This document shows positions 1-64,000 of a stretch of DNA of 64,000 nt, piece by piece. The DNA lies in contig OX424562.1 in the NCBI GenBank assembly GCA_949152475.1, positions 3,410,001-3,474,000 on the forward strand, given 5' to 3'. Origin of the DNA: Terebella lapidaria (lineage: Eukaryota; Annelida; Polychaeta; Terebellida; Terebellidae). The notes beneath the pieces are model-generated. The model was not told the DNA's origin and did no database searches. It saw nothing but the letters and a program-made list of their open reading frames with translations. A program made the position numbers and the translations under genes. Every line of letters starts with the position of its first letter. Positions within the stretch are counted from its first letter, which is position 1.

Positions 1-2550
1 GGTAAAAAATGGATCATCAAAAGGAAACTGAATGGTACATGTTATGTAGGTTTGAAAATGAGAACGAAAATCAAGCTTAAAAAAACGTTCCAACTTCATT
101 ATGTTTTGTAAAATCATATCTCGTAGATTTTCCATTGGACATTGCAAGAGAAAGTGAATTTCGTTTTCAGTTACATTTACATCATGAGTTTTACAATACT
201 GACAAAGTCAATCACATTTGTCCCAATTGGAGAATCGATAACGTTCAATTAATATGTTCGCAAGGGAGTATTTGTCTAACATTCCGTCTCCAGTGACATC
301 CCCTTCACTCACTGTTATAGTTTGTTTAAGATATACCACCCCTTCTTCTCAAAATGCTATTTGAATTGATAGAGATTATTTAGACACTCTACAATGAAAG
401 CTTATGACATGCTGATCGATGCGTCAGTGTGTATATAGATCCGTCGTGAACCATTAGTGAATTGAAATTTATTTTGATGTCAATTTTCGTGAGTCATAAT
501 CCAGAACAACGAAAGATCTATGCGTTGAGGTTTATTTGTAGAATTGACAAGATCATGGATTAATGGTCAAAATCTCAGCCTCTGACATAGATAGTTAAGA
601 TCTTGTTTTTGTTTTCATTTTCATATATGAGTGTGTATATTATGTGCTGGCACGTATACTCTGATTTTTCTAACTCGTTTACACTGTTTTTCGCTAATAT
701 TTTTGTGATGCTAGATGCTATCGTTCTATAACTTGGCATACTTCATCTGGGAGTCAAACGGCAATTTTCAACCAAATTTCGGACAGCTATCGCGAAAATT
801 GAAAAAGTTGGCAATCTACCTCAATGTTAAATTTATCCATATTATTTAATTTCTGGGCCCGCACATAATTTTGTGTATTTGCTCGGTTTTGTAGCGGAGC
901 AATGTTTCAAAATCAATATGTTTGTGTAGAATACACCCCAGTGTATCTTCTGGTTCAAAGTTACAAGAATATTTGGAATCCTAATGGATGTAAACAGGAC
1001 CAATTCCTCGAATATGCCCAGATTCTCGAGATCCCGTTTTGGGCTGAAATTTAACATTGAGGTAGATTGCCAACTTTTTCAATTTTCGCGATAGCTGTCT
1101 GAAATTTGGTAGAAAATTGCCGTTTGACTCCCAGATGAAGTATGCCAAGTTATAGAACGATAGCGTTTAACATCACAAAAATATTAGTGAAAAACAGTGT
1201 AAACGAGTTAGAAAAATCCGAGTATAGTATTTTATGTTAAACGCTGCCATTGACCTTATTTTCAACACATGTAGGTATTAAACGTGTTTTTGGGTTTGAA
1301 AGTGACTTTGGGCTTATAAGTGACTTTCAAATAACACACATACATGTACTAGTAGACTCTAAAACACTAAACATAAGTTTCAACAGTGAAAGATTTTTTC
1401 AAATACAGGATATGTACGAAATTTCGGCTTAATGCTAACCAACTCGTTCCACTCCATGATAATTAAATTCAAAATCTTCAATACTAAACAGACTTTCGCT
1501 TTGATAAATACATGTGACCCCCAACATGCTGGCAATATTTTTCATGTCTTTACAGCAATTATCACAGGGATTTTCATAGTACCACATGCATATTCTCTTG
1601 ATCTTGTATCGTCCATTTTAGTTAATATATTCCAAAAACGTGACCTTATCACCTCCTGCATCTGCAGTTAGAGCAAACTTATGGACTCGTAAGGAAAACC
1701 TCATTGCTTTATTCATAATATAGTCACATTTTGGATATTCACCGAACCCATAAATTTCAGAGCTGTAATTAGAAACAGACATTACACGCATCAACAGTTT
1801 TGTATCCACAGTCTTTCTGTATTATACCACCAAGTGGTCTGCTGGCTGATTGCGAAAGTACATTTAAACAAATTTTGAAGTCTGAATAAAATCTACATAT
1901 ACACCAAGATACTTGTTATAATCAGTGTAGTCAAACAATTCTTGACCGTAATTAACCTAAAAAGTGAGCCGGGTACTCGTTCTGGGCGAAAGTGCATTAG
2001 TTTTTTTTCAACATTTACCTCTAGTCGCCATTTGGAGGCCCAATCATTCATTATATTTAAAACTAACTGTAAACCTTCTCATTCTCTGATAAATGTACCA
2101 TATCATCTGCGTAAAGCAATATTCCAACCTTTTCACCTCCCATCTTGATTCCTACATTTTGTGACGTAATACATATCCCTAGACTCTTTACAAATAAACC
2201 GAACAAAGTAGGTGATGTTATCACCTTGCCTAACACCATTTTCAACATTAAACCACACGGTTGATAAATTGTTAATTATAATACATGCACTACTCTGAGA
2301 CTACATACTTTTGAAACATTTATAAAATTTACCATCTACATCATACCTTAGCAAACACAATAACAGTAGAGTTCGATCGACAAGATCGAAAGCTTTTACC
2401 AAATCCACAAAAGCTGCATAAGTAGACAAACTTTGACAAACTTTTAATCCTAACAAATTTGATAAAATATTATAACACAGCGGGAGCAACAGTGATCTCG
2501 CACCCGAGTGTATGAAACCAACTCTGGGATGAATTAACTGAATCACTTGA
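1..2550 (-). mobile_element. Degenerate LINE (non-LTR retrotransposon), RT to 3' cysteine-rich end
   Basis: Read on the minus strand, this is the reverse-transcriptase and C-terminal part of a LINE. The RT palm is visible as FVDLVKAFDLVDRTLL (about 2,380-2,430), then PTLFGLFVKSLGI (about 2,170-2,220) and the catalytic LLYADDMVHL (about 2,090-2,119). Near the left edge there is a C-x2-C...H...C module (CQYCKTHDVNVTENEIHF, then LLQCP) at about 125-204, typical of the C-terminus of CR1/Jockey-like LINEs. Several stops and frame changes interrupt the reading, so it is not functional. A separate inverted-repeat element (655-1,226) interrupts it. No endonuclease is recognisable upstream. The 3' end lies at or beyond the window edge. 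The LINE call is firm; the clade is not. Confidence 0.75.
655..1226. mobile_element. MITE with about 180-bp terminal inverted repeats, inside the LINE
   Basis: Positions 655-834 are nearly the reverse complement of 1,047-1,226, with only a handful of mismatches. The termini read TATACTCTGATTTTTC and GAAAAATCCGAGTATA. If TA is the duplicated target, the terminal repeat begins CTC(T/G)GATTTTTC, which would fit a Tc1/mariner-derived MITE; that is an inference. The 210-bp centre contains a 71-codon minus-strand reading frame (842-1,057) with no recognisable domain, most likely chance. LINE-like sequence lies on both sides, so this element inserted after the LINE. Confidence 0.8.
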
Positions 2551-4862
2551 AACTTTTATTGTTTGAATTCGAAAGTAGAGTAACTTTTGTATATTATTGC
2601 CATCCAGATCCAGAATCAGGAGTATTTTATCAAAAGTTTCACCAAGGATATAGCTGGCGATCTCTACGAAAATTGGAACGATACAGTAAAAGCAGTGATC
2701 GCGCACTGATCGGACATAGGTGTATTGCTCACTGGCGCTTCTCCACAGGCACTGTGACACCATAATTATCGATGCTTATATCACAAAAATTTCGCGAAGA
2801 TCTTTTTTTATATGAAATATTGTCTGGTGATGTGTATTCATGTGTGGATTGTGAATAAAACTCGCTTTAAGGAGGAGATGTGTTGTTTTTGCTGTCTTTT
2901 CACATAAGAAATTTTCAAATGCAGTCTAATAATGATTGCACAAAATGTTTTGAACGCACAGTGTATTTACATATTCAATTAGTGAATATTTACATGTACA
3001 CATATACTACCTTGAAAAAATATGTTACATGATAGAAAATAAATATTTGTTGAATAAATTCAGAATAATTGAGAATTTACAAATAGTACATAGTTCTACC
3101 TGAAATTTGTATGTGTGAGATGATCACCGCTTCATTCCAAAACCCATTCCTGTAGTTACTCCCTAATCAAATTTTCAAGAATATTATTCTGCTAAACCTT
3201 CGAACGTGAATTTGAACGTAAATCACAATACAAACCTTCGCTCATCTAACACTTCCCGTGGAAAAAAACAGGGTCACTTTATGATCGTTTCCTTTTGCTC
3301 GGTAGCATAACAGCCATATCTGTGCCAACCTTTTAGACTGTTTCACAGATACATTGGGCGCATGTCATTACAACTCACGAGATAAAAATGACGAACACGG
3401 TTGTGGTTTAAACACGTTTATTAGAGTGCGCGATCACTGGTACACTAACGCTATGCATATGACATTGTTTTGAGTGCGGTATGTGTTTTACCCAGCACGA
3501 GTGTCGCCACAGTGTCTCCACAGGTCCACAGGTAAGGTAATAAATTATTTTTTTAGAAAAAACATTTAGAAAGTGCCACAGAACAGTCACAATATTTTCG
3601 TTTTTCAAGGCGTCATTTGGTACAGCATCAATTCAACACCCTTTTTACCCTTCAATCTAAATACTATTAATTCTACCCCATCAAAATCAATATCACAATT
3701 ACAGTAAGCTCAATATTCCCAATGGAATCATGTATCATTTCAAATTCATGCTGTGACAAGTGATGCGGCTTCTTCCATAAATTGGGAGTTGAATTAATCA
3801 GTTAAATTACAGAAATGAGACTTTAACACATCAATATTTGTTGACTCATCATAAGATAATATTTCATTGACAAGACAATTGTTGTACAGGACCATTTTGG
3901 CGTGTCTATTAAACTACTTGGACAAGAGTCGAAATTATACGTTTTAATTGTGCACAAATTGTTTTTTTTTTCTGCATAGTTTGAGACATGTGCATAATTT
4001 TCTTTTGAGGTAAACATGTGTTCACACTGAAATATTGTTGTTATCATGGAATGATCTGGTGTTTTACTTACAATAAAAATCATGTGAGGTTGACCTTAAA
4101 CTCACATTGAGTGTGAGTGGAGGATGAGTATGAGTGAGCTTGCAGAATACAGGCTATAGGGTGGGTCTGATTTACCGTGAGTTTCTTTTAGTCTGACGTG
4201 ATCGGCTACCCGTGAAAAGAGGGAGCCATAAATTTTCTGCGAGTCACCGGCATACAACTAAACACATGCAGCCACAAAAAAATAAACGAAGCATTGGCGA
4301 CATGGAAAAAGCATCACATTGAAAATACTCCAATATCATACACAGTGTGACAAATTTGTCTAATGCTCGAAATAAGCAGCACTCGTGCGATGGACTACGG
4401 CCAGACACACGCCCGCCTTGCTAATGAGGGCATGGGGCTGGATTAATATCCACGCCGTGTCTGACACAATATGTGCGCCAGTGTCGGGTCTTAGACAACC
4501 CTTCACCTGGAAATCGCGTTAGAGGGCGACAAAGTGTGCGTTATATATATGCTCGCGGTCATTCCCTTATTGGAGAGAGAAGAGAAAATTGACAGTTTTT
4601 CTGGTGAAAACGTTAATTGTGTTAGAGTGGTCTAGCGAATTTTATCCATCTTTCATGCTAATGCAAGTGTACTGTAATAAGAATCAATTTTAAGTTTGCA
4701 TAGGTTTATGTGTGATTGGGTGATAATGTTCCTGCATTCCTGTGTTTCAGATAGACAAGTAAAAGTAGGATAAGAGTGATAGTCAAGGGCATCAATCACA
4801 TAATCACCTTGCTCTTATCTTACGTCGGTGACCTACTTAGTTCTTTTGTCTAGGGTTCAGGT
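2551..4862. other. AT-rich stretch without a recognised gene
   Basis: I see no convincing coding sequence. Short open frames at 2,547-2,765, 3,408-3,608 and 3,823-4,083 have no domain-like content. A TATA-like stretch (GTTATATATATGCTCGCGG, about 4,540) sits below a more GC-rich patch (4,360-4,530). It is followed about 200 bases later by an acceptor-like TGTGTTTCAG at about 4,750. This could be a promoter and 5' exon, but nothing coding supports it. A 12-bp stem (GATAAGAG...CTCTTATC) lies at 4,768-4,823. Confidence 0.4.
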
Positions 4863-5605
4863 CATGTGTGTCCTAACTTCTGTAATGTTTGATTTATGTA
4901 TTCCTATCCTCTGCAATGCTTGATTTGTGTGCGCCTAACCTCCATAATACTTGATTCATGTGCTTCTAGCCTCTGTAATACTTGATTTATGTGATGCTAG
5001 TCTCTGTAATGCTTGATTTATGTACTCTTATCCTCTGTAATGCTTGATTTGTGTGCGCCAAACCTCCACAATACTTGATTCATGTGCTTCTCACCTCTGT
5101 AATGCTTGATTTATGCACTCCTATCCTCTGTAATGCTTGATTGGTGTGCTTCTAGCATTTACTATCGACATGCACATGCTACAATGAATGCTTGTGTATG
5201 AGACAAAACAGTGTACGTGGTTCTGAGTAAACTATTAGTGGAGAAAGCGTGTTATATTTCTGCGGATAGGTAGGTTTTTACGGTTTAAATGTGAGGACTG
5301 ACAAATGTACAGTGTGGAGGCTACAGCATTATGGAGGCTAGGTGCACACCAATCAAGCACTACAATGGCTAGGAGCGCACCAAAGAAGCATTATGATGGC
5401 TAGGAACACACAAAACAAGCATTGTGGAGGCTGGGGCACACGGATCAAGCATTATTGCGGTTAGGATCACACAAATAAATCATAATATAGGCTAGGATCG
5501 TACGAATCCAGCACTATAGAGACTAGCAGCACACAAACCAAGCATTATGGAGACTGAGGCACACGGATCAAGCAGTACAGAGGCTAGGAGCACACGAATC
5601 ACACT
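4863..5605. mobile_element. Foldback element: two opposed arrays of nine 31-bp units
   Basis: The left array (about 4,863-5,155) has nine units of the form TAATGCTTGATTTATGTGC plus CCTATCCTC. The right array (about 5,310-5,605) has nine units of the reverse complement, including GGAGGCTAGGAGCACACGAA. The units are 31 bp with point differences between copies. A 150-bp unique spacer (5,158-5,308) separates the arms. Long terminal inverted repeats built from tandem subrepeats are the hallmark of Drosophila Foldback/Galileo elements (P superfamily), but no homology to them is claimed. No transposase and no clear target duplication are visible. Confidence 0.75.
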
Positions 5606-5672
5606 GAATTTTATACTGAATTTGTTATGTACAGATATGAAACTTTGGGAAACCTGAAACACCTACTTTCTA

Positions 5673-6353
5673 CGGTGGCTCCAATATGACATAATAAATA
5701 TTTTTTTCTAGAATAATAAAAATTTTGTTGGGGGCCTTGGGAACAAAATATTAAATAATCTAATTGACGGGGAAAACATTTCTCCCGCGACGCAAACTAT
5801 TTTCCGTGCAGGTGAAATGTTTCCCTCGCGAGGAAAACATTTCCCCAGCGAGTTAAACTATTTTCCCTGCAGGGGAAATGTTTCCCTCACGAGGGAAACA
5901 TTCCCCCGCGAGGTAAACTATTTACCCTGCAGGGGAAATGTTTCCCTCGCGAGGAAAACATTTCCCCCGTGAGTTAAACTATTTTCCCTGCAGGGGAAAA
6001 GCATCCCTCGCGAGGAAAACATTTCCCTCACGGGGGAAATAGTTTTTCTCGCGGGGTAAACGTTTTCCTCGCGAGGGAAACATTTCCCTCACGGGGGAAA
6101 TAGTTTTTCTCGCGGGTAAAACGTTTTCCTCGTGAGGGAAACATTTTCCTCGCAGGGCGGGAAAATAGTTTACCTAGTGGGGAATACATTTTCCTCGCAA
6201 GGAAAACATTCCCCTCACGGGGGAAATAGTTTTTCTCGTGGGGTAAACGTTTCCCTCGCCAATTAGATTATTTTAAACCTTCTCGGTAAAGTCCTTCAGA
6301 AAATTTTTATTATCATAAATAAAAAAAATTATTATGTCATATTGGAGCCACCG
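5673..6353. mobile_element. Foldback/MITE with TA target site and self-complementary internal repeats
   Basis: The ends are CGGTGGCTCCAATATGACAT and its reverse complement, each flanked by TA (5,671-5,672 and 6,354-6,355). The inverted ends extend about 100 bp. The interior (about 5,770-6,260) is a tandem array of roughly 59-bp units made of alternating blocks such as CCCTCGCGAGGAAAACATTT and TTTCCCTGCAGGGGAAATG, each containing palindromes. No reading frame spans it. TA duplication suggests mobilisation by a Tc1/mariner- or pogo-type transposase; that is inference. Confidence 0.8.
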
Positions 6354-6463
6354 TAACTTTCAACGGTTATTTTTCATTTTTTAGTATATATTGCAAGTGA
6401 TAATAGGATCTTGGTTTGAATGCCTGGCATTCCACAGGCATGCATTTGATTTGGCTGCGGGTG

Positions 6464-6840
6464 TTTTATTGTACGTTCCATTTTCTAACCCTAGCAAAAT
6501 TTCCCAAACATATTATCTAAAGGGGCACTACATGTATATGGGATTCTGTTTTTAGGGGATTTCCAAGATTTTTCTCCCGACGCTTCTATTTATAGAACAA
6601 AACGTCTGATGACGTTTTTGACCCAGGATATCTGCCGAGCCGACCTGGGCTGATCTGACAATTGGCTCGGCAGCGATCCTGGGACAAAAACGTAATCTTA
6701 CGTTTCGTTCTATAAATTGAAGCGTCCGGAGAAAAATCTTGGAAATCCCCTAAAAACAGAATCCCATATACATGTAGTGCCCCTTTAAATAATATGTTTG
6801 GGAAATGGTGCTGAGGTTAGAAAATGGCACGTAAAATAAA
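6464..6840. mobile_element. Palindromic MITE, about 375 bp
   Basis: Positions 6,464-6,640 and 6,665-6,840 are imperfect reverse complements. Shared blocks include CCATTTTCTAACC, AGGGGCACTACATGTATATG and AGGGGATTTCCAAGATTTTT. The arms meet around GCCGAGCCGACCTGGG/GGCTCGGCAGCGATCCTGGG near 6,635-6,685. There is no coding capacity and no clear target duplication. It lies about 110 bases after the preceding foldback. Confidence 0.7.
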
Positions 6841-7969
6841 GTGAAGTATGTGCGAATAAATGAAGTATACCAAAGTATTGAAACCGATTGTTACCGCACC
6901 TTTGATTGATTGTTACTGCATCCTGAATTGGCATTCAATAATTGTTACTGCATCTTCTGTGTTTTTCAAAAACACATTTATCGGAGGAGAAAAGACATGA
7001 CAAATGTGAATATGACCATGCTAAACGATTCAATAGCCTGACTTATTGCTAACGACATAAAGATTGCTGCCTAAAACAGATAAAACAACCCCATTTTAAA
7101 TACCTGCATGCGGCGTGGCCATCGTTGCGGGATTCAGTAACAATTGTAACTGCATCCGATCAACCTCCGTGTTATACATCTTGATAGGTACACGACAAGC
7201 TAATCATACACATTTCATTCAATCAAAATCGTAATGTTTACAGTGCTGTTTCCTGTTGTTTAAATGTGACTACGGATTCGCCACCAATCACACCACGCTC
7301 ACAAAGATAGGCAGGTTTACAAATGAAACCTTCAAAACCTCAGTGTAGTGAGCACTAAAACCACTGAGCTGGAAAATTATCCGTCAGCTACTAGTATTTG
7401 TAAGAACTGACTGTTAGCCATAGTGGGTTGGCATACTTACCTTCCAGAAATACTATTCACCTTTTCTGCTTGGCTGTGCGTTGTGGTAGCCAATCTGATA
7501 TTACAGTAAATACATGTATGTCTAAGTAGTGTAAGCCGAAGGAGGCATTAGAGTCGTACAAACTTCAGGGAACGGTAAGCTGTATGGCATAGAGTGTGTG
7601 CCTCGAAGTACAACATTACAAACAAAACTGACACAAGAACACAAAGGAAAATCCGGTGAACAAGAAATGTCACTCCCACAGCCCACTCAGAACACGATGA
7701 TATTGAATCACAACTGATGTATACAGGGCGGCGATATATGTAGTGAAGCAGCGAACATACAAGAAGTGTATAAAGCGATGATATCGGGGCAGCCGTTTTC
7801 ATCCTGCGATGAAGTTCACTCTCAGTTTGAAATGTCATGGGATTCTGTAATGCTACTTGCTGTTGGTATGGAATGAAATGCTTCCATCAGCTTATAGTAC
7901 TTAGACATACTCAAGAAGTAGATTAGTTACCAGAACCAAACAGAAAATCTGAATAATATTTTCTAAAAT
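6841..7969. other. Intergenic stretch, no recognised gene
   Basis: The phrase GATTGTTACTGCATC recurs loosely at 6,890-6,960 and 7,130-7,160. A 96-codon minus-strand frame (7,548-7,838) has a hydrophobic segment but no family I recognise. A good minus-strand donor-like sequence (GGAAGGTAAGTATGC) lies near 7,435-7,450, so a host exon here is conceivable but unsupported. Confidence 0.35.
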
Positions 7970-8363
7970 ATGAGTCTGTAGGTTGCATTATGACTACGAT
8001 TATTTCTTCTGTTGCAAATAGGTCAAGAAGAATTCATTCTTTTATCAGTTTTAATGCACACACCATGGAGCTCGAAAGTTGGATTTAGTTGGAACACTAG
8101 AATTATGATATTTTTTACATACATACAAGAGACAACCTATTGCGATTCTGATTGATGTATGTGCATATGAGTCTGTTGGTTGCACTATGACTACGATTAT
8201 TTCTTCTGTTGCAAATAGGTCAAGAAGAATTCATTTTTTTATCAGTTTTAATGCACACACCATGGAGCTCGAAAGTTGGATTTAGTTGGAACACTAGAAT
8301 TATGATATTTTTTACACACATACAAGAGACAACCTATTGCGATTCTGATTGATGTATGTGCAT
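7970..8363. repeat. 197-bp unit duplicated in tandem
   Basis: Positions 7,970-8,166 and 8,167-8,363 are the same 197-bp sequence, both starting ATGAGTCTGT and ending GATGTATGTGCAT, with about five differences. No open frame of note. The identity suggests a fairly recent local duplication. Confidence 0.95.
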
Positions 8364-8924
8364 AAGTATTCATAATTAAATAGTGATATTATATGCCAGT
8401 CATTATTTTCTGAAGCAGGAGAAAAGATGGTTGATGGATCATGAAGGAGAAGGACAGTGTATGTCATACGCTATGTTAATGTGTACGTAATGCTTTGCAG
8501 TCATTGATGTATGCACCTGCATCAGAAATACATAAGAGATATGTGTACGTATCTCTTACTGTAGTTCTTATGTATTTCTATTGCCAAGCACAGCATGCTG
8601 TAGGAAATTAATTAGTATATCTGAAGGGCATAGTGTAGTAATTCGTTCAGCCAATCATCGAGCGTTCACCTCGCTTAGGTAATTTAAAGGGAAACTATTG
8701 TTTAACATCACCCCATATATTTTTTATGCCAGATTCATGGACGAGTGTATATTCTTTTGTAAGAACACACTGCTGGGAAATAATAACCCGGTTTTCAACG
8801 CAGTATTTTGTTATGGGTTTTCCTCAGGAGCTGAGGAAGCGAATTGGTTTCGCATGGCCATCAGTACCCACAGTTTCGGGTATTTTCACCCCGGGTCATT
8901 CAAGGCAGAATAGCAAAACAATCC
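8364..8924. other. Intergenic stretch left of the Copia LTR
   Basis: Two overlapping plus-strand frames (8,698-8,913 and 8,726-8,968) are open, but neither resembles a known domain and the longer runs into the LTR. A 40-bp near-palindrome around CATAAGAGATATGTGTACGTATCTCTTACTG is split across 8,530-8,575. Nothing else is recognised. Confidence 0.35.
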
Positions 8925-9148
8925 TGTTGAATATATTTGTCTCCGTGCATTATTCCATCATCTATTAGCGCGAACAAAGAAAAGTTGATCGGCATACATT
9001 TTCAACACTTTATTCCGACCGCTTGTACACAAAACATTATCTAAGTCAAAACAACCACTAGGCTAAGCATCTAAAGTATGGAAAGTCGAATACGCATTCT
9101 ACTAAAACACTACTGTATGACAACACATGAATTGCACTACTCTCAACA
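8925..9148 (-). repeat. Copia 3' long terminal repeat
   Basis: Read on the minus strand, the repeat starts TGTTGAGAGTAGTG just after a purine tract (GAGGAGGAG) and ends ATATATTCAACA, giving the usual TG...CA ends with a TGTTGA/TCAACA inverted terminus. An AATAAA lies within it at about 9,010. The matching 5' LTR is not in the window, so the boundaries rest on the purine tract and terminal motifs. Confidence 0.7.
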
Positions 9149-11820
9149 CTCCTCCTCAAATCATGTGGTACAGACCAAGCGATCTCTGAAGAGTTCCAAA
9201 CTGGCATCGTGGTAGAGGTTTCGTGAGTATGTCTGCCGCCATTCTAACTGTTGGACAATATGTGAGCGTGACTTGTCCGGTTTTGACTTCTTCTCAGATG
9301 AAGTGATGCTGAACGTCAATGTGTTTCTGCTTAGAATGGAAGACTGGATTTTGCGCAATGGCAATCGCTGACTGGTTGTCTTCGAACACTTCACCGGGCT
9401 TCACATTCACCCCCATTTCCAGGAACAATTGCTGTAGGAACAGTCCTTCTCTGATTGCAGCCCCAAGTGCAAGATACTCAGCATTTGCAGTTGAGACACT
9501 TACTGACTTCTGCTTGCCTGAGTATCAAGAGACTGTAGCTCCACTCATAGCCTGTTGTTGATTTCCAATCATCTCTGTTGCGAGCGAAGTCAGCATCACA
9601 GCTCCCTCGTCTTGTTGGTAGCTGAGTGCAAAGTCGACAGTACCTTTCAGATAACCAAAAATTCTCTTCACGGCTGTTAGGTGATGTTCGTTTGGTTTCA
9701 CACAGTACCTTGCAGCAGCACTTACTGCATATTGTATGTCTGGTCTTGTGTCTATTGAACAGAACATCAAACTTCCGACCATCGATTGGTACAGTTTGGG
9801 GTCAACCAGTTTTGCCGTTTCGTCATCATGATGTTGCTGCAGGACCACTGATGTATCCGATGGTGTGGAATACACTTTCATTGTTTCTAGTCTTAACTTC
9901 TTTAGGAGCAATTTGATTGTGTTAAGCTGACATCCTCTTTACCGTGGGTAACTTTGATTCCCAACACATGGTGCAGTCTACCCATGTCACTCATGTGAAA
10001 CCGGTTCTTCAACTGTTTCTTCACAGCTTCTACCACTTCTGTGTTCATGCCTGCGATGACGCCATCATCAACGGAGATAGCTATGTATGTCACCGGTTTC
10101 TTTTTGACATACAAGCATGGATCATTCACACTTGGGGTGAATCCCATTTGCTTCAAGCTCCTGTCAAACTTCTCATTCCATTGGCGTGGTGACTGTTTTA
10201 GACCGTACAAGGATCGGTTGATTTTACACACCCAGTATGTTTTCCCTCGAATATTCATTCCTGGTGGTTGTTTCATGTAGATGATGTCTTCTATTGCACC
10301 ATTTGGTGAATGTCCATGTTCTTCTGAACAACCAAGGCTATCATTGACCTCAGTGTGTTTAGGTGTACAACTATTGGCAAATGTTTCTTGATAGTCAATC
10401 CCATACTGTTGAGAGAATCCACGTGCCACTAGTCTTGCCTTGTAGCGGTTGACGTATCCATTTTCGTCACACTTCTTTCTGAAAATCCATTTACAGTCAA
10501 CAACGTTCTGTGGTTTTCCTGGTGGTGGAACTAACGTCCAAGTGTTCATTCGTGCCAGTAAGTCGAGATCTTCTTGGATCGCTACATTCCACTTGTCTGC
10601 ATCAGGGCTGTTCATAGTTTCTTCGACTGATCTTGGTTCATTTTCACTAACCATGGTGAGGAGTACCTTGAGACTAGAAATCTTCAGCCAGTCTAGATGC
10701 TCACATTCATCTCTACTCATGTAGTAGGCCCAGTCTCCATACCGTTCTGGTGGTTGTATGTTTCTCCTCGGGCGCTGGATCTGTTCCGAGACATCATCAA
10801 CTTCTCGAGAATCTCTTTGCTGACTCTCATCTTGCTCCTCCTGAGATGAGATATCTGGCAGTTCCGTTTCATTTACTGGAGTTCTGCTCTTCTCCCGTGC
10901 TTCTTCCTTTTTGGCATCAAAGTCACCTTCCATGAATTTCACATCATGCCGGATGTAAATTCGTTTCATTTCTTCATCCCACATTCGATACGCACTGTTG
11001 TTGTAGAGATCATAACCTACCAAGCGCATCTTTCGATTGGCATCTTCTGTATTTCTGGGGTTGTTTTTAGAGCATAACCAACGCAGCCCCAAACTCTGAG
11101 ATGTGATATATCTGGTTTCAAGCCGTACCATCATTCATACGGCATCACATTCGTTGCTCGAGTTGGCAGTCTGTTGCTGATACAGCATGATGTGCTCACT
11201 GCCTCTGCCCAGAAAGTTTGACCTACCCCAGCCTGTTCCATCATTGAAACAGCTGCATCACAGAGGATGCGATTAGTCCTCTCTGCTACACCATTTTGTT
11301 GTGGAGAGTATGGAGCAGTAGCTTCATGGCGAATTCCTTTCTGCTTAATCCAATTTTGAACTCGGTGATCCATGTACTCTCCACCACGATCACTCCGGAC
11401 GGCTTTGATTTTTCGACCAGTATGAGTTGTATGAGTTGAGCACTAAAGATATCGCTCCTGCTTGCCAGAGGAAATAAAGCTCTCATTCTGCTGTAGTCGT
11501 CAATGAACGTGACGAAATACATGGCTCCTCCTGCTGATTTGCACATTCTGTGAAGAAATTCCGTCTCTCTTTGTGAATGGAGCCCTCACATATTTTCCTT
11601 TGACACATGCTTCACACTGTGGCAGATCTCTATCATTCACGTCTAATCCAGTTACCAGCTGTTTCTGGATTGTCATTTTCAGCCTGTCTGCACCACATGA
11701 TGATGCCACAACTCAAACAAATCATCATTGTTACATTGTACAACATTAAGTGTAACCCTCCCATTACAGTATAGTAAATACACATCACCAGTGGGGCCCA
11801 ATTCTGGGGGCCCCATGTCG
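8925..11820 (-). mobile_element. Copia-type LTR retrotransposon remains
   Basis: A fossil Ty1/copia-family element. Parts, read on the minus strand from right to left: a pre-integrase region (about 11,500-11,800), integrase core (about 11,130-11,550, with PYSPQQNGVAERTNR and FVTFIDDYSRM), copia-type reverse transcriptase (about 9,900-10,650, with VDCKWIFRKK and NRSLYGLKQSPRQWN), RNase H-side sequence (about 9,160-9,900), purine tract and 3' LTR. Integrase before RT is the copia order. Gag, protease and the 5' LTR are not seen. The element is broken in several places. The decayed reading and missing left partner suggest it is not recent. Its right edge runs into the GGGGCCC repeats. Confidence 0.9.
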
Positions 11821-13330
11821 CGAGCAGTGTACTCACTCTATAGCCAACCCACCTGTTCTCAGTGAAAGCCCTTCACCTTTTATGAATGATTTGAGAGCAT
11901 TGAATGGCCAAATGTATTTCATCCTTTGATGGGGTCCAAAACCAAGTAATATTTCATATCATATTCTGTTTCAACTACAGTGATCATGCATTTATGGGTG
12001 TTAAGTAATGCTTGATAGTTAGACCCAGGAGAGCTCTGGGATATTGCATTAGGCACGCGAATACCGCCAGCTTTTGGGGCCCTTGAGTGGGCCCCAGACC
12101 CCCGGCCGACAGGGCTTGCTTCACCTTGTTCAACAACATTTCAGAACTAGGCTTTCCCTCAAAATCCTAGATTTGCCTGAATCAGCCATGCAAACACTCT
12201 TTAGGGGGTGGATGGGAAATGCACCAAAGGAAACCTATAAAACACACAACTGCATATCCCGTCAGCTTCTGGGGCCCTCAAGCGGTTCACGACATTTCAT
12301 ATATTGGCCTTCCTTCAGAACCCTGGATTCACCCGAGATCAGGTATTCATAAACTCTCCAAGGCCCTGGATATTGGACCAAGGAGAGCCCTAGAACACAT
12401 CCTTGAGGATGATATATTGGCAGTAATGGTTTGATACTTACATTCATCGTCTGGGGCCCTTCAGCACGCCCCTGACCCCTTGCCGGCCAGTACTGGCTTC
12501 ACCTGGCTTAATAACATTTCACAAATGGGCCGTCCCTCAAATGGCAGATTTGCTTCGAATTAGCCATGCAAAAACTCTTAGGGGAATGGGGAATGGACCA
12601 AAGGAAACCTAGGAAAAGAAAACACCACAGGGCATGCATATCTTTTTAGCTTCTGGGGCCCTTATGAAGTGGCCGTGTCGCAACTCACTAAGTCGTTCGC
12701 CTGCTGCTGAAGGGAATTCAATGTAGTCGTTCGCCTGCTGCTGAAGGGAATTCAATGTTCGTCGTCGACGGGTTCGAGCCCCGCTCTCCGCGATCAAAAT
12801 TCTCTCAGCGGATAAAGGGTTACCCTCCCTTCTCTGTCCGTCCGCCTGGAGCGGACACCGATATGGTGACCAGGTGATACATTGCAGACTGCTGCACTCG
12901 ATGTATCGGCGGTGGTGAAGGGGCAGAAACCTAGTTCACTAGGCGTACCCGGATCTTTCATGGGCCCATCATTGCAGTACAACAGAAAATCCTGTCCATA
13001 CACTACAAACATACACGGGAACCAAAAATATGCCAGGCACTGCACTGCGGCGACGCGCCACCAATATATTGCGGACCAAAGTTGGTCGAATGGTGGTAAG
13101 GCAAGTTCCCTTACAGGGTTACATCAGTATAATCTATCTATTTATCTATTTATTTATCAGGCATTCATAAGCTCTCCAAGGCCATGAAATCGGTCCAAGG
13201 AGAGCCCTAGAACACACCATTGGGGATGCATAAACCTTCAGCGCCTGGGGCCCGCTCGAACCCCCCGCTGACATGGGCTCGCTTCGCTCGCCGTTCAGTC
13301 GATCAAAGGTTTTGCCAAACCCCCGCAAAA
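11800..13330. repeat. Diverged repeats of about 190 bp centred on CTGGGGCCC
   Basis: The motif (C/T)TGGGGCCC recurs at about 12,077, 12,271, 12,453, 12,653 and 13,243. Each is preceded by a block resembling GACCAAGGAGAGCCCTAGAAC or GGACCAAAGGAAACCTA, and the spacing is about 180-200 bp where uninterrupted. GTATTCATAAACTCTCCAAGG at 12,343 matches a similar block at 13,163, showing that the SINE at 12,663-13,158 interrupts the series. The last block ends with a GGGTTCGCC-type palindromic text and TATACCCGCCCCTG. No coding function is seen. The element class is unknown. Confidence 0.55.
12663..13158 (+). mobile_element. tRNA-derived SINE, copy 1
   Basis: The head has a pol III B box, GGGTTCGAGCCCC (about 12,770), in a tRNA-like context beginning TATGAAGTGGCCGTGTCGC, which gives only a weak A box. 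The body carries TGTATCGGCGGTGGTGAAGG and TACACTACAAACATACACGG and ends in a CTAT/TTAT tetranucleotide tail (13,130-13,158). The same sequence recurs in reverse at 46,331-46,724, which proves it is a dispersed repeat. This copy carries a 34-bp tandem duplication in the head (12,692-12,725 repeated from 12,726). The 102-codon and 83-codon frames over it are chance. Confidence 0.85.
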
Positions 13331-14097
13331 AAAAATCCTATACCCGCCCCTGATTCAACACCTTGACGAATAAAAAACCGCGATGTATTTTCCACGATGT
13401 CAAGTTTGTATTTGAGATCGCATGCAAACATTGTGACGAAGCAATTTATCAATAGAATAGGGACAATATAAGCCTAAATCGAGTAACGCCCGCGTCCACC
13501 GAGACACGCCGAACTGAGTGCTGTGTCTAGACCAAAATCTCAGTGGGGAAAACGAGGTTAGCGTGAAACGAGCCTTCCGAATTTCGCGATGAAGATCTCA
13601 CACTGGATCAAGTTGATTGTCTGTCTGAGACCACCTGCTAGGACCAAGAGGATACAGCATATTAAGCGTGTCGTCCCGGGACGCGGCAACTCACTGATTG
13701 CATCTACTATCATGGCTTTTGATTATAGTTTGCATAATAATTACGAACTAATACGGACAATGTCTGAAAATATATACATCACAGCTTCCATGGTTCAGTA
13801 GTGATAGTATTGGCCATACAGGCGGCAAACATCCTTCAAATTGAATAGAACTCAATTTACCAATCAGACCACACACTATTATTCGATATTCTTGAGATCT
13901 GAAAACACGAGGCTTTTAATAATGACCAGCAGAGGTTTGTGATGTGCTGAGTGGGCGAAATATGCTGGAACAATTGACTTGTTTTTATTCGTTCATCCTG
14001 ATGTGATATTCTATCAATTGTGGTTTAGTTTGATAGTCATTTCTTGAAGTTACCGCCTTCATTTTTGTCTCCAGATTGAGGGATACAAAAAATATTC
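13331..14097. other. Intergenic stretch, no recognised gene
   Basis: A somewhat GC-richer patch (13,480-13,570) precedes a 70-codon frame (13,589-13,801) that has no recognisable domain. The rest is AT-rich without structure that I can see. Confidence 0.3.
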
Positions 14098-14760
14098 ACA
14101 GCGTTATTACACTCAAAGTTACAGCGTTATTGCGCTTTAAAGTAAAGCATTGATTCTTCCATTATCTCACCAGTGTATTCGTCTGTAATAAACATTATCT
14201 AGATTACAATAATTTTGCGGTTTCTCCACATATGATTGTACGATGATAGCTCTGGCATTGTAATTTGAAGCGTAATAATACTGTAAATTAGAGCGTTATT
14301 ATGCTGTAATTTATAGCGTTATTACGTCATATTGTCGCGTTATCATGCTTAGTTTACAGCGTTATTATAAAAAAAATTAGTATAAAAATGTTACTATAAT
14401 ATGAAGCGTAACAACACTTTGAAATAAAGCCTAACTTAGGCTTTATCATAGCATAATAACGCTCTAATTCACAGCATAATAACGCTCTAAATTAGGTTGT
14501 AAATTAAGATGTTATTACCCTTTAATATACAATAATATGGTGTTGCTGGGCGTTATGATTATTTACGGCCCAGCTCAGATTATTTTCAGCCCGACATTTT
14601 CAGCCCGACCCGGCACGCTCAGACTGCAAAGCCATAGAGTTTGATAATGAATGACAATGGAAAGATAATGAATGACAATGGAAAGATGATGGAAGTTCCA
14701 AACTTTAATTTAAAGCATAATAACGCTGTAAATCAGAGCTAAATAACGCTCTAAATAGTT
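14098..14760. repeat. GCGTTATTA array in both orientations
   Basis: Forward copies of AGCGTTATTATGCTGTAAATT-type text occur at about 14,100, 14,123, 14,294, 14,319, 14,335 and 14,359. Reverse copies (GCATAATAACGCTCTAAATT) occur at about 14,451, 14,475, 14,715 and 14,741. The unit is about 22-25 bp where adjacent. Between the orientations, at about 14,430-14,445, is a small hairpin (AAAGCCTAACTTAGGCTTT). This resembles a decayed foldback made of short units. Confidence 0.6.
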
Positions 14761-15718
14761 TTTATTACCACTAGGTCTCGCAAGTACCGACACAAATTAA
14801 AATATTGGGTGTTAGATAAATGGACAGCTTATTGAAGATAATTGTTGAATACACCTGTGGCTTAACGCAACATCCAAATACGCCACCTGCTGAACATGAT
14901 ATTGAACCGATGTTAATATGAACATAGTGTGGTTATTGTTACGATGTAATTATTTCTTTATTATGTGGGTTGGTATTTTCTCAGAGAGCAGTTTACCCAC
15001 GGTGGGGAGGGAATGGTGTGCTCCGATGAGTCGATGTCTGGGCGACTGGCAGAGCTCTCACGCGTACAGCGGAACTCACGCAGGCGACAGAGCAGCGTGC
15101 ACATACAGCGGGCCAGTGACAGGCAGACACGAGCTGGACAGCGACGAGGCAACATCGTACACTCGAAACTTTTACTTGTACTTAGATTTTGGGATTTGAT
15201 TAAACATCTAAAAACTTACAGGTTTGTTGTTGTTGATTTCTCGGTGACTGGCTGGTAAATGCAGAACACGAAATAGTATATACATGTATTTGCACTATGA
15301 CATATAACGATGATATGTGTATGCGTTGGTTGTGGTTGATCCAATTAGAAAATGTCTTGGAACTGGAACTTCAAGACAAAATCTAGGACTATAGAAGTTG
15401 GCATAGTCAACTTTTTCTCTCAGTAACAATATTTACCGTTATAATTATTGATAAACAATAATACAATGAGTATATCTTTGGCGCGGAAGCGATGGAAAGC
15501 GATTTAGGGTAGCTTCAAATAAGTGGTGTAAACAGAAAGTGCATCCCTACATTTTCAGGACAACCTGGGGCTTCTGAAAAAGATATGTTGCGCTGAAATT
15601 TGGGGGCGGGAGCATGGGGGACCCCCGTAGCCCTCCGCCTATATGTGTCAATCTATTACCACGATAAACCATATTTTGATGATGTCATTAGAAAACCTAA
15701 AATGCAACATTTCCTGAA
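14761..15718. other. Intergenic stretch with a GC-richer island
   Basis: At 14,985-15,165 the base composition rises and two overlapping frames are open (14,918-15,199 and 14,965-15,258), but neither translation resembles a family. An acceptor-like GGTATTTTCTCAG lies at about 14,971-14,983. A non-coding or unrecognised exon is possible. The remainder holds AT-rich sequence and a GGGGGCGGGAGC...GGGACCCCCG hairpin-like patch near 15,602-15,630. Confidence 0.3.
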
Positions 15719-15830
15719 TAAAAACAAAGGCTGACCAAATACATACAGTCGAAGACTCATTGGCGTCATCAGGGTTAGACAGTGTGTAAAATAGAGTTGT
15801 TTTCTACTGTACAAATCATGGAATCAGCAA
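15719..15830 (+). repeat. Fragment related to the 363-bp repeat
   Basis: The order of blocks AAAGGCTGACCAA, GCGTCATCAGGG, AGACAGTGTG and GTTTTCTACTGTAC matches the reverse complement of the repeat at 47,656-48,592. Similarity fades on both sides. Confidence 0.55.
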
Positions 15831-16669
15831 ATCAGCTGTCCAAAAACCTACCAGAACAATCTGGAAATCCATAACAAAACCTTTGTAAAAGCTGTTGTAC
15901 GAGACAAAGGTATCCAATCACAATCCAAAAGGTTATTGAGTGGTGCCTTTCTCGGAGACATGTCTAAAAACATCCGTTTTACCCCGACTCAGCGGTATTA
16001 ATGTAAGAATATTTCAATAATCGTAAAGTGGTGCCATGCATATAAACATGGTCCAGTACATGCTCTAGTATACATGTATGCATCAACATGATCAAAGTAT
16101 TATTATTATTACCAAAAGATTGCGATGATGCTAATACAAAAAAAAAAAATTTTTTGACATTAGAGTATTGGGGGCGAAGCCTCCAACTCTCTACATGTCT
16201 ATGTGCTAACGTTTGATGGAGGTTTCATGCCAACCTATCGACGCCCGTTTTGGCATGTAAACGTTCAGGCACCTACTACTTCAAATGATAATTTTCTTCG
16301 TCCTTGACATGAAATCTCTCGAATTGATGGCAAACTTGAATGAATATTCCACAGATGTGTAATGCATAAATCGATGTGTTAGGTTCGACAAAATTACGTA
16401 AGATGTTCAGATTGTCTTGAAAACGTCTCATTAGGAATATCAATGAAGTAGGCCTGATCATCATAATACCATGAATACATGGCAATGAATTGGAATCATG
16501 TGTGTGTGTGTGTGGGGGGGAGGGGTATGGTAGCAATTTGTTTCAGGGGGGAGGAGGGGGTAACGATGAGAAAGATACATTCAGCTGTTGTTGTACTAAT
16601 GATGTGCTGGAGCTCTAATGTCGACTCTCGCAGTTAGCTGCATTTTCTTGTTATGAATTAGAGACAAAG
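15831..16669. other. Intergenic stretch, no recognised gene
   Basis: It contains a TG/GGGG-rich low-complexity run (about 16,498-16,560) and a poly-A run (16,137-16,150). An 86-codon minus-strand frame (16,276-16,536) crosses the low-complexity run and is not credible as a gene. Confidence 0.35.
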
Positions 16670-16750
16670 ACCGACCAAGTATTTAATAGAAACACACACT
16701 GGTATAATCAAGGGCGGACAGTGTGTATTAAGTGCTTCTACTGTACGCCT
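16670..16750 (+). repeat. Second fragment related to the 363-bp repeat, abutting the Penelope fragment
   Basis: ACCGACCAAGTATTTAATAG, GGGCGGACAGTGTGT and TTCTACTGTACGCCTGGTGG follow the same block order as the 363-bp repeat (47,656-48,592, reverse strand). The match stops where reverse-transcriptase similarity begins, so it marks the left junction of the Penelope-type fragment. Confidence 0.5.
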
Positions 16751-17433
16751 GGTGGAAATATACTGAAATAGATGTGGTAAATATGGTTAATTTTCTGATT
16801 GATAACTTTTTTGAGGACTTTGGTGATCGAATATTTCAACAAACTATTGGTATTCCCATGGGTACAAACCGTGCGCCATTATTGGCAGACCTGTTTTTGT
16901 ACTCACATTTACAACGAGGAGGTTCTAAGAAACTAACATGTAATTTTAATTTCACTTTCCGATACATAGACGATGTATTGTCGCTAAATAATCCCAAGTT
17001 TGGTGATTATTTGGAAATCATCTATCCTAAGGAACGTGAAATTAAGGATACTACAAACACCTCTAATTCTTCCAGCTATCTAGACCTGAGGTTGGAGATT
17101 GATAATGATTCTAACCTGTCAACTAGATTATATGACAAACGTGATGATTTCAATTTTTCCATAGTCAATTTCCCTTTTCTAAGCAGCAACATTCCTGTGT
17201 CACCAGCATATGGTGTGTTTGTTTCTCAACTTATACGCTATTCCAGAGCTAGTTGCAAATATGAGTACTTTGTCTATCGAAGTGCCCAGCTAGTTTCTAA
17301 ACTGCTGAGACAAGGATATGTTTTATCAAGACTTATAGCTACCTTTAAGAAATTCTATGGACTTCATCATGATCTGGTTGTTAAATACACCAAATCTACG
17401 ACTGCTATGCAACTAGATCTATTTCTATGTTAA
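16732..17433 (+). pseudogene. 5'-truncated Penelope-type reverse transcriptase
   Basis: The 233-codon frame carries RT motif B (GIPMGTNRAPLLADLFL, residues about 43-59) and motif C (FRYIDDVLSLNN, about 79-90). A thumb-like C-terminus follows (SPAYGVFVSQLIRYSRA, then KFYGLHHDLV). Family members usually read GTNCAP where this one reads GTNRAP. RT motifs upstream of B, including the motif A aspartate, are absent, so it cannot be active despite being open. No GIY-YIG endonuclease follows. I recognise this as the Penelope-like or closely related single-ORF RT group common in marine invertebrates; the subfamily is uncertain. The first ATG lies in the flanking repeat, so the annotated start is formal only. 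Confidence 0.75.
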
Positions 17434-17665
17434 TTGTGGGGGAATTCATGACGGGTACTACTAGTGGGACAGGAAATGCTCTCTTTCCGGAACACCTGAT
17501 TGCACCTCCTGATGGCCATTTTCGGGGATTAATGAGTTTCCCTGTCATTTTTGTTTTCTCTCACTTCGTATGCCTTATAGGACTATGAGATTGGATATAT
17601 GACCCTGTTTTGTTCGCTCGGAATACTTAATACTGGGTTTTGATTCTTCGTCTATTAATACAACT
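16750..17665 (+). mobile_element. Penelope-like element, 3' portion
   Basis: The RT remnant is followed by a 3' region (17,434-17,665) containing CGGAACACCTGATTGCACCT and ending near CTTCGTCTATTAATAC. The same 3' region is present in reverse at 50,746-50,985, which fixes the 3' end of the element. The left junction is with the 363-bp-type repeat. Confidence 0.7.
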
Positions 17666-19496
17666 CCCAAAAAACGAGTATTCAAGTTAGTGCTAAAAAA
17701 AACTCAGGAAAATGGGCGTGTGACAAGTACATAAGCCAAACTAAAATGAAACGTGCATGAATAATTATAAATGAGATATAATTAGTCATAGTAATTAGTT
17801 ATGATGAGTTATAATTGTGTGCCACATGTGGGGCTCATTCTAACAGAGCACCTGATTATGCCTGTACGGGGACTCACTGATTTCATTTATTCACTTTGAT
17901 TTTGTACAAATCAGATCCTTTGCCCGAGTTGAAGGGAAAAGATTACTCGAGATTATCTGGGCTCTTCGGGAGAAATGACATGAAGAAAAAGTGATCAGTG
18001 ATTGAAACAGGATATCGTATCATTTACAAAGTAGTAACGTAACGTTCTGTAATTTTTGTAACGTCTATAACATTTGTAATTTCTGTAACGTTCTGTAAGT
18101 TTTCTGAAACAGAACGAACAGTTTACCAATTCGCAACAATTCGTAATTTGAATACACAAAAAAATAAGCACAATATTAGATCAAATGTACAAATTCTCAA
18201 AATAAATATATCAATATGAACTAGCTTTTTTTAGTCCGCACGGTGATGAGTAAATTCCAAAATGTCACTGTTTCCAGTTGATTCGGCGAATGATATCCTG
18301 CAAGGCGCTGATGTTGACGATGAGAGATTAATCCAGAATATACCCCTTAATATCCAACGAAGAATCAGCATCAGCTCAATAGACCTTTATCCCGTAGCAG
18401 CAGCATGTAAAATTCAGAATCTTCAATGTCCCGGTAATATCCAATTAGATGTCAAATCCAATCACAATCCAGTCAGTGTCCAACTCTGATGATAATACTT
18501 TAGCGCAACACTGTCCGTCTTCTATATTCAACCAACAAAAACGACTTTAAACACAGCCAGCTCAATATATATACCATTCAGAAATACAAAAAACGAATAG
18601 AACATACCAGAGAACAATAGAATTTTAATTTTATAAAAAAAATTACAAGAAAAGAAAATAATTTTCTTGAGAGCAAAAGAACTTTCTAAAAATTACAAGA
18701 AAAGAACATTCTAGAGACCAGCCTCTATATCATGTATATTGAATACATATAACTAACTCGCCGTGGCAACAGAATGTTATTTTACCAATATTGATCATAT
18801 TTTACTGATTCTCCACCAGTATTTACTACTCTATTTACTACAATTTACCATTTCAATTGTTTGAAGATAACCCAGTGGCATTCATTTCAATATATCCATT
18901 CAAACTTGGATTCGTATCATATGTGGAAACAGTGAAGAAATAAAGATAAGAATAAAACAGTGTATGTAATGTTACAGCACCATCCCCATACAACGAACTA
19001 ACCATATCACGTGAGAGCTGGAAGAGTAGCACGAGTATTCCGCAGAACACATTAGCAGTGCTATAAGGTGCCCTTTGTTGCTTGAACACGTCAGAGTATC
19101 TACTCCATTTCCGTCTGGCAGACTGGTGATTCCGTGACATGTAATACCTCGAGATGGACATAAGTTCCTGTGTTAAACAATACCCTACACATTTACCACC
19201 TATTACTACACATCCATGTTGCACTATTCAGACCCAATGTATTATAACGTACTTTTTATGTAGAATTTTGCTGGTATGGTTTCAGTTTGGACATTGAGGA
19301 AATTTGTCCTTCGAGCGACAAATATAAATTTCAATACAATGTGCTGAGGCCCAATGAACACCATAGATCACTATTATGCGAAGATGGTGATTCTTCAATA
19401 GTGATTAAAACAAAACGTTAGGATCACAATTACTATAGGTGTTATACAAGTCATACATGTAAATCTTGAATTTCTGTGATTTGTCTGTTGTAACCA
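17666..19496. other. Intergenic stretch, largely without recognised content
   Basis: Short variants of GTAACGTTCTGTAA recur at 18,040-18,100. A second, much weaker resemblance to the Penelope 3' region (GAGCACCTGATTATGCCTG, near 17,845-17,900) may be an old copy. A 75-codon frame at 18,262-18,489 is unrecognised. The minus-strand frame at 18,853-19,224 is listed separately. Confidence 0.35.
18853..19224 (-). CDS. Unrecognised open frame with one hydrophobic segment
   Basis: 123 codons, no family recognised. The N-terminal third is cysteine-rich. The middle is basic (SARRKWSRYSDVFKQQ). A hydrophobic stretch (TANVFCGILVLLFQLS, residues about 58-73) could be a membrane segment, and further aromatic-rich sequence follows. 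There is no neighbouring coding sequence and I could not define splice sites. A chance frame in AT-rich DNA is the main alternative. Confidence 0.18.
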   Translation of the reverse strand: MQHGCVVIGGKCVGYCLTQELMSISRYYMSRNHQSARRKWSRYSDVFKQQRAPYSTANVFCGILVLLFQLSRDMVSSLYGDGAVTLHTLFYSYLYFFTVSTYDTNPSLNGYIEMNATGLSSNN

Positions 19497-19836
19497 TGCA
19501 GTAATTTCGGAGCCGCTGAAAGGACATGGAAATGTATTTTGGACATATCGTGATTGCGTTTCTTCGCAATATTATTGCATGCCCTCGCATTCCGGATCCC
19601 ACGCAATCTTTCCACGTTCCCCCGCAATGCGGATCGCATTCTCTCGCGTCAGCACAATGAAGTCTATCGCGAGGGAACGCAATCCAAAATACAAAGAACG
19701 CAATAAGATCGCGATGAAACGTGATCCGGGTTGCGAGGAAACGCAATAAGATCGCGAGGGTATGAAATAATATTACGAGGGAACACTGTGCCAAAAATAT
19801 TTCTTCCATGTCTTCTCAGCGACTCCGTAAGTAATA
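19497..19836. mobile_element. Foldback element with internal CGCAAT/GCGAGG arrays
   Basis: The outer arms (about 19,500-19,545 and 19,790-19,833) are imperfect reverse complements: CGGAGCCGCTGAAAGGACAT against the complement of the right end, where GTCGCTGAGAAGACATGGAA is read. Inside, units such as CGCATTCTCTCGCG occur on the left and GCGAGGGAACGCAATCC on the right, giving opposed arrays of roughly 20-30 bp units. Overlapping minus-strand frames (19,405-19,858) run through these repeats and are not genes. Confidence 0.65.
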
Positions 19837-21421
19837 GTGTAATAAAAAAGAGAATCAAATTTAATCGTGAGGATCAATAAAGTTATACTTCATTTTTCGT
19901 CATGTTTTCCACAACGCGCCATACCATGTTTTCCACAACACCAGCCACGAGATGGCGCCACAGCCTGTTGCTGAGTGAGGCGTCTTTAGAGGGTCCTTGG
20001 CTTCTGGGTGGCTACTATTTTGTTCCCCATAACGCAGTGCTTTTTTTCACAGACAAATTTGAGTCTAGACACAGTGATTAGTAGTGTGTGCTGGTCTACG
20101 CGGATCTCTCTCAGTTGTTTTCTCCTGGCGACCATGTCGAGGTTTACATTGACAGACGGCACACATTATCAGCGGCCTTTTCTTTTATGATCAGGGGCGA
20201 GTTAGTTACAGCACACAACACCTGGTGATAATTACTTCCTGTATGTGATCAGTCACAGTTTTGACGGGCACCTGTAATGTTCTGATTACCAAGACGTGAC
20301 AATACACCATCCAGACCGCTTCATCATTATCATTACTCCAGAGACATCTGATGAACACGGTGTTAGTGGCAATGCAGGCAGCACTGCTCTCCAGTTCTCG
20401 TTCGTTAGGAGAACATCAGAAACCGAATATTGTGGACTGTGGATGAGTCGGTGTTCGACATTTGACTGTTCTGCTAAGAATAGAACACACTTCATGTACA
20501 ATGGTGAATGGAACTTCTGTGTGTGACTAATAGTTGTACGTCTATGTGCTAATCTAGCTCGTGTGTATGTGCTAACCAATGGTTCGTCTACACGACATAA
20601 AAACTTTTCATTGACAAATAACCTAATGCAAATCAAAGGTCATGATAACTCCTATCAATATCAGCATTAACTGTAACTCGCATTATCGTTCGTAGTAAAG
20701 AAAGGTTGTTGAGCTTGGTTTGAAGTCCACATTGGGTATGCCGATCGGGAATCCACTAATAAACAAACTTTTAATCTTGTTCAGAACTGTACCCGAAATG
20801 GGTTGAAATTATGTAATAACTTTTCCAACTGGACTGAAAAGGTGTGGACATGTAACAAACCGCCACTAGAACGAAGTTCGCCCACACCCGAAACAAACCG
20901 GTGATTTGAATGAGAAAAAATTTATTGAGTAGTTGAAAAACATGACATGAATAACTAGAGCGGTGTGACAGCCCAAAGGAAAACACACAAAGATACGAAT
21001 ACCGAGGTAACCTGAACGACTACTGCTACGTGATTACCGACAAGACTACTGAGAAATTAGAAGACTGGTTAACAAATCCAACATGTAAATAAACAAGGTG
21101 AATACATGTATAGTGGCAACCGGTGAACATGATGAAACACATTTTACATAGATGATTGAATCGGGACAATGACATAGTTGATTTGGCCATAGACTAGACT
21201 ACTTACAACAATTCATGGTAACGAACTTGTACGTGCCTAGTGACAGACGAGAGAAATCTAGCTACCTAGAATGTGATAACATGTATGTACAGAGATAAAA
21301 AAACACCATGCCCATGTAAAATGTGCAGAGAGGAGCCCAGTCACGGTAACTTTGTGTATATGGTTTGACGAAAAGAACGATTGTTCAGACTGAAACATAT
21401 ACATGATAGGGGAACAAAGTT
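19837..21421. other. Stretch left of the tyrosine-recombinase element
   Basis: CATGTTTTCCACAAC occurs twice at 19,901-19,945. Frames at 20,008-20,190, 20,286-20,636 and 20,296-20,526 overlap on opposite strands with no recognisable domain. The 3' non-coding end of the DIRS/Ngaro-type element should lie in 20,750-21,420, but I could not identify its terminal repeats. Confidence 0.3.
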
Positions 21422-22263
21422 TTACCAGCGTAGATATTTGAGAAATGCTGAGGAGTGCCAGCGTCCCAATCGCTGGATCTGGAGTAGAGAGATCCTCAGT
21501 TGTGCAGCGTATGTCACTCCCCCGATCCTGAAGCTGTGGCTGGTGTACAGTTTGGGGTCCTGGTTCGCATGCAGAATAACTTTTTTCAAGACGACATTGA
21601 AAAATGTTCTAGTGACTTTTTTGCAGCGCTGGTGACGAACAACATTGTTGACTGTGTGGGTCGATGTTGTAGATACTGTGCCATGGCAACCACTGGACAA
21701 TACTCTGGAGCTTGCTCGGGGTGAACAGTAATGGACTGTTTGGCAACAGAGTGGTTGAATGTCTGGAATAATATCACCAGTTTGGGTGGGTTGGTGAAAC
21801 AAGTGATATCTTGTAGCCAAAGGGTGTGTTTAGCGGGGGTCGCTGTAATCTCAGTTATGCGACACAGGCCGTAGAAAGCTAACAGGAACATAGCCTTGAA
21901 AAGAAAGTACTCGTACTCGCTTGGGACTGTGGCACGCAGAGAGTCAATGGCCGCATGTAACATGTGCAACGTCAAGGGCCTGCGTTGATCAGCTGATGGG
22001 CGGAGGTGCCGTAGACCCTGGAATGTCTTGGTGATGAGGAATGATGTCGCTGGGTCAGGGAAGCTCCTGATTTTGTTGAAGTAAGATATGGCAGACACAT
22101 AAGTACGGATCGAGCTGGTGGAATAGTGTCTATGGTACAGGTTTGTGATTACCAGGCCCAGGGTGATGGGGTCCAAAGGCAAAGGAGTTAACCCTGCTGT
22201 TGATGCAAACTCTTGGAGCAGGGACCAGGCACGTTGGTATAGTGATTGAGTCGCTGGTGACAA
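21422..22263 (-). pseudogene. Tyrosine recombinase remains of the DIRS/Ngaro-type element
   Basis: The region shows the N-terminal helical part (SLYQRAWSLLQEFASTAG) and, further on, the catalytic-type block SHSFRIGGVTYAAQ followed by GRWHSSAFLKYLR. This has the H-x-x-R...W...Y pattern of tyrosine recombinases. In intact relatives it would integrate circular cDNA without a DDE integrase. It is the last coding part of the element, and no DDE integrase is present in this element. Fossil; not intact. Confidence 0.8.
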
Positions 22264-22283
22264 GGCTGCTTCTATAATTTGTG

Positions 22284-23904
22284 TTAAACCAGCAACCAGT
22301 GGTTGGGTTGGAGATGGGTTGGTAGAGGTGTTGGGCGATCCCGGGCATGAGGTGCAAGTTGGTGGAATTCCTGCAATTGCAACCGAGAGAGAGCATCAGC
22401 TTGCTGATTTGTAATATCAGGGATGTGATGTGCCCGGAATGTAATGTTATCGTGCATACAGGTTAAGACCAGGGGTCGGATTAATTTCATGACCAGTTTA
22501 CTCTTTGAGGTCGAGGAATCAAGCATGTACATTAATGCCTGATTGTCAGTGTTAAAGATAATGCGCTACTTGCTGAAATGCTGCCCCCATACATGGACCG
22601 CGGCCACAATGGGATACAATTCAAGAACAGTAATGTCAAGGGATTTCCATGACTGAGGTCATTCTCCACAGAAGCAGTTGTCCTTGAAGATGGCGCCGTA
22701 GCCTACTGTTTGTGCAGAGTCCGTGTACAGTTGGAGAATGAATTCAAGAATGAATTCCACATGGCTAAGTCTGATCTGGCTTCTGAGTTCAAGCGAATGT
22801 GGTAATGTGGCAGTGTGACACCCATAGTCAAGTTGATCAGGCGTCGCAGAAATGCTCGACCACCAGAGACGATGTAGCAGCAATGGTTAAGACACCCAAT
22901 GACCGACTGTAGGTCTCTGAGTGTGACCTCGCGGCAGTACATGATGTTTTTGATGGATGATTGGTAACGTACCAGTTTCTCCCAGGGTAATCGTGCTTCC
23001 ATAGCTATTGTATCAAGCTCGATGCCCGCAAAGGTCAGTGTTCGGCAGGACCTTCGGTTTTGCTGGGAGCCAATGGGACGCCGAGTGTTTCACAGAGCTG
23101 GAGGAATGTATGAAGTTCATACTCGGATCGGTCTAAGGATGATGATATGATAAGAAATCATCCAAAATATGGAGCATATTGTCTATTCTGAATCGGTTCT
23201 GGGCTATCCATTGAATGGCTGTACTAATTTTTTCGAAGATTTGGCAGCTGGCACTGAGCCGCATGGCCAGAGTCCAGTCATAGTAGTTCCGTGATCGCCA
23301 TGAGAAACCCAGGAGGTGATAGTCGTCAGGGTGTGTGGGCACAATGCGGAAAGCGGATTCAATGTCAGTTTTCACTAAGAAGCAGCCCGGGCCGATATGG
23401 CGGATGATTTTTATGGCGTCGTCAACATTGTGATAATGGACCGATGTATACTGTTGGTGGATCCCGGTGTTGATGGAGTGGCCACGGGGATGTGAGAGAT
23501 GATGGATGAGGCGAAATTTGCCTGGGATCTTTTTAGGTACCAGGCCCAACGGAGATATGACCAGGTTGTGGAAGGGGGACTCAGTAAATGGACCACAGAT
23601 CCGACCCAGGTGGATTTCTTTGTCCAACTTCTGATCCACAATGGAAGGATTTTGTGAGGCAGAGGGGAGGTTATAGCAGTTCTCTGAAAGTTCGCCGTGG
23701 AAGGGCACATGGAACCCAGCAGTGAAACCCTGTATCAGGAATTCCGACAGAGTTTGGTCATAACCAGCAAGGTAATTGCTCAAAACCTCAATAGCGACCA
23801 GAGTTGGGAGGCTGCTTGCGCTTATGTTGTCGGGCTCGATTGGTCTGGGAGGGGGCCGGGTTCGTTGGGCAGTGGATTTCCCAGTGACTGCGGTTAGCGG
23901 CGTC
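22284..23904 (-). pseudogene. RT and RNase H remains of the DIRS/Ngaro-type element
   Basis: The RT part (about 22,900-23,904) includes LGLVPKKIPGKFRLIHHLSH and VKTDIESAFRIVPTHPDDY. The aspartate pair is seen as HILDDFL near 23,150. RNase H-side text includes YTDSAQTVGYGAIF and HIPDITNQQADALSRLQL, the latter typical of DIRS-group RNase H. The right limit is the Gypsy insertion point at 23,904/23,910. Fossil; broken. Confidence 0.8.
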
Positions 23905-23909
23905 ACATC
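23905..23909. repeat. Gypsy target-site duplication, left copy (ACATC)
   Basis: ACATC directly precedes the 5' LTR and recurs directly after the 3' LTR (31,591-31,595). A 5-bp duplication is usual for Ty3/Gypsy integrases. Confidence 0.85.
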
Positions 23910-24070
23910 TGTAGTGATACCACTGATCCTACCATGAGTTTGTAATGGTCGCGCATTCGCAGTATGATTTGTTGTCGGTAAACAAGTTTCCCAAAACGTC
24001 GGCTCACGTTTATTGAATAGCATACATCTAAACTGTTGTAATCAACACAGTCAGGTACTATCTCACTAAA
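23910..24070 (+). repeat. Gypsy 5' LTR
   Basis: 161 bp, starting TGTAGTGATACC and ending CTCACTAAA. It is followed at once by TGGTGGTAGCGG, a plausible tRNA primer site. It matches 31,430-31,590 at about 96%. The end is not the canonical CA; the boundary is set by the primer site and by the target duplication at the other LTR. Confidence 0.88.
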
Positions 24071-24139
24071 TGGTGGTAGCGGTGTTGAAAAGAACTCCAT
24101 GATCAACCTGAGTGCAACAACTTTTACCGTAAGACATTA

Positions 24140-26858
24140 GTCGGGCATGTACGGGGGGTCCCTTTGCACCCCCCCCCCCCCCCATGATCCTCCAAAACCA
24201 ACTTTTTTCTCAAGGTTTTTTAATACTAATAAACATTACATATGTCTCCGGTTGCGCATCCATTGCAAAAATTGGTTTTCGGGCCATTTTTCAAAATGGC
24301 CGCCCCGCGAAATCTCGAATTTTGAGATTGCTTCACTTTAAGCTGCATAGGTCTACAAAATAAAATCTTTGTTACCTTTTGCTGCTCATTGTAGGGGCCT
24401 TATACATTGTACATGAGAAAACAGTGCTTAAATAAACATTTATAATATGAATATGTCCATAAATCCAAGATGGCCGCCAAATTTAGATAATTTTTCACTA
24501 AAATGTCCATAACTTCAGACTGAGTCAACCTAGGATGTTCATTTTGGGGTCTATACCTAGGTTTTCATATACAGGGAATCCATTCAGACCAAAATAAATA
24601 CAATCAAGCTATTTCTTTTGATGCATGGATCCAAGATGGCCGCCAAATTTAGATCATTTTTCACTAAAATGTCCATAACTTCGGACTGAGTCAACCTAGG
24701 ATGTTCATTTTGGGGTCTATATCTAGGTTTTCATACACAGGGAATCCATTGAGACCAAAATAAATACAATCAAGCTATTTCTTTTGATGCATGTACACCT
24801 GCACACATGGTACACGCTACACATTCATTTAGATATCTCTCGAAAATAGCCCCCTTGACACCCCTATGGTCTCAATTGTGGATCTTGCTTGGATATTTCT
24901 GATAGAGACTTTTACTGATTTGCAATCCCAATAAATCCTTGAACAAATAGAGCTTGATTTGATTAGTTTTGTTAATTAACAGAAATCCAAGATGCCTGCT
25001 AAACACACCCCGAAAATTCAAGTTCGTAACTAATTGTGCTATAAAGATGTGTGATACTTACTTTCAAGGGTATTTTGGTATGTAGATTCCATTTTTGGTG
25101 TTATTCTAGCTATATAATATCAATTTAAAATGATAACAGCATCTCATTGAGATGGAAAGCAAATAAAAACATATTGTTATTTGAATTTATTCATACACTT
25201 ATGCATTACGCATTACTCACCAACATGCTTGGGATACTTTTTATATCACAAACAGAGAACAATAATGTAGAATATCTTCATTGGCTATCTTAACACATGA
25301 ACATGATGGAACATGGTACTATGATATTGGTACTGCTATATTGGCTGAATTGACATATTAACTGATGGTGCCTTCACCATTGCCCTGCATTCTCTTGCAG
25401 TACAACAATGTTGTCTTGAGCTGTCCGACATCATACCACTCAACATCCTCTATCTCAGTTCTGGAAAATTCCACATCACTTTTGCCACAATAGTCTCATT
25501 CATTGATCTAGACACACCTTCGTGTACGGACGGGTTGCCACTCTCCTGGGGCTGAACAGTTGTAATGCAAGTGATGTCGGACAGCTCAAGACAACGTTGT
25601 TGTACTGCAAGAGAATGCAGGGCAATGGTGAAGACATCATCAACTAATATGTCAATTCATCCAATATAGCAGTACCAATATCATAGTACCATGTTCCATC
25701 ATGTTCATGTGTTAAGATAGCCAATGAAGATATTCTACATTATTGTTCTCTGTTTGTGATATAAAAAGTATCCCAAGCATGTTGGTGAGTAATGCGTAAT
25801 GCATAAGTGTATGAATAAATTCAAATAACAATATGTTTTTATTTGCTTTCCATCTCAATGAGATGCTGTTATCATTTTAAATTGATATTATATAGCTAGA
25901 ATAACACCAAAAATGGAATCTACATACCAAAATACCCTTGAAAGTAAGTATCACACATCTTTATAGCACAATTAGTTACGAACTTGAATTTTCGGGGTGT
26001 GTTTAGCAGGCATCTTGGATTTCTGTTAATTAACAAAACTAATCAAATCAAGCTCTATTTGTTCAAGGATTTATTGGGATTGCAAATCAGTAAAAGTCTC
26101 TATCAGAAATATCCAAGCAAGATCCACAATTGAGACCATAGGGGTGTCAAGGGGGCTATTTTCGAGAGATATCTAAATGAATGTGTAGCGTGTACCATGT
26201 GTGCAGGTGTACATGCATCAAAAGAAATAGCTTGATTGTATTTATTTTGGTCTCAATGGATTCCTTGTGTATGAAAACCTAGATATAGACCCCAAAATGA
26301 ACATCCTAGGTTGACTCAGTCCGAAGTTATGGACATTTTAGTGAAAAATGATCTAAATTTGGCGGCCATCTTGGATGCATGCATCAAAAGAAATAGCTTG
26401 ATTGTATTTATTTTGGTCTAAATGGATTCCCTGTATATGAAAACCTAGGTATAGACCCCAAAATGAACATCCTAGGTTGACTCAGTCTGAAGTTATGGAC
26501 ATTTTAGTGAAAAATTATCTAAATTTGGCGGCCATCTTGGATTTATGGACATATTCATATTATAAATGTTTATTTAAGCACTGTTTTCTCATGTACAATG
26601 TATAAGGCCCCTACAATGAGCAGCAAAAGGTAACAAAGATTTTATTTTGTAGACCTATGCAGCTTAAAGTGAAGCAATCTCAAAATTCGAGATTTCGCGG
26701 GGCGGCCATTTTGAAAAATGGCCCGAAAACCAATTTTTGCAATGGATGCGCAACCGGAGACATATGTAATGTTTATTAGTATTAAAAAACCTTGAGAAAA
26801 AAGTTGGTTTTGGAGGATCATGGGGGGGGTGCAAAGGGACCCCCCGTACATGCCCGAC
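24140..26858. mobile_element. 2.7-kb foldback element with about 1.29-kb arms
   Basis: Left arm 24,140-25,433 and right arm 25,573-26,858 are near-perfect reverse complements. The termini are GTCGGGCATGTACGGGGGG and its complement, flanked by TA on both sides (24,138-24,139 and 26,859-26,860). A 139-bp centre (25,434-25,572) is unique. There is no transposase and no credible reading frame; the two MYGGSLCTPP frames at either end are the same arm read twice. It sits between the Gypsy primer site and gag. The close match of the arms implies a recent insertion or ongoing arm conversion. Confidence 0.9.
24463..24794. repeat. 166-bp tandem repeat within the foldback arm, YY1-like motif
   Basis: Two units (24,463-24,628 and 24,629-24,794) begin TCCAAGATGGCCGCCAAAT, and the mirror pair lies in the right arm (about 26,205-26,545). 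CAAGATGGCCGCC resembles the vertebrate YY1 consensus (AAGATGGCGGC), but function is not shown. Confidence 0.75.
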
Positions 26859-27059
26859 TACATTGTTTGCCCGTGAATGACACTTTGAAGTTGCACAAAC
26901 TTTTGCCGTAGAATCGCCGCGTGTATCGCATACCTCGTGGTAACGTTCGAGAAATATTTGTTGTCCAAAACTGTCCGAATATCACCATGGCGTCCAAAAT
27001 GCCCATGCTTGACTGGAAGTTTGAGCCACTAGCGGATTCGTTCAAGGCGTTTAAGGCAT

Positions 27060-27783
27060 GACACTATTACTAGCAGACAATGATGTAACCGACGCTGAAA
27101 AGCAGGCAACCAAAATAAAAATAGCCATAGGAGATGAAGGAATGCGACATGTTCTTGCTTCTGGACTCACGATGCACAGCAAAAAGACCCTAAAGAAATT
27201 TGGAAGCTGATAGAAAATCAGGTAGATGCCTCAGTGAAAATAAACTTTCGTGTTCATAGGCTGGAACTCATAAACATGCGCCAAAAACCTGATGAAACTA
27301 TCACTGATTTTGTGACCAGGCTACGTGAGAAAGCATCTAAATGTGAGCTCGATGCAAACGAACTAAACGAACGACTCATTGAAATGGTGATCCTGTCTAC
27401 CCCATTTGAGGAATTTCGTAAAGAACTGTTAACCAAACCGAGCAAACACCCAGTAGCTGAAATTATTGAACGTGGGAGAGAGTACGAAGCTATCACGTGA
27501 ATGTTCTAACTGTGGACTGCACCACCCACCGAGGTCCTGCCCTGCATACTTTGATGTTTGCCAGACTTGCAAGAGACAAGGCCACTGGCAGAGCTATTGC
27601 CGTTCAAACAAGGATTTTCAAGCACGTCACAGAAATCGATCACAGTACTGTAGAAGAGGCAGAGGCAGGGGTCGAAGTAGATCCAGATCTCGGAAAAGGT
27701 ATGAACGGAATCAGCACAGATCACCAGGTGACAAAACTCAGCATGAGGTCAATCTCTCGGAAGATGATGAAACATTCACCTAA
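27060..27783 (+). pseudogene. Gypsy gag remains
   Basis: Capsid-side text (INMRQKPDETITDFVTRLR, near 27,270-27,330) is followed by cysteine-rich knuckles (CSNCGLHHPPRSC and CQTCKRQGHWQSYC, near 27,500-27,600). An arginine/serine-rich tail (GRGRGRSRSRSRKR) follows. This is the nucleic-acid-binding end of a Gypsy gag. Fossil. Confidence 0.8.
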
Positions 27784-27795
27784 ACCTTTCACGGT

Positions 27796-30700
27796 GTGAC
27801 AGTCAGTGACATTTCTCTGGACCAAATCAAGGAACAAAATGAAGCATACACGACACTCATGGCATATCATCACAAGCCTAAAGTCCTAGGTCCACTCAAG
27901 CTAAAAGTGGATACGGGTGCAGGTGGAAACACTTTGCCTCTAAGGACGTATAAGCAGATGTTCGGAAAAATGCCCACTTCAAAGTTACTCAGCACAGAAC
28001 CCAGCATCACACTGACATCGTACAGTGGAGACCGAATTCCATGTCTGGGATCCATTCATCTGGGACTGAAGAAAAAGAGTAGTCCACAAGGTAGCAAGTT
28101 TATCAACCAAAAGTTTTTCGTGATTGACGTCCCAGGGCCCGCTGTAGTAGGACTGCCAACTTGCAAGATACTTGACCATGTACAGCTGAAAGTGGATGCT
28201 GTCAAATCAACAGACTCATCTGCCAAACAGCCCACTACACGCACAGTACATCAACAGCCTGATGTGAACAAGCTCAGTGCGTGTACCACGGAAGCCTTCA
28301 AACCACCACCACCTGAAACAAGACTTTCTTCAGTGGAAGACCTGAAGAACTGGTTTCCAGACTGTTTCGATGCCATTGGATGTTTTTCAGGAGAGGAACG
28401 TCTCTACTTACGTGCAGGCAGCACACCGCACATTGATCCTCCACGTCGCTGTCCAGTAGCATTGACCAGCAAAATAAAAGCTGAACTTGACAAGATGCAG
28501 GAAATGGACATCATTCGGAAGGTAACCTGCCACACTGACTGGTGTTCGTCAATCACATATGCTATTAAAAAGGATGACACACTCAGAGTCTGTCTGGATC
28601 CACAAAAGTTGAATCAAGCACTGAAGCGATGTCCCCACAAAATACCAACGATTGAGGAAAGAAACCCGGCTTTCAGCAAAGTGAAGGTGTTCACAAAACT
28701 TGACGCCAAGGCTGGCTACTGGAGTGTGAAACTGTCTCCAGAATCGCAAGAACTGACCACATTTCGAACACCATTTGGGAGGTACTGTTTTAAGCATCTT
28801 CCCTTCGGGTTATGTGTCAGTCAAGATCTGTTCCAGAAGCACATGGATAGAATCCTGGAACAGTGTGAAGGGTGCATTCGTATCAGTGACGACATTGTTG
28901 TGTACGGGAACTCTGAAGCAGAACATGATAAACGACTCATCAAGTTTCTCCAAGTTGCACGCCGAGAAGGACTGAAACTCAACTCCGCGAAGTGTGTTGT
29001 CAGGGCAAACAGAATCTCCTTCGGACGACTATACACGAACGAGGGCATGTATCCTGACCCAGATAAAGTTGAAGACGTGATGAGTATGCCAACACCACAA
29101 GATAAACAAGTTTTGCAGTGTTTTCTGGGCATGGTAACATTCTGTCTGGACAAATCCCCAACTTGTCAGCTCGCACATCCGTACTCAGGGATCTACTCAA
29201 ACAGGAGACTCCATTCAATTGGAATGATGATCACCAGAAAATTTTCTTGGACATCAAGGAAGTTGTAGCAAAGAACATCGGATTGCAGTACTATGATCCA
29301 TCAGTCGATGTTGAGCTTCATGTCGATGCCTCTACAAAAGGTCTAGGAGCAGTGTTTTCTGGGCATGGTAACATTCTGTCTGGACAAATCCCCAACTTGT
29401 CAGCTCGCACATCCGTACTCAGGGATCTACTCAAACAGGAGACTCCATTCGATTGGAATGATGATCACCAGAAAATTTTCTTGGACATCAAGGAAGTTGT
29501 AGCAAAGAACATCGGATTGCAGTACTATGATCCATCAGTCGATGTTGAGCTTCATGTCGATGCCTCTACAAAAGGTCTAGGAGCAGCATTGTTCCAGAGC
29601 AACCTGCCTGTTGCATTCGCTAGCAAATCACTCTCCAAAGCACAAGGGAATTACAGCAATATCGAAAGGGAGTGTCTCGCTAATGTGCATGGAATCATGA
29701 GATACCACCACTATCTCTATGGAAGACAATTCACGATTGTGACAGATCACAAGCCCTTTGAAGTTATTCTCCACAAGCCACTACATGCTGCACCTCCAAG
29801 GTTGCAAAGAATGTTAACAAAGATCCAAGGATACAACTTCAAAGTCGTGTACCAACCAGGTTCAACGATGGTAATACCTGACACTCTATCACGACTGCCA
29901 AATCAACAGAAAAATGAAGATATCGAACTTGATCACCATGTTCATAATATTCTACTGAGTGAGGTCGACAACATTGAGTTGGATCTTGTGCATTTCTCTC
30001 CAGCAAAGCAAACAGCACTGCGAGAAGAAACAGCTATGGACAATGTTCACAGTGCGTTGTCACAAGTTATCTACACAGGCTGGCCAGAAAAGATGCACCA
30101 GCTACCGACATTACTTCGTAACTTTTGGAGCTACAGAGATGAACTCGTGCTGGAAAATGGAAACATTTTCAAAGGAAGATAAGTTCTTGTACCACCAACT
30201 CTTCGACCCAACATTCTCAACCAGCTACATGAAAGTCACCAAGGGATAGGAAAAACACAGCGTCTGGCAAGAGAAAGTGTCTTTTGGCCAGGTATCAACA
30301 AGGACATAGAGACAGTGTGCAAGCTATGTTCCTACTGTCAGGAACTCCAACCAGCTCAGCCTAAGGAACCAATGAATATGCACGAGAAACCATCTTCGCC
30401 ATGGACAAAACTGGGTACAGACCTGTTCCAAATTGGAGACAAGAACTTTCTGATCATATCTGATTACTTCAGTAGATATCCAGTAGTCAGACAGCTGCGA
30501 TCAACAACAGCAAGAGCAATCATCGAAAAAACCAAGAGCATTCTCAGCATGTTTGGTGTGCCCAGGGAGATAATGTCTGATAACGGACCACAATATCAGC
30601 GTGAGTTTGATGAGTTCTGTGACAGCTGGGGCGTGAAACACATCACGAGTAGCCCTAGACATCCACAGTCAAACGATTTCATTGAGAGACAAATTCGTTA

Positions 30701-31318
30701 TCTGAAGCCAATCATAAAAAAATGCTTGAGATCATCTACGGACATTGAACGTGCACTTCTCAACGTCCGAGCTACTCCTCTAGGCACGGGACTACCCAGT
30801 CCAGCCGAGCTACTATTTGGGAGACCAATCTCAACCACTCTACCAAGCCGCTCTGATATCAGGACACCCGAGAAATACAGACAATGTATGTCAGAGAGTG
30901 CCACATCCCAGAAAGATATGCAGACAGGCATTATGGCACCAAGGAACAAGCACTGTTGGTCGGCGGCCAACCTGTTCGCGTCTTTGACAAAGAAAAGCGA
31001 CACTGGGCTCCTGCAACTGTTGTCAATAGATGCTCGGATCGGTCTTATGTGGTACAGACTGAAAATGGAGGTCAGTTGCGTCGTAATCGTGTTCAACTAC
31101 GTGACTCGTCATACTTACCCTCACAGGAACCATCTGATGGTCCAAGCAATGCCAATCAACCATTAACGTCATCTCAGACACTAGCGACAGTCACCCAAGA
31201 TCAACAACAACCCAAGGGTATTTTGAAGTCAGCACAGTCGGTTGACAATCAAGTTGACTATCGTACAAGATCAGGTCGTCTTGTACGTCCACCAGTTCGC
31301 TTCCAGGATGAAGTGTGA
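27796..31318 (+). pseudogene. Gypsy pol remains: protease, RT, RNase H, integrase
   Basis: Parts in order: aspartic protease motif VDTGAGGNTLPL (about 27,906-27,941); reverse transcriptase (about 28,430-29,060, with VFTKLDAKAGYWSVKL and CIRISDDIVVYG); RNase H (about 29,280-29,900, with VELHVDASTKGLGA and TDHKPFEVIL); an integrase zinc-binding-like region (about 30,180-30,360); and the integrase core (about 30,400-30,800, with SDYFSRYPVVRQL and MSDNGPQYQREFDEF). RT-RH-integrase is the Gypsy order. Fossil, broken in a few places; no attempt is made to read across them. Confidence 0.9.
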
Positions 31319-31429
31319 CTTTGTAACCTTGTGGTTTCCAGTTAGCATGAATGATTGAGTTTATTATGATTTTCATTTTGATATTCCATATGCATGTTTA
31401 ATGTTGTTTTCAGTCTAAAGAACGGGGGA

Positions 31430-31590
31430 TGTAGTGATACCACTGATCCTACCATGAGTTTGTAATGGTCGCGCATGCGCAGTATGATTTGTTGTCAGTA
31501 AACAAGTTTCCCAAAATGTCGGCTCACGTTTATTGAATAGCCTACATCTAAACTATTGTAATCAACACAGTCAGGTATCATCTCACTAAA
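31430..31590 (+). repeat. Gypsy 3' LTR
   Basis: 161 bp, preceded by a purine tract AAGAACGGGGGA. It contains a GCGCATGCGC palindrome (about 31,473-31,482) resembling the NRF1 consensus. It is followed by ACATC (31,591-31,595), the right copy of the target duplication. Confidence 0.9.
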
Positions 31591-31595
31591 ACATC

Positions 31596-33480
31596 GGTGG
31601 CATTTGTGATCGTAGCCGCAGTTACCCTTGCAGAATTCGCCTCGATGGTATACAAGCAGGGACCAATGGCTGTGTTGCTTCCACGGCTCCCTGATGTATG
31701 GCTGTATCTGCGTTGGGACTCCCGACAGGGCCGGTTGCTGGATTTGGAGGACTCCTTTCCTGGTTCCTCGTCATCCCGCATTGATGACAGAGCCTTACCC
31801 CCAAAGCTCCATCTGTACCGACTGCCATGGCCATGAATATCGCTCCCTGGATCGACGGAACTGTCCATCATAGTAATACCAACTGGCACGAGAGGCAGCC
31901 AGCTCGTGGATGGTGTCACCATACTTCAGCAGATGGATAGCATCGTGGAAATATGCCTGGATCCAAACAGAGGCAAAAATGTAGAAAGCTGTTTGCCACT
32001 GCATGTAGGTCAGTTTCTCCTTGCTTTTGGTGTTGGGTATCAGGAGTGACTGGCTTTCTGCTTCGCCATCTGTACCCAATTGGGTGACCACCACAGAATC
32101 TTTTGTTTCGGAGCAATGCCACAAAGTCGACCCTTGTTTTGTTATCTACGGTGCCATCTAGGGGGCAGCACACATGGTGGTTATTGGTGAATTACCTGAG
32201 GGTGGGGCTGCCCATGGGAAAGGCAGTGGTGGCTGGGGCAGATTGTTAGCTGGGGCCAGACTGGACCATGGGACGGACGTTGTACCTGTGACCAGCTGCA
32301 TTGGGTATGGAGCAGAGGGAGTCATGGAAGGTTGATATGGTGCCAGCTGAGTCGGAGCCAGGCCCACCGCGGTCTGTGTGGCCGGCTGGCAGACGGCAGG
32401 CTGAGCCTGGGCCAAGCCCACTGCGGCTGTGTGGGCGCCTGGTAGACAGCAGTCAGCGTTGGGGCCACACCAGCCGCGGTCTATATGGGTGGGACGTAGG
32501 CGGCAGGCTGAGGCGGGGCACAGCGGGGCATGTTCTGCATGTGCAGCTGGCCGACTGAAGGCGGAGCGGGGGCTAAACCCGTTGTTGTCTGTGTGGGTGG
32601 CTGGTAGGCAGCAGACTGAGGCAAGATCGAACCGGCCACGTTCTGTGTGGGCGGTGGGTAGGCTGGAGACTGAGCAGAGGCCGAAACAGAGCTGGTCGGT
32701 AGTGGATGCTGATAGTTGACTGGCTGGGTTGAGGTCAGGCCTGGAGTGACCTGTGTTAGGTGAGGGGTGATGGCCCCGGGATGGAGAGCGGGTAGCAGTG
32801 GCTGTTGAGGCGGGTTAGGGTACTGAGGCTGGTGCACCTTTGGTCAAGCCTGAGAATCAGCAAACGGTTGGGCCTGCCGGGCTGGTGTTGCTGAGCCTTG
32901 GGTCGGGTGTTGCTGGTGAGGTTGCCCCGGCGTTTGGGCTTGAGCTCGGTGCGGCTTTGGCTGGATTGCTGTTGACGCTCCGGGAACCGAATGATTGCTC
33001 TCCAAAAATGAATCTGAGGATGAAGGAGGAGGGAGTTCCGCATGGTCACTTCCTCCCCGAGCGCTGGTTCTGGAACCTGTCGTGACCAGGGTAAGTGGAC
33101 CAGGAGGGTGCTCCGCATGGTGGCTCCCTCCTGGGGTTCTGGTTCCCGGGCTGGTGGTGGCCCTGGCCGGTGGACCCAAAGGAACTGACTCCCATCTGTG
33201 GCGTTATTGCCGGGGCCTGTCGAGACCAGAGGTGCTGGACCAAGAAGGAGCTCTGCATGGTGGCTCCCTTCCGTGGGTTGGATGCTGGTTCCTGAGCCGA
33301 CCGATGTCTGAGTCGGAATCCCGACGTCTCCGGGTTCCATGTCGTTGGTGTTCTCCTCCTGTTTGTCGTCTTGATACCGAAGGGGAACCTGTTGGGTTCG
33401 AGGCTGCGGCTGAAAAGAAAGGAAGTAATAGTAATACAGGGGTGGATTCCCAAGAGCGAGGATAGGTCCTCGCCACGCCA
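31596..33480 (-). pseudogene. Gag-like region of the DIRS/Ngaro-type element, proline-rich
   Basis: Nearest the Gypsy insertion the minus strand carries a cysteine/histidine cluster. Before it is a conserved gag-like block (LTYMQWQTAFYIFASVW, then HDAIHLLKYGDTIHELA, about 31,880-32,050) that I know from Ngaro/DIRS first ORFs. Upstream (32,160-32,840) lies a repetitive proline/glutamine-rich segment with AAYQPPTQTTTGLAP-type units. Beyond that (32,840-33,480) is a GC-rich Pro/Ser-rich segment. Plus-strand frames here are shadows. Fossil. Confidence 0.65.
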
Positions 33481-33799
33481 TATCTGTAAAATGTGGAAGT
33501 CAGTGATGGGAGATTGTAGACATATGAGTAAGTCTACTCCTGTATAATTGATTGGTTACGTATGTAGTCCTAAGATGAGGAAAGAAAGATTTAAGGTGAT
33601 CAAAATTTTCTGAATTGGATATATAAATGGAATTGGATATATAAATGGAAACTGGTATGATACTTGAATGGAATAAAACCTAAAGAACCGTGGCCGTGGG
33701 GAAACATGAAGGAAAAAGAAACAATGGCACTCTTGGACCCCCATATATGTGTTACCGCTGGCACTATTGGGCAAATATTTTTGCCCAATATATTGGCAT

Positions 33800-34300
33800 G
33801 AACATGGGAATGTAAAAACCACAGGCACTCTTGGCGCCAACATGGAAATAAAAGGCCACTGGCACTCCCAGCGCTAACATGGAAATGAAGGACCACTGGC
33901 ACTCATGGCGCCAACATGGAATAAATGACCCTGGGCACTATGGATGCCACATGGAAAATAATTGACCACTGGCACTCTTGGTGCCAACCTGGAAATAAAT
34001 GACCCCTGGCACTCTGGGCGCCAACAAAAAAAATAACTGACCACTGGCACTCTTGGTGCCAACAAGGAAAACAACTGACCACTGGCACTTTGGGCGCCAA
34101 CATGGAAATAAATGACCCTTGTTATTCTGGGCGCCAACAAGGAACATATCTGGCCCTTGGCACTCTTGGCGCCAACATGGAAATGAGTGACCACTGGCAC
34201 TCTTAGCGCCAACATGGAAATGAGTGACCACTGGCACTCTTGGCGCCAACATGGAAATGAGTGACCACTGGCCCTCTTGGCGCCAACATGGAAACTGGCA
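33800..34300. repeat. 37-bp minisatellite (GGCGCCAACATGG...) within the DIRS/Ngaro-type element
   Basis: About 13 units of GGCGCCAACATGGAAATGAG plus TGACCACTGGCACTCTT. Because 37 is not a multiple of three, the translation repeats every 37 residues. Long minus-strand frames stay open in all three phases (33,874-34,812, 33,903-34,103, 33,938-34,252). It lies between the SGNH-like and gag-like parts. Confidence 0.85.
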
Positions 34301-34339
34301 GTCTGGAATGAAGAAAGTGTAATACCTGACAGGATTTGT

Positions 34340-35000
34340 TTGGCCTGAATGAGGGCTCCCCGGATGGATTGATAAAATTTCCTCAGGCCCAGGGAGTTCA
34401 GGTGCGTGCCGTCTTTATCAATTATCTCCTGGGCCATGTGCTGCATGCCCTTGTGGTTTCTGAGAAGGAAGCCCTGGGGCTCCAGCTGTGTCGCCTGGTG
34501 TTGCAGGTACTGGTTGATGGAGTTGGCCTTCCGGTTGTAGGACTGGACATGTGAGATAGTTGGGAGATATCTCCGGTTCTCGTAACGATTGAACAGTTTT
34601 CCAATGAACACCAGTCTCACGGAGGGATAACGGCAGAGCTGCTGGGCCAGGGAGACAATGTGCCCAGGTACCAGGTGATCGTCATGATCGGATCCAGTGA
34701 AGTCATTTCCCCCAATTTGAAGAAATACGACGTGAGGGTCACACTGTAAAATGGTTGATGTGTGGCTTGCTAGCTCCCGAGTGTGGGCCCCACTGAAATG
34801 GCTATGAATCATGAACGGAACAGGTGTACCACAATAATGGCAGGCACTGGTGTGAAATGCATAAGAATAATGATGAATGGAAGACGAAAAAACTTTTACT
34901 TTCTGAGGAAATTGACCAACTCGAACTGATAATGAGGCTCGCAGAGTTCACGACCCGACCCAACATAAGGAGGCCAGTTCATGACCCTTGCTGACCCAAA
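34340..35000 (-). pseudogene. SGNH hydrolase-like domain of the DIRS/Ngaro-type element
   Basis: The reading contains VVFLQIGGNDFTGSD (GGND, SGNH block III) and IIDKDGTHLNSLGLRKFY (D-x-x-H, block V), spaced about 100 residues apart as in SGNH/GDSL esterase folds. A clear block I serine motif is not seen; HSHFSGAHTRELA is the nearest text. Such domains accompany some Ngaro elements and some CR1 LINEs. Ownership by the DIRS/Ngaro-type element rests on position and strand. It runs straight into the 37-bp minisatellite. Part of it is duplicated at 37,914-38,094. Confidence 0.65.
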
Positions 35001-35189
35001 TAGAACCCCGAGAAGCGTGAATGTTTACATCGAAACCCTACCGGCTGTGAACCAACAAACTCAATTTTAAATACAATTAAGTCATTATTCTTAATTGTTT
35101 ATTAAATGCTCGTATAATTTGGGGAATAAAGGACCAGGCATATAACATGTTCTTTTAGAAAATTTGGGTATGGTATATGATTCGATTCA

Positions 35190-35785
35190 ACAAAACCAGA
35201 ATAATTGGATGATTCTAATCATCCCATTCTGCATCTTTTGGACACTCTGGACAGATTGAGACTTGTATTCAAATTTTTAAATGATAAAAATATTTTACTG
35301 GACCACGTTGATCGTCACCATTGACAACGCCTATATATTTATATATACTGACCCTCTCAACTGTAGTTCCATTAAGTCTGAATCCTCACTCTTCCTACGT
35401 TTATTTAGTTATACTGACATTCAATTGAGCGTAGCTGTGGTCAAAATAAGATACAAATGACTCAGATAAGTATTCATAGTCATTTTCACAGAGTACTAGT
35501 AACAGAGTGTCAAACACAGAATGTCACCCATATACAATACATTTATCGACAATCTTCGCTGTGCGACATGCGGTCATTACTTCTTGATGTGTCCCACCTA
35601 TGACAAAGACGTATATTATTCCATTCCGTATCGCCAATCATGCAAGACGTCAATGACCTTGTCTCTACTCAATTACTTGACATTCTAACCACTGGTTCGG
35701 ATTTGCTCGACTTTGCCTCCAATAGCAACATTTTCGACGCTGTATTCCTGTATATACTCAATTCCAAGAGATTCCTATCATAGTG
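35190..35785 (+). mobile_element. LINE C-terminal fragment
   Basis: On the plus strand, RCATCGHYFLMCPTYDKD (about 35,560-35,620) has the C-x2-C...H...C pattern of LINE C-termini. The other copy (38,840-38,890) preserves RCGTCGHCDEDINHYFLM, showing the fuller motif. In another phase LDFASNSNIFDAVFLYILNS (about 35,705-35,770) resembles the terminal helix of the same LINEs. It is degenerate, with no RT upstream. Confidence 0.55.
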
Positions 35786-36189
35786 CCTCATATATATCTT
35801 GTAGGAAAGTATTGACTATGCTCTGCCAAATATTTGACCTGTTTTTACAGAAATTTCCATCTGTATCTTGTTTGCTATCCATGCACAATCATTGAAATGA
35901 TAAATGTGGAAATTACCTTGTGCCATTTTAATGGCGTGTGAGATCCACTTGAAATAAATATTTTATATAAAAAATACATTACTATGGGAAAAACATATCA
36001 TACATAAATGCACACAAAATATCCGTTTATCACATGCTATGAGTTTATCATAAACTAAAAGCAGTAGGAACACACAGTGATTTCCGACAGTGTGATAACC
36101 CTTGCCGGAAACAATGATGTTTGCACTATTTTTTTCTTCACATTTTTGCTTCACATTCCACATATTCACGTGCACTTGTCTGAATGCGT
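35786..36189. other. Short intergenic stretch
   Basis: AT-rich, with no recognised content. Part of the segment is missing from the second duplication unit, whose deletion joins at a GATG microhomology (35,600/36,117). Confidence 0.4.
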
Positions 36190-37897
36190 TTTGATTTGAA
36201 TAATAACAATAATAATAATAAATAATAATAATACGTTTATTTACATAGCGCCTATAAATTAAGATATCTAAGCGCTTGATATACATTTTGTAAAATTGAG
36301 CAATGATAAAATACAATTACCAATGGATTAAAAGAACAAGTACGATTTGATGTGTCTTTACAAGTGTCCAAAGTGTCAATATTCTGGATGGGTTTATTCC
36401 ATAGTCTGGGCGCAGCATAGCTGATGGCTCGGGTTCCGCATGTTCCGCATCTAAGCGCTTGATATACATTTTGTAAGATTGAGCAGTGATAAAATACAAT
36501 TACGAATGGATTAAAAGAACAAGTACGATTTGATGTGTCTTTACAAGTGTCCAAAGTGTCAATATTCTGGATGGGTTTATTCCATAGTCTGGGCGCAGCA
36601 TAGCTGATGGCTCGGGTTCCGCATGTTTGAGATCTGAATCGAGGCTCGATCAGAAGATTTGACTCCGAAGAACGGAGTGTTCTCGTTCTCTGACGGACTC
36701 TGAACATGTCCCTGATGTATGAAGGAGCGAGGCCATGAAAGGATTTAAAGACGAATAGGATAACCTTGTATTGGAGTCTGGCACGAACAGGCAGCCAGTG
36801 GAGTTTGTAGAGGACCAGTGATACGTGATCCCGGTATCGGGCTTTGGATACAATCCTGGCCGCTGCATTCTGGACTCGTTGAAGACGTTGGAGTAGGTAA
36901 GACGGCAGACCGAGGAGGAGACTATTGTTGCAATCTAGATGCGAGGACACAAAGGCATGGACGAGCTTCTCGGGGGCTGAGTCATCTAGATCGGGACGTA
37001 GCTCACCAATTTTCCGTAGTCCAATTGATGCTTTCCGAACGATGGAATTGACATGTTCAGTCATCTGGAGATTTTTGTCAAGCAGGACGCTCAGGTCTTT
37101 GACTGTAGCAGACGAGTGTATTTTTTATTGACCTACCATGACGCTGGAACTGGGTATAGAGCAAGCCTTATGCTTTGAAGAAAGAAATATGAGCTCCGTT
37201 TTGGCATCGCTGAGTTGAAGCTTGTTGTTCTGCATCCAGCACTTTATATCCACTGGACAGGCTTCCAGCGAGGCTATATCAGCAGTTGGGTCACTTCCAG
37301 TGGACATGAAAAGTTGGGTATCATCTGCGTAGAGCACGAAATCTAGACCATGCGACCTGATCACATTGCCTAATGGGCGGTGTACAGCGTGAATAGAGTG
37401 GGTCCTAGCACAGAACCCTGTGGAACTCTGTACCGAAGGTGGCGTGGTTTTGACAATGATCTACCGATTTTGACAGTCTGTTGTCGATTGGACAAGTATG
37501 ACTCCATCCATGAGAGGACCGTACCAGAGAAGCCGTAGCGTGAATGAAGTCTGTCGATGAGGATATGATCGTCGATAGTATCGAAGGCTGCGCTGAGATC
37601 AAGGAGTATCAGCGCGGTCTCCATATCTTTATCCTATGCAATGAGTACGTCATTGTATACTTTCAACAGTGCTGTCTCCACACTATGTTTGGGACGGTAT
37701 GCAGACTGCATGTTCTCATACATTTGATTTGATTCCAAATATTGATGGCGTTGGGAGTTCACTACCCGTTCTAGTAGCTTAGATGCCAAGGATAAATTTG
37801 AGACGGCTCTATAGTTCGCTAACACATTGCGATCCATGTTGGGCTTCTTGAGGATCGGAGTAATGGTAGCAGACTTGAAGGAGCGAGGAACAGTTCC
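36190..37897 (-). mobile_element. CR1/L2-type LINE, copy A (5'-truncated by the duplication junction)
   Basis: Read on the minus strand. RT fingers and palm (NYRAVSNLSLASKLLERVVN and ALILLDLSAAFDTIDDHILI, about 37,560-37,830) lead to LYADDTQLFMSTGSD (about 37,310-37,340). The C-terminus follows (LGLPSYLLQRLQRVQNAAAR and KLHWLPVRARLQYKVILFV, about 36,760-36,930). The element ends in GCGCTATGTAAATAAACGT followed by an ATT-rich tail (36,190-36,240), as in CR1/L2 families. It contains frame disruptions. A 185-bp tandem duplication of its last coding part (36,266-36,446 and 36,450-36,630) is shared with copy B, so it predates the segmental duplication. Confidence 0.88.
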
Positions 37898-37913
37898 GAG
37901 AAAGGAGCGAGAA

Positions 37914-40672
37914 AGAGCTGCTGGGCCAGGGAGACAATGTGCCCAGGTACCAGGTGGTGATCGTCGTGATCGGATCCAGTGAAGTCATTTCCCCCAATTT
38001 GAAGAAATACGACGTGAGGGTCACACTGTAAAATGGTTGATGTGTGGCTTGCTAGCTCCCGAGTGTGGGCCCCACTGAAATGGCTATGAATCATGAACGG
38101 AACAGGTGTACCACAATAATGGCAGGCACTGGTGTGAAATGCATAAGAATAATGATGAATGGAAGACGAAAAAACTTTTACTTTCTGAGGAAATTGACCA
38201 ACTCGAACTGATAACGAGGTTCGCAGAGTTCACGACCCGACCCAACATAAGGAGGCCAGTTCATGACCCTTGCTGACCCAAATAGAACCCCGAGAAGCGT
38301 GAATGTTTACATCGAAACCCTACCGGCTGTGAACCAACAAACTCAATTTTAAATACAATTAAGTCATTATTCTTAATTGTTTATTAAATGCTCGTATAAT
38401 TTGGGGAATAAAGGATCAGGCATATAACATGTTCTTTTAGAAAAAATTTGGGTATGGTATATGATTCGATTCAACAAAACCAGAATAATTGGATGATTCT
38501 AATCATCCCATGCTGCATCTTTTGGACACTCTGGACAGATTGAGACTTGTATTCAAATTTTTAAATGATAAAAATATTTTACTGGACCACGTTGATTGTC
38601 ACCATTGACAACGCCTATATATTTATATATACTGACCCTCTCAACTGTAGTTCCATTAAGTCTGAATCCTCACTCTTCCTACGTTTATTTAGTTATACTG
38701 ACATTCAATTGAGCGTAGCTGTGGTCAAAATAAGATACAAATGACTCAGATAAGTATTCATAGTCATTTTCACAGAATACTAGTAACAGAGTGTCAAACA
38801 CAGAATGTCACCCATATACATTACATTTATCGACGATCTTCGCTGTGGGACATGCGGTCACTGCGATGAAGACATCAATCATTACTTCTTGATGATGTTT
38901 GCACTATTTTTTTCTTCACATTTTTGCTTCACATTCAACATATTCACGTGCACTTGTCTGAATGCGTTTTGATTTGAATAATAACAATAATAATAATAAT
39001 AATAATAATAAATAATAATACGTTTATTTATATAGCGCCTATAAATTAAGATATCTAAGCGCTTGATATACATTTTGTAAAATTGAGCAATGATAAAATA
39101 CAATTACCAATGGATTAAAAGAACAAGTACGATTTGATGTGTCTTTACAAGTGTCCAAAGTGTCAATCTTCTGGATGGGTTTATTCCATAGTCTGGGCGC
39201 AGCATAGCTGATGGCTCGGGTTCCGCATCTAAGCGCTTGATATACATTTTGTAAGATTGAGCAGTGATAAAATACAATTACGAATGGATTAAAAGAACAA
39301 GTACGATTTGATGTGTCTTTACAAGTGTCCAAAGTGTCAATATTCTGGATGGGTTTATTCCATAGTTTGGGCGCAGCATAGCTGATGGCTCGGTTTCCGC
39401 ATGTTTGAGATCTGAATCGAGGCTCGATCAGAAGATTTGACTCCGAAGAACGGAGTGTTCTCGTTCTCTGACGGACTCTGAACATGTCCCTGATGTATGA
39501 AGGAGCGAGGCCATGAAAGGATTTAAAGACGAATAGGATAACCTTGTATTGGAGTCTGGCACGAACAGGCAGCCAGTGGAGTTTGTAGAAGACCAGTGAT
39601 ACGTGATCCCGGTATCGGGCTTTGGATACAATCCTGGCCGCTGCATTCTGGACTCGTTGAAGACGTTGGAGTAGGTAAGACGGCAGACCGAGGAGGAGAC
39701 TATTGTTGCAATCTAGATGCGAGGACACAAAGGCATGGACGAGCTTCTCGGGGGCTGAGTCATCTAGATCGGGACGTGGCTCACCAATTTTCCGTAGTCC
39801 AATTGATGCTTTCCGAACGATGGAATTGACATGTTCAGTCATCTGGAGATTTTTGTCAAGCAGGACGCTTAGGTCTTTGACTGTAGCAGACGAGTGTATT
39901 TTTTATTGACCTACCATGACGCTGGAACTGGGTATAGAGCAAGCCTTATGCTTTGAAGAAAGAAATATGAGCTCCGTTTTGGCATCGCTGAGTTGAAGCT
40001 TGTTGTTCTGCATCCAGCACTTTATATCCACTAGACAGGCTTCCAGCGAGGCTATATCAGCAGTTGGGTCACTTCCAGTGGACATGAAAAGTTGGGTATC
40101 ATCTGCGTAGAGCACGAAATCTAGACCATGCGACCTGATCACATCGCCTAATGGGCGGTGTACAGCGTGAATAGAGTGGGTCCTAGCACAGAACCCTGTG
40201 GAACTCTGTACCGAAGGTGGCGTGGTTTTGACAACGATCCACCGATTTTGACAGTCTGTTGTCGATTGGACAAGTATGACTCCATCCATGAGAGGACCGT
40301 ACCAGAGAAACCGTAGCGTGAATGAAGTCTGTCGAGGATATGATGGTCGATAGTATCGAAGGCTGCGCTGAGATCAAGGAATATCAGCGCGGTCTCCGTA
40401 TCTTTATCCTGTGCAATGAGTACGTCATTGTATACTTTCAACAGTGCTGTCTCCACACTATGTTTGGGACGGTATGCAGACTGCATGTTCTCATACATTT
40501 GATTTGATTCCAAATATTGATGGAGTTGGGAGTTCACTACCTGTTCTAGTAGCTTAGATGCCAAGGATAAATTTGAGACGGCTCTATAGTTCGCTAACAC
40601 ATTGCGATCCATGTTGGGCTTCTTGAGGATCGGAGTAATGGTAGCAGACTTGAAGGAGCGAGGAACAGTTCC
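37914..40672. repeat. Tandem segmental duplication, unit 2
   Basis: It starts again at AGAGCTGCTGGGCCAGGGAG and repeats unit 1 with high identity, including the SGNH fragment (37,914-38,094), the LINE C-terminal fragment and LINE copy B. Beyond 40,672 copy B continues into LINE sequence that copy A lacks. A direct tandem duplication with breakpoints at 34,635 and 40,672 therefore explains the layout. Confidence 0.85.
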
Positions 40673-41648
40673 AGACTCAAGTGACATGTTGACTATTCGT
40701 AGCAAGACAGGAAGAAGTTCAGTGAGACATGAAGCGAACAGTGCGCCAGAAATGGGGTCAAGGTCCGACGATTTGATGGGTGATTTGTTCATCAATCTCA
40801 GAAGCTCATCCTCGGTGACAAGGGAGAAGTTGTCGAGTGATACAGGCAGCTGCCGTGTGTCAAGCTCCAGTTGATTCGAATCAGTGGAGGGAAGAACACC
40901 TATCTGGTCAAGGTGGGCCCTGATCTTGTGTATTTTTTCCTCAAAAAATTCACTGAATGATCCAGCTAGTGTCACAATATCCATGTGATCAGGTAGGACA
41001 GGATCTTTTGGTCCTGACAGCAATCGATCAACTTCGCGAAACAGCTGATTCGAAGAACAGTTCTCTATTTTGCGTTGATGATATCTACGTTTGGCATCCT
41101 TGATATGACTAAAATATGACACACTCATATCTCAGGGTCTGGAGTTGGATCTCAGACTTGGATTTCCTCCAAGCTCTTTCACTTCTGCGCATAGCCTGTT
41201 TGAGTGACCTAGTGTCCACAGGGCCACAGGGCAAATGGTCGCTCTATCACCGTTCTGGATTTTAAGGGAGCGTCGCAGTCCAGTATACTAGACAATGTTT
41301 GGTCGTACTGGATACAAAGTTGATCAATGTCATCTAATGCCGTCAGGGCCGGGACAGCAACGGATACATCAGACAATAATTTCAGGACATCGACGGCTTT
41401 CTAGTTTCGTGATGTCTTGGTTTTCAATGTTTTTGGTGGCTTAGTTAGGTCGAGGCCACAAGTGATTCCTAAATGTTCGGATGGGAGGTGTGTGTGAGTT
41501 TTGACATTCCCAATGCAGGAAGAAGCCCTTTCGGACTTTGGTTTGTGGGTAATGACCAAGTCCAGAATGTGGCCTTTGACGTGATTGGGAGTATCCATCA
41601 GTTGGATAAGGGTTGCACATAACTTGTAGGTTGGTACCTGCAAGGTTA
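38960..41648 (-). mobile_element. CR1/L2-type LINE, copy B: endonuclease end, RT and 3' tail
   Basis: The longest LINE here, minus strand. The endonuclease C-terminal end (MDTPNHVKGHILDLVITH, about 41,530-41,590) is followed by a linker. A 326-codon frame (40,148-41,128) covers the RT fingers and palm (TALIFLDLSAAFDTIDHHIL and RVPQGSVLGPTLFTLY). LYADDTQLFMSTGSD follows at about 40,085-40,115, then the C-terminal HWLPVRARLQYKVILFVFKS and the ATT-rich 3' tail (38,975-39,025). Reading changes phase at the end of the 326-codon frame, so it is not intact. The endonuclease is cut off at the MITE at 41,649 and not recovered beyond it. Confidence 0.88.
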
Positions 41649-42104
41649 CTAAAATTCAATAGATATTGGTACTTGGATGGGTATAAGTCAATTTTCCCAG
41701 AGGCTCCCCCCTTCCAGATACTTAGGCCCGACACCCCCGGGGTTGGCGTTGAAGTCAATGAAGAAAAATGAAATCACGAGTGCTCTATGACGTGACAACG
41801 AAACATCACGTGATTCAGCCTTAGTATAATATAACCATGCAGAAAACGTACAACCACCGTGACGTCATAATACAAAGTATTTGACGACCAAGTGACGTGC
41901 ATTGTTTATACTGTTTCCTAGCAACGCACATGTTTACCGGTCTTCTACTCAGTAGGAGGGGTCCTTGAGTACAATCAAGGCATAGAAATCGAGGAGAGAT
42001 GGAACGCCAACCCCGCGGGGTGTCTGGCCTAGATATCTGGTAGGTGGAGCCTCTGGGAAAATTGACTTACACCCATCCAAGTACCAATACCGATTGAATT
42101 TTAG
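41649..42104. mobile_element. MITE with TA target site, inserted at the LINE endonuclease
   Basis: The inverted ends (41,649-41,755 and 41,995-42,104) start CTAAAATTCAAT and are flanked by TA (41,647-41,648 and 42,105-42,106). Shared inner blocks include TCAATTTTCCCAGAGGCTCC and GGGGTTGGCGTT. The 240-bp centre has several TGACGT motifs and no gene. A block matching its right inner arm (GTTGGCGTTCCATCTC, then CGATTTCTATG) recurs at 49,151-49,184. Confidence 0.8.
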
Positions 42105-42379
42105 TACCTAAATTATGGCAGCATAACAGGTGACATGCAGGTCCAGTGAGCAAAATATAAACAAGTTTGTGACTCAGGAAGATTCATAAAAAAAATTTAC
42201 TACTAACACTGAAAGTATATTGCAATGGGAAGCCCAGAGGTAGAATAAGGTCACCTGGCAAAAAATAAGTGTTAAGCCACAAAAAGTCAATAAAGGTCAA
42301 TTCCAATATCAATCTACTTGTGTGGAGACTTCTTTTGTGGGAAACCGAATCTGTCCCAGGTGAAATTTTTAAAGACACA

Positions 42380-43115
42380 CCTTATATGACTACCAATAGA
42401 TTCACAATACTTTCCCAAGATTCATTTAGTATGGTCCAGAGACAAATCTACACAAGTGTTCAACAGACTCACCTTATATGACTACCAATTTACTCACAAC
42501 ACTTTCTCAAGATTCATTTAGTATGGTCCAGAAACTAATCTACACAAGTGTTCAACAGAATCACCTTATATGACTACCAATTTACTCACAATACTTCCTC
42601 AAAATTCAGTTAGTATGGTCCAGAAACTAATCTACACAAGTGTTCAACAGACTCACCTTATATGACTACCAATTTACTCACAATACTTTCTCAAGATTCA
42701 TTTAGTATGGTCCAGAAACTAATCTACACAAGTGTTCAACAGACTCACCTTATATGACTACCAATTTACTCACAATACTTTCTCAAGATTCATTTACGAG
42801 AGTATGGTCCAGAGACAAATCTACACAAGTGTTCAACAAACTCACCTTATATGACTACCAATATATTGACAATACTTTCCCCAAGATTCATTTAGTATGG
42901 TCCAGAGACAAATCCACACAGGTGTATGTTCAACAGACACACTTTATATGACTACCAATATACTCACGAAACAATATCAAGATTCATTTACGAGAGTATG
43001 GTCCAGAGACAAATCTACACAAGTGTTCAACAAACACACCTTATATGACTACCAATATACTCACAAAACAATATCAAGATTCATTTAGTATGGTCCAGAG
43101 ACAAATCTACATGAC
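42380..43115. repeat. Minisatellite, 92-bp then 97-bp units
   Basis: The anchor TATGACTACCAAT occurs at 42,385, 42,477, 42,569, 42,661, 42,753, 42,850, 42,947 and 43,044. The first four steps are exactly 92 bp and the last three 97 bp. The longer units gain small insertions such as CGAGA before GTATGGTCCAGAG. Open frames here simply read the repeat. Confidence 0.92.
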
Positions 43116-43159
43116 AATAGGTTACAAATCTACATGAAAATAGGTCACTGATGACCATG

Positions 43160-43640
43160 TAATGAGTGTCCAGTTCAGGTGGGTTATAACAGTACGTTGC
43201 CTGGATGAACGACGAATCCCAGCTGGTGCTTCTGTCGGCTGAACAAGAGTTCGGGTGCTGCCATCATCAACAGCAGTACTGATACGTTGCCTTGCATTAC
43301 GTTGGTCATTGTTTGGTTATGAGCGTTTAGTGTTCATGATTACCGGTAATGCTAGTTCCTCCTCGTTGACCAAGTAGTGGTTCGTGGCAGGATCAAAACT
43401 CGTAGCGACACTGCAGACAACATCCGACAACATTAAATAAGTTCTGATCCCAAATGGTACCCTCCTTGTTGTTTGATGTAAGGCTTGGCGGTGACCAACA
43501 CAGACTTCCTATCGTGGTCGGTGAAACTTATCGGCCTCTTATACTCGACATACCCTTGTGATTTACCCTTCTTACGAAGGCACTGCTAGACTCTGATGTT
43601 GAATTTGTGTGAACTAATTTGATGACATAATCTTCGAAAA
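43160..43640 (-). pseudogene. Downstream coding remnants, probably of the gene at 44,193-45,660
   Basis: Two protein-like stretches are visible on the minus strand. The first, GYVEYKRPISFTDHDRKSVL then VTAKPYIKQQG, lies at about 43,465-43,580. The second, ATSFDPATNHYLVNEEELAL, at about 43,330-43,410, continues after one stop with GSTRTLVQPTEAPAGIRRSS (about 43,220-43,285). An acceptor-like TTGTCTGCAG precedes the second. I do not recognise the family. The link to the upstream exons rests on strand and proximity; the exon phase between 44,193 and this block was not resolved. Confidence 0.35.
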
Positions 43641-44192
43641 GGGCAATCCCTTCATATCGATTGGTTGCATACCACCACCACACTGTCAGACCCGGCAAAC
43701 CTGGAGAAATTTGACGCACATGAACCTGTATGGTGTGTATTTTAAATATTCTATACCGGGTATACTTCAAAATATTTCATATTCTGGAGAATCAATGTTA
43801 TCACACGTGAATCGCTGGAAACCATGTCAATAGAATTGACCATTTGAGTAACATGAAAATTGACTCTATATTTCCAATTCACTTGAGGGCATTTCAACAG
43901 TATGCTAAGTTGCCAACTAAAAGTATTTGAGATACAAACCGGTCATGTGATAAATGGGGATCTTCATTCAGGAGACGCACTATGGTTGACTTGTATTGTC
44001 TGCCATGCCCAGGAACATCAACTGTTGCAGAATGCTTGAATTGAGTTTGTTATTCAAGACCATGCGGGAATGTCTTTATGTATCATGTATAGAAATTCCA
44101 TTATGCATGACACTGTGAGAGTACTGTAACATAAGCTCCATCAATAAGTCTTGTAAAAACTTCATAAAGATTGCGGATGTTGAGTACTATAC

Positions 44193-45660
44193 CTCACAAC
44201 TGATATTTCTGCAGCGAGATCAGTTTGGTCAGGTATGTCACCCTGTTCCAGCTCCGGGTCGTCTCCAAGCACTTCGTCAATACATAGTCGTACTTCATGC
44301 AGTTCTGCTTGTAATCCTGCAATGGAAACATTCACGAAAATCAAAGACATGTATACTGAGAACAATGGTGTCTGTATTGGGCATAAAATGAATCCAGGTC
44401 TCCGCAATACATCATATACTTGTATGTGTTCATATCTGTGAATTATTTGTACCTTGATCTGAATCAGAAGGGAAATCAGGTGGCTCTTCATCTTCATCAG
44501 AACTGTGATCGACATATGTCTCTGTTGAAACAGTATGTGGATGAAAGAACCATCGTTGTGTGGGGTCATCAGCATCTTCGGCAGACGATTCTGGAGAGTA
44601 CATCGCTGCAGTTATACCCAGCTGGCGGGCCTTCTCCTGAGCCATCTGGATCCCCTCCTTCCATGTTTGAATTTCTGTCGTGCGCATTGGGTATTTCCGT
44701 AGATCAGCTAGTGCAGATCCTTTCCGTTGATGAAGCCAAACGTTTTCTTGCTTAACATGAGCACGTGACCACTTGGGTCCATCAGGATCAGCCTTGATTG
44801 ACTGGAGTCGCATCATGTGACTCCAGTCAATCCAGGCATCTCCCTAAGCATCTCTCTAAGCATCTCCCAGAATGCATAATTATGTTGTGTTTCCAACCCA
44901 CTGGCCATTCAAAGAGAAAAAGTCCTCACATGGATCAGAACCAGCCAGGTCGAGGCGACATTCAACATGGGGGAAATTGTCTCTCATATACCATATGAGT
45001 AACACTGCGAAGTGGACGATATCAGGCAGTCTTGGTAGGTCTGTGTTGTGATGAAGTTAACTTTCAACGTTAAGTTCAGAGCTTGAGAAACGTATCCGTG
45101 CCATATCCCGAGAAAGGTTGCGATGTACCCCGCATAAACGATGCGATCTCTGAGAGAGGCAACAGTGCTGAAGAAAATTTCGACATAATGCCAAACCAAG
45201 TCCAGGTAGCATAAGGTGCCTGTCACATTTGAGTCAGATGCATGCTCATCATCACCACGAATGATTTCCTCCAAGCATTTCCGTACCTTGGGGAAGGTCA
45301 GGTCTTATGCTACTTTCCAATTTTGTCTGTCTTTACGGGCATACCAGAAGGGTTTACGGGGATTTCTTAGGGGGAATAAAGCTGAAAACGCCCCACAACC
45401 ACAGTTTAAGCCAAAAGTGCGGTAGTACGGGGATTTTTTCAGGACTTACGGGGGAAGTTAAGATAAGATATTTAACATTGGGTCCGCCCGTAACGCCCAT
45501 CCGTTCGCACGTCCGTTCCCGGTGCCCTGCAGTTAGTCCATGACGGATTCTGTCATATCGATGTGCCATCTGAAGATGGTTCATGTGAGCCATATTCCCA
45601 GGCCCAAGTACCAGAATGCGGGTCTGATGGTCGAGAGCATTGATGCGCTTTTTGTGCATG
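44193..45660 (-). pseudogene. Decayed multi-exon gene, unknown family, possibly transposase-like
   Basis: Read on the minus strand. Blocks in order: RILVLGPGNMAHMNHLQMAH (about 45,560-45,620); after a roughly 180-bp unrelated insert, RKDRQNWKVA, one stop, then FPKVRKCLEEIIRGDDEHAS (about 45,230-45,335); GTLCYLDLVWHYVEIFFSTV, then a helix ending FLGIWHGYVS; CRLDLAGSDPCEDFFSLNGQ (about 44,905-44,965); and SRAHVKQENVWLHQ, then an acidic tail (SSDEDEEPPDFPSDSD). The last exon pair is well supported: donor after 44,453 (AAG/GTACAA) and acceptor CCATTGCAG before 44,316 join in phase to give SDQ-GLQAELHEV. Frame loss near 44,870 and the stop make it a pseudogene. GSDPCEDFFS resembles the conserved E-x2-F patch of P/hAT-like transposases, but a multicopy host gene is equally possible. 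Confidence 0.6.
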
Positions 45661-46330
45661 AGAGTTTCTATATTTGTGGGCCTATTTTTTAAAAAATATA
45701 CCCAAATAAAAAACTGTTTAGATTGTAAAATTAATTATGCCAATGTTCTGAAAACAAACCAAATAGGAATAACAATATTCAACAGGGCTGATTTTTCCAT
45801 TTTCTTGGTAATATAAGAAAATGTCACTTTGCTTAAAACCCTTTCACTGAAAAAAAAGCGCGCGCATCACTTTTTGAGAGCTGAATTTCCTTTTTTTATT
45901 AGTAAATTGACACTCGTGCACCGATTTTGGGGAGATAATGATCAAGTAAAATGGTCCCGAGTGTCTTTGACATTGCAAAACTTGGTGTATGGCTGGCCAA
46001 TCAGGGCAAATTCAGCCGGGTCGCTCATCAACAGTCAATTTCTGGGGAAAATTGTTGGCCAAATGGACCATATTTGACCGGATCAGTCATCGGCCGCCAA
46101 TTTTAGCGAAAAAAAAAAAGAAAGAAAAAATCGCGTCGTCGTATCACTTTTTCGGGGACCCCGATAACCAGAACCATAATACTTTTTTTTTTTTGGCCTA
46201 ATGAAGCTTGTCACTGACAGTGAATGACCGTTTGTTGTGACAAACTGGGACGAAACACATTACCATGACCAAAAGCTAGTTCATATTATACGCAAATGTT
46301 AGCAATTTGTTATACAGGGGGAGCCTCGGC
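45661..46330. other. Intergenic stretch, no recognised gene
   Basis: CGCGCATCACTTTTT (about 45,858) and CGTCGTATCACTTTTTCGG (about 46,135) are similar blocks near the two ends of a 300-bp segment with poly-A and poly-T runs, perhaps an old non-autonomous element. The plus-strand frames (45,829-46,201) cross these runs and are not credible. Confidence 0.35.
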
Positions 46331-46724
46331 AATAGATAGATAGATACTTATGTAACCCTGTAAGGGAACCATCCTACCATCCGCGATATTTTTTGGTTCC
46401 CGTGTATGTATGTAGTGTATGGACGGGATTTTCTGGTGTACTGCATTGATGGGTATTTGTAGCGCGGCCCATGACACATCCAGGTACGCCTAGCGAATTA
46501 GGTTTCTGCCCCTTCACCACCGCCGATACACTGAGTGCAGCAAATCTACAGTATATCACCTGGTCATCATATTAGTGTCCGCTTTAGGCCAACGGACTGA
46601 GAAGTGAGGGGTAACCCATGATCCGCTGAGTGAATGTTGATTGGCGAGAGCGGGGCTCGAACCCACCGACGACGAACATTGAATTTCCTTCAGCAGCGGG
46701 CGAATGACACAGCCACTTCATATG
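46331..46724 (-). mobile_element. tRNA-derived SINE, copy 2
   Basis: The reverse strand matches copy 1 (12,663-13,158) from the head (TATGAAGTGGCTGTGTCATT) through the B box GGGTTCGAGCCCC (about 46,648-46,660) and the body (CGGCGGTGGTGAAGGGGCAG) to a TATC tail (46,331-46,347). It lacks the 34-bp head duplication and is the better guide to the family consensus. Confidence 0.85.
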
Positions 46725-47655
46725 CGAATTTTTGTATTTCATATTATACCAGTTTTGCCATCAGTACTTAGTATAATACAGTAGCAGTCTTCCTCAAAAT
46801 GCCTGGATCATATCTTCGCTTTATCAGGATTGAAAGACTTGTCACTGCGATTCACGGCAGCCGACTCCTCCTTGTCCATCTGATTCATTGGACACCCCTG
46901 ATGCTGATAGTGAAAAGGATGTTATATCTGTATAATATATCTGAAAGGCACATGGATCCATATTTATGTACACATGAAATAAAAGGCAAATTTGTTCCAC
47001 TTATCAGGCACACCTGCCATATCATATGCTATATAACATGAAATCATATGTTTCCTTTCAAAAATACACTTCATTGAAGACACAGTTGCTGCCCAAAATT
47101 ATATGAAAGATCCAGTAAGCAGTATCAACCTAACTACCATTTCTTGAAAACTTGTGGAAGGACAGCCTGCATTTTTCTGATGATGCGCTACAGTCCACAT
47201 GGCAACAAAAACTACCCACAGGCATTATGGAGACAGCCTGAAATGAGACAATGCAAATGGAATAAACAAATCAAGCACACGAACAGACATAATTTGTAAT
47301 AATACATATTTTTTTCCATGTGCAACTTGTTGGTGCATCAGCAGATCAATGTATCGTGTTACATTTACATCTATTTGCATACTAGTATATACATATCCAT
47401 GAAGCATAATTTCTGGTTTTCTCGTCACATCTACTTTTTCAACATGTTTTTTTACAGTTATGTATAAATAAAGTACCATTTCTGGCACACCTGTTAAATT
47501 TGAATGGCACTTTATTTCCGTGGACACAGTGACATATATACTGTCGGGGTGAGTGGGTTGTCAGGGGTCTGGCTTCTCTGACTAATGAGGCCGAGGGGAG
47601 GTGGGGGTGGAGAAGAGGGGGTAGGGGGTAATGTGACAGGCAGAGGAAAGAAACA
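46725..47655. other. Intergenic stretch, no recognised gene
   Basis: Frames at 46,799-47,041, 47,225-47,527 and 47,512-47,745 show no domain. A GGGG/AGGG-rich patch lies at 47,590-47,635. Confidence 0.35.
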
Positions 47656-48592
47656 TAGGGTTGTTGGGCAGTTGTATACTAATTCCATCAGGTGTACAGT
47701 AGAAACAACTAAATTCATCACACTGTCTGCCCCTGATGACGTCATTGTGTCTTTGATAAAGTAATTGGTCGGGCTTTATTTCTATTGCAAAATGTTGTAT
47801 TTTATGCTTGTTGTTGGAATCATCAAAATTTGGTTGTATTGGTGGTGATAGATTGATACTTACATTTATACCACTGAGTCGGTGTCACTGCTGGCGGACG
47901 TTAAGTCTGTCCCCGAGTATACCATCAACTCAGTAGCCTTCTGGCTATTGATTAGGTTCTTATGTACTTGTCATATATCTGTTCCATGGGGTTTGTTTCG
48001 GGTATCTAAATTATTTTCATAGGTTGTTGGGCAGTTGTATACCAATTCCATCACGTGTACAGTAGAAACAACTAAATTCATCACACTGTCTGCCCCTGAT
48101 GACGTCATTGTGTCTTTCATAAAGTAATTGGTCGGGCTTTGTTTCTATTGCAAAATGTTGTATTTTATGTTTGTTGTTGGAATCATGAAAATTTGGTTGT
48201 ATTGGTGGTGATAGATTGATACTTACATTCATACCACTGAGTCGGTGTCACTGCTGGCGGACGTTAAATCTGTCCCCGATGATACCATCAACTCAGTAGC
48301 CTTCTGGCTTGTGACTAGGTACTTATGTACTTGTCATATATCTTTTCCATGGGGTTTGTTTCGGATTTCTAAATTATTTTCATAGGTTGTTGGGCAGTTG
48401 TATACCAATTCCATCAGGTGTACAGTAGAAACAACTACATTTTACCACACTGTCTGCCCCTGATGACGCCAGTGTGTCTTTTGATAAAGTAATTGGTCGG
48501 ACTTTGTTTCTATTGCAAAATGTTGTATTTTATGTTTTTATTGGAATCATCAAAATTTGGCTGTATTGGTGGTAATAGATTGATACTTACAT
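47656..48592. repeat. 363-bp direct repeat, about 2.6 copies
   Basis: Units start with GGTTGTTGGGCAGTTGTATA at about 47,658, 48,020 and 48,384, exactly 363 bp apart in both steps by the same anchor. The third stops after GATTGATACTTACAT. Each contains TGACGTCA or a variant and TACAGTAGAAACAAC. Reverse-strand relatives occur at 15,719-15,830, 16,670-16,750, 59,390-59,490 and 62,943-63,050. Confidence 0.9.
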
Positions 48593-49321
48593 ACAAGCCT
48601 GGTTTCACATTAAACCATAAAACTTGATCACCATTAACTGATTAATAGAGTGGGAACACATGTAGCATGGACACTTTTGAGAATTGAGTAGGCAATTTTG
48701 ATAACCATCATGTAGCATATGCTCGATTCCCAATCCTAATCATGATAATAGGAACCCAACGAGGCACAACATGCTTTAGCATTGGCGAACAAAAATGACC
48801 ATTTATACCACATGTAATACATCTATAGAGGGAGACGAAAATGGCACTGGGCATGCGGTCTTGACTTGGTGGTAAACATTCAGTGTCATTCATTCGAGTC
48901 GGTGTCACTCACCGACGAGTCACGAGTGTCAAAGACCTACCTAAGTCACACTGTCACAGGCTCGGATTGTCCTTCAGAACTCTGTTTAGGTATGATGTAG
49001 TGTAAATTACCACAAAAAAAACACTCGACAAGAAGACGAATGTTGGGCCGATTTGACAACTTGTCAATGTCAGACACCGGAAAACCGGAAATCAAACTCC
49101 CAAACTGCAAGCCGCGCATGCGCAACACAACCTAAGCCCGCGAGATTTGAAGTTGGCGTTCCATCTCAGCTCGATTTCTATGAATGAAAGACTGTCTGAA
49201 GTTCTTGCAATCTTTGTTTCAATTTCACATTACTTTACATGTATTGGGTTTTCAAATATTACAGAATCATAAATTCATAGCATGTGATAAAAACAAAACC
49301 TGTTTCGTGTGTTTTCCAGAT
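48593..49321. other. Intergenic stretch with a CpG/NRF1-like patch
   Basis: CGCGCATGCGCAA (about 49,113-49,125) matches the NRF1 consensus core and lies beside the MITE-like block at 49,151-49,184. No coding sequence is recognised; frames at 48,708-48,908 and 48,946-49,128 are unconvincing. Confidence 0.35.
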
Positions 49322-49428
49322 GCGGGAAAGATCGAGTTTGAACTGGCGGAAGAACATCAGAAAGCACTCGACCTTCGGTCTCGTGCTCTCTTGTATTCTT
49401 CCGCCAGTTCAAACTCGATCTTTCCCGC
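49322..49428. repeat. Perfect 32-bp hairpin
   Basis: 49,322-49,353 (GCGGGAAAGATCGAGTTTGA...) is the exact reverse complement of 49,397-49,428, with a 43-base loop containing CTCGACCTTCGGTCTCGTGC. Overlapping frames on both strands read through it and carry the same peptide forwards and backwards, a sign of palindrome rather than gene. Confidence 0.9.
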
Positions 49429-50527
49429 GTGTTGGAAAGTACACTCACCTAGTTTTGTCATTATACACAAATTATTAAGTAATGGAGAAAGGTTGAGAAA
49501 ATGTAAATTTGTAGATCCCAAAGTGCCGGGCCGTAGCCCGAGCATTTTGGAATCTACGAATATGCATTTTAGAGTCACTTTCTCTTACTTAAAATACAAC
49601 AACGTATTATTTGTTCACTGAAATAACTAAGCTCTTATGCAACATTACGCCCTGTATTTATATGACCATAAAACGGTTCATAAAAACGCACGATGCGCTA
49701 TCATAGAAAAAACACGTTCTCTATAGTTCTAGTTCTCTATATTGTCCTTATTTGCAACACAAACGAATTAAACGGAATATTTGGGGTTCCATCACTGTAA
49801 TATACCATACATATACTAGTTTCAAGTGATAGGGCTGTGAATTTTCCAATATTTCCAGCTATTGTTGTTAATTTGCATCACTGCATGTGAATCGTTCCGT
49901 GAGAAACTATTTTTAAAATCCGATTTCCAATGTCAAATTTAGACAAATTCGTGTGCGCATTGGAACTTTTGGATTGTACAGCTGCTCTGAGGACAGCTAC
50001 TGATCACTTTCAAACGGAAAACCAAAAACCGATTATTCCACTTTAAAGCATACATTAAAGCATCATTTTAGTGTTGCCATTTGAAGCTCCGTTAACCACT
50101 GAGAAGATGGACCTTGTGCGTGTAAGGAGCTAGTGCTGATTGGCCACGAGGTCTGAGACTGAAATGATTACATGTATGATACTTTGGGTTTTTACAGATT
50201 TCAAAATTTTACAATTGTCTCATTGTTTTGAATCTCTAGACCGTGAATATCAAACGTATGACTACTAATCCAGAATGGCATGGGTGAGATTGTTGTCACG
50301 AGTATTTTACATTGTCTTGTGTACGTAAACAACATTTCAGTAACGTCATTACCCTAATTTAATTAGAGCTATGGCAAGTGAAATAGCAAAATAGCTCGCC
50401 TGTCCAGATAAATCCACGTCACATTTCTTCTAGTCAATGGTGTTAAACAAAAACGTTTGGTCACAAATCAATCATTAGTCTGAAAGCAGAAGTGACGGAA
50501 GCGTATTGCTGCCAGGCATGAAATTTT
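49429..50527. other. Intergenic stretch, no recognised content
   Basis: AT-rich, with no long frame outside the hairpin-associated ones and no repeat that I can identify. Confidence 0.4.
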
Positions 50528-50745
50528 TTTATCTCAAATTTTCGAGATACTCTCTCAAAATTTTGAGATACTATCTCGAAATTTTAAAATGATAACTCGA
50601 AATTTTGAGATAGTATCTCAAAATTTTGAAGTACCAATTAAACATTTTGACTTACTATCTCAAAATTTAGAGATAACATTTTGAAACAGACAAAATGTCA
50701 TTTATAGTAGTATCATGTATAGTAGTATCTCAAAATTTTGGGTTA
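50528..50745. repeat. Palindromic ATCTCAAAATTTTGAGAT array, left block
   Basis: Repeated ATCTC(A/G)AAATTTTGAGATA units, each a near-perfect palindrome of about 18-20 bp, with looser copies towards the right (TATCTCAAAATTTAGAGATA). They stop at the Penelope 3' end. Confidence 0.8.
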
Positions 50746-51219
50746 ATAGACGTGGAATCAATACCCAGTATTAAGTATTCCGAGCAAACAAAACAGGGTC
50801 CGTTATCCAATCTCATAATCCGGGGACAGAAAGTCATATCAGGCATATGAAGTGAGAGGAAACAAAAATGACACGGAAACTCATGAACCCCCAAAAATGG
50901 CCATTAGGAGGTGAAATCAGGTGTTCCGGAAAGAGTGAGCATTTCCTGCCCCATTAGTGGCACCCGTCATGAATTCCCCAACATTAACATGAAAATAGAT
51001 CTAGTTGCATGGCAGACATGTATTTGGTGTATTTATCAACCAGATCATGATGACGTCCATAGAATTTCCTAAACGCAGCTATAAGTCTTGGTAAAACATA
51101 TTGTCGCAGCAGTTTAGAGACTAGCTGCGCACTTCGATAGACAAAGTCCTCATATTTGCAACTAGCTCTGGAATATCGTATAAGTTGAGAAACAAACACA
51201 CCATATGCCGGTGACATAG
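50746..51219 (-). mobile_element. Penelope-like element, 3' fragment, copy 2
   Basis: Matches the 3' part of 16,750-17,665 in reverse. The last RT part (SPAYGVFVSQLIRYSRASCK to SAMQLDLFSC, about 50,984-51,213) is followed by the 3' region ending at GATTCCACGTCTATTAA (50,746). It is 5'-truncated just before SPAYG. The 107-codon frame begins in the flanking array, so its first 30 residues are not element-derived. Confidence 0.8.
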
Positions 51220-51221
51220 AA

Positions 51222-51355
51222 CCTAAAATATCTCGAAATTTCGATATACCTCGAAATTTAGAGTTAATAAATCGGAATTTTGAGTTAATATCTGAAAATT
51301 TGGACATAATATCTCGAAATTTTGAGATGGAAAGTTTACTATCTCAAACATTGAG
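51222..51355. repeat. Palindromic ATCTCGAAATTTTGAGAT array, right block
   Basis: The array continues on the other side of the Penelope fragment with TATCTCGAAATTTCGATATA and ATCTCGAAATTTTGAGATGG units. The fragment is therefore inserted in, or bracketed by, the array. Confidence 0.8.
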
Positions 51356-51365
51356 CTTAGTGGTT

Positions 51366-52780
51366 CATGTCATAGACGGCAATGATATCATTATGCATAT
51401 CAAATTCCTTCCAAAAGATACCCTCCAGTATTCCCGTTGTTGTGGCCTTTTAAAATTTCAGAAATTTGACTTTTATGACGTCGTTGTGACGTTACTGAAC
51501 GTCATACCACCAAAAATAAGACATCACTGGACTCAGGAGACTAAGATCTTTCTAATGGTATACTACTTGATATGGTGCGCTGAACTTCGTATTTGACCAC
51601 GACATTAACCTCATTGCAAACTTCTCAAGGTCAAGGTCAAAGATCACATTCAAAGTCACCGAAGTGATGCTATAATTAACGTCCTAATTTAAACTCTCCA
51701 CGATGATTAGTTTCGAAGTTATGGCCATTTATATGATTTTGACCTTTTCCTTGATCTTGACTTTGACCTTGGGTCACGAAAATTGTGCATGGCCTGTGTA
51801 TGGAGATATAGATTGTACTTGAATAACTTAATCAGAATCGAAAAAGAATTGTGGACACTATGGCCTTTTGAAAATATTGAAAAATTGACGTTTATGACGT
51901 CACTGTGACGTCAGTAAACGTCACATCTGAAAAAGAATGAAATAGTATGTATCAGGGGATAAAGACCTTCAATTTGGCATACTACTTGATAGGTTTTAGT
52001 CAGTTTGAAAATTTGACCTTGAAGTTTTGCTCATGTGACGTAATTTTTCTGATCAAGTGCAAGGTTAGTCATGGAATTAGCATAAACATCTGATTGCCAT
52101 ATCTCTTCTGAATGATATGAATTCAATTTCATGAGCCTACGGCGATTCAAGCAGATGTTATTACTGAAAAGGTGTTTTTCTGGGATTTTGAAGACCTTGA
52201 CCTTTGTACTTCAATTCGTAGAGGGTAATGCTGTCAACGTGCATATCAAGTTTTAGGCGATTCCATACAGTATTGACGATATTATGGCCTTTTGAAATTT
52301 AGCAAATTTGACGTTTATGACGTCATATTGACGTCAGTGTACGTCACAGCGCCAAAAATAAGATATCACTGGGATCAGAGGCGCATGACCTTTCCAGTGA
52401 TATACTACTCGTTATGGTGCGTTGACTTTCGTACTTGATCTTGACAGTCACCTCAGGCGAACTTCTCAAGGTCAAGGTCAAAAGTCGTGGTCAAGGTCAC
52501 AGAAGATGGAACTCGTGTGTATCTATAATATGAACTTGGTTTGAAGTCTCTAGGACGATTAGAACGGAAGTTATGGCCATTTATGTGTTTTCAATGTGTT
52601 TTGCATGACCTTGACCTCGTGCAGTCGCGAGCCATCATCCTATAGAATATATACATCAAGTTTGAGAAGAATCAAGCAAGAACTATGGACGTTAGAGGGC
52701 GCACAAACAAACAGACAGACAGACAACGCGACAAACAAACCGACCTATAATACTTGCCGAAATACAACCTACACATACGA
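51366..52780. repeat. Three diverged units of about 420 bp rich in CRE and TCAAGGTCA motifs
   Basis: The anchor TATGGCCTTTTGAAA (or variant) lies at 51,441, 51,859 and 52,283, steps of 418 and 424 bp. Each is followed by a TGACG...TGACGTCA cluster (about 51,477, 51,896 and 52,318). Between clusters are TCAAGGTCAAGGTCA or TGACCTTGACC blocks (51,624, 51,745, 52,186, 52,467 and 52,604). The third unit ends with AGAGGGCGCACAAACAAACA and an ACAGACAGAC run (52,695-52,725), which looks like an element terminus. No coding frame. Confidence 0.75.
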
Positions 52781-55521
52781 CGACTGAATTGTAGCCCTTT
52801 TTTAAAACATATGTTCACCAAAACGAAATCAAAATATATTTGAACTTGAATATTGAAAAATTTCTAGCGGGAGACAGTATTTTCTAAAATAATTTCGTGA
52901 AAGCTTATTACATGTTGTGGCCTTTAAAAACAGAACTGTGATCGTTCTTAATAAAATGGTTATTTTGAAGTGCATGCAAACTACTTTGTTACTTCTAAAC
53001 ACCCTGTATAATGGTATATAATACAAGACGAATAAATACAACGGACATGGAATGCGGTTTTGTTTTGCAATATTCACACTATGAATTTAATGCCACGAAC
53101 ACCGAACATCCCCACACTCTGCCATGGGTATGTCGTGAGCCACAGCTGAACAATAACCTCTAGGCTTCATCATCCATTTGATGTACAAGCTCAGTCCTAC
53201 TAATCTCATTCTGGATAGACCAATAATTCCAGCATTATATACCTCTGCGCCAGATGGTCATGTTATGTAGTATATGGCCTATTTTCTCTGTTCCCATGAA
53301 ATACCACTGCACGCGAGTAACAAAAATGTCATAACATGGCTTGAATTGTCTGTTTTGTATTCTTATTGCTAGAGATTGACATTATAGATTTGTTGACCTT
53401 CACAACAGAAAGGTGATTGTTCTAATAAATATTTGGACTGAAGTCCAGCAAATCTTATAAATCCGTATAATTTGGCGAACACAATTCTGATCATAAAATG
53501 TTCTTGTCGGAAAACAGTCGTCATAAAATAGGTGACACGTTTTCTTGCATGATATTGCTGTTATGTGGCACATTATGTGGGACGACCGCCGGACGTCAGG
53601 CTATAGTATTATGTGAATCAAGGCCGGCAACAACTCGGACCGTATTCATTGGATTGTGGCGTTAATGAGTTGTTCTATTTTCAGGTAATATCTCGATACA
53701 TACTACATTCTCAAGACATATAATGTTACCACTTCGGATTTCAATATATTGTAGAGTGAGCCCAAATCTGTAATATAAGAAATGTTCAATATTCCATAGA
53801 TATCCTACATCCGTTCTATTTGAGCCAGTTCATGCATTCCGACTCGAATGTGAAATCAAGTTTCCAGGTGGAAGAAAATTAGATGCCCAACACGTGGCAC
53901 CCATCAGGAATTTACCTCTATAATTGCCAATAAATGCTGTTTGCACATTTATGTTTCCTCGTACACATTAGCCACGATCACTGTGTATACATGTAGGCAA
54001 ATATTCCATGAAACATATCAAACGTATCTATCAATTTGGCAGCGCAAAACTCTTATAACTAGGTAAGCAGGTTTTGTGCGGCGTACATTAGCGTACTATA
54101 TGTTTTAGTGTAATTTTGTTCACCATTGTCACTGGAGTGGAGCTTGCCCTTGCCAGCGACGACACCACGTTACTCATAAATTATGTCAAGAACTTAGAAT
54201 ACAATGCAACAAAGTGATCAATACTGAGCAAGGAAAACACTCGACATCGTCCTTTGTGAAAAATGCATTTGAAGTTACATGTTGTCCGACATAATCTGAT
54301 AATGGGCAAGTCGACAATAATCGCGATAAGAATCCATTTAACAAGGACAAGGCCGGCACACTCCTCCCCAGTGATGGTGGACAGAAGACAGATAATGAGG
54401 AAGAGTCTAGTGATAATGAGGAAGAGTATAGTGATTTATTATCACACAAGTTATTTTATCATTAGCAAATTCTTTACTAAGCTTGGTTCGTCTGTTTTGC
54501 TTTCGAGCAGTTATCATCTAAAACTTTTAAACATATTTATCGTGCAAAGATCATAAAGTTAGGAATTTTAATGAACATGGTTTGTGTGTTCACTCTCCTC
54601 GAGCATTAGTTCTGATTTCCTTCATACCGAATGGTCGAACACGTGATCTTGGTGGAGTTATGATGATTGTCGAATTGTACAGCAGTATTGCTGGATTCAT
54701 CAGTACAAGTTGATATAGATTTTTGCAACTGAAAACTGTCTTTGACATAATTCAAAATGTAGTCTATCGAGTTTGCGTTGAATACAAAACTCCATTTATT
54801 CAACAAACTCAACACTACCCAACAAACCTGAATCAATGAAGTCATTTGTAGCTCAAAATAGTTCCGAACACTGTTGGTACTCCAAATCTCGATGTTAACC
54901 AAATTTACCCGATCTTTGGTTAATATTTTTACATTACACATATTTGGATACTATATTTGATTATTTCTTGTATTCACGGAATCAGTGATCAATATAAAAA
55001 AACTCTTTCATCTTCACTCTAACCATCATTTCTGCCAACATCTGGTCATCATCGAATGGAAAAATTGATTCGTATTTGACTTCCATTGCCGCACACATCG
55101 AACATACAAAGAAATGCTTAACACAAGCTATATTTTGCTTTCCATACTGTGTTTGAACTAGAGATTTTATCCTATGTAGTGGGAGAAGATATTGATTCTG
55201 GATCCCATGTGTTCATTGTGATTTTGCAATTTCGTTTTCTTTAATGTGTTGGATTTAGGTGAAGTAGGTGATTTTGTTATATGGGCGATAGTGTTATTGA
55301 GGTTGCCTTGAGTATAGAAAGGCAACACATTGACACCAGAGACGATACAACTCCCATCGTGTATATATCACGTTTGTAGTTATGCCATTCATAGAACAGT
55401 GGATTGCACCAATGTACCATGTCCAAACGAATATATTTAAATGAGCGAATGTAAGACTCGTGCATGTAATCGAATCAGTAATCCCATCAGTCTGGAGAAT
55501 GAGTGATATGTACAAGCAATC
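52781..55521. other. Long AT-rich stretch, little recognised
   Basis: No repeat or domain is evident. Frames at 52,829-53,077, 54,606-54,941 and 55,277-55,515 are unrecognised. An acidic frame at 54,294-54,465 is listed separately. Confidence 0.35.
54294..54465 (+). CDS. Possible acidic C-terminal exon
   Basis: An open frame with no ATG reads SDNGQVDNNRDKNPFNKDKA and continues to TDNEEESSDNEEEYSDLLS, ending FYH-stop at 54,465. Low-complexity acidic tails are common at host protein C-termini, and the doubled SDNEEE comes from a short DNA repeat. I see no clear acceptor and no neighbouring exon. Chance is a real alternative. Confidence 0.15.
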
Positions 55522-56040
55522 ATGAGATCTCGATTCGCAAAGTCGAGATCTAGAATTATTGAGTCGTGATCATTGTGGTTACAAGTCCTCCCAAGGAGCC
55601 TTTGTTACCAACAGTTGTCATGACAACTAACTGGTCAATCATGCAATGTGCGTGATAAATGCAACTATATTTTCATGGAAAGTAATGCATTTTAATGAAT
55701 TGTCAAACGGCTTCTGCAGTTTGTTGGCAAGTTCACAGTTTCAAATGGTTGTGAGTTCAAACCAATGAAGATATTGATGCGGAATTGAACCATTGCATTC
55801 AGCCAAGTTATACTTGTATGTTCATATTATTCTTACTTTAATAGTGTCTTCAATTCAAGAGGAAGACTAAGTGAGTCGAGATCCAGACTTAGTAAGTTGA
55901 GATCTTGACCTTGTACTTCGAGATTCCGAGTTTCTAATTCAAATTCTCGAATCGAGATCACGACTTTGTAATTCGACATCTCGACTTTGTATATGGAGGT
56001 CTTGACTTTTAATTCGAGATCTTGAGTTTATAATTTACAA
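55522..56040. repeat. CGAGATCTCGACTTTG array in two blocks around a core
   Basis: Units of GAGATCTCGATTCGCAAAGT or GTCGAGATC-type text occur at 55,522-55,572 and, after a core of about 285 bp, densely at 55,865-56,040, in both orientations. The layout (array, core, array) parallels 50,528-51,355. Confidence 0.6.
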
Positions 56041-56764
56041 CATGGCCTTCGTAGAATATTTCTGATTACTAATTCCTATTGGCAATTGAAATAATCTCCA
56101 ATCATAGCACAAAACAAAGTAAGTATGTGTCCAGTTTGAGTTGGATGAGGCAAGGTTCCCACAGCCCGTTAAGACTGAATGTCATCAATAATGGCACACA
56201 CAAAACGTTTCTGGCAAAATGTTTGATGTGGAGTATCAAAAAGTGAGATAATCACCAATAAATACTGTCAAATATGGTTTATTTATAGCTGAAATCACCC
56301 AGTAAATCCCAAATTGGTAGGGAAGAGGTGTTAGAGTATTATCAACATGATTTTTTGCTGCAATCATTAGTATAAAGCGATGTATTCATTGCTATAAGGC
56401 CTCTAAAACATTAATGATATCTTAAACCCCATAACATCCTATGGATTAATACAGACGTAATCTCTCTCAGCACAATCTTGGAAAAAGGAAGGTTTCGAGT
56501 TCCGTAATCGTCAATGGCGTTTAACATGTGGTAATCAAAACCTTGACATTCAATGAATATTTAGATTTGATGAATTTATTTGCATTAAAATTCAAAATTG
56601 TCCAACAGCGGTTAGAGGTTACATGTCGTCATGGGTAAACTTTATTCCAGGCGATATAGTAAATATATCAGGCATTGAGAGGAGGTATATTTTTTCATGT
56701 GGATAGCATTCGTACCTCCGTCATATGAAACACCTCTCTAAAGTTGTGCCTTCTAATTGTATTA
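56041..56764. other. Intergenic stretch, no recognised gene
   Basis: Nothing recognised. A 33-bp local duplication (AAGGAAAATCATTGGCACC) straddles 56,785-56,840 at the start of the following duplication. Confidence 0.4.
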
Positions 56765-58464
56765 TCACATATGACCCATTTCAAGTACAAGGAAAATCAT
56801 TGGCACCCATTTCGAGTAGAAGGAAAATCATTGGCACCACCGTATATATTCGAGCTATGTTTGCATTGTCATCAGACTGTATAAGTCACGTACGTCGACG
56901 TGTATAATGTGCATGAGACATGGTGTCACCAGAAGGTAATAAATCGGCACAAGACCACAGATGATTTAGACAATATGTCCCCATTTATCATCGTGCGATC
57001 ACACAATAACTCACGATTTATCATCATGCAATTAGCGCCCAAAGACCTAGTAGCTTCTATGTCTATACACCATGACAGGTGTGGGCTAATTGGCCACAGA
57101 GTTGAAAACGATCAGAATGCAGTAACATCCCATCCTAGTCATTCATCACTGTCTGTGTCTGTCATATGGACTCGGATGAGGGATTGCAGGCAGATTGAAT
57201 GTCATGCATGTCTACTGAAATGAAAGCTCAAATCTGCTTATATGCAGCTGCAGTGTTAATCGGTCAATAAAGGCAGTAATCTGAGATCCTCTGTGGCTTA
57301 CTGTGACTATATATTGCTAACTTACTAAATCAATAACCACTGTGCAACTCTGCAAGTAGCATTGGAGTTGAAGATTAAGATAATGTGAGTTATATAATAT
57401 TTATCAAAATCCTTCCTCCACCAATGCAAAACGAAAATCTCATGAAGCTTATCAAGGAATAATAAAAATGAATTCACTAATCACCCGAATAACCATCAAG
57501 CATATTTTCTGACAGCTCCTCAAGCACTTGATGAACCAATTTCACACTCATGAAAACTATTAGCAATTATCAATTTCCACTTGTGACAGGGTTTGACATC
57601 ATCAATATTTTGAAGGCTCCATTGCAGTTTGTAGCTCGCGTTATGGAAGCAATGGAAACACAAAACCAACAAAACCATACCTCTGAAATTCCTTTTATCC
57701 ATCTATCTGAATTGGCATATTTTCCTTGATTTCAGCTCCCGAATAAACCAAATTATGTTCGTTTCTGTAATATAGTATGATGTCCCAGTGTATATTTTGG
57801 TCCTCACGTGTCCGAAAACGATTCTAAGCACTAAGCACTAGCTTCATGCGACTCGTTGCAAGTCTATCAAGCATGTGCAATTTATTACCCTAGGTAATAT
57901 GAATAATTATTTTTTGGTAAACACGAATATTACAGCTAACTTTACCACAAAGGATATATACAGGACACCATTGCCATTAAGCTCATTTTAATGTATACAT
58001 AATACAATCACCGTGACATGAGGAAATGACAGTACTCATAATTCAAGATTCTGCATGATAAAAAAAATCGCCACGTTAACAAGCAAATGGGGCATGTCAT
58101 ACACTCATTCAACAGGGGCAGCGTTGTACTTGGGGGTACATTTTGGCGCTGAATCACAAATGGATATTGTTTGTAATCAACAATCACATAAATGATCGTG
58201 GTAAAATTACGTGTATGTTTTCTGCTAATGCCAGAAAGCAGGATTACGACGTCATGTGTAACATCAAAACAGTGCTGCCAGCTGGCGATTGCAGATATTT
58301 CTGAGCATGCTGAACTACAGTTACACAACACTATGATACATACATGTATCAATATACATTCATAATATGACATGTAGTTATCAGAAACTTGTCAGGGAGA
58401 CACCTTAGAAAAACTTGATACTGGTCATGGAAACATGTCAGACCACCTCTGACTTGAAACTCTT

Positions 58465-58785
58465 CAGGGAGACATGCCAGACCAAACCTTGCCTTGAAAC
58501 TTGTCAGGGAGACATGCCAGACCAAACCTTGCCTTGAAACTTGTCAGGGAGACATGCCAGACCAAACCTTGACTTGAAACTTGTCAGGGAGACATGCCAG
58601 ACCAAACCTTGACTTGAAACTTGTCAGGGAGACATGTCAGACCAAATCTTGACTTCACACTTGTCAGGGAGACATGTCAGACCGACCCTTGACTTGGATC
58701 TTGCCAGGGGGACATGTCAGACTATAACTTGGCTTGAGACTTGTCAGGGAAATATGTCATACCAATCTGGGACCAGTACACTTAT
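58465..58785. repeat. 40-bp minisatellite, eight units (unit 1)
   Basis: CAGGGAGACATGCCAGACCA-type units start at 58,465 and recur every 40 bp to 58,745. A degenerate outlier lies at 58,393. The partner array in unit 2 has six. Confidence 0.92.
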
Positions 58786-60040
58786 AGTGAACACATCATT
58801 ACTTAATGGGTGCCATGCTTTTGACTTTCATAGCATGGCAATCAGAATAAGCAAACAGGGAAGTTCAATGCAAGTTACATACTTTAAAAGATACAACAGA
58901 CATTTGTGTTGTTGCTCATACCCGCAATGGAAGTGTGTAGTGGTTAAACACACAACCTCGTGGCAGACTCATTTTCCCTCAGGACTCAATCAATGATGAA
59001 AAATTTATAACAAATAGAATTCAAGCAATAGTGTATCGCTGATAGGAAGTCTGTAAGGCTGTGAACCCCAAATTGGATGTTGTAAGAAAATCTGAGATTT
59101 TTTTCTGTAAGGCTGTTCGGAAAGTCTGTGATTTCCTGACATGATTGATCAATGCCAAATCCGACCTATTCACAAAGTTTGATTGGCTAGAAAGATATGA
59201 CTACATGCGTATGTATGTGGTTAAATATGAGAATTTGAAAATTTCGGTCTGTTGAGGGTTTAGTTGATACTCAGCATCTGATGAATGCACATTCAATTGA
59301 TTCGGCAAATATATGGAAATTGGACATGTCCCACTTCCCTGCATGGAATTGTACAGAAACGCTTATGTCAAGGTTTTGATGATGGTAATAATGTAAGTAT
59401 CCATCTATTTCCACCAATACAGCCAAATTTTGATGATTCCAATAACGAACGTAAAATACATTTTGCAATATAAAAAAGCCTGACCGAACAGTTTATCAAA
59501 AAACACACTGAATATCACTGAAAGCCACACTGAAAATCACTGAAATATCACGAATATCACTGAAAGCCACACTGAAAACATAACTAACATTATCAGGGGC
59601 AAATATTACATATAGAAGGATGTAGAATTAGTGCAAAACTGCCAAACAACAGAACGAATCTATGTAAATCTCGTGTATGTACCTTGATATATAACCAGAG
59701 TATAAGTACCTAATACTAACCAAAACGCTACTGACCTGATAGTTTACAGGGCGGTAGATATCCACCATGGATTTGCTGTCTTTTCCTCCTTCTAAAACAA
59801 ACCTTGAAAAAAAAATCAGAATGACAATTATGGTTCGCCAATTTACCAATGAAATTTGCCAGGATACCAATGTTGATCTTTTCCCTATCAATTTTCACAA
59901 AATAAGAATACGTTCTGATAAACAGAAGTTGTTAGGCCATCAAACTCTCAAATGGTATGATACAATGGTTATATGTGGGTTTTTATCGATAAATGAAGAT
60001 AACAATTTGAGAGTACCATTAATCCATATGATTTTTCAAC

Positions 60041-60115
60041 ATTATGTTCATTTCTATATTTCATGTGTACATTTAATAAGTGAATTTTGAAATAAACAAG
60101 TTGAATTGAATTGAA
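60041..60115 (+). mobile_element. 75-bp LINE 3'-tail insertion with 8-bp target duplication
   Basis: TTTTCAAC flanks the insert on both sides (60,033-60,040 and 60,116-60,123), while unit 2 has one copy at the same site (about 63,591-63,598). The insert has AAATAAAC near its end and a TTGAA tail repeated three times, as expected for a 5'-truncated LINE inserted by target-primed reverse transcription. Confidence 0.8.
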
Positions 60116-60290
60116 TTTTCAACCAGTCTCAAAAATTCTGGCTAGTGAAACGCCATGATTCTCTTTCGGCGTTACTCCACTGGACCAGTGGCAACCAGGA
60201 CTCCCATTACTTACCCAAACAATACAATCTTGGTATGCATGTACAAACCAGCGCAGACGACTATGAAACAACGAACACACAAAATATGTA

Positions 60291-63200
60291 TCACATGTGA
60301 TCCATTTTAAATATAAGGAAAATCATTGGCACCACCGCATATATTCAAGCTATGTTTGCATTGTCATCAAACTGTATAAGTCAAGTACGTCAACCTCTAT
60401 AAGTTGCATGAGACATGGTGTCACCAGAAAGTAATAAATCGGCACAAAACCACAGATGATTTAGACAATATGTCCCCATTTATCATCGTGCAATCACACA
60501 ATACCTCACGATTTATCATCATGCAATTAGCGCCCAAAGACCTAGTTGCTTTTATATCTATACACCATGACAGGTGTAGGCTAATTGGCCACAGAGTTGA
60601 AAACGATCACAATAAAGTAACATCCCATCCTAGTCATTCATCACTATCTGCGTCTGTCATATGGACTCGGATGAGGGATTGCAGGCAGATTGAAAGTCAT
60701 GTATGTCTACTGAAATGAAGGTGTATATATATACATGTATTTTAATTCATTCGTTTTGTGTTTCATATTATGATCGTGTTATACATGTGTATTTTGTCTT
60801 GTATATGTAGAGCTTTAGATATTAAATGTCGTGCCCACAGAACTGGTGTTGGTTTAAAGCTCAAATCTGCTTATATGCAGCTGGTGTTAATCGGTCAATA
60901 AAGGCAGTAATCTGAGACCCTCTGTGGCTTACTGTGACTATATATTGCTCACTTACTAAATCAATAACCACTGTGCAACTCTGCAAGTAGCATTGGAGTT
61001 GAAGATTAAGATAATGTGAGTTAATATTTATCAAAATCCTTCCTCCACCAATGCAAAACGAAAATCTCATGAAGCTTATCAAGGAATAATAAAAATGAAT
61101 TCACTAATCACCCGAATAACCATCAAGCATATTTTCTGACAGCTCCTCAAGCACTTGATGAACCAATTTCACACTCATGAAAACTATTAGCAATTATCAA
61201 TTTCCACTTGTGACAGGGTTTGACATCATCAATATTTTGAAGGTTCCAATGCAGTGTGTGTGTTGCGTAATGGAAGCAATGGAAACACAACACCAACAAA
61301 ACCATACCTTTGAAATTCCTTTTATCCATCTATCTGAATTGGCATATTTTCCTTGATTTCAGCTCCCGAATAAACCAAATTATGTTCGTTTCTGTAATAT
61401 AGTATGATGTCCCAGTGTATATTTTGGTCCTCACGTGTCTGAAAACGATTCTAAGCACTAAGCACTAGCTTCATGCGACTCGTTGCAAGTCGTTGCAAGT
61501 ATATCAAGCATGTGCAATTTATTACCCTAGGTAATATGAATAATTATTTTTTGGTAAACACGAATATTACAGCTAACTTTACCACAAAGGATATACACAG
61601 GACACCATTGCCATTAAGCTCATTTTAATTTATACATAATACAATCACCGTGACATGAGGAAATGACAGTACTCATAATTCAAGATTCTGCATGATAAAA
61701 AAAATCGCCACGTTAACAAGCAAATGGGGCATGTCATACACTCATTCAACAGGGGCAGCGTTGTACTTGGGGGTACATTTTGGCGCTGAATCACAAATGG
61801 ATATTGTTTGTAATCAACAATCACATAAATTATCGGGTAAAATTACGTGTATGTTTTCTGCTAATGCCAGAAAGCAGGATTACGACGTCATGTGTAACAT
61901 CAAAACAGTGCTGCCAGCTGGCGATTGCAGATATTTCTGAGCATGCCGAACTACAGTTACACAACACTATGATACATACATGTATCATTATACATTCATA
62001 ATATGACATGTAGTTATCAGAAACTTGTCAGGGAGATACTTCAGAAAAACTTGATACTGGTCATGGAAACATGTCAGACCACCTCTGACTTGAAACTCTT
62101 CAGGGAGACATGTCAGACCAAACCTTGACTTAACACTTGTCAGGGAGACATGCCAGACCAAACCTTGCCTTGAAACTTGTCAGGGAGACATGCCAGACCA
62201 AACCTTGACTTGAAACTTGTCAGGGAGACATGTCAGACCGACCCTTGACTTGAATCTTGCCAGGGGGACATGTCAGACTTATAACTTGGCTTGAAACTTG
62301 TCGGGGAAATATGTCATACCAATCTGGGACCAGTACACTTATAGTGAACACATCATTACTTAATGGGTGCCATGCTTTTGACGTTCATAGCATGGCAATC
62401 AGAATAAGCAAACAGGGAAGTTCAATGCAAGTTACATACTTTAAAAGATACAACAGACATATGTGTTGTTGCTCATACCCGCAATGGAAGTCTGTAGTAG
62501 TTAAACACACAACCTCGTGGCAGACTCATTTTCCCTCAGGACTCAATCAATGATGACAAATTGATAACAAATAGAATTCAAGCAACAGTGTATCGCTGAT
62601 AGGAAGTATGTAAGGCTGTGAACCCCAAATTGGATGTTGTAAGAAAATCTGAGATTTTTTTCTGTAAGGCTGTTCAGAAAGTCTGTGATTTCCTGACATG
62701 ATTGATCAATGTCAAATCCGACCTATTCACAAAGTTTGATTGGCTAGAAAGATATGACTACATGCGTATGTATGTGGTTAAATATGAGAATTTGAAAATT
62801 TCGGTCTGTTGAGGGTTTAGTTGATACTCAGCATCTGATGAATGCACATTCAATTGATTCGGCAAATATATGGAAATTGGACATGTTCCACTTCCCTGCA
62901 CGGAATTGTACAGAAACGCTTATGTCAAGGTTTTGATGATGGTAATAATGTAAGTATCCATCTATTTCCACCAATACAGCCAAATTTTGATGATTCCAAT
63001 AACGAACGTAAAATACATTTTGCAATAGAAAAAAAGTCCTGACCAAACAGTTTATCAAAAAACACACTGAATATCACTGAAAGCCACACTGAAAATCACT
63101 GAAATATCACTGAATATCACTGAAAGCCACACTGAAAACATAACTAACATTATCAGGGGCAAATATTACATATAGAAGGATGTAGAATTAGTGCAAAACT

Positions 63201-63767
63201 GCCAAACAACAGAACGAATCTATGTAAATCTCGTGTATGTACCTTGATATATAGCCAGAGTATAAGTACCTGATACTAACCAAAACGCTCCTGAGCTGAT
63301 AGTTTACAGGGCGGTTGATATTCACCATGGATTGGCTGTTTTTTCTTCCTTCTAAAACAAAACCTTGACAAAAATCAGAATGACAATTATGGTTCGCCAA
63401 TTTACCAATGAAATTTGCCAGGATATCAATGTTGATCTTTTCCCTATCAATTTTCACAAAATAAGAATACGTTCTGATAAACAGAATTTGTTAGGCCATC
63501 AAACTCTCAAATGGTATGATACAATGCGTATATGTGGGTTTTTATCGATAAATGAAAATAACAATTTGAGGGTACCGTCAATCCATATGATTTTCAACCA
63601 GTTTCAAAAAATTGCTGGCTAGTGGAACGCCATGATTCTCGTTCGGCGTTACTCCACTGGACCAGTGGCAACCAGGACTCCCATTATTTACCCAAACAAT
63701 ACAACCTTGGTATGCATGTACAAACCAGCGCAGACGACTGTGAAACAACGAACACACAAAATATGTA
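60291..63767. repeat. 3.5-kb tandem duplication, unit 2
   Basis: The second copy of 56,765-60,290. It has about 137 bp (60,720-60,857) that unit 1 lacks, two fewer minisatellite units and no LINE-tail insertion. The extra 137 bp contain TTTTGTCTTGTATATGTAG, an acceptor-like sequence, but no coding evidence follows. Confidence 0.92.
62101..62342. repeat. 40-bp minisatellite, six units (unit 2)
   Basis: Units start at 62,101, 62,141, 62,181, 62,221, 62,261 and 62,302, the last step being 41 bp. They have the same sequence as the unit 1 array. Confidence 0.92.
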
Positions 63768-63849
63768 CACAAAGGAATCTATGGAAGCCCATAGGTGACA
63801 TGTGCGGGAACAAAATCGTGTTTTTTTTTAATCGTGTTTTTTTAAAAAA

Positions 63850-64000
63850 CCTGTCACGTTCGCACATAGAAAGTTCAAAACTACCACGTTCGCACGTGGA
63901 AGCATTATATGATTTCACGTTCGCACTTAGAAATTTTAAAACCTATCACGTTCGAACGTAGAAACCAATAGGTTGGCACGTTCACACGTAGAAAGTTTCA
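63850..64000. repeat. CACGTTCGCACGTAGAAA array, continuing past the window
   Basis: CACGTTCGCACATAGAAA and variants recur at about 63,856, 63,890, 63,919, 63,948 and 63,978, spaced about 29-35 bp. Each contains a small ACGT...ACGT inverted core. The array is cut by the window edge, so an opposed partner cannot be judged. Confidence 0.7.

Follow-up and report, generated by a model that had tools for sequence, protein, structure and literature searches.

A dispersed foldback DNA transposon in Terebella lapidaria with mirrored variation in its two long arms

The foldback element and its insertion site

The window analysed here is a 64,000-nucleotide stretch of the genome of the polychaete Terebella lapidaria (assembly GCA_949152475.1, contig OX424562.1, positions 3,410,001 to 3,474,000). 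At 24138..26860 it contains a foldback element of about 2.7 kb, nearly all of which is made up of two inverted arms, and both of its ends, set by exact terminal words found genome-wide, read 5'-TAGTCGGGCATGTACGGGG. Arm alignment delimited a left arm of 1296 bp on the forward strand (24138..25433) and its inverted copy, the right arm, on the reverse strand (25572..26860). Between them lies a centre, or loop, of 138 bp on the forward strand (25434..25571), for which centre extraction was used as well. A first-pass annotation, made from the sequence alone, had placed the element at 24140..26858 around a 139-bp centre; the place and the small size of the centre stand, but each end lies 2 bp further out and the centre has the slightly different length given above.

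The two long arms proved to be as alike as that annotation had claimed. The inverted pair 24176-25433 / 25572-26829 is 99% complementary over 1258 nt, a match so long and close that it needs no chance level. The outer 39-nt ends of the arms are 100% complementary, and they are parted from the 1258-nt stretch by a poly-C run whose length is unequal between the arms. The count of arm-to-arm divergence, which had been proposed as a check, gave 9 substitutions plus a 7-base difference in poly-C length, with a longest identical run of 604 bp. The innermost 100 bp of the arm hold six of the nine substitutions, and the outer 440 bp are free of them. Each arm also carries two 166-bp tandem units, located at 24458-24623 and 24624-24789 in the left arm (24458..24789, forward strand) and, mirrored, at 26212-26377 and 26378-26543 in the right arm (26212..26543, reverse strand). 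No listed open reading frame of at least 120 aa overlaps the element, in agreement with the earlier statement that it contains no transposase.

Arms this long and this alike had been called unusual for a MITE, and the element is better described as a foldback, a non-autonomous transposon with long terminal inverted repeats (TIRs). MITEs in the strict sense stay below about 0.8 kb and have short TIRs, and we rejected this class for a 2.7-kb element with 1.29-kb arms.

The foldback is inserted in an LTR retrotransposon on the forward strand (23910..31590), recognised by its repeats and domains and delimited provisionally by a matching repeat pair (23910-24070 / 31430-31590, 96% match). It sits 67 bp inside the 5' repeat of this host. 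RVT_1 and then rve domains lie inside the retrotransposon, which we take to be of Gypsy type on the basis of this gene order. Its pol region also holds two head-to-tail 234-bp copies that are 100% identical (window 29115-29582).

Two copies of a 3-bp target site duplication, CAT, flank the foldback at 24135..24137 and 26861..26863, as given by the duplication analysis and by the single CAT at the joined site in paralogous loci. For the window copy only, we joined its flanks with one CAT to form a 400-bp query, and four paralogous loci aligned over 1-398 of the 400 bp at 93-96%. The joint was also crossed at a fifth place (6-398, 76%) and a sixth place (3-239, 92%), and in the window itself the match to the joined flanks is interrupted by the foldback element. 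These places appear to be further copies of the retrotransposon that the foldback entered, so that the empty sites for which the first-pass annotation had suggested a search are represented by four near-identical ones.

Family copies, target duplications and class assignment

The 761.6-Mb assembly (438 contigs) was searched for further copies. With the left arm as query, the best 40 of 725 candidate places each matched over at least 1281 bases at 98-100% and were distributed over 15 contigs, and the centre gave 267 candidate places, 40 of which were scored. The 19-bp terminal word TAGTCGGGCATGTACGGGG occurred exactly 286 times forward and 257 times in reverse, 543 in all, and its reversed control 0 times; such a number of ends would correspond to some 270 elements. 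Genome copy number had been another proposed check, and these 543 exact ends together with at least 40 arm places at 98-100% refute a single-copy sequence. Among 61 loci (the window and 60 others), 54 with exactly one unambiguous end per side were used for the analysis of duplications: a perfect 3-bp target duplication was present in 53 of them, and 4-bp identity in none. The window element is thus shown to be one copy of a dispersed mobile family.

Long inverted repeats are known to mislead assemblies, and a palindromic artefact had been named in advance as what might undo the observation; an immobile, local inverted duplication is a related alternative. The dispersed copies have their own 3-bp duplications (53/54), real differences separate the arms, and the four near-identical empty sites add to this. 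Because of the dispersed copies with their duplications and the empty sites, an assembly palindrome is excluded, and we give practically no weight to this explanation as a whole.

After strand merging, the 53 duplications comprised 23 ATA, 8 TAA and 22 spread over twelve other triplets. The symmetric target logo of the 53 sites is roughly A...C-WWW-G...T, with a middle base that is A/T in 94% and a C or G beside the triplet in 46%. A reading of the duplication as TA was discarded when more copies gave 3 bp, with TA being part of the element. Since the duplication is 3 bp and TA lies inside the element, Tc1/mariner and ISL2EU, for which a 2-bp TA or AT duplication is expected, were dropped. PIF/Harbinger duplicates TWA, ISL2EU AT, Pangu ANT and NuwaI CWG (PHIS; PMC4482050). 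Like PIF/Harbinger, the present family has a 3-bp AT-rich duplication, but going by that published list its triplet set fits none of TWA, AT, ANT and CWG, and PIF/Harbinger was rejected with TWA in just 8/53. Zator and AcademX are described with target duplications of 3 bp and 3-4 bp, respectively (PMC10045372), which is compatible with the 3 bp found here in a comparison of length alone.

Several foldbacks resemble this family in one respect or another. Tc4 of Caenorhabditis elegans reportedly has a fold-back structure, as here, and Galileo is said to make a longer target duplication. The 3-bp duplication of Tc4 also falls inside a short palindromic target, TNA within CTNAG (PMC11071193). In contrast to that description, only 8 of the 53 duplications here are TNA (TAA/TTA, none TCA/TGA) and 23 are ATA/TAT, and the fit to Tc4 was rejected. 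Galileo, one of the Foldback-like Drosophila elements, is placed in the P superfamily by its putative transposase (PMC4168063), and shares with the present family Foldback-like long TIRs on a DNA transposon.

Another likeness is to Tetris of Drosophila virilis, described as a non-autonomous foldback with arms of up to 1735 bp and internal tandem units that vary in number (PMC4079207). Foldbacks with long arms, tandem arm units and no known partner have therefore been described already. The tandem units are about 220 bp in Tetris and 166 bp here, an autonomous partner was found for neither according to that account, and a shorter deletion relative is a further likeness, DAIBAM in the case of Tetris (PMC4079207). 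Unlike the present family, the same account gives Tetris a duplication of 8-10 bp, for which Mutator is suggested, and three structurally complete copies, and its remark on homogenisation concerns the tandem units. Mutator-like foldbacks (Tetris and kin) were rejected, as a duplication of 8-10 bp is expected and 4-bp identity was found in 0/54. A 3-bp, often ATA-type duplication on a foldback suggests a mover that falls under neither Mutator nor P nor Tc4.

We sized 56 TIR pairs, 39 of them from 100 listed ends and 17 among ends flanked by TAA/TTA. Of these pairs, 53 measured 746-3065 bp and the other three 5.65, 9.4 and 12.5 kb. No autonomous partner with the same ends was found among the 56 pairs and 46 unpaired ends, for which 158 of the 543 exact ends were listed. 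All three pairs longer than 3.1 kb contain a reverse-transcriptase frame: the 9.4-kb pair (L029) has an endonuclease frame in addition, with a UPF0029 (IMPACT-like) frame upstream; the 12.5-kb pair (L030/L031) has a Gypsy-type RT-RNaseH-integrase frame; and the 5.65-kb pair has its frame in L061, with about 2.3 kb of the pair lying outside the fetched stretch. Because of these frames, the contents were read as nested retroelements, not transposase genes, and the three pairs were rejected as autonomous partners.

The UPF0029 frame is an observation in its own right. It lies at L029:1831-2304 (C1:58210200-58220199; E 2.8e-18), upstream of the endonuclease and reverse-transcriptase frames in a retroelement that is itself repeated and sits inside the 9.4-kb foldback, and this upstream region recurs at 97-98% on contigs C5, C320 and C11 (on C11 from position 520).

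Other searches for a mover gave similar results. The TIR word followed by three non-arm bases had six matches, five in known arms and one in a decayed relative (L073/L075, C9:20476753). This relative has the same 19-bp end, pieces that are 82-89% like the arm and no informative frame, and no inverted partner of at least 25 bp was reported for its end in about 9 kb. A 12-bp end followed by non-arm bases gave three matches, which is control level (2 + 3). In the three frames of the arm and of the spacer of subfamily B described below, no Pfam family scored above cut-off; PF07592 (ISAzo13-like, Zator) had 0 matches and was also silent in 14 of 14 controls. The exact TIR word had 0 occurrences in viral contigs and 0 in prokaryote contigs.

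The long inverted arms, the duplication of constant length and, for the window copy, the empty paralogous site are features of a foldback (long-TIR) element. In this regard, the family is a non-autonomous foldback DNA transposon whose movement most likely depends on a transposase acting in trans. In the mechanism that we propose, a DDE-type transposase provided by another element would bind the ends of both arms, and the bound element would be excised and inserted by cut and paste at AT-rich triplets often flanked as C-WWW-G. In source elements the arms would correct each other from time to time, by gene conversion or hairpin mismatch repair, so that unit number and substitutions would become mirrored. 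We hold it highly probable that this joint explanation, comprising a dispersed foldback, a DDE-type transposase acting in trans and source-element arms that correct each other, applies to the family.

Mirrored variation between the arms

The copies fall into subfamilies. Subfamily A, which includes the window copy, is about 2.72 kb long and has two 166-bp tandem units per arm and one centre; among extracted centres, that of the window copy measures 138 bp and those of 16 other A copies 151-154 bp. Subfamily B is about 2.98 kb long, with one 166-bp unit per arm; it contains the centre twice, in inverted orientation, together with a spacer of about 350-370 bp, and two B-type elements (L059 and L062) have three units per arm. 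For analyses of B, 19 of 27 fetched B-like loci were used, these being near-full and having both ends. B1 comprises 13 copies on 7 contigs with a mean pairwise divergence of 0.41% and a minimum of 3 differences in 2981 bp, and its 351-bp spacer was identical in 13 of the best 40 of 66 candidate places, the query's own included. B1 is a very young subfamily, and its transposition is recent on any clock.

The arms of 18 of the 21 A copies were oriented and compared, leaving out three without a centre match. Mean divergence between a left and a right arm was 1.25% within a copy and 1.94% when the two arms were taken from different copies. Left/right concordance was 85.6% over the 29 sites whose minor allele was carried by at least 4 arms, whereas permuting the copies 1000 times gave a mean of 62.5% and a maximum of 75.9%. 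Variants private to one copy were present in both arms 11 times, compared with 0.14 expected from 158 one-arm private variants, and some of these may belong to unsampled sublineages rather than being fresh conversions. Comparison of A with B1 gave 31 sites at which both arms carry the difference alike and 12 at which only the two B1 arms differ from each other; no site carries a left/right difference common to A and B1. These counts concern columns in which each of the four groups reaches 80% agreement and 12 of the 13 B1 copies (L050 has part of an arm missing), and the 80% rule leaves looser left/right differences of A near the loop uncounted.

Repeat number was mirrored as well. In 36 of 37 elements the left and right arms had the same number of 166-bp units (1/1 units: 17 elements; 2/2: 17; 3/3: 2), the exception being L009 with 2/1; these elements are not independent, since the young B1 source accounts for 13 of the 17 that have 1/1 units.

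The same mirroring could have come from repeated fresh inverted duplication, in which diverged single-arm ancestors would each have founded a subfamily by re-making the palindrome through fold-back copying, with no correction involved. Such events would also yield the 31 mirrored A/B1 differences and the 1/1, 2/2 and 3/3 units, and they would suit the single centre copy of A against the two inverted ones of B. However, the 17 extracted A centres have starts and ends that are alike, which suggests one origin, and yet mirrored variants differ among A copies at the 29 sites. Given these common boundaries of the A centres, the mirrored differences are hard to explain by separate births of the palindrome. 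Moreover, L059 and L062, with 3/3 units, carry the same B spacer (86-88%) as B elements with 1/1 units. Leaving aside the decayed relative L073/L075, no single-arm ancestor was met in searches aimed at other questions, and we regard repeated fresh duplication as quite unlikely.

Arm-to-arm correction in source elements thus appears to be the simplest account of the mirroring, as judged from strong sequence evidence. Only 7 of 36 A arms and 4 of 38 B arms had their own partner as the closest match; because the partner is so rarely nearest, correction would show at the sources of subfamilies and would not be constant in each resident copy. Most resident copies seem simply to decay, and 13 differences separate the left from the right arm in L037, the B1 representative.

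Mirrored arm evolution would also preserve pairing, and the near-perfect 1.29-kb arms with their 604-bp identical run might suggest that long double-stranded RNA and small RNAs arise from the element, or even that it is maintained for this purpose. A read-through transcript could possibly form a long hairpin via this run. On the other side, an Rfam scan of 24130-26870 returned no family at gathering score, and the copy number, target duplications and young burst would be explained by transposition alone. A function of this kind is, in our estimation, rather improbable.

That both TIRs of a single element recombine with each other has a precedent in Wolbachia insertion sequences, in which gene conversion leaves them identical (PMC3004938). 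The case described there is bacterial and concerns two loci, whereas here the concert is subfamily-wide and extends over 1.3-kb arms. In a limited literature search (titles and abstract openings; gene conversion or concerted evolution), we found no report of mirrored subfamilies. The arm concert is shown unusually clearly here, in a kind of foldback that is already known. To our knowledge, why foldback arms stay alike has seldom been measured. The present family offers hundreds of ends in one genome and several subfamilies, with mirrored substitutions and repeat numbers across many copies, so that the rate, direction and starting point of arm correction become measurable, and it lets one ask whether transposase cuts drive this correction.

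Mismatches along the arm and other observations

The position of mismatches along the arm bears on a more specific reading of arm-to-arm correction, namely that the foldback shape would be a self-correcting device in which cuts by the transposase at the ends expose one arm, the opposite arm serves for repair and conversion proceeds inward. If so, inward conversion would keep the end regions and the number of tandem units alike, and the parts near the loop would drift. In subfamily A, private one-arm mutations were evenly distributed (75 in the outer half, 79 in the inner half), and inherited left/right discordances numbered 23 outer and 88 inner (Fisher p 3e-6, on cells that share ancestry). 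Counted by distinct sites, the discordances were 12 outer and 24 inner (p 0.004 against mirrored-only sites, 0.14 against private mutations). Arm divergence within A copies was 0.86% in the outer half, as against 1.68% between copies, and 1.52% in the inner half, as against 1.99% between copies. The arm differences in L037 comprise one at position 648 and twelve that lie inward of it (binomial p 0.008, post hoc).

A test in B, with one B1 copy and six older B copies, gave p 0.03, and 83 of the 107 discordant B cells came from L059 and L062, mostly from one common replaced block at about 885-960 of the arm. Without these two elements, inherited sites numbered 9 outer and 5 inner (p 0.21), and with all 12 B1 copies 13 outer and 18 inner (p 1.0). 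The finding that inherited mismatches are fewer in the outer than in the inner half of the arm is only suggestive, and it is not robust, as older B copies do not show it. Inward conversion would fit the A copies and the B1 source but not the older B copies, and we consider the self-correcting device conceivable at low probability.

Elsewhere in the window, direct repeats spaced about 3.5-3.6 kb apart, 93-98% identical and with 40-bp tandem arrays, occupy 56807-63374, which is apparently a large tandem duplication. At 33877-34812, a frame that weakly resembles GDSL lipases (25.2 bits against a cut-off of 32.9) enters an array of about 37-bp repeats; next to it are duplicated stretches (34.7-40.6 kb) and a frame with RVT_1 (40.1-41.1 kb). 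In the assembly, COX1 of the mitochondrial contig C438 (15,973 bases) reads sensibly with AGA as Ser, ATA as Met and AAA as Lys, presumably code 5 of an invertebrate host, and it seems to resemble COX1 of annelids or molluscs. A further, weaker likeness to COX1, interrupted by nine TGA codons, lies at C417:44633-46450 and is possibly a nuclear copy, a symbiont or a contaminant.
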